Part shown: piece by piece, positions 1-49,958 of the stretch
How the letters are laid out: each line of letters begins with the position of its first letter
Position numbering within the stretch: the stretch's first letter is position 1
Assembly: GCA_013619105.1 (NCBI GenBank)
Contig: JABXKU010000008.1
Location: forward strand, 1 to 49,958
Length of the DNA stretch: 49,958 nucleotides
Direction of reading: 5' to 3'
From: Desulfuromonadales bacterium
GTDB lineage: Bacteria > Desulfobacterota > Desulfuromonadia > Desulfuromonadales > Syntrophotaleaceae
The notes under the pieces: generated by a model
Database searches by the model: none
Told to the model about the DNA's origin: nothing
Seen by the model: the letters and a program-made list of their open reading frames with translations, nothing else
Position numbers and translations under genes: made by a program

Positions 1-34
1 CCTTAAAACCAAACCTGTTTATTTAATTTTAGTT

Positions 35-190
35 GCATTCGCAAAAACTTTACAGGATGGCAAAACAAAAGTTTCGTCCTACAGGGCCTGGTGCTTTTTC
101 GGGGAGAAGAGAGGAGAGAAGACATACCTCTGGATTGTCGAGATCCTGAAAAAACGGCGCGACGCTTCAAGGCGGATGTTTTGCGACGCA
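35..190. repeat. Interspersed repeat, copy 1
   Basis: About 156 bp sharing its order of blocks with 3963-4108. Shared blocks are an opening GCATTCGCAAAA-like end, a block like GATGGCAAAACAAAAG, a block like CTACAGGGCCTGGTGCTTTTT, and a closing TTTTGCGACGCA. The outer ends are imperfect inverted repeats of each other. It abuts the stop codon of ispH, so it would be transcribed as that gene's 3' tail. I found no transposase. It could be a MITE-like element or a structured-RNA repeat. Confidence 0.7.
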
Positions 191-1033
191 TCAATTTTCT
201 AATGACCCTACCCGCTCAACCACTTCATCAATAATCCAACGGGGGGTGGATGCACCGGCAGTGATTCCGACATTCTTTACGCCAGCAAACCATTCTGATT
301 CAATCTGACCTGCAAGCTCAACATGATAGGTCCTGGGCTGAAGTTCCCGGCAGATCTGCGCTAAGCGCGTGGTATTGGCACTATTAAAACCGCCGACAAC
401 AAGCATCAGATCAGCCTGTTTGGAAATTTCCCTGGCTTCGTCCTGGCGTACCGAAGTCGCATCGCAAATGGTGTTAAACACCCGAACTTCTTTAGATTTA
501 TTTAGACAGACATCCGTCACCTGACGAAGAGTTTCAATGGACTGGGTGGTCTGGGCGACGATACCGATTTTGAATTGAATCGGCAAACGCAGCGCCTCCT
601 CACTGTTGGCCACCACCGCCACCTTGGCACGGCGGGCATAGGAGATGATGCCCTGCACCTCGGGATGGTCCTTCTCCCCCACCAGTACCACCGCATAGCC
701 TTCGGCGCAGAGCTTGGCAGCGTAATCCTGAGCTTTCTTAACGAAGGGGCAGGTCGCATCGACCGCAGTCAGATTGCGGGCGTGAATATCAGCCAACTCA
801 CCGGCGGTGATGCCGTGGGAACGAATGATCACCGTACCCGCTTCGATATCCCCGACCTTCTGCACTACCTTCACCCCTTTTTTTTCCAGTTTTTCCACCA
901 CCTGAGGCGAATGAATGATAGGTCCAAGGGAGCAGATCGGACAATTCTCCTCCGCCGCCTGGAAGGCCATCTGAGTCGCCCTGGTGACCCCGAAACAGAA
1001 ACCGGCGCTGTCGGCCAGGATAATTTTTTTCAT
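191..1033 (-). CDS. ispH: 4-hydroxy-3-methylbut-2-enyl diphosphate reductase
   Basis: This is the last enzyme of the MEP isoprenoid pathway. It reduces HMBPP to IPP and DMAPP with a [4Fe-4S] cluster in the cytoplasm. The 280 residues match the family length. The three cluster cysteines are visible: C13 in GFCFGVTRA, C95 in DATCPFVKKA and C190 in NTICDATSVRQDEA. HSPQVVEKL, RSHGI and HPEVQG supply the substrate-binding histidines and neighbours. ATG at 1033 follows a strong AGGGAGG site. It lies 18 bp behind cmk and is the last gene of the pheA-tyrA-aroA-cmk-ispH run in the window. A repeat copy starts right at its stop codon. Confidence 0.97.
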   Translation of the reverse strand: MKKIILADSAGFCFGVTRATQMAFQAAEENCPICSLGPIIHSPQVVEKLEKKGVKVVQKVGDIEAGTVIIRSHGITAGELADIHARNLTAVDATCPFVKKAQDYAAKLCAEGYAVVLVGEKDHPEVQGIISYARRAKVAVVANSEEALRLPIQFKIGIVAQTTQSIETLRQVTDVCLNKSKEVRVFNTICDATSVRQDEAREISKQADLMLVVGGFNSANTTRLAQICRELQPRTYHVELAGQIESEWFAGVKNVGITAGASTPRWIIDEVVERVGSLEN

Positions 1034-1051
1034 GGCTACACCTCCCTACCC

Positions 1052-1741
1052 TTACGCTTCACAGCCCTGCAGGCGTCGTTTGTTTACGATCACTAGCATT
1101 TCCTGCAGCACCTGCTCGATAGTCATGGTGGTGGTATCGATAGCCAAAGCGTCGTCCGCCTGTAGCAGAGGCGCATGTTGGCGATTACAGTCGGCGGCGT
1201 CCCGCTGCTCCACTTCGGCGATGGTCTGTTGCAGGTCGACCTGCAGTCCCTTAGCCCGCAGTTCTTCAAAACGACGGCGGCCGCGCTCTGCGGCACTAGC
1301 CAGAAGAAAGAATTTAACCTCGGCCTGCGGAAAGACCACAGTACCGATATCACGCCCCTCGAGAACCACGCCGCCGCGGTTGCCCATTTCCCTCTGCAGG
1401 CGCCCCATAGCATCCCGTACCGCCAGGCAAGCCGACACCCGCGATGCCATCAGGCTCATTTCCGGCGTGCGAATCGCTTCGCTGACATCTTCACCATTAA
1501 GCAACACACGCTCGACTGCGCCGTTGCGAACAAACTCGATAGTCAACCGCGCACAGAGTTCGGCCAGTGCCTGGGTATCCGCTGGGTCGATTGCGCCCCG
1601 ATGAGCGGCCAGGCCAACGGAACGATACATGGCGCCCGTGTCGATATTGATATAATTGAGGGCCGCGGCCAGCAAACGACTAAGAGTACTTTTACCTGAG
1701 CCAGACGGCCCGTCTATCGCAACGATCAGTTCTCGTTTCAA
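1052..1741 (-). CDS. cmk: Cytidylate kinase
   Basis: It phosphorylates CMP and dCMP with ATP in the cytoplasm. The P-loop GPSGSGKS is at residues 11-18, followed by the NMP-binding part (NIDTGAMYRSV) and the GRDIGTVVFP motif. An open frame runs 26 codons further upstream into aroA. I instead choose the TTG at 1741, because it sits 6 bp behind GGGAG and gives a protein starting MKRELIVAIDGP of 229 residues, the normal family length. The gap to aroA is then 20 bp, which suggests co-transcription. The aroA-cmk pairing is common in this group. Confidence 0.95.
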   Translation of the reverse strand: MKRELIVAIDGPSGSGKSTLSRLLAAALNYINIDTGAMYRSVGLAAHRGAIDPADTQALAELCARLTIEFVRNGAVERVLLNGEDVSEAIRTPEMSLMASRVSACLAVRDAMGRLQREMGNRGGVVLEGRDIGTVVFPQAEVKFFLLASAAERGRRRFEELRAKGLQVDLQQTIAEVEQRDAADCNRQHAPLLQADDALAIDTTTMTIEQVLQEMLVIVNKRRLQGCEA

Positions 1742-1761
1742 AAGGTTCTCCCTGGCAAATT

Positions 1762-3051
1762 TTAGCAGGACAGCTGCTGCAGCAGTTGCCAAAACCCTGG
1801 AAAGGACGTCTCGGTACAACCGGTGTCGTCCACGGTGATGGGTGCTGAAGATTGCAAGGCGGCAACCGCCATGCTCATGGCGATACGATGATCACCGCAG
1901 GAAGCCACCGTGCCACCACCAAACTTATCGATACCGCAGATGCTCATCCCGTCTTCTCGAGGTTCAACTCGACCACCGACAGCATTTAAAGCGTCGCACA
2001 TGGCCGCAATACGGTCGGTTTCCTTAACCCGCAGTTCATGGGCATCTCGAATGACTGTCGTACCCTCGGCAAAACAGGCGGCAACACTGATGACTGGAAA
2101 TTCATCGATGGCCCGGGGCACCAGAGCCCCGCCGATCTCGATACCTTGCAGCTCACTGCTACGCACCAGCAGATCCGCCACCGGCTCGCCCGAACGCTCC
2201 CGCGGATCGACCAATTCGATAGAACCGCCCATCTGGCGCAAAATATCGATAATACCGCTGCGGGTCGGATTGACGCCGACGTTGCGGATCAGCAGTTCGG
2301 AGCCAGGCGTAATCAGAGCCGCCACCATGAAAAAGGCCGCCGAAGAAATGTCTCCCGGAACAAAGACCTCTTGACCGATCAGGTCGGGACCACCGTCGAT
2401 AGTCACCCCCCCAGCAAAGGGCCGTACATCGGCACCGAAATAACTCAGCATTCGTTCGCTGTGGTCACGGGACAAATGAGGCTCACGCACTGTGGTTTCA
2501 CCCTCGGCATAGAGCCCGGCCAACATCAGAGCCGACTTGACCTGGGCGCTGGCAATAGGCGAATCATAGGACGAGGCCTGCAGCGGTCCACCTTGAATGG
2601 CCAAAGGCGCCCGCTCTCCATCGCAACGCCCCCAGATCCGTGCCCCCATGGACCCGAGGGGACCGACAACTCGTTTCATGGGGCGACGACGCAGATACTG
2701 ATCGCCACTCAAGACGCTAAAAAAGGATTGGCCCGACAGAAGCCCGAGCATCAGCCGCATGGTGGTGCCGGAATTGCCGCAATCAATGACGTCGGCTGGC
2801 TCCTGCAGACCGTGTAAACCACGACCCTCAATACGCAACTGACCAGCGCCAAGCTCCTCGATATCGATCCCCATAGTGCGAAAGGCCCGCAGGGTGGCCA
2901 AGCTGTCCTCTCCTTCGAGGAAGCCGTGAACCAGCGTGGTACCCCTGGCCAGGGAACCGAGCATGATGGAGCGATGGGAGATGGACTTATCGCCGGGAAC
3001 GGTTATTTCGCCGCGCAATGGGCCAGAAGAAGCGATGGTCTGCTGTTTCAT
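1762..3051 (-). CDS. aroA: 3-phosphoshikimate 1-carboxyvinyltransferase (EPSP synthase)
   Basis: Sixth step of the shikimate pathway: transfers enolpyruvyl from PEP to shikimate 3-phosphate. The 429 residues carry the family signatures: GDKSISHRS near residue 20, NSGTTMRLM near 93, LRRRPMKRV near 120, DEFPVISVAA near 310, RVKETDRI near 345 and DHRIAMSMA near 387. It sits between tyrA (21 bp upstream) and cmk, as expected for an aromatic amino acid operon. All recognisable active-site motifs are intact. Confidence 0.97.
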   Translation of the reverse strand: MKQQTIASSGPLRGEITVPGDKSISHRSIMLGSLARGTTLVHGFLEGEDSLATLRAFRTMGIDIEELGAGQLRIEGRGLHGLQEPADVIDCGNSGTTMRLMLGLLSGQSFFSVLSGDQYLRRRPMKRVVGPLGSMGARIWGRCDGERAPLAIQGGPLQASSYDSPIASAQVKSALMLAGLYAEGETTVREPHLSRDHSERMLSYFGADVRPFAGGVTIDGGPDLIGQEVFVPGDISSAAFFMVAALITPGSELLIRNVGVNPTRSGIIDILRQMGGSIELVDPRERSGEPVADLLVRSSELQGIEIGGALVPRAIDEFPVISVAACFAEGTTVIRDAHELRVKETDRIAAMCDALNAVGGRVEPREDGMSICGIDKFGGGTVASCGDHRIAMSMAVAALQSSAPITVDDTGCTETSFPGFWQLLQQLSC

Positions 3052-3072
3052 GAATAGAATTCCGAAGCGCTA

Positions 3073-3939
3073 TCAGAGAAGGGCATCGCGCCGTTCTTTG
3101 GAACGCAGAAAAAAGTTAAAAAGACTGTCGTCATTACCTGCGGCAATATCCTGCTTAAGCTCTGCCAGCATCGACTCAAAACCACCGATCATCTCCAGCA
3201 GGGCCTCACGATTGGTTAAGGCTATATCCCGCCACATGGCCGGATCGGAAGAAGCAATGCGAGTAAAATCACGAAACCCCCCGGCGGAATATTTAAGGAG
3301 GTCCTCGCCGTAGCGGTCATCGCTGGCCACAGCGTTGACCAGTGCATAGGCCACCATGTGGGGCAGATGGCTGATGGCGGCCAGAATACGGTCGTGCTTG
3401 GCCACATCCATGATCACCACCTCGCTGCCGGCCGCCTGCCACATGCGCCGCACCAGCTCCAACGCCGCCTCATCGGTCCTCTCAGTGGGGGTCAAAATAC
3501 AACGCCGATCACGGTAAAGAGTGGCAAAAGCAGCAGCCGATCCGCTCTTTTCAGTCCCTGCGATAGGGTGGCCAGGCACAAAATGAACTCCATCCGGCAC
3601 CATCGGTTCGATTTCAGCTACGATGCGTTCCTTGACGCTGCCACCGTCGGTTAAAATCGCTCCCGGCTTCATGCGCGGCAGCACCCGAGCCGCCATAACC
3701 GGCAGGGTCACTACCGGTGTGGACAGGAACACCAGATCAGCGTCGGCTACCGCCGCCTCGGCATCCTGACTGAAGCGATCGATCACGCCAAGCCCCAGGG
3801 CTTCTTCCAGATTGGCCAAACCCCGGCCGACCCCGGTCACCTCGCCCACCGCTCCGGCCGCCTTGAGGGCCAAGGCTAACGAACCGCCGATGAGGCCAGT
3901 GCCGATCACGGTCATTTTTGGTATCAGTAGATCCTGCAT
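3073..3939 (-). CDS. tyrA: Prephenate dehydrogenase
   Basis: Oxidises and decarboxylates prephenate to 4-hydroxyphenylpyruvate on the way to tyrosine. The Rossmann glycine motif GTGLIGGS lies close to the N-terminus, and the conserved GHPIAGTEKSG stretch is present in the middle. The open frame extends to a TTG at 3972, but that TTG lies inside the repeat element at 3963-4108. I therefore prefer ATG at 3939 (288 residues, usual length); a later ATG near 3915 is also possible. No separate chorismate mutase domain is present; that activity is in PheA, encoded just upstream. Confidence 0.93.
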   Translation of the reverse strand: MQDLLIPKMTVIGTGLIGGSLALALKAAGAVGEVTGVGRGLANLEEALGLGVIDRFSQDAEAAVADADLVFLSTPVVTLPVMAARVLPRMKPGAILTDGGSVKERIVAEIEPMVPDGVHFVPGHPIAGTEKSGSAAAFATLYRDRRCILTPTERTDEAALELVRRMWQAAGSEVVIMDVAKHDRILAAISHLPHMVAYALVNAVASDDRYGEDLLKYSAGGFRDFTRIASSDPAMWRDIALTNREALLEMIGGFESMLAELKQDIAAGNDDSLFNFFLRSKERRDALL

Positions 3940-3962
3940 TCTATAAGGTATCCATTCAAGAC

Positions 3963-4108
3963 GCACTCGCAAAAGCTTACAAGATGGCCAAGCAAAAAAC
4001 TTGTTCTACAAGGCTTAATGCTTTTTCAGAAGTTCCAGGCATACATCTAGCACTTCAGGGGCCCGGCAAAAACACCGTAACGCCGTAGGGCAGACATTTT
4101 GCGACGCC
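3963..4108. repeat. Interspersed repeat, copy 2
   Basis: About 146 bp, same orientation and order of blocks as 35-190. It opens with GCACTCGCAAAA and closes with TTTTGCGACGCC, which are imperfect inverted repeats of each other. The middle has GATGGCCAAGCAAAAAAC, CTACAAGGCTTAATGCTTTTT and GCCGTAGGGCAGACATTTT. It fills most of the pheA-tyrA gap, ending 27 bp from the pheA stop, and its outer end overlaps the longest possible tyrA reading frame. Confidence 0.72.
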
Positions 4109-4135
4109 ATCTCTCAAAGGGAGAACAAAACCGCC

Positions 4136-5206
4136 TCAACGAGAGCGGGAATACGAGCCGAGCACCCGAAGTTCCTGGCAACAGCCCCGTAACTCCTCAA
4201 TGGCCTCCGCCACCTCGGGGTCCTGAACATGCCCATCCATATCGAGAAAAAAGACATATTCCCAAGCCTTCTTTTTCATTGGCCGGCTCTCGATCTTGCT
4301 CAAATTAATGCCCCGATTGCTGAAAGGCTTGAGCATGCTATAAAGAATACCCGGCTCATCCTTCACGCTGAACATGACCGACGTTTTATCCTGGGCGCTC
4401 GGTGCCGGAATGTTGCGGCCAATGACCAAAAAGCGGGTAAAGTTATTGGGATTGTCTTCAATCTTCTGCTTAACCGTCTTCAACCCGTACAAGGTGGCAG
4501 CCACTTCGCCGGAGATGGCGGCAACGCTCTCATCTTCGGCAGCCATCTGCGCCGCAAGAGCCGTGCTGGCCACATCAACCAGGGGCGTATTGGGCATATT
4601 TTCCTCTAGCCACTGGCGACACTGGGCCAGGGCCTGGGGGTGCGAGACGATCCTACGCACATCCGCCATGCTCCCGGTCTGCGACAGCAGGTTGTGCTCG
4701 ATCTCTAGCAAAATTTCAGCATTGATCTTCAATTCGGAGCGAATAAACATATCGAGAGTATGGGAAACGACCCCCTCGGTGGAATTTTCCACCGGCACCA
4801 CCCCATAAGGTGCACGGCCTCGACAGACTTCCTCGAAAACCGCGGGAATGCTCTTTTGCGCCACCAATTGAGCCGAAAGACCGAACTGGCGCAGAGCCGC
4901 CTGATGGGTAAAGGTTGCTGGTGGGCCGAGATAAGCAATCTTCATTGGCTGCTCAAGAGCCAGAGAGGCCGAGATGATTTCGCGAAAGACCCGCCGCACG
5001 CCATCGGCCGGGAAAGAAACGGTCTTACTGGTCAAACGCTCGAAGATGGCCTGTTCCCGCCCCGGCACATAAAATTCCTGACTACTGTTGACCTTGGTAC
5101 GCCCCACCTCTTTAACCACTTCAGCCCGGCGATTAAGCAGTTCAAGAATCTGATCGTCAATATGATCGATCCGTTCCCGCAGCTCGTTGAGATTTCCCTT
5201 TGCCAT
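4136..5206 (-). CDS. pheA: Bifunctional chorismate mutase / prephenate dehydratase (P-protein)
   Basis: Makes phenylpyruvate from chorismate through prephenate. The 356 residues show three parts. Residues 1-85 are an AroQ-type chorismate mutase (LRERIDHIDDQILELLNRRAE). Residues about 92-270 are the dehydratase (AYLGPPATFTHQAA, GVVPVENSTEGVV, NFTRFLVIG). Residues about 275-350 are an ACT domain with the phenylalanine-binding ESRP motif. ACT implies feedback inhibition by phenylalanine. ATG at 5206 follows AAGGGG. A promoter-like TTGATT-17-TAAATT lies upstream. First gene of the aromatic operon, divergent from the aminotransferase. Confidence 0.97.
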   Translation of the reverse strand: MAKGNLNELRERIDHIDDQILELLNRRAEVVKEVGRTKVNSSQEFYVPGREQAIFERLTSKTVSFPADGVRRVFREIISASLALEQPMKIAYLGPPATFTHQAALRQFGLSAQLVAQKSIPAVFEEVCRGRAPYGVVPVENSTEGVVSHTLDMFIRSELKINAEILLEIEHNLLSQTGSMADVRRIVSHPQALAQCRQWLEENMPNTPLVDVASTALAAQMAAEDESVAAISGEVAATLYGLKTVKQKIEDNPNNFTRFLVIGRNIPAPSAQDKTSVMFSVKDEPGILYSMLKPFSNRGINLSKIESRPMKKKAWEYVFFLDMDGHVQDPEVAEAIEELRGCCQELRVLGSYSRSR

Positions 5207-5238
5207 AACAACCCCTTCTTAATGGATTCAAGCTGTAC

Positions 5239-5267
5239 AATTTAGCGAATCCCCACACAAAAATCAA
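5239..5267 (-). promoter_or_regulatory. Candidate sigma-70 promoter for pheA operon
   Basis: On the minus strand TTGATT (5262-5267) is followed after exactly 17 bp by TAAATT (5239-5244), about 33 bp before the pheA start codon. Each hexamer has 4 to 5 matches to consensus. Read by eye only. Confidence 0.5.
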
Positions 5268-5301
5268 CGATGTTGGCGTGCTAATAGTGCTGTCTTTGCC
5301 C

Positions 5302-5330
5302 TTGACCGGTCAGGAACCAGAAGCTAAACT
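5302..5330 (+). promoter_or_regulatory. Candidate sigma-70 promoter for the aminotransferase gene
   Basis: TTGACC (5302-5307), a 17-bp spacer and TAAACT (5325-5330), about 39 bp before the start codon at 5370. It is back to back with the pheA promoter candidate, and the two -35 elements are about 35 bp apart. Confidence 0.5.
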
Positions 5331-5369
5331 GCCGCAACTCAGACCATTACAGACCTACAAGGAGCGGCA

Positions 5370-6560
5370 ATGAGCATATCCATCAAGATCGCCAAATATA
5401 TCGAGCGTGCCAGCTGGATCCGCAAAATGTTCGAAGAGGGAGCACGACTGCGCGCTGAACGAGGCGCCGAGAACATTTTCGATTTCACTATCGGCAATCC
5501 CTCCACTGAGCCACCCGCAAGACTGCAGCAGGAGCTGCTCAGGCTGGCCCAACAGCCAGTTCCCGGTATGCATCGCTACATGAGTAACGCTGGCTACCCG
5601 GAGACCCGACAGGCGGTGGCCAAACATATCTCTAAAGGCACAACACAAGCGATCGAAGCGGATCACGTGATTATGACCTGCGGCGCTGGCGGCGGTCTCA
5701 ATGTCGTACTGAAAACCATTCTTAACCCCGGCGAAGAGGTGATCATCCTCACCCCCTACTTCGTCGAGTATATGTTTTATATCGACAACCACGGTGGCAC
5801 AGCCGAGACCGTGGCCACCGACCCAGATACCTTTCAGCTCAATGTAGCCGCCATCGAAGCCGCCATCGGTCCCAACACCCGGGCTATCATCATTAATTCA
5901 CCCAATAACCCCACGGGGGTTATCTACCCTGGCGAAACCCTGCAAGCCCTTGGAGAGATGCTGGCCCGCAAGGAGCAAGAACTGGGACGCACCTTGTTTG
6001 TCATTTCTGACGAACCCTACGCGCGCTTGGCTTATGAAGGCCAGAGCGTTCCCTGCGTCCTTTCCCACATCAAAAACTCGGTGATTGTCACCTCTCACTC
6101 CAAGGACCTGGCCTTGCCCGGCGAACGGATCGGTTACCTAGCCGCCAACCCCGCCATGGACGGAGTCAAGCAATTCATGGAAGGAGCCATCTTCTGCAAT
6201 CGGGTTCTCGGCTTCGTCAATGCTCCGGCGCTGATGCAACGGCTGGTGACCAACCTGCAGGAAGAAAGCGTCGACATTACGGCCTATCAGGAAAAACGCG
6301 ACCTGCTTTACCAGCATCTGACCGGACTTGGCTTTAAGATGGTCAAACCGCAGGGTGGTTTCTACTTCTTTCCCGAATCTCCCATAGAAGACGATGTGGC
6401 CTTCGCTGAGCTGGCTCAAAAACACAATATTCTGGTGGTACCAGGACGGGGCTTCGGTGCTCCGGGCTACTTCCGCATCGCCTATTGTGTCGAATCGGAG
6501 ATGATTCAACGCAGCTTGCCCGCATGGGACAAATTGGCCCGAGAAGCAGGGCTTGGCTAG
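5370..6560 (+). CDS. Pyridoxal-phosphate aminotransferase, class I/II
   Basis: A fold-type I transaminase of 396 residues. Visible PLP-site features are NSPNNPTG (176-183), the aspartate in VISDEPY (D214) and the Schiff-base lysine K245 in SHSKDLALPGERIGY. C-terminal RIAYC supplies the expected substrate-binding arginine. The start follows AAGGAG. The substrate cannot be read from the sequence. Its position back to back with pheA suggests a role in aromatic or aspartate/glutamate transamination, but that is inference. It is probably monocistronic, since a strong terminator follows at 6632. Confidence 0.9.
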   Translation: MSISIKIAKYIERASWIRKMFEEGARLRAERGAENIFDFTIGNPSTEPPARLQQELLRLAQQPVPGMHRYMSNAGYPETRQAVAKHISKGTTQAIEADHVIMTCGAGGGLNVVLKTILNPGEEVIILTPYFVEYMFYIDNHGGTAETVATDPDTFQLNVAAIEAAIGPNTRAIIINSPNNPTGVIYPGETLQALGEMLARKEQELGRTLFVISDEPYARLAYEGQSVPCVLSHIKNSVIVTSHSKDLALPGERIGYLAANPAMDGVKQFMEGAIFCNRVLGFVNAPALMQRLVTNLQEESVDITAYQEKRDLLYQHLTGLGFKMVKPQGGFYFFPESPIEDDVAFAELAQKHNILVVPGRGFGAPGYFRIAYCVESEMIQRSLPAWDKLAREAGLG

Positions 6561-6631
6561 GCTAGTTTTCATCCATAGTTTCCGGATGGACACTAACTAA
6601 ACAGCCCGCGCCAAACTCCATTATTTACACC

Positions 6632-6661
6632 AAAGCCCGGTGCGTCTCTGCACCGGGCTTT
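6632..6661. terminator. Bidirectional intrinsic terminator
   Basis: A perfect 12-bp inverted repeat (AAAGCCCGGTGC / GCACCGGGCTTT) with a 6-nt loop, followed by TTTT on the plus strand. It separates the aminotransferase (plus) from the convergent redoxin remnant (minus). Confidence 0.9.
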
Positions 6662-6707
6662 TATATTGGCCATCCTTCGGTTCTTTAAACCAAAAGCAAA
6701 GCCTATC

Positions 6708-7013
6708 TCATCGCCAATTGATGGAGCAGCCCATGGACAGAGGCTGCACTATCGGCGGCTTCTCCCCCGCCACCAAGGCGACCATCGCCTCGCGCAAATC
6801 CTGGCGCAGAACAGCTTGGTCATCCTGCCAGTTATCGTCGATACGTCCGTGATAAAAAAGTTTCCCCTGCCCATCAAAAAGATAGGGGTCGGGTGTGCAC
6901 TGGGCTCGAAAAGTCCGCGCCACCTGCTGGCTGTCATCCACCAAGTAGGGAAAGGAAGCATCAAGCTCGGCGACCAGTTCGATCATGCGTTGCGGAGCAT
7001 CCTCAAGATATAT
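6708..7013 (-). pseudogene. C-terminal remnant of a thioredoxin-like/AhpC-TSA family protein
   Basis: The frame ends in PLSMGCSINWR, like the PSIGCNIKW end of a common small redoxin family. It keeps FPYLVDDSQQVARTF, CTPDPYLFD and a C-terminal helix region. Homology-like sequence extends upstream of the first ATG (6986) as YLEDAPQR, until an in-frame TAA just beyond 7013. The N-terminal half, which would carry the first beta strands and the peroxidatic or CxxC region, is absent. The next gene, the YciA homologue, ends 46 bp away. I read it as a deletion remnant; expression from ATG 6986 as a 92-residue protein is possible but unlikely to be functional. Confidence 0.7.
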
Positions 7014-7059
7014 TTAGAAAAGTACCGCTTTAGCTATTCGGCAGCTCAGGTTCTTCCAC

Positions 7060-7485
7060 TCATCCCTTTTCAAACACCACCTTGTTACCCTGGTCATCAA
7101 CGGCCACATAGGTAAACTTGGCTTCAGTGACCTTGAAGCTGGGGCAGACCTCGGCCGCCCCCCGCAACACTGCTTCAACCCAGACGTCAATATTTAGGGT
7201 CAAAGATGTATTACCGACCCGTACCACCGAACCATAACAAGACACGATATCGCCCACCTGTACCGGACGAATGAAATTCATCGACTCCACCGCCACCGTC
7301 ACCGTGCGAGTTCGAGTGATCTGTTTGGCCAAGATACCGCCAGCAATGTCCATCTGGGCCATAATCCAGCCACCGAAAATATCACCATTAACATTGGTGT
7401 CGGCCGGCATAGCCAGGGTGCGGAGGATAAGCTTACCTTCTGGCAATGGACAGGCTGAATTATTATTCTCTACAGAGCATTCCAT
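7060..7485 (-). CDS. yciA: Acyl-CoA thioesterase, YciA/hotdog family
   Basis: Hydrolyses acyl-CoA thioesters in the cytoplasm. The 141-residue protein shows the hotdog-fold signature with the conserved NxNGDIFGGWIMAQMD stretch, which holds the catalytic aspartate region. It also has VAVESMNFIRPVQVGD and the following long beta strands. The frame can extend to a TTG at 7512, but ATG at 7485 starts closer to the family's usual N-terminus and has an AGG-containing site upstream. It is read towards the redoxin remnant, with no operon partner on the other side. Confidence 0.88.
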   Translation of the reverse strand: MECSVENNNSACPLPEGKLILRTLAMPADTNVNGDIFGGWIMAQMDIAGGILAKQITRTRTVTVAVESMNFIRPVQVGDIVSCYGSVVRVGNTSLTLNIDVWVEAVLRGAAEVCPSFKVTEAKFTYVAVDDQGNKVVFEKG

Positions 7486-7889
7486 AAGATTTCCAACCTT
7501 TTTAAAAAGCAATTTTCAGAACAAGGACATGCCAACGGGGCGAAGAAGTTGACCGAACTGGATATCAGAGGGGTTCAAAGTAGCAGTAGCAACAGGAGTA
7601 CCCGGATGGAGCTACAATAAGCAAACTTCACCTGCACACTTCGTTTCTACCATTTCCAGCCTTGCAGGTAAACTGGCACCAGTATTCAGCGCAGGGTGAA
7701 CCGGCAGCGAAGACGGCGTTTATAATGTTCTACTCTTTTGACTTCTCCTTAGCCTTTTATAAACTTATATAATAGAAAACCAAAGTACCTGACCTGATAA
7801 ACAATTCGGCACCCAACCGAAGATCTAAATACAGAGACCAACCGCGCAAACACCATATTCAAACCGGGTAAGGCAAAGGGGGCAGGACG
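7486..7889. other. Intergenic stretch between yciA and the cytochrome cluster
   Basis: About 400 bp between divergent genes, with no convincing coding frame. An AT-rich patch near 7738-7775 contains TTGACT (7738-7743) and, further on, a perfect TATAAT (7768-7773). Their spacing is too wide to pair, so the promoter for the cytochrome cluster is probably here but not resolved. Confidence 0.5.
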
Positions 7890-9104
7890 ATGAAATTGGC
7901 CAACAATACGGTTTTAGGGCTGATGGGGCTGGCACTGCTACTGGCCGGCTGTGCCAACGACATGAGCGATATCGAAGTCAAGGAGGGGGGCTACGTCGGT
8001 TCAGCGGTTTGCGCCCGCTGCCATGACCGGATCGCCGCCACTTGGCAGACCACCCCCCATTCCATGGTTATGAAACGGATCTCAGGACCGCAGGACCCCA
8101 GGATCCTCGGCGACTGGCAGACGCCGCCCAACTTTACCGCCACCGATCCTAGCGGCACGACGGTACAGGCTACCGACCTTGGCGATATGAGCAAGGACCA
8201 GATCATGCTGACCCACGGCGTTCTCTGGAAGCAGCGCTATATCAACGCCGACTGGGAAGTGCAGAAGTTTCAGTGGAACATTGCAGAAAACTTCTGGGGC
8301 CCTTACCATTTCAGTGACGCCAAAGGACCCAACTGGCAAAAGAAATGCTCTTATTGCCACGTCACCGGATTTAACCAGCAGGACTACTCCTGGGCCGAAC
8401 TCAGTATCGGCTGTGAAGCTTGTCACGGTCCCGGCGAGAAACACGTTAAAGCAAAAGGACTAGCCCGAGCCAATACTATCACCAATCCGGCCAAACTCCC
8501 CTGGCATCTAGCCTCGGATATCTGCGGTCAGTGCCACACTCGCGGCAAGTCCCCTGACGGCAAAGCCCCCTTCCCTGTCGGCTACTCCGTCGGCAAGAGG
8601 CTAGTACCGAGCATGTTTACCGTGACCAGCTACGACAACAAAAAAGCCTGGTGGCCTTCCGGCGCCGTCAAGCAACATCGTCAGCAGTATCCTGAATGGC
8701 AGACCTCTAGCCATTACCGGGCCGGAGTGAGCTGCCTCGACTGCCACACCAGTCACAGCAGCAGCAACCGCTTCAGCACCCGAGGCACCGGTAACAACCT
8801 CTGCCTAGGCTGTCATCCCAACATCAGTACCGATCCGGTCAGTGGCCATGCCCCGATCAAGGATGCACCACAGCACAGCGACTGCATCGCCTGCCATATG
8901 CCCAACACCGGCAAGAGCGCCACGGTCGGCGACGAGCGGACCCACACCTTCCGCTTCATTTCACCGAACCAGACGCTAGAATTAGGTGGCGGGGACCTTA
9001 AAAAGCAGCCAAATTCGTGCAACAGCTGCCATTATCATCAGAAGCATACGCCTCAGCAGTTGCAAGAACGCCTCGATCTGGCCAAACACAGACTGAGTCA
9101 ATAA
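7890..9104 (+). CDS. Octaheme c-type cytochrome lipoprotein (cytochrome c554-like)
   Basis: A periplasmic electron carrier or oxidoreductase of 404 residues. The signal peptide ends in the lipobox LAGC (C21), so it should be lipid-anchored. Eight CxxCH heme sites are present: CARCH (41), CSYCH (153), CEACH (175), CGQCH (212), then CLDCH, CLGCH, CIACH and CNSCH. The long heme-free stretch between sites 1 and 2 and the GCEACHGPG motif resemble the cytochrome c554 family. The donor or acceptor cannot be assigned. It lies 22 bp upstream of a NapC/NirT-like cytochrome, which would link it to the quinone pool. Confidence 0.9.
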   Translation: MKLANNTVLGLMGLALLLAGCANDMSDIEVKEGGYVGSAVCARCHDRIAATWQTTPHSMVMKRISGPQDPRILGDWQTPPNFTATDPSGTTVQATDLGDMSKDQIMLTHGVLWKQRYINADWEVQKFQWNIAENFWGPYHFSDAKGPNWQKKCSYCHVTGFNQQDYSWAELSIGCEACHGPGEKHVKAKGLARANTITNPAKLPWHLASDICGQCHTRGKSPDGKAPFPVGYSVGKRLVPSMFTVTSYDNKKAWWPSGAVKQHRQQYPEWQTSSHYRAGVSCLDCHTSHSSSNRFSTRGTGNNLCLGCHPNISTDPVSGHAPIKDAPQHSDCIACHMPNTGKSATVGDERTHTFRFISPNQTLELGGGDLKKQPNSCNSCHYHQKHTPQQLQERLDLAKHRLSQ

Positions 9105-9126
9105 CCTCTTAGCCCGTGGTGAACCC

Positions 9127-9702
9127 ATGACACGCAGAGCGAAATGGTTGATTATAGCCGGGCTACTAGCACTGGCGACCGTGGCTCTTCTGGCCGGATT
9201 GTTCGGCTATACGTCGACGGCGAGGTTCTGCGCCTCCTGCCATATCATGGAGACCCGCTATGTCTCCTGGCAGAACTCAGACCACGCTGCTTACACCAAC
9301 TGCCTCTCCTGCCATTCAGAACCGGGACTGAGCGGCGAGATCAAGGCCCATCTGGCCGGTGCCCGCTATGTCTACGCTTACCTTAGCGGCCGCCAGAGTG
9401 GGCCGATCCTCCTCGCCGACGTCCCCAACGAAAACTGTTTCAAATGCCACGATGCAAAAGACTTTGGCGAAAACAGTCAGGACCTCGGCCCGGTCCATTC
9501 CTCCTATCACCGCCTGCATGTGGGAAAAAAGATTGCCTGCGTCTCCTGCCACGGCGGCCTGGCCCACGCCACCATGCTGCCCATCAAGTCCCGTTCGGCC
9601 ATGAGCCTTTGTCAGAATTGTCACCAACCCCACAGCAGTGCGGTACGCTCCTGCAACAGCTGCCATCCCTTTGGCCCGGCCAGCTCAACCCTTGGAAGAT
9701 AG
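9127..9702 (+). CDS. Membrane-anchored hexaheme cytochrome, NapC/NirT-like
   Basis: One N-terminal transmembrane helix (about residues 7-27) anchors a periplasmic domain with six CxxCH sites: CASCH (35), CLSCH, CFKCH, CVSCH, CQNCH and CNSCH. The first two, with CHIMETRYVSWQNSDH between them, follow the NapC/NirT quinol-dehydrogenase pattern. Members typically have four or five hemes, so six in 191 residues is a variant. Its likely job is to oxidise menaquinol and pass electrons to the octaheme lipoprotein encoded just upstream. That route is inferred from gene order. Confidence 0.88.
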   Translation: MTRRAKWLIIAGLLALATVALLAGLFGYTSTARFCASCHIMETRYVSWQNSDHAAYTNCLSCHSEPGLSGEIKAHLAGARYVYAYLSGRQSGPILLADVPNENCFKCHDAKDFGENSQDLGPVHSSYHRLHVGKKIACVSCHGGLAHATMLPIKSRSAMSLCQNCHQPHSSAVRSCNSCHPFGPASSTLGR

Positions 9703-9786
9703 ACCGAGAGATCAGTTTCACATTGACCCATCTCCGTTGATCTTCTAAGATGACATTGAATATCATTTAAATTCGGAGACTTAACC

Positions 9787-9966
9787 ATGAAAATTGTAAT
9801 TGATGAAAAACGTTGCAACGGTAACGGCCTCTGTGTAAAGGCCTGCCCCGTTGGCGCCATCACCCTGAAAAACGGCAAAGCGGTTATCGACCTCGAAAAA
9901 TGTGATCTCGATGGCATCTGTATTCCCGCCTGCCCTAACGAAGCCATTGCACTTGAAGATGATTGA
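9787..9966 (+). CDS. Small bicluster ferredoxin with both second cysteines replaced
   Basis: A 59-residue protein beginning MKIVIDEKRCNGNG. Two ferredoxin motifs are seen: CNGNGLCVKACP and CDLDGICIPACP. The classical pattern is CxxCxxCxxxCP. Here the second cysteine is Asn in the first motif and Asp in the second, leaving three cysteines per motif. In known single-cluster ferredoxins, Asp at this place gives a [3Fe-4S] or Asp-ligated [4Fe-4S] cluster. No signal peptide, so it is cytoplasmic. It lies 84 bp after the hexaheme cytochrome, so co-transcription is possible but the compartments differ. Confidence 0.88.
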   Translation: MKIVIDEKRCNGNGLCVKACPVGAITLKNGKAVIDLEKCDLDGICIPACPNEAIALEDD

Positions 9967-10021
9967 TTTCTTCTGCATTTTCTAGCACCAAACTCACCTT
10001 ATTCGCGACTACCTAGCAATA

Positions 10022-10055
10022 AAGAAGGGGACGGCCCACTGGCCGTCCCCTTCTT
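10022..10055. terminator. Bidirectional intrinsic terminator
   Basis: A perfect 15-bp inverted repeat (AAGAAGGGGACGGCC / GGCCGTCCCCTTCTT) around CACT. It sits between the convergent ferredoxin and EF-hand genes. Confidence 0.9.
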
Positions 10056-10113
10056 ATATACGATTCTGAACCGATTAGTTTGGCCACGAACCAATTTTTC
10101 GTAGATGTTTCGT

Positions 10114-10368
10114 TTATCCCTTCTGTTTCACACCGGCCTCGATGGCCACATATTCTGCCAGAGTCAGCTGACCGTCATGGTCAGCATCAGCCTTCACAAA
10201 GCAGCCCATCAAAGCTTCGCAAGAAGACGCCTCTTCCGTAGAAATAGAACCATTCTGATCAACATCAAGTTTTTCAAAGGCAGGCAACTTGCTCTCGACA
10301 GCCATAACAACTGTGGATGTTAAAGCTAAAGCGCAGACAGACAATAGAATCACGAAGGTCTTTTTCAT
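10114..10368 (-). CDS. Secreted EF-hand calcium-binding protein
   Basis: 84 residues with a cleavable signal peptide (MKKTFVILLSVCALALTSTV, then AMA-like VMAVES). Two EF-hand loops follow: DVDQNGSISTEE and DADHDGQLTLAE. Both have the acidic residues expected for Ca2+ binding. Two cysteines between the hands (SCEALMGC) could form a disulfide in the periplasm. A longer frame exists upstream, but ATG 10368 follows AAAGGAG at good spacing. No enzymatic domain, so its partner or role is unknown. It appears to stand alone. Confidence 0.85.
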   Translation of the reverse strand: MKKTFVILLSVCALALTSTVVMAVESKLPAFEKLDVDQNGSISTEEASSCEALMGCFVKADADHDGQLTLAEYVAIEAGVKQKG

Positions 10369-10645
10369 GGTCGTTCTCCTTTGGTAAAAGAGGTAGCCTA
10401 GACCGTCCAATTACGGTCGCAAACTAACCATATCAACCTTCATGCCACAATTTTTTTATGACTATTTTTCAGCTAGTTGAGCAGTTCAACAGCCTATAAA
10501 GAGTATTTATCTCCCAAATCCTGTCACCTGCAGGAAACACAAAACGAGGAAGAGATGAGCAAGTGTTTAATTTTTATGAAATAATTAACGTCGTCGAATG
10601 CAGACACCTGCAATCGACTCCTCGCTCCCCCTTAATCAAAACATC

Positions 10646-10891
10646 TCACTCAGCCATTGGCTTCTTAGTCTTGCTAGATTTTGATCTGGAATTGTGATCA
10701 CGCTTGAGAAAAAGTGCTGCCAGCAACCCAGAGATAAACCCGCCAACCGCCGCCACAAACAGCAGCACAACAGCGGGAATCTCTGCAGTCATCCAAAGAA
10801 ATCGCGCTTGAACAGGAGCTGTATTCTGAATAACAACCAACACCACCCCCAAACCGATCAGCAGCAGAACTGCTAATTTCACTCTCTGCAT
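10646..10891 (-). CDS. LapA/DUF1049-family small membrane protein
   Basis: 81 residues with two transmembrane helices (about 5-22 and 38-62). The conserved IQNTAPVQARFLW segment between them is typical of the LapA (DUF1049) family. A basic, lysine/serine-rich cytoplasmic tail follows. In E. coli the family member LapA works with LapB in controlling LPS synthesis. No lapB neighbour is seen here, so the role is only suggested. Start ATG follows a GGGAGGGAG ribosome site. Confidence 0.82.
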   Translation of the reverse strand: MQRVKLAVLLLIGLGVVLVVIQNTAPVQARFLWMTAEIPAVVLLFVAAVGGFISGLLAALFLKRDHNSRSKSSKTKKPMAE

Positions 10892-11350
10892 CTTCTCTCC
10901 CTCCCCCGCAGTTATGTGTTAAACCTCAAACACAGCATATCAGATAACGTTTTTTTCAAAAGCCCGCCATTTTATTACCCAGCGAGATTCTGTAGCGCGC
11001 AAAACAATACGAACAAGACCTGTAAATACTCTTAGCTTACGCAAGGCAACTACTTGGTATTTAAAATCTTTATCATGACACTTAAACCTACTTTTCTGGC
11101 CTCTACTAACGGTCTATGACATAGGCGGATCACACCAGAGGCTGTCGAAAAAACACCCTCGCTGCGACCGTTGCCCACCCCAACCAACCGCACAAGGCCC
11201 CTTTCCTCTCAACTCGTATGACCATTTGCCAGCCACAGAAACACCTCCGCCAAAATGTTTTCCCTGCAGACAAGGCCTGTCGCTAAATCCCTGTTATCCT
11301 GAAAAGAGAGCCACCTCGACACACCATTACCCGACGACAGGAGATCGATC
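10892..11350. other. Intergenic stretch, no gene seen
   Basis: About 460 bp between divergent genes. No coding frame with a ribosome site was found on either strand. An AGGAG site at its right end belongs to the frameshifted gene at 11351. Confidence 0.5.
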
Positions 11351-12152
11351 ATGAGCGAACGCCACGAACTTAAAAACAAACTCCGCGGCGAATCTCTGGT
11401 GCGCAAAGGCCTGATGAAGTCCCATGCCCACAATAAACCCATTCGCCTGACTCCCGATCTGCATGTGATCAAGATCGGCGGCCATGGTGCTATGGATTAC
11501 GGACGCGAGGTGGTGGTACCACTGGTAGAAGAGATCGGGGAAATCTCGAAAGATCACAAACTTCTGATTGTTACCGGCGGTGGAGTGCGAGTACGGCATA
11601 TCCTCAACATCGGCATCGACCTCGGTATGCCCACCGGCGTGCTGGCCGAACTGGCCGGCAAAATAAGCGAGCAGAATGCCGAAATGCTGGCCCTGCTCCT
11701 TTCACCTTGGGGCGGCACCCGGATCAAAAGCGAAGTCCTTCTAGAATTGCCTATGATGCTTAAACTCGGTTTTGTACCCGTTACCCACGGAACACCCCCT
11801 TACGGGCTGTTCGAACACCCGCCCGGCACTGGCGTGATTCCACCGCACCGATACCGGTGCCTTTCTTATGGCCGAAGTGCTCGGCGCTCAAAGCTGCATT
11901 CTAGTAAAAAACGTCGACGGATTGTTTACGGAAAATCCCTTTGTCAATCCGGAGGCTAAACTGATTTCCGAAATCACAGTGGATGAGCTGCTGGCTCTGG
12001 ACATGGAAGATATAGTCATGGAGCGCCAGCTGCTCTACCTACTCAAGGACGCTGCCAACATCAAAGAGGTGCGCATCGTCAACGGTCACCAACGGGGTAA
12101 TATTATCAAGGCCATGAACGGCGAAGCCGTCGGTACCGTCATTCGGGCTTGA
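11351..12152 (+). pseudogene. Molybdenum storage protein (MoSto) subunit homologue, frameshifted
   Basis: An amino-acid-kinase-fold protein. The first part has HVIKIGGHGAMDYGR, KLLIVTGGGVRVRH and GTGVIPPHR. The second, in another frame, has DTGAFLMAEVLGA, LVKNVDGLFTENP and EVRIVNGHQRGN. Both parts resemble Azotobacter MosA/MosB, which store molybdate or tungstate as oxide clusters at the expense of ATP. The frame breaks at 11841-11850, where CACCG occurs twice in tandem. A third copy would restore the frame and give PPHRTDTGAF, the family-like sequence. The first frame otherwise stops at 11959. Good ribosome site (AGGAG). A real mutation and a base-calling error cannot be told apart here. Confidence 0.75.
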
Positions 12153-12228
12153 TACTTTTGAAGAAAAGGATGAGGCGTAAAGGGAATTGCAAGAAGAGGG
12201 AATCTGGCCATCTACCCTGCTACAAGAT

Positions 12229-12486
12229 TCAACGGTTTACGATGAAGATTCCCGCACAGCTTGAAGTCTGCCGATAAACGATCTTCAGTCCGATCTGCGG
12301 GCAGGCATGAACCGTCTCTTCGGCCACCATATAATGCTCGTTTTCGTCCCACCTATCCGCCCAGCGCCGGGCCGCCGAGGATCGAATAACCGCTATCAGA
12401 ATCCGCCCACCCTTGGCTCTATAATCAGTCTGGATAAAACCATTAATCAGCCTGGTCGGCAGTACGACTCTGGTGTTCTCGATTAC
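12229..12486 (-). pseudogene. Unidentified coding-like remnant without a start codon
   Basis: 85 codons remain open up to TGA at 12229. Codon use looks like that of real genes here (many ATC, CTG, GAG, GCC) and the translation is well mixed, for example RRWADRWDENEHYMVAEE. There is no ATG, GTG or TTG at a suitable place, and an in-frame TAG lies just upstream. I do not recognise the family. It may be the tail of a lost gene or a chance open frame. Confidence 0.3.
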
Positions 12487-12531
12487 ACATCTCTATCCGA
12501 ACCGGCCCCTGATTTCCCCTTTAAAACAAAA

Positions 12532-12567
12532 AAGCTCAAGGGGCCAAAGCATGGCACCCTTGAGCTT
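12532..12567. terminator. Bidirectional terminator
   Basis: Inverted repeat AAGCTCAAGGG / CCCTTGAGCTT with a 14-nt loop. A-rich sequence on the left serves minus-strand transcripts. It lies between the convergent MoSto-like and TolB-like genes. Confidence 0.75.
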
Positions 12568-12640
12568 ATATCATTTTAATTTTTCACCGTCAATCAAACG
12601 CCGGTCGCCCATCATCACGGGCAAAACATCCGCTAGAAAA

Positions 12641-13624
12641 TCATTTTTTCATAAGATACCCAGACCACTTAGGCATGTGGGAATCGCAATTTCCCGAAGT
12701 GAGCTGCTTTTGCTCGCTGCCATCTTGGTTCATCGTATAAATTTCCCAGTGACCAGTGCGCGTGCTCTGAAAAGAGATCTTTTTACCGTCGGGCGACCAG
12801 CTGGTTCGCTTGTCCTTGCCCTCTACACGGGTCAATCGGGTCTGTTCAGAGCCATCCGCTTTCATGCGGTACACTTCGTAGTCGCCGTCCCTTTTACTCT
12901 GAAAGGTGATGTAACTACCATCGGGTGAGAAATGGGGGACCTTGTCGTGAGCACTGTTGTTGGTCAGGCGGGTCAACTTGCTGCCGTCCGGGCGCATTTT
13001 GTAGATTTCTTGAGTTGCGTTTGTCTCAGAACCACCATCGGTCTGAAACAGAAGCCAACGCCCATCGGAAGAGACAGCGGGCATCTTAACCCCTCCAACC
13101 ATTTCGGTCAGTTGCTTGACCGCTCCACCATCAACGCCGACGAAATATAATTGAAAATTCCCTATGGCGGTCATACTCACATAGTAAATGGATTTACCGT
13201 CCGCTGAAAATACTGGGTGACGATCATCACGGCTGTCATTCGTCAGCTGCCTTACGTTGGAACCATCCGCGTCCATGACAAAGATTTCAAAGTCACCCTC
13301 GGGATTAGTTCCCTCATCGTTGCGAGTACTTTTAAACGCTATCTGTGAACCGTTGGGCGCCCAATCCGGTTCTCGGTTGTCCGTCCCGTCTGCAGTGATC
13401 TGCACAACCTGTGAGCCATCAGGGTTCATGGTGTAGATCTCATAGTTACTGGAACAAGTACTGGCAAACAGGATTTTGGACGATGTTTGCACGCTTGCCC
13501 CGGTGGTCTTGACACAACCAGTGCTGAGCGTAACGACGAGCAACAACATTCCACCGACAACGCCCCATGCGGGAAAAACCCCGGCGAATTTCGTAGTAGC
13601 TTTTACTTGTTTAATTAATTTCAT
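12641..13624 (-). CDS. TolB-like beta-propeller protein (PD40 repeats), exported
   Basis: 327 residues. A long basic N-region and a hydrophobic segment (about 20-40) end in LSTGC, a weak lipobox, so it is exported and may be a lipoprotein. At least five WD40-like PD40 repeats follow, with pairs such as EIYTMNPDGSQ...QIT and DWAPNGSQIAFKS, recurring about every 45 residues. It resembles the propeller domain of TolB but lacks TolB's N-terminal domain and is not near tol-pal genes. ATG 13624 is chosen because GGAGG lies just upstream. Function unknown, probably a periplasmic binding scaffold. Confidence 0.82.
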   Translation of the reverse strand: MKLIKQVKATTKFAGVFPAWGVVGGMLLLVVTLSTGCVKTTGASVQTSSKILFASTCSSNYEIYTMNPDGSQVVQITADGTDNREPDWAPNGSQIAFKSTRNDEGTNPEGDFEIFVMDADGSNVRQLTNDSRDDRHPVFSADGKSIYYVSMTAIGNFQLYFVGVDGGAVKQLTEMVGGVKMPAVSSDGRWLLFQTDGGSETNATQEIYKMRPDGSKLTRLTNNSAHDKVPHFSPDGSYITFQSKRDGDYEVYRMKADGSEQTRLTRVEGKDKRTSWSPDGKKISFQSTRTGHWEIYTMNQDGSEQKQLTSGNCDSHMPKWSGYLMKK

Positions 13625-13839
13625 TGCGCACCTCCAGCTATAGATGTCCATATTTATTCAATAATTACATTCAAGTTCAAGCAATAAGAAAGACCTTACA
13701 TATCCTCTAACGTCAGTTAAATATACACCGGGGATCAAGAAGAAATGTGCAAACAATGAGAAAAAGCGCGTCTGTAAAATAAAGGGGCCGGCGCACCTAC
13801 AATACAAGCTTACTCCAAGTCGGAACCTTAAAGAAAATA

Positions 13840-15567
13840 TCATTTTGGTTCTGCAACTACTGCGAAATCCTTAACCTTGAGCTGAACTGAGCTCCGACCT
13901 CGCCATTCGTTAATGTCTGGGGTAAAGAGCAAGTCAAACTCTCCTGCCAGTTCGTCGATTCTAGCGGCCATGCCGAAGGCAATACAGGGTTGGCTATACC
14001 CTCCCTGGCGGGCGGTGAAGCGCAGATGCTTTTCACCAAGGATCTGCACCTGTTGGGCGCGTAGATTGCGGGCCACTAACAGCGGCTGAGGGTTACCCAT
14101 CCCGAAGGGGGCCAGCAGGTCGAGATCAGTGACGGTTTCCAGGGTTAATTCTTCGAGGAGGACCTCTTGATCAAACAGATGGCGAGGCTGTAGCTGATCG
14201 TCCCTCAGTTCTTTTTCTGCCACCGCCTCAAAGTCGGCGGCAAAGGTCTCAATGTGCTCAGAAGGGATCGATAGGCCGGCGGCATATTCATGACCGCCAA
14301 AGCCACTCAGCTGTTGCTGACAGTCATATAGCGCTCGATAGAGGTGAAAACCGCGGATAGAGCGTGCCGAGCCTTTGCCGATCCCGTTGTCAACAGCAAT
14401 GAGCACCGTCGGCCGGTAAAAACGTTCCACCAAGCGGCTGGCGACGATACCAATCACCCCTGAATGCCACTCGGAGTCAGCGAGGACGATACTGCGTTGT
14501 GACGGATCGAATGTTTTAGTGAGTTGTTCCAGAGCCTGTTCAAGGGTCTGCTGTTCGATTGCCTGACGCTCGCGATTGCAGTCGTCGAGGTGGCGGGCGC
14601 TTTCCAAGGCCTTGTCAGGTGAGGGCTCAAGGAGCAGGGCGACCCCCTGGGCGGCGTCTTGCAATCGACCGGCGGCGTTTAAACGGGGCGCCAGACGAAA
14701 ACCGACACTGCCGCAATTGACCTCTTTGACATCAGCGACCTCTCTTAACGCGGCGATGCCCGGCCGCTGCCCCTGGTTGAGTACTGCCAGACCGGCCGTA
14801 ACCAGAATTCGGTTGAGGCCGGTTAACGGGGCAATGTCAGCGATGGTGCCGAGAGCTACTAGATCGAGACTGCGACGCAGATCTGGTTCAGGCCGCGCGT
14901 CAAACCAACCCTGCTGGCGCAGACGACTGCGCAAAGCAACCAGTAGCATAAAGGCCACCCCAACCCCGGCCAGTCCTTTATAGGGAAAGGTACAGTCCGA
15001 TCGATGGGGGTTGATAACCGCTAGAGCCTCAGGCAGATGATCGGGGGGTTGATGGTGGTCGGTAATGATCAGGTCAAGGCCCAACTCTTTGGCCAATCGA
15101 GCTTCGTCGTGAGCCGACACCCCGCAATCGACGGACACCGCCACCTTGGCGCCGCTATCGGCGGCTCTTTGCAGAGCCTCGCCAGACAAACCATAACCGT
15201 CGACCAATCGTAGCGGAATGTAATAGTCCACGGTGGCACCAAAAGAACGTAAATTCTCAACCAACAGAGCACTGGCGGTGATACCGTCCACATCGTAATC
15301 GCCATGTACGGCAATTCTCTCGCCCTGCTCTACCGCTCGACAGAGACGCCCCACAGCCGATTCCATGTCGGCCATCAGCAGCGGATCGGGCATGGCCGCC
15401 AAACGGCTAGAAAGATACAAGCGGCCCTGATCAAGGTCGGCAATGCCTCGCTGTTGCAGCAAAGCAGCGACCAGAGGGCTGACTTGAAGTTTTTCGACCA
15501 AGTCTCTGGTCAGGTCCGCATTGACCTCGCCGCGAAAATCCCAAAGGTAGCGCAATATCGGAATCAT
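13840..15567 (-). CDS. recJ: Single-stranded-DNA-specific exonuclease RecJ
   Basis: A 5'-3' ssDNA exonuclease acting in recombination and mismatch or base-excision repair. The 575-residue protein has the DHH-family metal motifs: HGDYDVDGITASALL near residue 95, SVDCGVSAHDEA, IITDHHQPP near 175 and the DHHA1 part with GKGSARSIRGFHLY and GFGGHEYAAG. The C-terminal OB-like region is present. It is the last gene of the queA-tgt-yajC-secDF group, but a strong terminator lies immediately before its ribosome site. Confidence 0.95.
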   Translation of the reverse strand: MIPILRYLWDFRGEVNADLTRDLVEKLQVSPLVAALLQQRGIADLDQGRLYLSSRLAAMPDPLLMADMESAVGRLCRAVEQGERIAVHGDYDVDGITASALLVENLRSFGATVDYYIPLRLVDGYGLSGEALQRAADSGAKVAVSVDCGVSAHDEARLAKELGLDLIITDHHQPPDHLPEALAVINPHRSDCTFPYKGLAGVGVAFMLLVALRSRLRQQGWFDARPEPDLRRSLDLVALGTIADIAPLTGLNRILVTAGLAVLNQGQRPGIAALREVADVKEVNCGSVGFRLAPRLNAAGRLQDAAQGVALLLEPSPDKALESARHLDDCNRERQAIEQQTLEQALEQLTKTFDPSQRSIVLADSEWHSGVIGIVASRLVERFYRPTVLIAVDNGIGKGSARSIRGFHLYRALYDCQQQLSGFGGHEYAAGLSIPSEHIETFAADFEAVAEKELRDDQLQPRHLFDQEVLLEELTLETVTDLDLLAPFGMGNPQPLLVARNLRAQQVQILGEKHLRFTARQGGYSQPCIAFGMAARIDELAGEFDLLFTPDINEWRGRSSVQLKVKDFAVVAEPK

Positions 15568-15578
15568 AGAGATCCTAT

Positions 15579-15617
15579 AAAAAAAGCGGGCCGGAATTAG
15601 AACATTCCGGCCCGCTT
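15579..15617 (-). terminator. Strong intrinsic terminator between secF and recJ
   Basis: A perfect 14-bp stem (AAGCGGGCCGGAAT / ATTCCGGCCCGCTT) with a 6-nt loop, followed on the minus strand by seven T. It ends about 11 bp before the recJ start codon, leaving little room for an independent recJ promoter. Confidence 0.9.
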
Positions 15618-15662
15618 GGTTAAATCAGTCAGCCGACCGTGTGGACGACCGGGATTGTACGA

Positions 15663-16583
15663 TCAAGCGTTAGCTTTGGCCTTAACCCGGGTCCGATGGT
15701 TCTGCCAGAAAATTAGCAGCGGGCTGGCAACGAAGATCGAGGAGAAGGTCCCGATCATCACCCCGATGAGCAGAGCGAAGGCAAAGTTGTGAATCACCCC
15801 GCCGCCAAAGATAAACAGGGCCAGCACCACCAGCAAAGTCGTGCCAGAAGTGAGCAATGTGCGGGATAGGGTCTCGTTGATGGAGCGATTGATGATGAAT
15901 TCGAGTCCCTGCTTACCGTGCTTACCCTGGTTTTCGCGAATCCGGTCATAAACAATAATGGTGTCGTTTAGCGAATAACCGATGATGGCCAGAAAAGCAG
16001 CGATGATCGGCAGATCGATCTCTTTACCCGCCAGGGAAAAGATTCCCAAGGTGATCAACACATCGTGAACCAGGGCCAGAATAGCGCCGACGGCAAATCG
16101 AAATTCGAAACGCCAGGTAACATAAATAAGGATACCGATCATGGCATACAGAATGGCCATCAGGCCCTTTTGACGCAGGTCCTTGCCAACCTGGGGCCCA
16201 ACCATTTCGGCTCGTCGAATCTCAGCCATATCGGCACCGTAGGTAGCATCCAGAGCACCACTGATGGTTTGGGACAGCCCCTCCAGCTTTGAACTGGACT
16301 CTTGGGCCCTCAGCAGGTACTCGTTGGCCTCATCGCCAAACTGCTGCACGGTCAGACCGCGTAAATTGAGATCCTTGAGTGCCACCTTGATGTCCTTGGC
16401 GGTGGTGACCTCGACAAATTTAACCTGCACCAGGCTACCGCCAGCGAAGTCGATGCCGTAGTTAGGTCCCCCTTTGGCAATTAGCGATACCAGGCCAATA
16501 AGGATCAAAACTGCGGAAAAGATTACCGCCATACGCCGCTTGCTGACGAAGTCAAGATTGATATCCGGTTTGATTAATTCCAT
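15663..16583 (-). CDS. secF: Protein translocase subunit SecF
   Basis: A Sec translocon accessory membrane protein that, with SecD, uses the proton gradient to help pull proteins across the inner membrane. The 306 residues have TM1 near 15-37, then the periplasmic P1 domain with YGIDFAGGSLVQV. The five-helix C-terminal bundle contains IGYSLNDTIIVYDRIREN and TLSRTLLTSGTTLLVV, both family signatures. It starts at ATG 16583 behind AGGGAGG and lies 10 bp after secD. Confidence 0.97.
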   Translation of the reverse strand: MELIKPDINLDFVSKRRMAVIFSAVLILIGLVSLIAKGGPNYGIDFAGGSLVQVKFVEVTTAKDIKVALKDLNLRGLTVQQFGDEANEYLLRAQESSSKLEGLSQTISGALDATYGADMAEIRRAEMVGPQVGKDLRQKGLMAILYAMIGILIYVTWRFEFRFAVGAILALVHDVLITLGIFSLAGKEIDLPIIAAFLAIIGYSLNDTIIVYDRIRENQGKHGKQGLEFIINRSINETLSRTLLTSGTTLLVVLALFIFGGGVIHNFAFALLIGVMIGTFSSIFVASPLLIFWQNHRTRVKAKANA

Positions 16584-16593
16584 GCCGCCCTCC

Positions 16594-18192
16594 CTATATG
16601 CTCAGCCGCTTGATGTCATAGCGGGTCAAGAAGAAATCGAATACCAGTCTCGAGACAAAAATCGCGGTAAACAGTGAGGCCAGAATACCCACCGAGAGAG
16701 TCACGGCAAAGCCTTTGACCGGACCGGTGCCAAACTGGAAGAGCACCACCGCAGCGATCAACGTTGTGACGTTAGCGTCGATGATGGTACGGAAGGCCTT
16801 GGCATAGCCGGCTTCCAAAGCGGCCCGAGCGGTCTTGCCAAGGCGTAATTCCTCTCGGATACGCTCAAAGATAAGCACGTTGGCATCTACTGCCATGCCG
16901 ATGGTCAAAACAATGCCGCCGATCCCAGGAAGGGTCAGGGTCGCTTTGAACATACCGAGCATAGCCAAAACAAAGAACACGTTAAGGACCAGCGCTAGAT
17001 TCGCTACCAAGCCAGACAATCGGTAGTAGAGGCCCATGGCCAAAAGCACCAGGAATGCGCCGATAAGAACCGAGTTCCTACCCCGATTGATAGAGTCGAG
17101 ACCGAGGGACGGCCCAACGGTGCGGTCTTCCAGGATCTCAACGGGAGCAGGAAGAGAACCTGCCCGCAAGATGATAGCCAGGTCCGTGGCTTCCTGTTCG
17201 GTAAAGGAGCCGCTGACCTGGGCGCTACCGCCTGAAATACGTTCGCGAATCGACGGCGCAGAATAAACCGTATCATCGAGTACGATGGCCAAGCGCTTGC
17301 CCACGTTGGCGGCAGTGATCTGATCAAAACGCTTGGCGCCAACAGCATTAAAATCCATGGCTACATAGGGTTCATTAAAACGCGTGTCGATACGCACCTG
17401 GGCGTCGGACAGCAGATCACCGGCCATCACCGTCTTATCCTTGACCACCAGCGGGATTTCACTGATCTCGCCACTGCGAGAGTCCACCCGACGTTCGTAA
17501 AGAAGTTTGGTGCCAGGTGGCAGATTGCCCTGTACCGCCTGTTGCAGATCGGCTTTTTCGTCGACCAGCATGAATTCAAGGCGAGCGGTCTTGCCCAGCA
17601 GGGCAATGGCTCGCTCGGGATCTTTAATACCCGGCAACTGAATCAGAATCCGGCCACCGCTCTGCAATTGCAGGGTTGGTTCACTGACTCCGAACTGGTC
17701 GACCCGGTTACGCAGGGTTTCCAAGGCCTGACGTACCGCATAGTCCTTGATGCGGGTCACCTCTTTATCACTGAGACGATAACTCTTTTCAATGTAGCCG
17801 CCCTCAGTGGACAGAGTCATCGCTTCGAGGTCAGGAAAGTTTTCCGTCATCAGGCCATCGACCTGAGCGCCGGCTTGTTCGTCATAGACGGTCACTGTCA
17901 GACGCTGACCATTACGGCGATCGACCCTTTTAAAGATTACATCCTGCTCCCGCAGCAGTCCCTCAGACTGATCGACGATGGTGTCGATCCGGCTTTCTAC
18001 CGCCTTATCAGCATCGACCCCCAGCACCAGATGCATGCCGCCCTGCAGGTCGAGGCCCAAATGGATCGGGTCAAATGCGTTCAGCCACCAGGAGGGCAGA
18101 CTGTCTTTGAAAAAAGTCGGTGCCAGGGAAAACAGCGATAGCAGGAGGCAGCCGAGGACGATCCCGCCCCGCACCTTGATGCTTTTGGACAT
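16594..18192 (-). CDS. secD: Protein translocase subunit SecD
   Basis: Partner of SecF in the Sec translocon. The 532 residues show TM1 near 7-25, then LGLDLQGGMHLVLGVD and a large periplasmic P1 region. The C-terminal membrane domain includes GIGGIVLTIGMAVDANVLIF and IIDANVTTLIAAVVLFQFGTG (split here by reading: IIDANVTTLI, FGTGPVKGFA). Start ATG follows AAAGGAG. The 29-bp gap to yajC and 10-bp gap to secF indicate one transcript yajC-secD-secF. Confidence 0.97.
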   Translation of the reverse strand: MSKSIKVRGGIVLGCLLLSLFSLAPTFFKDSLPSWWLNAFDPIHLGLDLQGGMHLVLGVDADKAVESRIDTIVDQSEGLLREQDVIFKRVDRRNGQRLTVTVYDEQAGAQVDGLMTENFPDLEAMTLSTEGGYIEKSYRLSDKEVTRIKDYAVRQALETLRNRVDQFGVSEPTLQLQSGGRILIQLPGIKDPERAIALLGKTARLEFMLVDEKADLQQAVQGNLPPGTKLLYERRVDSRSGEISEIPLVVKDKTVMAGDLLSDAQVRIDTRFNEPYVAMDFNAVGAKRFDQITAANVGKRLAIVLDDTVYSAPSIRERISGGSAQVSGSFTEQEATDLAIILRAGSLPAPVEILEDRTVGPSLGLDSINRGRNSVLIGAFLVLLAMGLYYRLSGLVANLALVLNVFFVLAMLGMFKATLTLPGIGGIVLTIGMAVDANVLIFERIREELRLGKTARAALEAGYAKAFRTIIDANVTTLIAAVVLFQFGTGPVKGFAVTLSVGILASLFTAIFVSRLVFDFFLTRYDIKRLSI

Positions 18193-18221
18193 GGCAGTAC
18201 TAGCTCCTTTAGCAGATCGGA

Positions 18222-18536
18222 TTATTTCTCTGTGGTAACCGAAGAAACAGAATTACGGGTAAGCTTAACCTTAACCCCAGTGGCAATCTCCACGGTGAGG
18301 ACGTCATCCTGAATAGAAGCCACCTTGCCGAAGATGCCACCGATGGTAACAACCGAATCGCCAACCTTAAGTGCTTCGATCATTTCCTTCTGCATTTTGG
18401 CTTTTTTCTGTTGCGGCCGAATAAGCAAAAAGTAGAAAATGGCGAACATCAGCACGAGCATAATCACACCCTGGTAAGGGTTGCTGCCCTGCTGACCACC
18501 GGCCATACCGCCAAAAGCAAAAGCTTCGGATACCAT
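18222..18536 (-). CDS. yajC: Preprotein translocase subunit YajC
   Basis: A small single-pass inner-membrane protein of the SecDF-YajC complex. 104 residues: a glycine-rich start, a transmembrane helix (about 20-40) ending in FYFLLIRPQQKK, which is the family hallmark, and a cytoplasmic tail with VGDSVVTIGGIFGKVASI. Start ATG follows AAGGAGG. It heads yajC-secD-secF and follows tgt by 81 bp, as in many Proteobacteria. Confidence 0.96.
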   Translation of the reverse strand: MVSEAFAFGGMAGGQQGSNPYQGVIMLVLMFAIFYFLLIRPQQKKAKMQKEMIEALKVGDSVVTIGGIFGKVASIQDDVLTVEIATGVKVKLTRNSVSSVTTEK

Positions 18537-18573
18537 AGATAACCTCCTTGAAGTGTACGTAAATAGAACCTTT

Positions 18574-18597
18574 AAAGCGGGTCTAATAGACCCGTTT
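18574..18597 (-). terminator. Hairpin between tgt and yajC
   Basis: Inverted repeat AAAGCGGGTC / GACCCGTTT with one bulged base and a 5-nt loop. There is no strong T-run, so it may be a weak terminator or a processing site within the operon. Confidence 0.5.
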
Positions 18598-18617
18598 GCC
18601 TCAACTGTACGCCGACT

Positions 18618-20787
<2,170 letters not shown>

Positions 20788-20830
20788 AAAAGGTGATCCA
20801 AAGGCTGCCAACTAGCAGCAAATACGGGCT

Positions 20831-20860
20831 TAATCAAACATAGATAATGGGCAAAGTCAA
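20831..20860 (-). promoter_or_regulatory. Candidate promoter for queA
   Basis: Minus strand TTGACT (20855-20860), 18-bp spacer, TGATTA (20831-20836), about 43 bp before the queA ATG. Moderate match by eye. Confidence 0.35.
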
Positions 20861-20861
20861 T

Positions 20862-20945
20862 GCTTTTCCAGGCCCTTGGTGAAGGCTGAAATCAGCCCAC
20901 AGGGGCCCCGGAAAGGACATCGTACAATAGGGCGTTATGTTCATA
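20862..20945. repeat. Possible degenerate copy of the interspersed repeat
   Basis: TGCTTTTCCAGG, then CAGGGGCCCCGGAAAGGACATC and TAGGGCGTTATGTT in the same order as TGCTTTTTCAG, CAGGGGCCCGGCAAAAACACC and TAGGGCAGACATTTT in the copy at 3963-4108. The terminal blocks are missing. A fragment or a coincidence. Confidence 0.35.
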
Positions 20946-20986
20946 AGGTAACAGCAAGAATCGTCACCATAAAGGAAAACATTGCT

Positions 20987-21172
20987 TCAGCTTCGAGCCA
21001 AGTATACCAGCAGCAATCCGAGCAGCATGGCAACCAGCCCAGACAGCCGCAACCAGCCCTCTGTGGCTTCAGCCAAGCTCGCCAGTAAAACCTTAAAACG
21101 ACGGGGGGATAAAAACCAGGGAATGCCTTCGATCACCAGCAGTAAACCGACCACTGTCAGTACCAGCTCCAT
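20987..21172 (-). CDS. DUF2065-family small membrane protein
   Basis: 61 residues: two hydrophobic helices (about 2-18 and 42-59) around a short loop containing GIPWFLSPRRFK, the pattern of the YjeT/DUF2065 family. Function unknown. The frame extends to a TTG at 21187, but GGAAGGG lies inside that extension and serves the ATG at 21172. It is downstream of the YgiQ gene, 48 bp away. Confidence 0.8.
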   Translation of the reverse strand: MELVLTVVGLLLVIEGIPWFLSPRRFKVLLASLAEATEGWLRLSGLVAMLLGLLLVYLARS

Positions 21173-21220
21173 ACCCTTCCCTTCCAATCTGGCACAACGC
21201 GGCCTGCGCGGCGAGCCATG

Positions 21221-23041
21221 TTAAGCCTTGCCTCGACCCCTGTCAAGCGCTCTGCCTCGCCGCCGCGGAGAGGACTCATTAGCCGCCGGGCGACCACCCA
21301 GTAATAGAGCCCCGTCCTTTTCTCGACCACAGCGCTTCAACGCCTCGCGCACCGCTGCACGATTCTCAGGCAGATGCCAAAGCAACAGAGCCTTTTGCAA
21401 CCGGCGTTCCCGATCTGATCGGGGCACATGAACCCCATTGCCACTAAAGGGGTCACAGCCGGTGTGATAGATACATGAAGACAAAGTTCCTGGGGTTGGC
21501 GTAAATTCCTGAACCTGTTCGACCTGCAGCCCCAACTGCCGCAACAGCAGAGCGGTCTCAAGCATATGCTCCAGAGTGGAGCCGGGATGACCGGCAATTA
21601 GGTAGGGCACTACACTCTGGCGTTTTCCACAACGTTGGCTGTGTTCGCGAAAACGGGTCAGAAAGCTCTTGAATGCCTGCGGGCCGGGCTTGCGCATGAC
21701 GCGGGTTAACTCTTCGCACAGAGCCTCAGGAGCTACCTTGAGCAGACCGCTAACATGCTCGGCGATGAGTTGCCGCTGGTAATGGGGCTGCTTGTCTAAC
21801 AGGTCGAGGCGCACCCCGGAAGCAATAAATAAGTGACGAACCCCCTTGATAGCCCGCAAGCGTTTCAGCAAATGCACTGCGGCTCCATCATCAACCTGCA
21901 GATGAGGACAGGGTTCAGGAAACAGGCAACCGTCCCGGCGGCACTGGCGGCGTGCTTCAGCATTGCCGCAGCGCATGCCATACATGTTGGCACTTGGGCC
22001 GCCTACATCGCTGACCGTGCCGCGAAAGCCGTCATCCTCCACCAGACGCTGTACTTCCTGGCAAATGGATTGTTCAGAACGGGATTGAATGAATTTGCCC
22101 TGATGCTGGGCAATGGCGCAAAAGGCACAGCCCCCGCAGCAACCACGATGGCTAGTCACAGAATGACGGATCTGCTCAAAGGCCGGAATGGTCTCATTAT
22201 AGTCGGGATGGGGTCTGCGCTGAAAAGGTAAAGCGTAGAGGCGGTCGAGGCGGGCTGGTTCCAAGGGCAGCGGCGGCGGATTGACCAGCAGCCAACGGGC
22301 GCCGTGGCCTTGCAGAAGAGGCCGGGCACAATAGGGATTGATTTCACCAGCCGCCAGGCGAAAGGCTTCGTTGAAAGCAGCCGTGTCGTCTACCACTGCC
22401 TCAAAGGAGGGTAGCTCAACCCCTTCAACAGGACGCTCTGTGCAGAGCAAAGCCGTACCGCGTAGGTCTCGAATAGTCGCAAGTTCCTCGCCTGCGGCCA
22501 TCCGGTGGGTCAATTCCAGCAGAGCTGTTTCGGCCATGCCGTATAACAGCAGACTAGCCTTACTATCGACCAGCAGAGAACGACGTATCGAGTCGGACCA
22601 ATAATCGTAGTGGGCTAAACGGCGCAAACTGGCTTCAATACCACCAATAATGACCGGCAGTCCCTTGAATGCCCCTTTGAGGGATGCAGTATAGGCGATT
22701 ACTGCGCGATTGGGCCGGGAGCCACTTTGGCCGCCAGGAGTATAAGCATCATTACGACGCAACTTTTTGGCCGCCGTATAGTGGTTGACCATGGAATCCA
22801 TAGCACCGGCGGAGACCGCCGCAAACAGACGCGGCCGGCCCATAGCCTGCATCGCCAGTGGATTTCGCCAATCGGGTTGGGCTAAAATACCGACCCTATA
22901 ACCCTCGGCCTCGAGCAGCCGAGCCAGCAACGGCACGCCGAAAGCCGGGTGATCGATGTAGGCATCCCCAGAAACGAAGAGCACATCGAGCTGATCCCAG
23001 CCACGCTCATCCATATCCTGCCGGCAGACAGGCAGAAACAT
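21221..23041 (-). CDS. ygiQ: YgiQ-family radical SAM protein
   Basis: A large radical SAM protein of unknown reaction. 606 residues. It begins [20 protein letters not shown], the usual YgiQ start. It has [13 protein letters not shown], then the cluster motif C-x3-C-x2-C in [19 protein letters not shown] near residue 300. An extra cysteine-containing segment ([19 protein letters not shown]) and a C-terminal basic tail follow. It is preceded by a 64-residue Cys-rich protein gene, 17 bp away, and the two are probably co-transcribed. Confidence 0.92.
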
Positions 23042-23058
23042 ATTTTTGTTAATGGTCT

Positions 23059-23253
23059 TCAGCAGCCGCCATCCTCACAGAGTTTTTTAAGGGTCCGGTC
23101 ATAGCTTCGTTCACCGGCGACTGAGAAAAAACACCCCGGCACTTCACCTTTGTCACGGTGGTAAATAACACACTCGCAACAGCGGCCCCTCTTGTCACAA
23201 GCGACATAGGTGCAGGTACAATGATCGAGACTCTCTTCGCCAATACAAGCCAT
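23059..23253 (-). CDS. Cysteine-rich DUF6485-like small protein
   Basis: 64 residues with nine cysteines, beginning [20 protein letters not shown] and continuing with [21 protein letters not shown] recall this layout (CxC, then C-x-x-K/RG-x-CC-x-C, then PxCFF) from the DUF6485 family. The spacing suggests a metal site, but none is proven. An overlapping frame at 23049-23243 is a shadow. It lies 17 bp before the YgiQ gene and 67 bp after argC, so it probably belongs to the argC transcript. Confidence 0.78.
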
Positions 23254-23320
23254 GAAGTCCCCCTACTCTATCGTAAAGCCGGAAACACCTGGTGCTTCCA
23301 TCCGCCAACAAGGGCAGCAC

Positions 23321-24358
23321 TCAGGGGAACAGGGGAAGCTGCTGAAGGCCGCAGTCTTCTTCCAAGTCCAGCATCAGGTTCATGTTCTGTACCGCCTGAC
23401 TGGCCGCCCCTTTGAGCAGATTGTCAATGACGGAAACAACGATTACCCGACCGGTACGCGTATCACCAACCAAACCGAGATTGCAATAGTTGCTACCCCG
23501 AACGAAAGCGACGTTAGGCAGCTCACCCTCAGGATGAACCCGGACAAAGGGTTCGTTCCGATAGTATTCTTGATAGAGTTCGATCAACTCAGCGGTGGAA
23601 TGGCTGGCAGTCAGACTGGCATAGCAGGTTGACAAAATGCCGCGATTGACAGGCAGCAGATGGGGCGTGAAAGAGACCGCTACCGGTTCCCCAGCAAGCT
23701 GAGCAAGGGTCTGTTCGATCTCCGGCGTATGCCGATGACTGGCGACACCGTAGGCCTTGAAGCCTTCGTTGACCTCACAGTACAAGGAGCCGACCTTAGC
23801 TGAGCGACCGGCACCACTGGCACCCGACTTACTGTCAATAATTAAGCTGGCCAAGTCGACAAGCTCCCCCTGAAGTAGAGGAGCCAAGCCCAGAGCAACA
23901 CTGGTAGGATAACAACCGGGGTTGGCCACCAGGCGCGCTCCCCTGATCTGTTCCCGGTAAAGCTCTGGCAGGCCGTAAACAGCCTCGGCCAACAAGTTCG
24001 CACTGGTATGGGGCTGGTACCACTGTTCATAAACAGCGGCATCCTTAAGACGATAATCGGCGGATAGATCGACCACCTTACAGCCGGCCTCGAGCAGATC
24101 GGGGACCACCGCCATAGCCGCCTTGTGAGGCAGTGCGGTAAAAATCAAATCGGCCCGGGAAGCGATCAGCTCGACATCGACGGGATCGAAAACCAGTTCG
24201 CTACGACCAAGCAGTGATGGAAAGACACTACTAATAGGAGAACCGGCGTTCTGTCGCGAAGTAACGCAGGTGATTTCAACCCGCGGATGATTGAGAAGCA
24301 GGCGCAGTAGCTCGACACCGGTGTAACCGCTGGCTCCGACGATGGCAACCTTGATCAT
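23321..24358 (-). CDS. argC: N-acetyl-gamma-glutamyl-phosphate reductase
   Basis: Third step of arginine synthesis: NADPH-dependent reduction of N-acetylglutamyl phosphate. 345 residues. The N-terminus [19 protein letters not shown] is the Rossmann motif. The catalytic cysteine lies in [18 protein letters not shown], and HRHTPEIEQ and [12 protein letters not shown] are conserved. ATG 24358 follows GGAGG; the frame continues 11 codons further up without support. It has its own promoter-like TTGACA-17-TATCAG behind the rpsI terminator. Confidence 0.96.
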
Positions 24359-24375
24359 GATAGCCTCCGATATGA

Positions 24376-24404
24376 CTGATATGAGGTGCAAGCCAGACTG
24401 TCAA
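24376..24404 (-). promoter_or_regulatory. Candidate sigma-70 promoter for argC
   Basis: Minus strand TTGACA (24399-24404), 17-bp spacer, TATCAG (24376-24381). The -35 is perfect. The predicted leader is very short, about 10 nt, including the GGAGG site. Confidence 0.6.
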
Positions 24405-24423
24405 ATTCACTGACCTGCAAAGC

Positions 24424-24449
24424 AAAAAGGGAACCCGTGGGTTCCCCTT
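24424..24449 (-). terminator. Intrinsic terminator after rpsI
   Basis: On the minus strand AAGGGGAACCC, a short loop, then GGGTTCCC followed by TTTTT. It ends the rplM-rpsI transcript. Confidence 0.88.
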
Positions 24450-24492
24450 GTGCGATCTTCTGTAAACGGGTCGCACAGCGACCAAAAGCTGC

Positions 24493-24885
24493 TTAACGCT
24501 TGGAGAACTGGAAGCTGGCGCGAGCACCTTTTTTACCGTACTTCTTACGTTCTTTGATGCGACTGTCACGAGTGATGAAGCCGGCCTTCTTGAGGACAGC
24601 ACGCAACTCGGGGTCAATGGCCAGCAGGGCCTTGGTGATGCCATGCTTGATAGCACCAGCCTGGCCGGAAGGACCACCACCGCTGACATTAACATTAATA
24701 TCGAACTTGCCGGCGTTTTCGGTAAGCTCAAGTGGCTGGTTCACAATCATCTTCGACGTGGCACGCCCGAAATACTCATCGAGGGGCCGGCGATTGATGA
24801 CGATTGTGCCGGTACCGGGCTTTACATAAACCCGGGCCACGGAAGTCTTCTTTTTGCCGGTCGCGTAGAACCTCTGTTCTGCCAT
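24493..24885 (-). CDS. rpsI: 30S ribosomal protein S9
   Basis: 130 residues, the normal length. It begins with [21 protein letters not shown], has [15 protein letters not shown], and ends in the conserved basic tail [10 protein letters not shown], whose last residues reach the P-site tRNA in the ribosome. It lies 28 bp after rplM, the standard pairing. ATG follows AGGAG. Confidence 0.98.
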
Positions 24886-24913
24886 CTTTATCTCCTGATG
24901 CGAATCTTAACTT

Positions 24914-25342
24914 TTAAATGACCAGTTCTTTGGGCTGCTGAGCGGCATGGGGATGATCCGTGCCGGCATAGACCTTGAGCTTCTTCAGCATCTCACGGCC
25001 CAGCGTATTTTTGGGCAGCATGCCCCGAACAGCCTTCTTGACCAGTTCTTCGGGCTTCTTTTCCATCAACTTTGCGGCATTGATGGAACGAATTCCGCCG
25101 GGATAACCGGTGTGGTGATAGTATTGCTTATCAGCCATTTTGTTACCGGTCAGCTTGAGTTTATCAGCATTCAGCACAATGACAAAATCACCAGTATCGA
25201 CACTCGGCGTATAGATCGTTTTGTGCTTACCGCGCAATACGCGGGCGATCTCGGTTGCGGTGCGTCCCAGAACTTTTCCATCAAGGTCAACAATAAACCA
25301 TTTTCTGGTCACGTCAGCTTTCTTGGCTACTTGGGTACTCAT
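24914..25342 (-). CDS. rplM: 50S ribosomal protein L13
   Basis: 142 residues, the normal length. Motifs: [39 protein letters not shown], the conserved [10 protein letters not shown] loop and [20 protein letters not shown]. It is first in the rplM-rpsI operon behind a good promoter at 25409-25437. An early-assembly protein of the large subunit. Confidence 0.98.
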
Positions 25343-25408
25343 GTGGTTCCTCTCTATTCTCTATATGTCGTAAACTGTGATTGAATTACGGGGCTCACAG
25401 AAGCCCGC

Positions 25409-25437
25409 AATCTAGCTGAACGACTCGAAGTTGTCAA
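25409..25437 (-). promoter_or_regulatory. Candidate sigma-70 promoter for rplM-rpsI
   Basis: Minus strand TTGACA (25432-25437), 17-bp spacer, TAGATT (25409-25414). Predicted leader of roughly 60 nt before the rplM ATG. Confidence 0.65.
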
Positions 25438-25829
25438 GCATTTTATTGCTCTCATCGGTGGCATACCAGACCGCCGCCAGACGCAGTACGTTAGGCGGGC
25501 CACCAGACATTGCGGCCATGCAGGGACGAACGAACCGAGACCAAGTAGACACTATACCAGGGGCAATCGACCTCGTATAGCGAAACGTCACTTAAATGCG
25601 GACGGGTCGGCAAAAACGGATGGGTCGCGCCTACATTTCCCACAAAATAAAACATGCAGACACGACCCGAATGGCGCTAAAAAAATATGTCGTGACAACC
25701 CGCTATCCTTTAAGGGGTGCGGCAAGGCACCACTAAGCTTGAAGGTTATTCCTTTAGCAACCCGTATATTGCCGACCGTACTGACACCCAAACCGAAACC
25801 ATTTGCACAAAATCTTTACACACCTATTT
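25438..25829. other. Intergenic stretch upstream of rplM promoter
   Basis: About 390 bp between rplM and the FKBP gene. No supported coding frame or RNA gene was seen. A stem AATAGGC / GCCTATT at 25830-25857 overlaps the FKBP stop codon and may act as its terminator, but it has no T-run. Confidence 0.5.
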
Positions 25830-25852
25830 AATAGGCGGTGCTCACAACGAGC

Positions 25853-26590
25853 CTATTTTCTGGAAGCATCTTCTTGTTTTACTATTTCAAGGAGCTCAAC
25901 TTCAAAAACAAGCGTGGCATTAGGTCCGATTTGCACCCCGGCACCTCTCACACCATAGGCCATTGTGCTCGGGATAAACAGTTTCCATTTGCTCCCTGTA
26001 GGCATCACCTGCAATGCCTCAGTCCAGCCAGAAATAACGCCGCCAACCCTGACCTGTGCGGAAGTTCCTCGCGTATAAGAGCTGTCAAATTCAGTACCAT
26101 CCAGTAACTTCCCCACATAGTGAACTTTGACAGTATCGCTTGCCACCGGTACCGGGCCCTCACCTTTTGTCAAAACTTGATACTGAAGACCGGATTGGGT
26201 CACCACGACACCCTCTTTTTTACCATTTTCAGCAAGAAATTTTTCACCCTCTTTTAGATTTTTTTCTGCCAAGGCCGTCTTTTTCAATTCTGCATTCAGT
26301 CTGAGTTTTTCAAGGGTTTCCTTTTGCACAGCTGTTACTTCATCCGGTGTCAATAAGAGTTCGCCGTCATCCATCCCATCGTAAAAACCTTGGAAGAAAG
26401 CATTTGCATCAAAATCAATGTCGTTATCCTTAAAGATCTTAAAGGATCTGCCCACTTCGGAACCAAAAGCATAGCCAACTTTTTCCGTCGGAGTTTTAAG
26501 CTCTGTCAACGTGGTATCTTTTTTGTCCTTGCAGGCGGCGAGCGTCAACAGGAACAACAAAACAAACATTAGCGAAAGATACTTTTTCAC
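25853..26590 (-). CDS. FKBP-type peptidyl-prolyl isomerase, lipoprotein (Mip/FkpA-like)
   Basis: Folds exported proteins by proline isomerisation. 245 residues. The signal peptide ends in the lipobox LTLAAC, so it is membrane-anchored on the periplasmic side. An N-terminal dimerisation domain follows ([24 protein letters not shown]). Next is the FKBP domain, with [37 protein letters not shown] and [12 protein letters not shown] choose GTG 26590 because AAGGAG lies six bases upstream; the frame extends 20 codons more without a signal-peptide-like start. AT-richer than its neighbours. Confidence 0.92.
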
Positions 26591-26861
26591 AACAAACTCC
26601 TTAAGTTGATAAAAAAAGGGTACTGAATTCAAGTCGTATGCGTAACTCAACTTACTTTGGAAAATCCCTAGGTCACCTTACCTACCTTGAACCAACACCC
26701 GACACATTAAAAACGCCGGACACGCCCAAAACCATAGGCCAGCATGCGGTACTTTTGTGGACTGTCATTTAGTCATCGAAAAGTTTCTAACTGAGCAGAC
26801 AGGGGTGACCTGATCATTGACTATGTCTTACAGGGCATCAACTGGCGCCTTTTCACCAAAC

Positions 26862-26897
26862 AAAAAACCGCCCACGCATCACAAGCGCCAAGCGGTT
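26862..26897 (-). terminator. Intrinsic terminator of an unassigned minus-strand transcript
   Basis: On the minus strand AACCGC (26892-26897) pairs with GCGGTT (26866-26871). An inner GCGC/GCGT pairing adds to the stem, and a T-run follows (26862-26867). No recognised gene precedes it for about 670 bp. Confidence 0.7.
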
Positions 26898-27072
26898 ATT
26901 AAAGTTTGTCTGTTAGTCCTCGTACAATCACACCACCCTCTAAAAATCAGCCCATTCCAAGGCAATCCAATTTCACAAGCGCGCACCAAACTAACGCCAG
27001 GGCCCAATTTAGTCAAGCTTTCTAATAACATAGACGTGGTGACTGGTCATTTGTCAGGGTTCAAGGTTCGAG

Positions 27073-27321
27073 TCATTCACCCTTGCGCCATTGCGACAGG
27101 ACATGAGGATGAAATACAAGGATACGGGGATTCACCCACAACCGAGAATGCTTGAGAGAGGGTTGCTTCGATGTTCTTTCTTTTCTCCTTGTTACTCTGC
27201 CGACCCACCGTCTATCAAGGGCAGCACACCTGGAACCGGGTGCTGCCGTCTCCCCTACCTCCAGAATGCCATTAAGCTGGTTGACCACGACCGGCACCAG
27301 CGGCATGCCATGGGTTTTCAC
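27073..27321 (-). other. Open frame of unknown status inside the orphan unit
   Basis: 82 codons from GTG at 27321 to a stop at 27073, without a ribosome site. The product is basic (RRWVGRVTRRKERTSKQP) and matches nothing I know. A hairpin GGCAGCAC / GTGCTGCC lies inside it (about 27219-27249), so the DNA may encode a structured RNA rather than a protein. Confidence 0.25.
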
Positions 27322-27448
27322 CTGTCGACAATCGAAACTCTACTGGCCACCTCACCCCACTATCGACCCGCACCAGTTAGATCTGCGCGGCGACGCTCTT
27401 CTTCGAAATAGTTACCCGAGAAGCAGCAGGTTCGCCACTGCCTAAGAG

Positions 27449-27480
27449 AAAAGCCCCCCAAATTCGCCTGGCGGGCTTTT
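27449..27480 (-). terminator. Intrinsic terminator after truA
   Basis: Minus strand AAAAGCCCGCC ... GGGGGGCTTTT, with TTTT at the end. It lies about 95 bp behind the truA stop codon. Confidence 0.8.
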
Positions 27481-27572
27481 CATGTCTGACGTAAAAACAT
27501 CTGAAAATTGCTCCCAAGGCAGAAAATTCAATTGGAAGATTACAAAGAAAGCGACAGGTGCCACTTTAGTCC

Positions 27573-28307
27573 TCAGTACCAAACCTCCATCAGACACAGT
27601 CCGTGAGCCGGTGCCGTAAGAGCCGATACACTCCCATTCTGTCCAGCTAGCAAATCGGCAACCGCATCAGGCGGCCGCTTGCCCTGCCCTACCTTCACCA
27701 GGGTGCCGGCCATCATGCGTACCATGTTGCGCAAGAACCCGCTGCCCTTGACATCGATGGTCAGTAGGCGCTCCTGCTGCCGCAGGTCGACAGCAAAAAT
27801 ATCGCGGATGGTGGTCTTGGCTGAGCACCCACTGGTGCGAAAGGCAGAAAAATCGTGACGCCCGACAAATAGGGCGGCGGCCTCTTGCATCGCTTCAAAG
27901 TCGAGGGAGGGTCTCAAGCACCAAGCATTGCGGCCGTGTAGAGGCGATTGAACCGGCCCCAGGTAGACACAATATCGATACCATTTGCCTTGGGCGCTAA
28001 AGCGGGCATGAAATCCTGCTGGCACTTCTTCTGCTAACTGCACTGCCACCGTCGAAGGCAAAAAACTATTGACTCCATCGCGGAAAGCCTGGACCGGTAT
28101 TGAACGTTCGGTTTGTAGATGAGCCACCATGCCACGAGCATGCACCCCAGCATCCGTGCGCCCGGAGGAATACACCGTCACAGCCTGCCCGAGTAACTGG
28201 GCCAGGGCTTCTTCTACCACCTGCTGGACCGATAGTTCATTGGGCTGACGCTGCCAGCCGGCATAACCGCTGCCATCATATTCGATAGTTAACTTAATAG
28301 TTCGCAT
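27573..28307 (-). CDS. truA: tRNA pseudouridine synthase A
   Basis: Makes pseudouridine at positions 38-40 of the tRNA anticodon arm. 244 residues, normal length. Motifs: LTIEYDGSGYAGWQRQP near the start, the catalytic aspartate in SSGRTDAGVHARG, FHARFSAQGKWYRY and GSGFLRNMVRMMAGTL. The start at 28307 has only a weak ribosome site. It follows asd in the same direction but is separated by a strong hairpin (28375-28395). Confidence 0.96.
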   Translation of the reverse strand: MRTIKLTIEYDGSGYAGWQRQPNELSVQQVVEEALAQLLGQAVTVYSSGRTDAGVHARGMVAHLQTERSIPVQAFRDGVNSFLPSTVAVQLAEEVPAGFHARFSAQGKWYRYCVYLGPVQSPLHGRNAWCLRPSLDFEAMQEAAALFVGRHDFSAFRTSGCSAKTTIRDIFAVDLRQQERLLTIDVKGSGFLRNMVRMMAGTLVKVGQGKRPPDAVADLLAGQNGSVSALTAPAHGLCLMEVWY

Positions 28308-28374
28308 ATCAATTGGTTCCGCTAGGAGCGGTGTCTGTTCTTGGCCAGTTCGACACTATTCTAATTAAACGAAA

Positions 28375-28395
28375 CAGGGGGCCACTGGCCCCCTG
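28375..28395 (-). terminator. Intrinsic terminator between asd and truA
   Basis: A perfect 9-bp stem CAGGGGGCC / GGCCCCCTG with a 3-nt loop, followed on the minus strand by a T-rich stretch. Confidence 0.8.
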
Positions 28396-28437
28396 CACGA
28401 TTCATCTATACTGCTAATTCAGAACGGCTAAAACGGC

Positions 28438-29457
28438 TCAGAGATGTTTCTCCAGAACGATTTCGGCGATCTGTACCGCGTTGGTGGCAGCGCCTTTGCG
28501 CAGGTTATCGGCCACCACCCACAGGTTGAGACCGTTGGCAATAGATTCATCCTCACGAATCCGGCCCACCAGAGTCAAGTCCTGACCGGCCGCAGCGACA
28601 GCCAGAGGATATTCCAAATTGGCAATATCATCCACTACCTGCACCCCGGCACTGGCAGCAAGAATCTCGCGAGCCTGAGCGGCGCTAAGCTTCTGCTCAG
28701 TTTCGATATTAATCGACTCGCTATGGCTGTAAAAAACCGGCACACGTACCGTCGTCGCAGTAACTCCGATGGTATCATCGCCAAAGATCTTGCGGGTCTC
28801 GTTGACCATCTTCATCTCTTCCTTGGTGTAACCATTATCCAAGAAGTCATCGATCTGCGGTAAGCAGTTGAAGGCGATCTGATGCGGATAGACCTTGCAA
28901 TCAGCCGGGCGACCATTGAGCAGCTCGCCAGACTGCATGCGCAGCTCATCGATGGCGTTACGACCGGTGCCTGAAACAGCTTGATAGGTGGAAACCACTA
29001 CTCGCTTCAGCTTAGCCGCATCGTGTAGGGGCTTGAGAGCCACCACCATCTGAATGGTCGAACAGTTGGGATTAGCGATAATGCCTTTTTTGCTGTACTG
29101 GGCAATATCCTGAGGATTGACCTCGGGCACCACCAGCGGCACTTCAGAATCCATACGCCAGGCGCTGGAGTTGTCTATACAGATCGCCCCGGCAGCGGCG
29201 GCGATGGGACAAAACTCTTCACTACGAGCTCCGCCGGCACTGAACAGAGCGATATCTATGCCTTCGAAGGCATCCTTGTCCAGCAGCTGCACCATGTGCT
29301 GCTCGCCGTTGAACTCAAGAAACTTACCGACGGATCGTTCGGACGCCAGAAGACGCAGTTCCTTGATCGGGAAATTGCGTTCTGCCAGCACTTCCAGCAT
29401 CTGCTGGCCGACGGCGCCAGTGGCGCCGACGACAGCAACATTGCATTGTTTAGCCAT
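28438..29457 (-). CDS. asd: Aspartate-semialdehyde dehydrogenase
   Basis: Second step of the aspartate family (lysine, threonine, methionine, diaminopimelate). 339 residues. Motifs: NVAVVGATGAVGQQML at the N-terminus, SAGGARSEEF, the catalytic cysteine in IIANPNCSTIQMVVAL, and the substrate arginine and histidine region in GVTATTVRVPVFYSHSESI. ATG 29457 is spaced correctly from AAAGGAAG; an ATG two codons earlier is too close to it. It follows leuB by 53 bp and so likely shares the leucine transcript. Confidence 0.96.
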   Translation of the reverse strand: MAKQCNVAVVGATGAVGQQMLEVLAERNFPIKELRLLASERSVGKFLEFNGEQHMVQLLDKDAFEGIDIALFSAGGARSEEFCPIAAAAGAICIDNSSAWRMDSEVPLVVPEVNPQDIAQYSKKGIIANPNCSTIQMVVALKPLHDAAKLKRVVVSTYQAVSGTGRNAIDELRMQSGELLNGRPADCKVYPHQIAFNCLPQIDDFLDNGYTKEEMKMVNETRKIFGDDTIGVTATTVRVPVFYSHSESINIETEQKLSAAQAREILAASAGVQVVDDIANLEYPLAVAAAGQDLTLVGRIREDESIANGLNLWVVADNLRKGAATNAVQIAEIVLEKHL

Positions 29458-29510
29458 GAGCATACTTCCTTTATCTAAACGAATGGGTTGAAACCAGCAC
29501 AGTTCATTCC

Positions 29511-30575
29511 CTATTTGATCAGGGAAGCAACGAAGTCACCGACTTCGGTGGTACTCATACCCATTTTGCCTGCCGACAGGCTCTTGATCTTGCCGGAAGC
29601 CAAAGCTTCGTTGACCGCTTTGTCGATCGCCTTGGCCGCTACTTCTTCGCCGAGGGTCTCGAGCATCATGCCGCCGGCGCAAATGGCTGCCAGAGGGTTA
29701 ATGATATTCTGGCCGGTATACTTAGGGGCGCTACCGCCGATGGGCTCAAACATGGAGACGCCCTCGGGGTTGATGTTGCCGCCGGCAGCGATGCCCATGC
29801 CGCCTTGAATCATGGCGCCAAGGTCGGTGATGATATCGCCGAACAGGTTGGATGTAACAATGACGTCATAGAACTCGGGGCTCTTGACCATCCACATGGT
29901 GCAGGCGTCAACATGATTGTAATCCTGCTTGATGTCCTGGAACTCGGCATCGCCGATTTCCTTGTGCGCCCGCACCCAAAGATCACCGACGTGGGTCAAA
30001 ACGTTGCACTTGTGTACCAGGGTCAAAGTCTTGTTCTTGTTCCGCTTACGGGTATATTCGTAGGCGTAACGCAGGCAACGATCGACTACCGCACGGGTGT
30101 AGACCATGGTCTGGGTCGCCACTTCGTTGGGGGTACCGACCATAGAAGCGCCGCCCATACCGGTGTAGATACCGCCGGTGTTTTCCCGGATAACGGTAAA
30201 GTCAATATGCTCGGGACCCTTGTCTTTGAGGGGGGTCTCAACATTGGGGTAAAGCTTAACCGGACGCAGATTGATGTACTGGTCGAGGGCAAAGCGCAGT
30301 TTGAGCAGGATACCGAGCTCAAGGATACCGGGCTTGACATCAGGGTGACCGATGGCACCGAGGAAGATACTATCGTGCTTCTTCAGTTCAGCAACGGCGT
30401 TATCGGGCAGACATTCGCCGGTGCGCATGTAGCGCTCGCCGCCGAAATCGTACTTTTCATAGTTAAGCTTCAAGCCGTGAGCGGCGGATACTACATCAAG
30501 GACCTTGACACCTTCGCGCATTACTTCAGGTCCGGTGCCATCTCCGGGCATCAGGGCAATATTGTAAGATTTCAT
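29511..30575 (-). CDS. leuB: 3-isopropylmalate dehydrogenase
   Basis: NAD-dependent oxidation and decarboxylation of 3-isopropylmalate. 354 residues. Motifs: MPGDGTGPEVMREGVKVL at the start, the ligand arginine region FALDQYINLRPVKLYP, TVIRENTGGIYTGMGG, HKCNVLTHVGDLW and the metal-binding SNLFGDIITDLGAMIQGGMG. Tartrate and isocitrate dehydrogenases look similar; its place beside leuD supports LeuB. A near-consensus promoter sits just upstream, so it can be transcribed apart from leuACD. Confidence 0.92.
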   Translation of the reverse strand: MKSYNIALMPGDGTGPEVMREGVKVLDVVSAAHGLKLNYEKYDFGGERYMRTGECLPDNAVAELKKHDSIFLGAIGHPDVKPGILELGILLKLRFALDQYINLRPVKLYPNVETPLKDKGPEHIDFTVIRENTGGIYTGMGGASMVGTPNEVATQTMVYTRAVVDRCLRYAYEYTRKRNKNKTLTLVHKCNVLTHVGDLWVRAHKEIGDAEFQDIKQDYNHVDACTMWMVKSPEFYDVIVTSNLFGDIITDLGAMIQGGMGIAAGGNINPEGVSMFEPIGGSAPKYTGQNIINPLAAICAGGMMLETLGEEVAAKAIDKAVNEALASGKIKSLSAGKMGMSTTEVGDFVASLIK

Positions 30576-30660
30576 CTCTGACTGTTCCTTTCGTTAGGTC
30601 TGAGTCGAGTTATGTAAAAAACGGACTGGCCAGGGCATAAAGAGCCCCTCGCTGGGCGCT

Positions 30661-30689
30661 ACTATAGTGCCCGACCAGATGATTGTCAA
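30661..30689 (-). promoter_or_regulatory. Near-consensus sigma-70 promoter for leuB-asd
   Basis: Minus strand TTGACA (30684-30689), 17-bp spacer, TATAGT (30661-30666): eleven of twelve consensus bases. It lies about 86 bp before the leuB ATG, in the 169-bp leuD-leuB gap. Confidence 0.75.
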
Positions 30690-30744
30690 ATCTTTTGACC
30701 GTCCCGTGGCGCCTTATAAACACAGCGTTAGATCGGTAATGATC

Positions 30745-31275
30745 TCAATAACGGGCGTCGGCGAATTCAACCCAGCCACCGGCTTCGACCAGTGCATTGT
30801 CAAAGCGGCTCAGAGGGAATTCAAAGACTTGTTCCTGGCCAGCTCCTTTGGCCGTCAGGATCTGCTTGGCCAGGTCGACCTCGATGGTAACCGTGCCCTG
30901 CTGTTGCAAAGTAAACAACTGCTCGATATCTGCAGCCGGCAGTTCGATGGCCAGCATTCCGCAATTGAACATATTTTGGCGGAAGATACGGGCATAGCCT
31001 TCGGCGATTACCGTGTAGATGCCGTTAACCTCCAGAGCCCAAGGCGCATGCTCCCGTGAGGAACCACAGCCGAAGTTTTTCCGGGTGACGATGACTGCCG
31101 CTTGCTGCAGGGCCTCCCCCTGAGGGTCGAAACCGTCGAGGGTGAGGTCTTCGAGTAGATAAGGCTTAAGGGCGTCCTTGGTCACCTCGGTGAGATAACG
31201 GGCCGGAATGATTTCGTCAGTATTGATATCGGACCGGTCGAGATAGATCGCCGGGCCGCTAAAGGTTCTGTTCAT
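30745..31275 (-). CDS. leuD: 3-isopropylmalate dehydratase small subunit
   Basis: Swivelling-domain subunit of isopropylmalate isomerase. 176 residues. Motifs: YLDRSDINTDEIIPARYLT near the start and the conserved loop NFGCGSSREHAPWAL, which binds substrate, then ARIFRQNMFNCGML. AAGGAG precedes the ATG. It lies 36 bp after leuC. The size and loop match the short aconitase-swivel family that pairs with the ~420-residue LeuC type encoded next door. Confidence 0.96.
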   Translation of the reverse strand: MNRTFSGPAIYLDRSDINTDEIIPARYLTEVTKDALKPYLLEDLTLDGFDPQGEALQQAAVIVTRKNFGCGSSREHAPWALEVNGIYTVIAEGYARIFRQNMFNCGMLAIELPAADIEQLFTLQQQGTVTIEVDLAKQILTAKGAGQEQVFEFPLSRFDNALVEAGGWVEFADARY

Positions 31276-31311
31276 GACTTGGTTGCTCCTTGTTAAAGAC
31301 TAATGGCCCGA

Positions 31312-32592
31312 TTACAGATCGCGGGGATCGGTAACCACCCCTTTGATGCCGCTAGCGGCCGCAGTAGCTGGGCTCATGAGATAGACCATCCCGCCCTGCC
31401 CCATGCGTCCCTGAAAGTTGCGATTGCTGGTAGCTGCGCACGATTCGCCGGGAGCCAGCACACCGTTACTCATACCGAGGCAGGCACCACAGGTCGGATT
31501 GGTGACACAGAAGCCAGCATCCATAAAGGTGGCGATAATGCCCTGATCCATTGCTTCGCGGAAAATCTTAGGCGAGGCCGGCGAAAGAATGCCTCGTACG
31601 CCCGGAGCCAAGGTGCGCCCTTTGAGGATTGCTGCCGCCTGTTGCAAGTCTTCCAGACGACCGTTGGTGCAGGTACCGATATATACCTGGTCGACCTTTG
31701 CGTCCTTCAGCTCGCGGGCACTCTTCACACAGTCAGGCTTGTAATCATAGGTAACCTGCGGCTCTAGATCGGTGACATCGATGTCGAGAATACGATCGTA
31801 TTCGGCGTCGGCATCCGAATGCCATTTGCTGAAGTCGGCCAGAGCGGCTTCCTTGCTGGCGTATTCCTCAGAAATAAACTGCCACAGGTAATCGACCGTT
31901 ACTTGATCGGGCATGCAGATACCGCTGGTGCCGCCTGCTTCAATGGCCATATTGGTCAGGGTCATACGGGCATCCATGCTCATGGCATCGACCACCGGAC
32001 CGCGGAATTCGATAACTCGGTCGGTAGCACCGTTAACACCGAGCTTCTGAACGATATGCAGAATCACGTCCTTGGAAACGACCTGGTCCTGCAATTGACC
32101 GCTAATATTAACCAGGATACTGGCCGGTTTGCGAAAAGCACAGACCCCCTTGAGGATGCCGACTTCGAGGTCGGTGGTGCCAACCCCGGCGGCAAAAGCG
32201 CCAAAGGCTCCGTGGGTACAGGTATGGCTATCGCCCATGATCACCGTAAAACCGGGACGGATGAATCCCTTTTCAGGAAACAGTACATGGCATACACCGT
32301 TCTGGCCGACATCAAAAAAGTCCGGGATATCGTGACGCCCAGCCCAGTCACGCAGCATCTTGCCCTGAATGGCGGTCTTGGTGTCCTTGGCCGGTGTGAC
32401 GTGGTCGATGACCGCCTTGATCTTGGTCCGGTCGAAGACCCGATCCTTTTCGCGCCACTGCAGATCCGAGATGGCAATCGGCGTGGTGATCTCGTGACAG
32501 AGAACCCGATCGAGGTCGAGCACATAGGTGCCGTCGAAAGGCTCGTCGCGAAGATGCGCGGCGAAGATTTTTTCTGCGATAGTTTGTCCCAT
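31312..32592 (-). CDS. leuC: 3-isopropylmalate dehydratase large subunit
   Basis: Aconitase-family [4Fe-4S] subunit. 426 residues, the shorter archaeal-like LeuC2 size rather than the ~470-residue enterobacterial type. Motifs: MGDSHTCTHGAFGAFAAGVG, the cluster cysteine in YIGTCTNGRLEDL, and NPTCGACLGMSNG with two further cluster cysteines. AAGGAG precedes the ATG. It lies 51 bp after leuA and 36 bp before leuD. Confidence 0.96.
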   Translation of the reverse strand: MGQTIAEKIFAAHLRDEPFDGTYVLDLDRVLCHEITTPIAISDLQWREKDRVFDRTKIKAVIDHVTPAKDTKTAIQGKMLRDWAGRHDIPDFFDVGQNGVCHVLFPEKGFIRPGFTVIMGDSHTCTHGAFGAFAAGVGTTDLEVGILKGVCAFRKPASILVNISGQLQDQVVSKDVILHIVQKLGVNGATDRVIEFRGPVVDAMSMDARMTLTNMAIEAGGTSGICMPDQVTVDYLWQFISEEYASKEAALADFSKWHSDADAEYDRILDIDVTDLEPQVTYDYKPDCVKSARELKDAKVDQVYIGTCTNGRLEDLQQAAAILKGRTLAPGVRGILSPASPKIFREAMDQGIIATFMDAGFCVTNPTCGACLGMSNGVLAPGESCAATSNRNFQGRMGQGGMVYLMSPATAAASGIKGVVTDPRDL

Positions 32593-32643
32593 CTACTTAC
32601 TCCTTAAATATCATCAGCCCAGGCATAGACCGGGGCCTGTTCG

Positions 32644-34182
32644 TTAAAGGCCGCCAGCGGTACGTTCCAACACACTGACGAGCTTGTTCAAAGCATTAAT
32701 ATAGGCCTTAGCACTAGCGACGATTATGTCGAGATGCGCTCCTTGACCAATCACCTCGCGACCATCGAGTTCTAGCCGTACAGTGCATTCACCCTGGGCA
32801 TCGGTGCCGCCGGTAATGGCACCAACAGTAAAGTCGAGCAATTTAGCCTGGCTTTTGGTCAGCTTTTTAATAGCCTTAAAGGTGGCATCGACGGGTCCGC
32901 CTCCCATCAGGGCGGTTTTTTTGACTTTGCCCTCAACCTCCATGGCCACAGTGGCTGTCGGCGCGGCAAAGGATCCGGAGGCGATACTCATCTCAAGCAA
33001 CTTGTAGCGCTCTTCGATACGGATTATTTCATCGGCGACGATGGCGTCGAGATCCTCGTCGTAGATATCCTTCTTCTTGTCGGCCAGAGCCTTAAAACGG
33101 ACAAAGGCCTTATTGAGGTCTTCCTTGTTCAGCTCGTAGCCAAGTTCTGTCAGCCGCAGGCCGAAAGCATGACGACCCGAATGCTTGCCGAGCACCAGCT
33201 TGTTCTTAGTCAAGCCGATAGATTCGGGAGTCATGATCTCGTAGGTCGATTTATCCATCAACATACCGTGCTGGTGGATGCCCGCCTCATGGGCAAAGGC
33301 ATTGGCACCGACAATGGCCTTATTGGGTTGCACCACGATACCAGTGATAGTCGACAACAGCTTGCTGGTAGAATATATGTACTCTGTAACCACCTCGGTA
33401 CGGAAGGGCATGATGTCATGGCGGGTGCGCAGGGCCATAACGATCTCCTCCAGGGAGCAGTTACCCGCCCGCTCGCCGATACCGTTGATGGTGCACTCAA
33501 CCTGTTCGGCGCCGGCCTGTACTGCGGCCAGAGAGTTAGCTACTGCCAGACCAAGGTCGTTATGACAATGCACCGAAAGGATTGCCTGGTCGACATTGGG
33601 CACATGATCCTTGAGATACTTGATGATATCGAAGTACTCGGAAGGAATGGTATAGCCAACAGTATCGGGAATGTTCACCACTTTGGCACCGGCAGCAATG
33701 ACCTCCTCCACCACCTGGGCGAGAAAGGGCAAACGGGTCCTAACCGCGTCTTCGGCGGAAAATTCCACATTAGGTGTATAACCGGCGGCTCGCTGCACAG
33801 CGGCCACGGCGGTGTCTATCACCTGCTGTTCACTCATCTTGAGTTTGTATTTCAGGTGAATGTCACTAGTGGCGATGAAAGTATGAATACGGGCCCGTTC
33901 CCCGGCAGGCTTGAGGGCCTTCCAGGCACAGTCGATATCCAGGTTGCTGGCACGGCTCAGTCCGGCGATTTGACTGTGGCGAGTCGCTTTTGCGACCCGT
34001 CTGACGGCCTCAAAATCCCCCTCGGAAGCGATAGGAAAACCGGCTTCGATGACATCGACATTAAGCTTTTCAAGCTGCGCAGCGATACGCAGCTTCTCAT
34101 CGATGTTCATACTAGCGCCGGGAGATTGTTCACCGTCACGCAAGGTGGTATCAAAAATCTTGATGGTTTTAACGTTATCCAT
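32644..34182 (-). CDS. leuA: 2-isopropylmalate synthase
   Basis: First committed step of leucine synthesis: condenses acetyl-CoA with 2-oxoisovalerate. 512 residues. The TIM-barrel half has IFDTTLRDGEQSPGASM near residue 8, the metal-binding SVHCHNDLGLAVANS near 205, and GIGERAGNCSLEE. The C-terminal half is the leucine-binding regulatory domain. ATG 34182 follows GGAGG; nine upstream codons are not supported. Preceded by a T-box leader, so expression should rise when tRNA-Leu is uncharged, on top of feedback inhibition. Confidence 0.96.
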   Translation of the reverse strand: MDNVKTIKIFDTTLRDGEQSPGASMNIDEKLRIAAQLEKLNVDVIEAGFPIASEGDFEAVRRVAKATRHSQIAGLSRASNLDIDCAWKALKPAGERARIHTFIATSDIHLKYKLKMSEQQVIDTAVAAVQRAAGYTPNVEFSAEDAVRTRLPFLAQVVEEVIAAGAKVVNIPDTVGYTIPSEYFDIIKYLKDHVPNVDQAILSVHCHNDLGLAVANSLAAVQAGAEQVECTINGIGERAGNCSLEEIVMALRTRHDIMPFRTEVVTEYIYSTSKLLSTITGIVVQPNKAIVGANAFAHEAGIHQHGMLMDKSTYEIMTPESIGLTKNKLVLGKHSGRHAFGLRLTELGYELNKEDLNKAFVRFKALADKKKDIYDEDLDAIVADEIIRIEERYKLLEMSIASGSFAAPTATVAMEVEGKVKKTALMGGGPVDATFKAIKKLTKSQAKLLDFTVGAITGGTDAQGECTVRLELDGREVIGQGAHLDIIVASAKAYINALNKLVSVLERTAGGL

Positions 34183-34364
34183 GTGACCTCCAGAAGATCT
34201 GTTGTGCAACTGCTTCTACGGTGCGGGGAGTCCTGTGTCGAATAGCTTGGTAAATCCGGTGTATTGGGTGCTGGCTGGAAACTCCCAGCTCACTCAGGTC
34301 CGATTCCACAAGACCACCTCCTTTCAGTATCCTGGTTAAGCACGCTCCACTAGGTGCAACAGAC

Positions 34365-34625
34365 AAAAAAAAGCACCCACCCATAAAACAGGGGCGAGAG
34401 CTTCAGCTTCGCGGTACCACCCTGATTCAGCCGCCGTAGCGGCCCTTCCTTGACCCTTTACGCGGGCTAACGTCCTTGGCTAACGGCCTTTTTCAAAGCA
34501 TCCGCTTCACCAAGGCGGCTCCGAGGCGAGTTCAACCTTCCCTGTACCGGCTTGCAGCAACCGCCGGCTCTCTACAACAGGGGACAGGCCTACTACTCCT
34601 CTTCAACGCCTTTCCATTGAGCTGA
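34365..34625 (-). promoter_or_regulatory. T-box leader (tRNA-Leu sensing) of leuA operon
   Basis: On the minus strand the leader has the exact T-box core AGGGTGGTACCGCG (34410-34423). Upstream are AG-bulge-like AGAGAGCCGGCGG and a specifier region GAACTCGCC, in which CTC is a leucine codon. Downstream is an attenuator: GCTCTCGCCCC pairs with GGGTGGGTGC (one mismatch, two G-T pairs), followed by eight T (34365-34372). T-boxes before leuA in this bacterial group are established knowledge. Uncharged tRNA-Leu should stabilise the antiterminator. Confidence 0.93.
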
Positions 34626-34630
34626 CATCA

Positions 34631-34660
34631 GTTAAACCAGATCGGCCCAGAAAGTGTCAA
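34631..34660 (-). promoter_or_regulatory. Candidate promoter of the leuA T-box transcript
   Basis: Minus strand TTGACA (34655-34660), 18-bp spacer, TTTAAC (34631-34636), positioned just ahead of the leader. Confidence 0.6.
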
Positions 34661-34681
34661 GGGCTTTTACGTTAAAAGCCC
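34661..34681 (-). terminator. Hairpin behind pssA, adjoining the leuA promoter
   Basis: A perfect 9-bp stem GGGCTTTTA / TAAAAGCCC with a 3-nt loop. It directly adjoins the -35 element of leuA. It probably ends the ilv-psd-pssA transcript, though there is no T-run after it. Confidence 0.55.
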
Positions 34682-34736
34682 CGAAATTCCGTCGATTTTA
34701 AGGCAGACAAAACAGCCTTTCAGTAACCTAAAACTT

Positions 34737-35504
34737 CTACCCGTCTCCCCGCCTTCGGCGTAGGCGGCGCAGCAGGGGCAGACGAAATAGATAGCTAGCA
34801 GGACCCGACAGCAAATAGATGCCAAACAATGCAAAAATCATGATCTGTGGTTCGGCCACCACCACGATGACCACAAAGATCAACAACACCAGAAAACCGA
34901 AGGGCTGGCGCTTGACCAGTTCGGGGTCCTTGAAGGAGTAGTAGCGAACATTACTGACCATAAGCAAAGCCAGCACATAGATGAGAATCAGTACGGACAC
35001 CTTGCGGATACTACCCGAGCCGCCCAAATGATAAAAGAGCAGCACGCAGCTGGCCACCATGCTCGCTGAAGCAGGAATCGGCAGGCCGAGAAAGCGCTTC
35101 GACTCAACGGTGTCAACTTGGACATTGAACCGGGCCAGGCGCAGGGCGCCACAGACCACATAAAGAAAAGCTGCCAACCAGCCAAGCTTACCAAAAGGTT
35201 TAAGGGCCCAGGAATACATAAGCAACCCTGGCGCGACACCAAACGCAACCAAATCGGCCAGCGAGTCATACTCAACACCAAAGCGACTTGTGGTGCCGGT
35301 CAGTCGAGCGACCTTGCCATCCAGTACATCAAAAATTGCCGAGATGAGGATGAACCAAGCAGCCACATAGTAGCCACCATTCATGGTGGAGATAATGCCG
35401 TAAAAGCCAGCAAACAGAGTGCCAGTGGTAAAGAGGTTTGGCAGCAGGTAGACACCCTTACGCAAGCTCTCCCGACGATCTAAAGAGGACGATGATTCGC
35501 TCAT
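34737..35504 (-). CDS. pssA: CDP-diacylglycerol-serine O-phosphatidyltransferase
   Basis: Makes phosphatidylserine in the inner membrane. 255 residues with about six transmembrane helices. The CDP-alcohol phosphatidyltransferase signature D-G-x2-A-R-x8-G-x3-D-x3-D is read in DVLDGKVARLTG and FGVEYDSLADLVAFG. A basic C-terminal tail (RRLRRRRGDG) ends the protein. Its ATG overlaps the psd stop codon by 4 bp, so translation of the two phosphatidylethanolamine enzymes is coupled. Confidence 0.95.
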   Translation of the reverse strand: MSESSSSLDRRESLRKGVYLLPNLFTTGTLFAGFYGIISTMNGGYYVAAWFILISAIFDVLDGKVARLTGTTSRFGVEYDSLADLVAFGVAPGLLMYSWALKPFGKLGWLAAFLYVVCGALRLARFNVQVDTVESKRFLGLPIPASASMVASCVLLFYHLGGSGSIRKVSVLILIYVLALLMVSNVRYYSFKDPELVKRQPFGFLVLLIFVVIVVVAEPQIMIFALFGIYLLSGPASYLFRLPLLRRLRRRRGDG

Positions 35505-36145
35505 TTGAGGTAGCCCAAAATGGTTTCTCCAGCTTTGGCACGATCACCGACGTTAATCAGCACATCAGAATCGGCAGGAAAGTAAACATCAACCCGGGAG
35601 CCGAAGCGTATCAGACCGCAGCGCATGCCCCGCTTGAGCAAATCGCCGATTTGCGGATAGACCACAATCCGTCGCGCAATCAGACCGGCGATCTGTACAA
35701 ACAACAGTCGCTTACCTGAAGGGTGTTCGACCAGTGTACCGGCCTGCTCGTTCTGCAAACTAGCCTTATCGAGGGCAGCGTTAAAGAACTCACCCTTGTT
35801 GTAGAACTTATCGACCACCTTGCCGTCGCAGGGCACCCGGTTGACATGCACATCGAATACCGACATGAAGATACTAACCTTGATCGCCTCGCTCTTGAAG
35901 TAGCGTTCCTCAGTCACCGGACCTACGAACACCACCTTGCCGTCCGCCGGCGACACAACCGCCGACTCCTCAGCCTCTACATGACGCTCAGGATTGCGAA
36001 AGAAATAGACGGTAAACAGGGTCAAAGCCAAGGCCAGAACAGTTAGCGTTCCCCAACTGAGCAGCGCAAAGACCAGAGTGACAAAGGCGAAAAGCGCGAT
36101 AAATGGGTAGCCTTCAGAGGCGACCGGTTGATGCTGGTTTTTCAT
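35501..36145 (-). CDS. psd: Phosphatidylserine decarboxylase (short type)
   Basis: Converts phosphatidylserine to phosphatidylethanolamine. 214 residues, the short archaeal-like class. Two N-terminal hydrophobic helices precede SPADGKVVFVGPV and SIFMSVFDVHVNRVPCDGKV. The self-cleavage site that yields the pyruvoyl group is the Gly-Ser in RFGSRVDVYFP. ATG 36145 follows GAGGA. It lies just after the ilvC remnant and overlaps pssA. Confidence 0.95.
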   Translation of the reverse strand: MKNQHQPVASEGYPFIALFAFVTLVFALLSWGTLTVLALALTLFTVYFFRNPERHVEAEESAVVSPADGKVVFVGPVTEERYFKSEAIKVSIFMSVFDVHVNRVPCDGKVVDKFYNKGEFFNAALDKASLQNEQAGTLVEHPSGKRLLFVQIAGLIARRIVVYPQIGDLLKRGMRCGLIRFGSRVDVYFPADSDVLINVGDRAKAGETILGYLK

Positions 36146-36216
36146 GGTAATATCCTCGACTGAACCGCGCCGATGAGTCGTAAGGGTTTTCCTAACGCTC
36201 TAGCCCGGCGGGTTAA

Positions 36217-36324
36217 TTAAAGTAGCTGTTTATCTGACTTGTCGTCACCAAGCCAGTTCATAATACCACGCAGACGACCACCAACTTACTCGACAAGATG
36301 CTCGGCACTGACGCGAGCTAGCGG
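36217..36324 (-). pseudogene. ilvC: Remnant of ketol-acid reductoisomerase (C-terminus only)
   Basis: About 35 codons remain between ilvN and psd. On the minus strand they read AEHLVE, a stop, then VGGRLRGIMNWL and a short tail to TAA at 36217. IlvC proteins end with this pattern (HxIE-K-VGxxLRxMMxWL). The in-frame TAA at 36286-36288 stands where lysine AAA or AAG is usual. Nothing of the N-terminal Rossmann part is found before ilvN. In relatives the order ilvB-ilvN-ilvC-psd-pssA-leuA is common, so this is very likely the deleted native copy. Confidence 0.85.
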
Positions 36325-36367
36325 TCATAACCGGCAACCCTGCCTGCCTAGTCCACCTGAACAGTCG

Positions 36368-36844
36368 TTACTGACCTCGGCCTATGACTACAGGACCGGA
36401 GCGCACCAATTCCTTGATGCCCATGGGTTTGAGCAGATCAATGACCGCGTCGAGTTTGGTCGGCGCGCCCGTTACCTCCAGGGTATAGGAACGCGGCGTT
36501 ACATCGACCACTTTGGCGCGAAAGATATCGACAATGCGCAAAACCTCGGCGCGAGTCTCCTCTTCAGCAGCCACCTTGATCAAGGCCATTTCCCGTTCGA
36601 CATATTCCTGACCGGTAAAATCCGTCACCTTGATGGTATCGATCAACTTATTAAGTTGTTTGTTGATCTGTTCCAGAATCCGATCGTCGCCGCGGGTGAC
36701 GATGGTCATGCGGGAAACACTCGGATCGAGGGTCGGCGCCACGGATAGACTCTCGATATTAAAGCCACGTCCGGAAAAAAGCCCCGCCACTCGGGTCAGG
36801 ACTCCAAACTCGTTTTCAACCAAAACCGAAATGGTATGTTTCAT
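36368..36844 (-). CDS. ilvN: Acetolactate synthase small (regulatory) subunit
   Basis: 158 residues with an N-terminal ACT domain (HTISVLVENEFGVLTRVAGL, FSGRGFNIESLSV) and the C-terminal ACT-like half (EVLRIVDIFRAKVVDV). It binds valine for feedback inhibition and stimulates the large subunit. ATG 36844 is the standard start with GGAG ten bases upstream; an ATG six codons earlier is unlikely. It lies 38 bp after ilvB. Confidence 0.96.
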   Translation of the reverse strand: MKHTISVLVENEFGVLTRVAGLFSGRGFNIESLSVAPTLDPSVSRMTIVTRGDDRILEQINKQLNKLIDTIKVTDFTGQEYVEREMALIKVAAEEETRAEVLRIVDIFRAKVVDVTPRSYTLEVTGAPTKLDAVIDLLKPMGIKELVRSGPVVIGRGQ

Positions 36845-36882
36845 GGTTTCAAAGCACTCCATAGATTTGCGTAGGCCACCGG

Positions 36883-38580
36883 CTAGGAAGCCAGCACCAT
36901 CTCGTTGATTGCCGCTCCGGCCGGCACCATGGGCATAACGTTTTCTTCCCGGTCGACTTTGAACTCCATGAGCACCGGACCAGGGGTTGCCAAGGCCTTG
37001 CGAATAACCTCACCGACCTCCTCTGGACGAGTGGCACGGAGACCGGTGGCGCCATAGGCTTCAGCCAGTTTGACAAAGTCGATGGGCAGTTCCATGGTCG
37101 TCTCGCTGTAGCGTCGATCAAAGAACATCTCCTGCCACTGGCGCACCATACCAAGGTAATTATTGTTGAGAATAGCGATCTTCACCGGCAGCTTGTACTG
37201 CACCAGAGTCGCCAGTTCTTGAGAATTCATCTGAAAGGAGCCGTCACCGGAGATGTCGATGACCTGCCGCTCAGGAAAGGCCGCCTGGGCACCGACGGCA
37301 GCTGGTAAACCATAGCCCATGGTTCCCAGCCCACCGGAGGTGAGGAAGGTCCGGGGCTGACTGAAAGAAAAGAACTGTGCGGTCCACATCTGATGCTGAC
37401 CGACCTCGGTGGTGATGATGGCATCATCGGCGGTTAACTCCCGCAGCTGCTCAATAACATATTGGGGCTTGATGATGGTATCACTGGCCTGATAGCCCAT
37501 GGGATGTCTGCTCTTCCAATCGGCGATCTCCGTCCGCCAGCCTGCGGAGCCATCGACCATGGCCGCTAACTCCTCGGGCCTCTCCCCTAGAGTGACGCTA
37601 AGCTTTTGCAGCACATCCTTAAGATCGCCCACAATGGGCAAGTCGACCCGCACGTTCTTTTTGATAGAAGTGGGATCGATGTCGATGTGGATGATCTTGG
37701 CATGAGGAGCAAAAGAGGCGATTTTACCGGTCACCCGGTCATCGAACCGGGCACCCACCGCTATGAGCAGATCAGAGTTAGTCACCGCCATGTTGGCATA
37801 ATAGGTACCGTGCATGCCAAGCATACCCAGGGCTTGAGGATGGCGTTGGGGAAAAGAAGCCATACCCATCAGAGTGGTGGTCACCGGCGCCTGAGTCATC
37901 TCGGCAAAGGCCAGCAGATCCTCCGAGGCATCGGCTCCAGTTGCACCGCCACCGACATAAAGCACCGGCTTGCGAGACGCTAGAATCATGCGAGCAGCCT
38001 TCTCCAACTGCCGCGCATTGCCGCTGTAGGTCGGTTTGTAGCCACGCAATTCGACCTTTTCAGGGTACTCAAACTTGGCACTGGCCACCTGAATATCCTT
38101 GGGCAGATCGATCAAAACCGGACCAGGCCGTCCAGTGCGGGCAATGTAAAAGGCCTGTTTAACAATACGAGACAGGTCCTTGATGTCCTGTACCAGATAA
38201 TTATGCTTAGTAATAGAGCGGGTGATACCGATAATGTCGACTTCTTGAAAGGCGTCGTTGCCAATCAGTGGCGTCGGCACCTGACCGGTGATAATCACCA
38301 TCGGTACCGAGTCCATATAAGCGGTGGCGATACCGGTAACGGTGTTAGTTGCACCTGGCCCGCTAGTGGCGATGGCGACTCCGACCTTGCCCGTGGTGCG
38401 GGCATAGCCATCGGCGGCATGCACCGCAGCCTGCTCGTGACGAGTCAAAATATGGTGGATGGGATAATCCGCGATATCGTGATAAATGTTGATGACCGTA
38501 CCGCCGGGGTAGCCGAAAACAGTATCGACCCCTTCCTGCTGCAGGCATTCCAACAAAATCTGTGATCCGGTTTTTTTCAC
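36883..38580 (-). CDS. ilvB: Acetolactate synthase large subunit
   Basis: ThDP enzyme making acetolactate and acetohydroxybutyrate. 565 residues. Motifs: [16 protein letters not shown] near residue 20, the catalytic glutamate in [36 protein letters not shown], and the ThDP/Mg site [15 protein letters not shown] to [14 protein letters not shown]. The start codon is GTG with GGAGG upstream. It is the second gene of the ilvD-ilvB-ilvN run. Confidence 0.97.
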
Positions 38581-38634
38581 AAACAGCCTCCTACCGCTCT
38601 ATGCACATCAACTAAATCAAAAAACGTGTATCCC

Positions 38635-40305
38635 TCAGTCTGCCGTACACACGGCACCGGTATTGGCCGACGTTACCACAGCAGCGTAACGGGACAGCCA
38701 ACCTTTCTTAATCTTCGGCTCTGGACGCACCCACTTATCCCGGCGATCAGCAAGCACTGCATCATCCACCAGAACCTCAAGGCGCCTCTGGGGGATATTG
38801 AGACGGATCTTATCACCGTCCTCAACCAGGGCGATGGGCCCGCCGACCATGGCTTCAGGGGAAATATGTCCAATACAAGGACCACGGGTGCCTCCGGAAA
38901 AGCGACCGTCGGTGACCAGTGCCACACTGTCCCCAAGACCGAGACCCATCAAGGTAGCCGTCGGGGCAAGCATTTCACGCATACCAGGTCCACCTTTGGG
39001 ACCTTCGTAGCGAATGACTACCACATCACCAGCAACAACCTGACCACTCATCAACGCTTCCATGGCCTGTTCTTCCGAATTGAAGCAGCGGGCGACCCCC
39101 TCAAACTCCATCATCTTATCCGAGACTCCGGACTGCTTAACCACCGCGCCGTCCGGGGCCAGATTACCACTAAGAATGGCAATCCCACCTTCCACGCGCA
39201 CCGGATCGCTCATAGGACGAATAACTTCTTCGTCGACTGGGGGCACCCCGGAGACAATCTCCTTGACTGATGCGCCGCTCAGGGTCGGATTGTCCAGCAC
39301 CAGATCGCCTAGTTGGGAAAGGACTCCGGGCACGCCACCGGCCGCATCGAGATCCTCCATAAAATGCTTGCCGCCAGGATTCATCGAAGCAATCTGAGGT
39401 GTGGTACGGCTCAATTCGTCAAATAATTCAAGGGGTACATCGACTTCCGCTTCATGGGCAATGGAGAGCAGATGCAGTACCGTATTACTTGAACCACCGA
39501 GGGCCAGGTCGACACGGATGGCATTTTCAAAGGCCGCACGAGTCAAAATCTTACGGGGGGTGATGTCCTGCTTGACCAGATCGACAATTCGCTCGCCAGA
39601 GGCAAAGGCCAGACGCCGTTTATGAGAAGAAACTGCCAGTGCTGTACCACAGCCAACCAGACTCATCCCCAGGGTTTCGGTGAGAATAGCCATGGTGTTC
39701 GCGGTAAACAAGCCCTGACAGGATCCGGCTCCAGGACAAGCCTTATCTTCGCACTGGGTCAGTTCTTCTTCATTGATCTCACCGGCCTTGAAGCGAGCCA
39801 TAGCCTCAAAGGTGTCGGTAACAAAAGAATAGCGTCGCCCATCACGGCCAGAACCGGTCAGCATGGGGCCGGCGGTAACCACAATACAAGGAACGTCAAG
39901 ACGGGCTGCGGCCATAAGCATGCCGGGGGTGATCTTGTCACAGTTAGTAAGCAGCACCAGGCCATCGAGACGATGGGCCTCAGTGATGGATTCCACCATA
40001 TCGGCGATCAGTTCGCGGGTAGCCAGGGAATAGTGCATGCCCTTATGTCCCATGGCGATGCCATCACAGACGCCCGGAATGCCGAACAGAAAGGAATAGC
40101 CTCCGCCGGTATGGACACCCTTTTCAATAAAACGTTCCAGATCGCGCATGCCGATATGGCCGGGAATCAGGTCGGTAAAGGAGGTGGCGATTCCGATCAG
40201 TGGCTTGCCCATTTCTGAGCGGGGCAGACCTGTACCGAGCAGCAGGGCCCGATGAGGAGCGCGTTCAAAACCTTGGGTGATTGCATCGCTACGCTTGCTT
40301 GTCAT
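38635..40305 (-). CDS. ilvD: Dihydroxy-acid dehydratase
   Basis: Fourth common step of isoleucine and valine synthesis; an iron-sulfur enzyme. 556 residues. Motifs: [19 protein letters not shown] with a cluster cysteine, [16 protein letters not shown] with another, [13 protein letters not shown], and [20 protein letters not shown] near the C-terminus. First gene of the ilv run, 54 bp before ilvB. A promoter-like TTGAAC-16-TATCTG (40328-40355) lies upstream. Confidence 0.97.
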
Positions 40306-40327
40306 ACGATCAGAGCCTTTCTATGTA

Positions 40328-40355
40328 CAGATAAGATAAGTTAAATAGTGTTCAA
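40328..40355 (-). promoter_or_regulatory. Candidate promoter for the ilvDBN operon
   Basis: Minus strand TTGAAC (40350-40355), 16-bp spacer, TATCTG (40328-40333), about 23 bp before the ilvD ATG. Moderate match. Confidence 0.4.
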
Positions 40356-40581
40356 GGTCATATTTTATCCAGCCGCGCACTCAACAAAAAAACGTGAGTT
40401 CTGGATTTATCGTTACAGACAACTGTGAGCTGCAGCGTCTAATCTATGCCGACATCAAAAGTTGGATCCGCAATACAGAGAGGGCCACTAAACAAATGTT
40501 TAGCCGGACCAAAGTAGAGCCAAATGTAGAAAGGGTTCGAGCAACCAGCCCAAACCCTTTCATAACCGGTACCGGGAAAGT

Positions 40582-40803
40582 TTACTGTGTCAACTCCCGC
40601 TTAATGTACTCCATTTCGTCTTTCCCCGCCAATTTCAATTTTTGAATTTTTTTGCGTTCAAGCTCTTCTTCAGGGGTCAAATGTATTTTTTGGTCCAAGG
40701 TAGCCAGCTGTTTTTCCAAGAGCAAATGCTCTTCAAAAAGTAGACGAAAACGAGGTCTATCGTCACACAACTGCTGGAGTGAAGCCAGATCCTGTCCTTC
40801 CAT
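40582..40803 (-). CDS. YdcH/DUF465-family small protein
   Basis: 73 residues, helical and charged, with FRLLFEEHLLLEKQLATLD, then HLTPEEELERKKIQKLKLAGKDEM. This is the DUF465 pattern, which ends in KLxLKDE. Function unknown; probably a coiled-coil cytosolic protein. GGAGG lies before ATG 40803. It is the last gene in the run from rpsB direction, 71 bp after tsaB. Confidence 0.88.
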   Translation of the reverse strand: MEGQDLASLQQLCDDRPRFRLLFEEHLLLEKQLATLDQKIHLTPEEELERKKIQKLKLAGKDEMEYIKRELTQ

Positions 40804-40874
40804 TCAGCACCTCCCTGCAAGGGTTGATAAAGAGCGGAAAACCTTCTTTAAAATAGCGAAACGCCCTACCCTTG

Positions 40875-41591
40875 TCAACCTTCAATCGGGTTGTCACCAG
40901 CTCGTCTGGCCAGCATTACTTCAGCCTCCGAAAGCCTTATATAGCTGGGCTCCAGCATTTCCAGGGAAATCGTCTCCTGATTACGCAAAGCGGCCAGAGC
41001 CAATGCTGCAGCGGAAGAAGCGCGGGGTTGCTGCAGGGGCCAAGGGACAAAATGGGCACGGGAACCGAGCTGCCGCACGATCAAGGAGCGGTAGGCCACC
41101 GCACCGCTACCGATGATCAACATATCTTCAGAAATTTCATCAAGCAACTGTTCCGGTGAGGCAACACGTTCCTTATCAAGAGCGACCGGAAGCCCCCCTT
41201 CCCAGTGATAGCGCCCCGCATAAACCTCCTGTTTACGCGCATCGAGCCAGACACTCAACGGATAGGCCGGATAAGGCACCTGCAGGGCCAGAGTTTGCAG
41301 AGACGAAACCCCAACCACCGGCTTGGCCGTGGCTAACGCCAGCCCCTTAACGGTTGCGACTCCGACCCGCAATCCGGTGAAGGAACCGGGACCGAGAACA
41401 ATGCCGAATGCATCTAGTTCAGCTAGTTGCATACCGGCATCCTGCAGCAGCAGTTGCACGGCCGGTAGCAGGCGGTCGCTGTGGGTGGAGCGAAGGTTGA
41501 GCAGCACTTCGCCAATCAGCTCTTCGCCGCGGCTAAGCGCCACGCTGCCGGCGGGAGTCGAGGTATCGATAGTCAGAAGACACTCGGCCAT
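40875..41591 (-). CDS. tsaB: tRNA threonylcarbamoyladenosine biosynthesis protein TsaB
   Basis: Partner of TsaD and TsaE in making t6A37 on tRNAs that read ANN codons. 238 residues. ASKHA-fold features: LTIDTSTPAGSVALSRG near the start, STHSDRLLPAVQLLL, and FGIVLGPGSFTGLRVGVATV. It lacks the metal-binding histidines of TsaD, as normal for TsaB. Its ATG overlaps the rseP stop region by one base, so the two are translated together. Confidence 0.95.
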   Translation of the reverse strand: MAECLLTIDTSTPAGSVALSRGEELIGEVLLNLRSTHSDRLLPAVQLLLQDAGMQLAELDAFGIVLGPGSFTGLRVGVATVKGLALATAKPVVGVSSLQTLALQVPYPAYPLSVWLDARKQEVYAGRYHWEGGLPVALDKERVASPEQLLDEISEDMLIIGSGAVAYRSLIVRQLGSRAHFVPWPLQQPRASSAAALALAALRNQETISLEMLEPSYIRLSEAEVMLARRAGDNPIEG

Positions 41592-42910
41592 TATTGTCCT
41601 CCGCTGAAGACTCTTAGAATATCGTTATAAAAGGCCAGCGCCATGAGCATCACGATGAACAGTAGGCCGACCTGTTGCGCTATTTCACGCACCCGCAGGG
41701 CCAAGGGACGGCGGAAAACCAACTCAAAGATGCCGAACAATAAGTGACCGCCATCGAGAATCGGAATGGGAAAAAGATTCAGAATCCCTAGTTGAATACT
41801 GAGAAACGCCAGGACCGAGAGGACACTGGCCAAATCAGTCTGGGCGGCTTGACCGGCCACCTGAATCACGGTGATAGGTCCGCCAATATTGCTGGAGGAA
41901 ACCTTGCCGAGCACTAACTTTTGAATAAAAGTCAGGGTGAGGTCAATTAGTTCCCAGCTGCGGGCAACGCCGTGTCTAAAGGCTTCTTTGAGAGGAAAGT
42001 GTTTTAAAACGGTCTGAGCCTGAGGTGCAATACCGATCAAAAATCCACTTTCCCCATCGCCGCGAGCAGGCACAATGCTTATTTCCAGCTGTTGACCATT
42101 GCGCTCCACAAGAAAGTTCTGACTGCTCCCTCCGGCCTGCTGAATGACAGCCTTCAAATCATACCAAGTGGCGATGATGTTACCATCAACAGAGAGAATA
42201 CGGTCCCCGCTTAGCAAACCCGCCTGCTGGGCCGGCATACCAGGCGAAAGGGCGCCGACAACGGCTTCCTGAACCGGCGCAAGGCCCAGAGCTTGCAGAC
42301 CTTCGGCACTGCGGTCAGTGGCGGCAACCGCAATCGATTCAAGGGACCCGTCCCGCTGCACGGCCAACACCGCCGTCTGCCCTGCCTGAGCAAGCAGAGC
42401 CTTGTCAGCGTCGATCCAGGAATCGATCGGCTGTTCGCCGACCGCAACAATGCAATCGCCGCTGCGCAACCCGGCCTCTGCTGCGGGCGACTGAGGAAGC
42501 ACATAGCCGACACAAGCAGGCTGCTCTAGAAAGACCGGCAGGTTAATGCCGACCATAAAAGCCAAAGGCAGTATGACAAAGGGCAAGACCAGATTCATAA
42601 AGGGTCCTGCCGCGATGATGGCCAAGCGCCGCCAGACGCTTTTTTCGGCAAAGGAGCGGCTCCGCTCCTCATCGCTAAGGGGCTGGTCCTCTTCGACCCC
42701 TTCGCCCAGCATCTGCACATAGCCTCCGAGAGGGATGGCGCAGATCATGTATTCCGTCTCGCCCCACTGGCGGGAGACGAGGCGCGGGCCAAAGCCAAGA
42801 GAGAACTTCAATACTTTGACCCCGGCCAGTTTGGCCACGGCAAAATGGCCGAGTTCATGAACAAAAACCAGGATACCGAGCATAATAATGCCGGCGATGA
42901 TGGTTAACAT
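41591..42910 (-). CDS. rseP: Site-2 intramembrane zinc protease RseP
   Basis: Cuts anti-sigma factors and leftover signal peptides within the inner membrane. 439 residues. The zinc motif HELGH is at residues 18-22 in TM1. Two PDZ domains lie in the periplasmic middle (PQSPAAEAGLRSGDCIV, LSPGMPAQQAGLLSGDRIL). The third ligand motif is NLFPIPILDGGHLLFGI near residue 385. It lies 12 bp after dxr. Confidence 0.96.
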   Translation of the reverse strand: MLTIIAGIIMLGILVFVHELGHFAVAKLAGVKVLKFSLGFGPRLVSRQWGETEYMICAIPLGGYVQMLGEGVEEDQPLSDEERSRSFAEKSVWRRLAIIAAGPFMNLVLPFVILPLAFMVGINLPVFLEQPACVGYVLPQSPAAEAGLRSGDCIVAVGEQPIDSWIDADKALLAQAGQTAVLAVQRDGSLESIAVAATDRSAEGLQALGLAPVQEAVVGALSPGMPAQQAGLLSGDRILSVDGNIIATWYDLKAVIQQAGGSSQNFLVERNGQQLEISIVPARGDGESGFLIGIAPQAQTVLKHFPLKEAFRHGVARSWELIDLTLTFIQKLVLGKVSSSNIGGPITVIQVAGQAAQTDLASVLSVLAFLSIQLGILNLFPIPILDGGHLLFGIFELVFRRPLALRVREIAQQVGLLFIVMLMALAFYNDILRVFSGGQ

Positions 42911-42922
42911 AATTGCCTCCGG

Positions 42923-44083
42923 TTAGCTCTTTTGCGCGACCATGCGGCGCGCTTCCTGGCGGCCCCATAAATCGGCGCGCAAGGCGTCGTCAATGTGATC
43001 AAGAGCGGCGGGAACGTGGCGGTCGAGAACCTCGTTGACAATAGCCGCAATATCGAGGAATGCGATCTTTTCTTGCAAAAAGGCATCGACAGCCACCTCA
43101 TTGGCGGCATTTAGCACCGCGGGCGCCGTGCCCCCCGTCGCCAGAGCCTGGAAGGCCAGAGCCAAACAGGGAAACTTGTCCAGGTCCGGCTCGGCAAATG
43201 AGAGGTCCTGGAGAGCACACAGGTCGAGGGGCGGAAGATCAAGAGGCAAACGATCGGGGTAGGACAGAGCATAGGCAATGGGAGTTTTCATATCCGGAAT
43301 GCCGAGCTGCGCCATGACGGCGCCATCGACATATTCGACCATGGAGTGGACGATGCTCTGAGGATGGATATGCACAGCAATTTGTTCCGCTGGGAGGTCA
43401 AACAGCCAGCGCGCTTCGATAACCTCCAGCCCCTTGTTCATCATGGTCGCCGAATCGATGGTAATCTTACGCCCCATGTTCCAATTGGGATGGGCCAGGG
43501 CATCGGCCAGAGTAACTCGGTCCAAATCCGCCGCCGGGCGGTCGCGAAAAGGCCCGCCGGAAGCGGTCAAAATCAGGCGCCGAACATCACCTCTTTGATG
43601 TCCTTGCAGGGACTGAAAGATCGCAGAGTGCTCGCTATCCACAGGATAAAGCCGCACCCCTTTGCGGGCTACCGCTGCCATCACCAAAGGTCCGGCCGTA
43701 ACCAAGGTTTCTTTATTGGCCAGGGCGATATCTTTACCCGCCTCGATGGCAGCCATGGTTGGAATCAGACCGGCCGCCCCGACCACCGCGGTCACCACCA
43801 TGTCGATCTGTTCGTGACTGGCGCAGGCAATCAGACCTTCAACCCCCGAGTAGACCCGAGGGCCGTCAGCACCCAGGTCATCCCGCAGCCGTGCCGCCGC
43901 ATCAGGGCAGAGCACCGACACCAGTTGTGGCTGAAAGTGGAGTATCTGCTCCTTAAGGCGTTTCAGATTGTTGCCTGCAGAAAGACTGACAACCTGATAC
44001 TGGTCAGGATGGGCGGCCACTATTTCAAGCGTGCTAACACCAATCGACCCAGTTGAGCCAAGAATACCAAGTCTTTTCATCAA
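42923..44083 (-). CDS. dxr: 1-deoxy-D-xylulose 5-phosphate reductoisomerase
   Basis: First committed step of the MEP pathway, NADPH- and metal-dependent. 386 residues. Motifs: [18 protein letters not shown] at the N-terminus, [26 protein letters not shown] with a metal ligand, [12 protein letters not shown], and [19 protein letters not shown] (19 residues). The pathway's last enzyme, ispH, is also in this window. Start ATG follows AAGG. Confidence 0.97.
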
Positions 44084-44144
44084 TCTAGGTTACCTTTCAA
44101 AGGTAGTGTACTTAAGCCTATAGATACGGGAGACATCGAAACTG

Positions 44145-44930
44145 TTAACAACTAAAAAGATACCAACCGTAGTAAAACGCCAAAGGGAAGGCAAATAATA
44201 GACTGTCGAGTCGATCAAGGATGCCACCGTGCCCGGGAATCACCGTTCCAGAATCCTTAACACCGCAAGCTCGTTTGACCATTGACTCAAAAAGGTCACC
44301 AAGCTGCGACATGGCCCCCAAACCTAATCCCAAGGCTAGACAATCAACAACACCCAGCGCAGGGAAAAAAGTATAACTGGCGATAAAGGCTGCGACCAAA
44401 CCGCCGAGCAATCCACCGATGGAGCCTTCAACACTTTTATTGGGGCTGATGGCGGGATAAAGCTTGTGCCGACCCAGGGTAATGCCGCTGAAATACGCTC
44501 CGGTATCGGAAGCCATGACGACCAGCAAGACCAGGTAGATCCACTCACGACCCAAGGGTAAAGACCGAAGCAGCACCAAATGACCAAGCAACAAGGGAAC
44601 ATAAATGAAACCGAACAACAACAGAGCCAACTGCTGAACGACTTGCTGCAAATCGTCGAAACGCCACAGAAAAAGGAGGCCAAAAAGAAGCATGGCCAGA
44701 ACCAGCCCGGCCTGCAGAGCATAAAGCTGCTGCAGGGCGCACAAAGGCACCAGAAGAGCGCCATAGACAATAGCCAGCACGCGCTCCGGCTGTCGCTTAT
44801 CGGCAAAACTCATCTGATAAAATTCATACAGAGCCACGGCTGCTATCAGGCTAATGAATAGGGTAAACCAGAAGGGACTGCTAAACTGAATGATCAAAAT
44901 CAGCAGAGGCAGAGCAATAATTGCTGTCAA
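44145..44930 (-). CDS. cdsA: Phosphatidate cytidylyltransferase
   Basis: Makes CDP-diacylglycerol, the substrate of PssA. 261 residues with about eight transmembrane helices. The CdsA signature is in the C-terminal part: SPNKSVEGSIGGLLGG and SQLGDLFESMVKRACGVKDS, then IPGHGGILDRLDSLLFAFP. The start is uncertain. TTG 44930 has no ribosome site. Homologues usually begin MKQRIxTA, and the frame upstream reads ATC-AAA-CAA-CGG-ATT-TTG with GGAG nine bases before ATC (44945), but no normal start codon there. Confidence 0.93.
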   Translation of the reverse strand: MTAIIALPLLILIIQFSSPFWFTLFISLIAAVALYEFYQMSFADKRQPERVLAIVYGALLVPLCALQQLYALQAGLVLAMLLFGLLFLWRFDDLQQVVQQLALLLFGFIYVPLLLGHLVLLRSLPLGREWIYLVLLVVMASDTGAYFSGITLGRHKLYPAISPNKSVEGSIGGLLGGLVAAFIASYTFFPALGVVDCLALGLGLGAMSQLGDLFESMVKRACGVKDSGTVIPGHGGILDRLDSLLFAFPLAFYYGWYLFSC

Positions 44931-44965
44931 AATCCGTTGTTTGATAAGACCGTACTCCTTTAACT

Positions 44966-45688
44966 TCAGCTGTCAGAAGCACTCTGCGCAGAAGTCAGGC
45001 CAAAGCGCCGCTGCCTGGCAGCAAAGTCATCAAGAGCCCGACGCAATTCATCAGCAGAAAAATCGGGCCATAAAACATCCGTAAAATATAGTTCGGCATA
45101 AGCCAACTGCCAAAGGAGGAAGTTGCTGATACGCATTTCGCCACTTGTGCGGATCAGCAAGTCGGGATCAGGTAAACCAGCGGTATCAAGTGATGCACTA
45201 AATCGCCGTTCATCGATATCTGAAGCAGCCAGCTCTCCTCCCTGCACCTCGGCGGCCAAACCTTTCACAGCACGCAGAATCTCGTCCCGGGAACCGTAGG
45301 ACAGAGCAAGAGTCAACACTAACTGGCTATTTTCGGCTGTGCGCTCAATCGTTCTCTGAAGCACTTGCAGCACTTCTGGCGGCAACAAAGCGGTATTACC
45401 GATGACCCGTAGCCGAATATCTTCAGTAATCAGCGTCTCAAGTTCCTGGGCGAGAAACAGTCCCAACAACTCCATCAACGCGGCCACCTCGGCCGCAGGA
45501 CGACCCCAGTTTTCGGAGCTGAACGCGTACAGAGTCAGATGGGGGATGCCAAGGGCCCTACATTCCTTGACCACCGCCCGAACAGTCTCTACACCTTGCC
45601 GGTGACCAAAGATTCGGGGCAACTGGCGTTGCTCAGCCCAGCGACCGTTACCGTCCATGATAATTGCAATATGTTGAGGAATTCTCAT
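44966..45688 (-). CDS. uppS: Isoprenyl transferase (undecaprenyl diphosphate synthase)
   Basis: Condenses IPP onto FPP in cis to make the C55 carrier for peptidoglycan and LPS. 240 residues. Motifs: HIAIIMDGNGRWAEQRQLPR with catalytic D12, GHRQGVETVR, LTLYAFSSENWGRP, and DLLIRTSGEMRISNFLLWQ with the substrate-binding arginines. It leads uppS-cdsA-dxr-rseP-tsaB and is separated from frr by a terminator. Confidence 0.96.
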   Translation of the reverse strand: MRIPQHIAIIMDGNGRWAEQRQLPRIFGHRQGVETVRAVVKECRALGIPHLTLYAFSSENWGRPAAEVAALMELLGLFLAQELETLITEDIRLRVIGNTALLPPEVLQVLQRTIERTAENSQLVLTLALSYGSRDEILRAVKGLAAEVQGGELAASDIDERRFSASLDTAGLPDPDLLIRTSGEMRISNFLLWQLAYAELYFTDVLWPDFSADELRRALDDFAARQRRFGLTSAQSASDS

Positions 45689-45732
45689 GACTTTATACTA
45701 CCGCCAGAATCACGTTCACAGATGGACACAGA

Positions 45733-45761
45733 TTATCACAACCCAAAAAGGCCAGCAACAA
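45733..45761 (-). promoter_or_regulatory. Candidate promoter for uppS operon
   Basis: Minus strand TTGTTG (45756-45761), 17-bp spacer, TGATAA (45733-45738), just behind the frr terminator and about 45 bp before uppS. Confidence 0.4.
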
Positions 45762-45773
45762 CTGAACTTTCCT

Positions 45774-45813
45774 AAAAAAGAACAGGGGCGCCGAGTACGG
45801 CACCCCTGCTCTT
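45774..45813 (-). terminator. Intrinsic terminator after frr
   Basis: Hairpin with arms AAGAGCAGGGGTGCC / GGCGCCCCTGTTCTT on the minus strand, two mismatches, followed by TTTTTT. Confidence 0.85.
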
Positions 45814-45888
45814 GGTATGGGATAAAATCAAGATCCGCCTCTGCCAACAAGTATAAACTCTTATCAGCCCGGTGCGGCGAAAATCTTT

Positions 45889-46446
45889 TCAGATCTCCAT
45901 GATCTCTTTTTCCTTATGCTCAACTACCTCATCGGCCAATTTAATGAATTGATCGGTAAGGTCCTGAATTTCCTTCTCGCCCCGTTTCTGGTCGTCTTCG
46001 GAAATTTCCTTATCCTTCTGCAGCTTTTTCAAAGCTTCATTGGCATCCCGTCGTGCATTGCGAATCGCCACCTTGGTATCCTCAGCCATGCGCCGCACCA
46101 ACTTGGCCATCTCTTTACGCCGCTCCTCGGTCAGAGGCGGAAGATTCAGCCGTATCAAAATCCCATCGGAAATAGGGTTCAAACCGAGATCAGCCTTGAA
46201 AACGGCCCTTTCAATCTCCGGAATCAGATTTTTTTCCCAGGGCTGAATAGTGATCATCCGCGCCTCCGGAATAGCCAGCGTACCGACTTGATTCAAGGGC
46301 GTTGGAGTGCCGTAGTAATCGACCATGACATCATCAAGCAGCGAAACGGAAGCGCGCCCGGTACGTACCCGTTGCAGTTCCTTTTTCTGAGCTTCGATCG
46401 ATTTCTCCATCGCCTTCTTGGCTTCATTCATGACAGAGCTGGACAT
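45889..46446 (-). CDS. frr: Ribosome recycling factor
   Basis: Splits post-termination ribosomes together with EF-G. 185 residues, exactly the usual length when started at ATG 46446. Motifs: [40 protein letters not shown], and the three-helix tail with [20 protein letters not shown]. An ATG three codons earlier sits only one or two bases from the GGAG site, so I prefer the later one. It begins beside the end of pyrH (46452). Confidence 0.97.
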
Positions 46447-46451
46447 ATCAA

Positions 46452-47186
<735 letters not shown>

Positions 47187-47190
47187 TCAG

Positions 47191-48102
47191 TTATTTAGTC
47201 ATCGCCGCTACTTCGGCCGCAAAATCGTCAGACCGTTTTTCAACCCCTTCGCCGAGCTGGAAACGCTCATAGCGGGTCAGGGTGATTTCGCCACCAAGCT
47301 CCTTGGCCAAAGCCTCGACAACTTTACCGACTTTCAGATCGGGGTCGATGACGTAAGCCTGCTCAAGAAGACAAATTTCGCCAAAAAACTTATTAATTTG
47401 GCCGATGATAATCTTCTCGATGATGTTATCAGGCTTGCCGCTGTCTTTGGCTTTGGCACGCATGATCTCTTTTTCTTTTTCTACCACCTCGGCGGGAACC
47501 GCCTCGCGGTTGAGATACTGGGGGTTGGCGGCAGCTACATGCATCGCCAGGAGGCGACCAAGTGCCGCGACCTTGTCGTCACCACCCTTATCCGTTGCCA
47601 GCTCGACCATTACGCCGATCTTAACACCGTGAACATAGCTAACGACCTGACCGGCGGCTAATTCAAAACGGCCAAAGCGGCGCACATTGATGTTCTCGCC
47701 GATAGTAGCAATCTGATGGGTCTGCTCTTCGGCAACAGTACGACCGGTACCGGGGAAAGGGCTAGCCAGCAGTGCGTCCATATCTGCGGGAGCGTCCTTC
47801 AGTGCGGTCTCAGCAACGCCATTGGCAAAGCTGACAAAGCCGTCATTTTTGGCCACAAAGTCCGTTTCAGCATTGACTTCCACCAGCACACCACAAGCGC
47901 CTGTTCCGGCAGAAACGATCAAGCCTTCGGCGGCAGCACGGCCAGCCTTTTTAGCGGCAGCGGAAAGCCCTTTCTTACGCAGAATGTCGATGGCCTTATC
48001 AATATCGCCGTCCACTTCGCTAAGAGCCTTTTTGCAGTCCATCATCCCTGCGCCGGTCTTGCCACGCAACTCGGAAACCATCGATGCAGAAATCTTCGCC
48101 AC
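47191..48102 (-). CDS. tsf: Translation elongation factor Ts
   Basis: Nucleotide exchange factor for EF-Tu. 303 residues, the long form with a duplicated core domain. The N-terminal UBA-like domain has VSELRGKTGAGMMDCKKAL. The EF-Tu contact motif lies in VEVNAETDFVAKNDGFVSF. The C-terminal part has GKVVEALAKELGGEITLTRY. The start codon is GTG behind GAGGAGG. A terminator-like hairpin separates it from rpsB. Confidence 0.96.
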   Translation of the reverse strand: MAKISASMVSELRGKTGAGMMDCKKALSEVDGDIDKAIDILRKKGLSAAAKKAGRAAAEGLIVSAGTGACGVLVEVNAETDFVAKNDGFVSFANGVAETALKDAPADMDALLASPFPGTGRTVAEEQTHQIATIGENINVRRFGRFELAAGQVVSYVHGVKIGVMVELATDKGGDDKVAALGRLLAMHVAAANPQYLNREAVPAEVVEKEKEIMRAKAKDSGKPDNIIEKIIIGQINKFFGEICLLEQAYVIDPDLKVGKVVEALAKELGGEITLTRYERFQLGEGVEKRSDDFAAEVAAMTK

Positions 48103-48191
48103 AGTAACCTCCTCAAATATTCGTTGGCCGAACAGAGCCAGTACAATGGCCTGCCGGCCATTAATTAATAAATGGCCCTATGATTAATGAG

Positions 48192-48224
48192 AAAAAAGGC
48201 GGCCAGCATTCCTGACCGCCCCTT
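48192..48224 (-). terminator. Hairpin terminator/attenuator between rpsB and tsf
   Basis: Minus strand GGGGCGGTCAG, short loop, CTGGCCGCC, then TTTTTT. One internal mismatch. Placed inside an operon, so it probably sets the ratio of rpsB to tsf mRNA by partial termination. Confidence 0.75.
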
Positions 48225-48242
48225 TATTTTCACATACCGTAC

Positions 48243-49100
48243 TTAGGCTTTGTCTTCGGGTACCTCAGTAGAGGTCTCAGGGGCTACTTCAGCAACCTTA
48301 GGGGCTACTTCAACAACCTCAGGGGCCGCTTCAGCTACCTTAGGGGCTACTTCAGCAACCTCAACGACCTCACCAGCAGCCTCGGCCTCGTCCTGATCGG
48401 CACGGAGTGCCGCTTGGCGGATCTGCTCGCCCTCTTCGCAGGCGTCAGCCATGCGAGCAGCAAACAGACGAATAGCACGAATAGCGTCATCATTGCCGGG
48501 AATGATGTAATCGATGTCGTCGGGATCGCAGTTTGTATCAACAACCGCTACCACAGGAATGCCCAACTTACGGGCTTCTTTTACGGCAATGGTCTCTTTT
48601 TTCGGGTCGATAACGAAAATAGCGCCGGGGAGCTTGGTCATGTTCTTGATGCCGCCGAGGCTCTTTTCAAGTTTGGCCCTCTCCCGCTCCAGACCGAGAA
48701 CTTCTTTTTTGATCAGCAGGTCGTATGTTCCGTCCTGGGACATGATTTCAATCTTCTTCAGACGATCGATACTGCGCTTGATGGTGCTGAAGTTGGTCAG
48801 CATACCGCCGAGCCAACGGTTGTCAACATAGTACTGACCTGTCCGCTCGGTCTCTTCACGAACGGCGTCCTGAGCTTGTTTTTTGGTGCCGACGAACAGT
48901 ACTTTGTCGCCGTTCTGAACGGTATCACGCAAAAAGCTGTAAGCCTCTTTGAAATAGCGTACAGTCTTCTGCAGATCGATAATATAGATGCCGTTACGAG
49001 CGCCAAAAATATAAGGCTTCATTTTCGGGTTCCAGCGTTTGGTCTGGTGACCGAAATGAACCCCGGCTTCAAGCAGTTGCTTCATGGTGATCTGTGACAT
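48243..49100 (-). CDS. rpsB: 30S ribosomal protein S2
   Basis: 285 residues. Core motifs: [19 protein letters not shown] near the start, [49 protein letters not shown], and [19 protein letters not shown]. Start ATG 49100 follows AAGGAG; the frame runs on upstream without support. After about residue 235 comes an acidic, Ala/Pro/Val-rich tail built of repeated units of seven residues ([28 protein letters not shown]), longer than usual S2. First gene of rpsB-tsf-pyrH-frr. Confidence 0.97.
48280..48363 (-). repeat. 21-bp tandem repeat in the rpsB tail
   Basis: Four consecutive 21-bp units beginning GGGGCTACTTCAGCAACCT on the plus strand (48280, 48301, 48322, 48343), differing at a few positions. 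Each encodes one 7-residue unit, so gain or loss of units keeps the frame. Confidence 0.9.
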
Positions 49101-49310
49101 TTTTTTCTCCTTCATGCATCGGTTAAATTCTTCCGCGCCCTTCCTTCCCGCCAGAACCCTGCACCAAGCAGAGCACCACTGAAACAGGTCCAGACGCGTG
49201 CTGTTTTGAACAACACGTCTACTTAACATGGATACCCCGCCATAGCAAGGACAAAAAGGAGTTATGATCTCGTTTGCAAGGCCGTAAAAACTGTACTATT
49301 ATCCTTAGCT

Positions 49311-49958
49311 ATGTCGACATTTCGCATTCATCGTTATCTGCTCAAAGAGACCGCCTCTCCCATGTTGTTAGGTTTGGCTGTGTTCACTTTTGTGCTACTT
49401 TTGGGACGCCTGCTCAAGCTGGTGGAATTAGTCATTAACAAGGGCATTCCTCTACTCGACATGGCCCAGCTTTTTATCAGCATATTGCCAACCTTTCTGG
49501 TTCTTACCATTCCGCTGGCATTTTTGCTTGGGGTGATGCTCGGCTTCGGCCGGCTGTCTGCCGATGGAGAAATCCTGGCGTTGAAGTCGAGCGGGATCAG
49601 TCTCTATCAAATGGCCAGGCCTATCCTGTTACTAAGCCTGCCTGCTTGTCTGCTGACTGCGGCCATGACCCTTTACCTGCGGCCAACCTGCGAAACCTTT
49701 TTCCGCCAACAACTCTTCGACATTGCCGCCAGCCACGCTTCCGTTGGCCTACAGCCCCAGGTTTTTAATGACGAGTTTGACGGACTGGTACTCTACGCCA
49801 ACCGCATTGATGATCGTAGTGGCACTATGCAGCAGGTTTTCATTTCCGATGAACGCGACCCCTCTGCACCGGCCATTATCATGGCAGAAAAGGGTCTTCT
49901 GGTATCCGACAGCCTTAACCGGAAACTACTGTTACGACTCGAACAAGGCGCCATGCAC
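49311..49958 (+). CDS. lptF: LPS export permease, LptF/LptG family (N-terminal part, cut by window end)
   Basis: 216 codons are visible, with no stop before the window ends. The start MSTFRIHRYLLKETASPMLL, the first helix (about 17-37), the helices near 60-85 and 100-125, and the FGRLSADGEILALKSSG cytoplasmic segment match LptF/LptG permeases. These extract LPS from the inner membrane with LptB. A beta-jellyroll periplasmic domain begins after about residue 140. LptF is preferred over LptG from the overall look, with less certainty. The ribosome site is weak. Divergent from rpsB. Confidence 0.88.
   Translation, partial: MSTFRIHRYLLKETASPMLLGLAVFTFVLLLGRLLKLVELVINKGIPLLDMAQLFISILPTFLVLTIPLAFLLGVMLGFGRLSADGEILALKSSGISLYQMARPILLLSLPACLLTAAMTLYLRPTCETFFRQQLFDIAASHASVGLQPQVFNDEFDGLVLYANRIDDRSGTMQQVFISDERDPSAPAIIMAEKGLLVSDSLNRKLLLRLEQGAMH

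Follow-up and report, generated by a model that had tools for sequence, protein, structure and literature searches.

A scar of class I ilvC between ilvN and psd in a Desulfuromonadales genome and the very probable displacement of the operon gene by a class II ilvY–ilvC module

The ilv operon in the window analysed here (the whole stretch of 49,958 nucleotides of contig JABXKU010000008.1) contains a decayed piece of the native gene for class I ketol-acid reductoisomerase (KARI) in the gap between ilvN and psd. We consider it very likely that this piece is the scar of an operon copy of ilvC displaced by a self-regulated class II ilvY–ilvC module, and that the module was gained before the operon copy was lost. 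Judged from its sequence, the segment is a pseudogene: what remains of the native class I ilvC is a non-coding scar and no longer an enzyme gene. G000 denotes the genome carrying the window, and G001, G002, G003 and G004 are other genomes of its genus. The features of the gap are as follows.

36229..36361, minus strand: class I ilvC remnant (codons ~292–336), a pseudogene with a 2-nt deletion between 36309 and 36308, an internal TAA and the original stop gone; from tblastn with G004 IlvC, alignment, and a profile compared with shuffles
36286..36288, minus strand: in-frame TAA within the remnant, common to G002 and absent in G001
36361..36370, minus strand: deletion junction, ilvN stop (36370–36368), ~6 nt, then ilvC codon ~290; from the alignment of G000, G001 and G002

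The minus-strand frame between ilvN and psd reads AEHLVE, stop, VGGRLRGIMNWLGDDKSDKQLL, stop, as an earlier sequence-only reading of the window had described, and its final TAA lies at 36219–36217. Tblastn with the class I IlvC of G004 matched the gap in two frames, namely codons 308–336 at 36315–36229 (75% identity) and codons 292–309 at 36361–36308 (66% identity, E 6e-09). In the alignment, 2 nt are missing between 36309 and 36308 in G000 and G002, and this separates the two matching frames. The remnant is about 45 codons long, with one frameshift and one internal stop. The sequence-only reading had placed it at 36217–36324, as 35 codons with an in-frame stop. The stop stands, but the upstream limit has to be moved, since the upstream match in another frame puts the start of the remnant ~37 nt upstream of 36324, at 36361; the frameshift had been missed. 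The native stop of ilvC no longer exists, so that reading continues through three further codons (QLL) at the end of the frame. The best class I profile score of the gap is 20.7 bits (profile built from 68 proteins, G004's included), and the maximum of 100 dinucleotide-preserving shuffles was 3.5 bits, with 0/100 reaching 20.7. The proposed similarity to the C-terminal end of KARI is thus confirmed, the segment aligning with codons 292–336 of the G004 gene, and class I homology is present at the ilvN–psd position. It also holds that no N-terminal part is left: the junction runs from ~6 nt past the ilvN stop to codon ~290, codons ~1–290 are gone, and the remnant has no complete frame and no cofactor or catalytic domains. 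A coding role for the tail was rejected, as there is a stop in all three genomes that have only the tail and the 2-nt deletion in G000 and G002.

An intact ilvC that was collapsed or misassembled at this site could in principle look the same, and G000 is a draft of 205 contigs. The site, however, lies in the interior of a contig, the identical junction is found in G001 and G002, G002 has the same stop and the same 2-nt deletion, and G000 has no KARI_C match apart from the two repeats within its class II gene. Because the junction is common to the G001 and G002 assemblies, we reject assembly or sequencing error, to which we give almost no credence.

Different states of the class I gene are found within the genus. 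Specifically, G004 has a full class I ilvC of 336 aa at the ilvN–psd site (L144:1610-2617), G003 retains codons 1–48 and 265–336 with stops, and G000, G001 and G002 have the tail only, with one common junction and derived bases beside it. All five genomes also carry a class II KARI. The G001 tail has neither the 2-nt deletion nor the TAA, but a different stop. The site in G000 is 895 nt shorter than in G004. The suggestion that ilvC was lost from this place by deletion and decayed afterwards is well borne out by the longer remnant with both ends in G003 and the intact gene in G004. The loss in G003 may be independent of that in G000, G001 and G002 or an earlier step of it, because the gene trees (rpoB, ilvB, ilvN, psd and class II) disagree on the placement of G003 and G004; G001 was left out of the rpoB tree, as its rpoB match looks foreign (~47% DNA identity) and its bin is 8% contaminated.

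The tail is 77.7% identical between G000 and G004 over 121 nt, and for the same pair codon positions 1+2 of ilvB, ilvN and psd are 96–97% identical and their fourfold sites 60–79%. In the G003 pairs the tail is 74.4% identical to G000 and 84.6% to G004, with 41–62% at fourfold sites of the three genes, and is still under the identity of their codon positions 1+2. These values fit a gene that was constrained until recently and was lost recently, and some constraint on the tail may remain.

The 80-bp spacer between the stump and psd (window 36146-36228) occurs in two types, one in G000, G002 and G003 and the other in G001 and G004, which do not follow the gene trees (L143–L146). G000 and G003 are 91% identical in it, more than in psd (81%), and G000 and G001 only 60%, although their flanking genes are close. 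A short recombination tract is the likely source of this pattern.

The other genes of the operon, psd and leuA all exceed the cut-offs of their models.

36368..36862, minus strand: ilvN, acetolactate synthase small subunit, intact (NF008864, 239.7 bits, cut-off 119)
36883..38580, minus strand: ilvB, acetolactate synthase large subunit, intact (TIGR00118, 852.4 bits, cut-off 538.35)
38635..40305, minus strand: ilvD, dihydroxy-acid dehydratase, intact (TIGR00110, 755.7 bits, cut-off 618.15)
35501..36145, minus strand: psd, phosphatidylserine decarboxylase, start at 36145 (NF003678, 284.1 bits, cut-off 225)
32644..34179, minus strand: leuA, 2-isopropylmalate synthase, intact, with an alternative frame start at 34209 (TIGR00973, 741.7 bits, cut-off 598.7)

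The sequence-only reading took every other ilv and leu gene of the window to be intact, and this is confirmed for ilvB, ilvN, ilvD, leuA, leuB (488.5 bits, cut-off 393) and leuC; leuD is an open frame of 176 aa that no model matched at the strict limit of 1e-60. Citramalate synthase is present as well (787.3 bits, cut-off 450). Upstream of leuA, a T-box leader is found at window 34387-34615 on the minus strand (RF00230, 120.8 bits, gathering 93); PMC2700814 and PMC2494555 already describe a leuA T-box in Geobacter and Pelobacter carbinolicus.

A single KARI gene is present in G000 (3.32 Mb, 99.4% complete). It is an intact class II gene of 490 aa at G000:C67:1005-2477 (minus strand), on a contig other than that of the window. 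Its single frame holds two PF01450 stretches with PF07991 and scores 898.3 bits with NF003557 (cut-off 713), and in the genome search the two repeats of this gene gave the only two KARI_C matches. The protein is 71.0% identical to an enterobacterial IlvC, and its best solved relative is E. coli IlvC (1YRL), aligned over query residues 4–489. The metal and catalytic residues of the E. coli enzyme, which we take to be D217, E221, E389, E393 and S414, were the reference for reading the alignment to 1YRL by eye; the motifs KSDLMGE, ESLHE and ISDTAEYG are present in the G000 protein. Class II IlvC would thus carry out the KARI reaction in G000. A plain loss that left the strain auxotrophic for branched-chain amino acids is therefore hardly credible. 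The class I gene is dead and the assignment of ilvE is weak (the best match in G000 is 133.7 bits, under the curated cut-off of 245.55, which 8/14 control genomes pass), but the intact class II KARI, ilvB, ilvN, ilvD and leuA over their cut-offs, leuB and citramalate synthase all speak against it. The sequence-only reading had left a choice between a second ilvC elsewhere and a need for branched-chain amino acids, and had favoured replacement over auxotrophy; the class II gene supports replacement.

The surroundings of the class II gene point to a module with its own regulation. In G000, ilvY is divergent from class II ilvC (NF008722, 370.2 bits, cut-off 246; the model was run in G000 only). 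By tblastn, a divergent ilvY homologue accompanies class II ilvC in 35/41 loci, which is 33/39 distinct genomes. Six of the 41 loci were without a match, four with full flanks (G048, G039, G044 and G030) and two truncated (G056 and G067), and ilvY is absent in the 9-kb stretch read for G039 and G044. An O2-like motif lies upstream of ilvC in G039 and G048 and there is none in G044 and G030. The region shared by ilvY and ilvC in G000 contains GTTGC-N6-TGCAA, 17 nt, and then ATCAATTTACGCAA. The second, O2-like element was found in 33/33 Desulfuromonadales ilvY–ilvC regions, exactly in 27 and with 1–2 mismatches in 6; the Citrobacter copy differs at one position. The first, O1-like element was recognised in 22/33 regions and in Citrobacter, at a spacing of 17 nt every time. 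It is important to note that the motif was defined from the alignment made here and compared with one Citrobacter region, so that these are putative operators. A search of G000 for the motif core, tolerating a single mismatch, gave one site, and the reversed core used as a control gave none. According to PMC6483228, E. coli IlvY turns on ilvC when the KARI substrates acetolactate and acetohydroxybutyrate are present. By analogy, IlvY would respond to the KARI substrates in G000 too.

The leader of this gene also carries a 164-bp repeat, which is MITE-like with imperfect terminal inverted repeats by eye (L156:2520-2683, on G000:C67). In G000 it separates the O2 motif from the start codon of the sole KARI gene. 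G003 has it at the corresponding position, where G001, G002 and G004 lack it. The repeat has 29 matches in G000 and 20–29 in each of the other four genomes of the genus, partial matches included.

Among relatives, the operon position of class I ilvC is common, as the sequence-only reading had stated. The 37 sites surveyed comprise 21 with ilvN–ilvC(class I)–psd, one with ilvN–ilvC running to the contig end, four remnants by tblastn and 11 without a tblastn match. In the 80 named records, which overlap the 37-site set in some genomes, 55 have ilvN–ilvC–psd, 4 have ilvN–ilvC to the contig end, 15 have ilvN–psd without ilvC, 3 end at most 60 bp from ilvN, and 3 have neither neighbour. In these relatives psd is the immediate downstream neighbour of ilvC. 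A class II match was obtained for every one of the 15 named genomes that lack class I at the ilvN–psd site. At least two of them are also among the 58 genomes tallied below, G060 and G061 agreeing with G013 and G011 in contig and position; the frame matched in G058 is broken by a stop, and G067 is cut by a contig end.

Remnants were searched for in 30 ilvN–psd gaps under 700 bp from 28 distinct genomes, each profile score being compared with 100 shuffles. Six gaps score more than 10 bits with 0/100 shuffles reaching the score (L143, L043, L146, L033, L145 and L053). We do not claim L108 as a remnant at 0.5 bits, though 0/100 shuffles reach it. In the other 23 gaps no remnant was found, between 2 and 98 of the 100 shuffles attaining the score; in genus g3 the same comparison found none in the six gaps read (L148, L150 and L152–L155). 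Two of the scars are in other families. G022 has a C-terminal class I tail between ilvN and psd (24.7 bits) and a class II gene of the second clade; G056 has such a tail at 12.5 bits and class II fragments 83–93% identical to the G000 gene. Including the studied genus, three lineages have scars, and the replacement in G056 is less secure than that in G022 because its class II gene is split over contig ends and its bin is 7% contaminated.

All six detected remnants retain the C-terminal end, and the N-terminal end is retained only in G003. Together with the spacer that is better conserved than psd between G000 and G003, this could mean that the tail was kept for a promoter or another signal serving psd–pssA. 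We regard this as unlikely. Stops interrupt the tail in each of G000, G001 and G002, with the frameshift in addition in two of these, 24/30 class II sites have no claimed tail, and the consensus scan found no promoter-like site in 36146–36370 (in the 6.4-kb region there were 2, against a shuffle mean of 4.1).

The order of gain and loss can be approached through genomes that hold both enzymes. In a hand tally of 58 genomes, 30 have class I only, 22 class II only, 4 both (G004, G007, G009 and G049) and 2 neither, the last two being 84% and 78% complete. Class I is intact in G004, G007 and G009; the class II gene of G004 runs off the contig end at 436/490 residues. The same radical-SAM genes adjoin class II and ilvY in G000, G003, G004, G007 and G006. 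Because these five genomes have one neighbourhood and class I is intact in G004, G007 and G009, the family probably possessed class II with ilvY at a time when its class I gene was intact. Against the reverse course, in which class I was lost first and class II acquired afterwards as a rescue, stand the four genomes with both and the class II genes of G004 and G007, which are at the same locus as those of G000, G003 and G006. In addition, a KARI is present in 44/44 relatives with completeness of 90% or more and contamination of no more than 5%. This opposite order is very improbable, even though 24/30 class II gaps have no claimed remnant and the order is unreadable there.

Two further arrangements were noticed. 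In G049 the two KARI classes are ~7 kb apart on one contig (L238, G049:C46:29500-43000), and G027 has two full-length class II matches (G027:C107 and G027:C8), both 87% identical to the gene of G000.

As to its origin, 118 genomes of at least 90% completeness, sampled evenly across the phylum, include 6 with class II at E<=1e-80 (92 without a match are not itemised): G000, G019 and four of one other family. Two of the six are from Desulfuromonadales. The four of the other family have no O2 motif in the stretch read, and an ilvY homologue adjoins in 1/4. The class II sequences of the order form two clades with 100% support each, ~75% identical to each other and joined at 88% support when the outgroups are one enterobacterial sequence and four from the phylum. 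For the two class II trees, of 38 and 41 rows, the duplicates G060 and G061 and the split G056 were omitted; G058 dropped out because of the stop in its matched frame, and G067, a fragment, was left out of the second tree. Because the two clades group together at 88%, one old acquisition of class II is possible. Class II was presumably acquired horizontally. Class II ilvC is also carried on 60 records of gammaproteobacterial plasmids, 38 of them predicted to be conjugative, and a plasmid locus predicted to be non-mobilizable (L237) has ilvY and ilvA near it.

The following course of events would account for these observations. The family ancestor would already have held a second, class II KARI beside the LysR activator IlvY and operator-like sites. 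Since E. coli IlvY switches ilvC on with substrate build-up, such a module would be independent of chromosomal position and could supply KARI from any place. The class I copy in the operon would then have become redundant, and redundancy was presumably the reason for its loss. A deletion of ~0.9 kb in the ancestor of G000, G001 and G002 would have removed the gene from just past ilvN to codon ~290, and the leftover tail would have been decaying since, with class II IlvC performing the reaction.

What goes beyond the sequence-only reading is that the replacement is by another KARI class, that it comes with its own regulator IlvY, and that it appears to recur across the order. A wider statement is offered tentatively, and we hold it to be somewhat short of an even chance: in Desulfuromonadales, operon-embedded class I KARI would have been displaced repeatedly by a self-contained, substrate-induced ilvY–ilvC module of two class II clades, with gain before loss, the module's own sensor freeing KARI from operon control and C-terminal scars between ilvN and psd marking and counting the losses.

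The case makes readable how an enzyme class can be swapped without interruption of the pathway: a regulated module gained, coexistence, the old copy gutted and its stump fading. For annotators it is a warning that an ilv operon without ilvC does not equal auxotrophy. With some species holding both copies and others one, the genus would also make it possible to test directly why the stand-alone enzyme prevails.

Most likely this is ordinary gene displacement, an event of a familiar type whose intermediates are unusually clear here. In PMC8985424, class II KARI is reported in a variant of a species that has its own class I KARI, and horizontal transfer is raised for the strain; among open-licence papers, judged by titles and the starts of abstracts, we found none on such a KARI swap in Desulfuromonadales. 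As in other displacements by an acquired equivalent, the resident gene is lost at its ancestral operon site, the equivalent lies elsewhere, and there are genomes with both copies. It differs in that the incomer is of the other KARI class and comes with a regulator and operator-like sites of its own, that stages are visible within one genus, and that similar scars occur in two other families. Compared with the class I KARI of the Desulfuromonadales ilvBN–ilvC–psd operon, intact in G004, the remnant has the same ilvN–psd position and homologous C-terminal residues, but only ~45 decayed codons are left in G000. The new locus resembles the E. coli ilvY–ilvC module in its class II IlvC and divergent LysR regulator IlvY, and the Citrobacter ilvY–ilvC region in its two motif elements with the same 17-nt spacing, whereas its host belongs to Desulfuromonadales and, in G000 and G003, the ilvC leader carries the 164-bp repeat.
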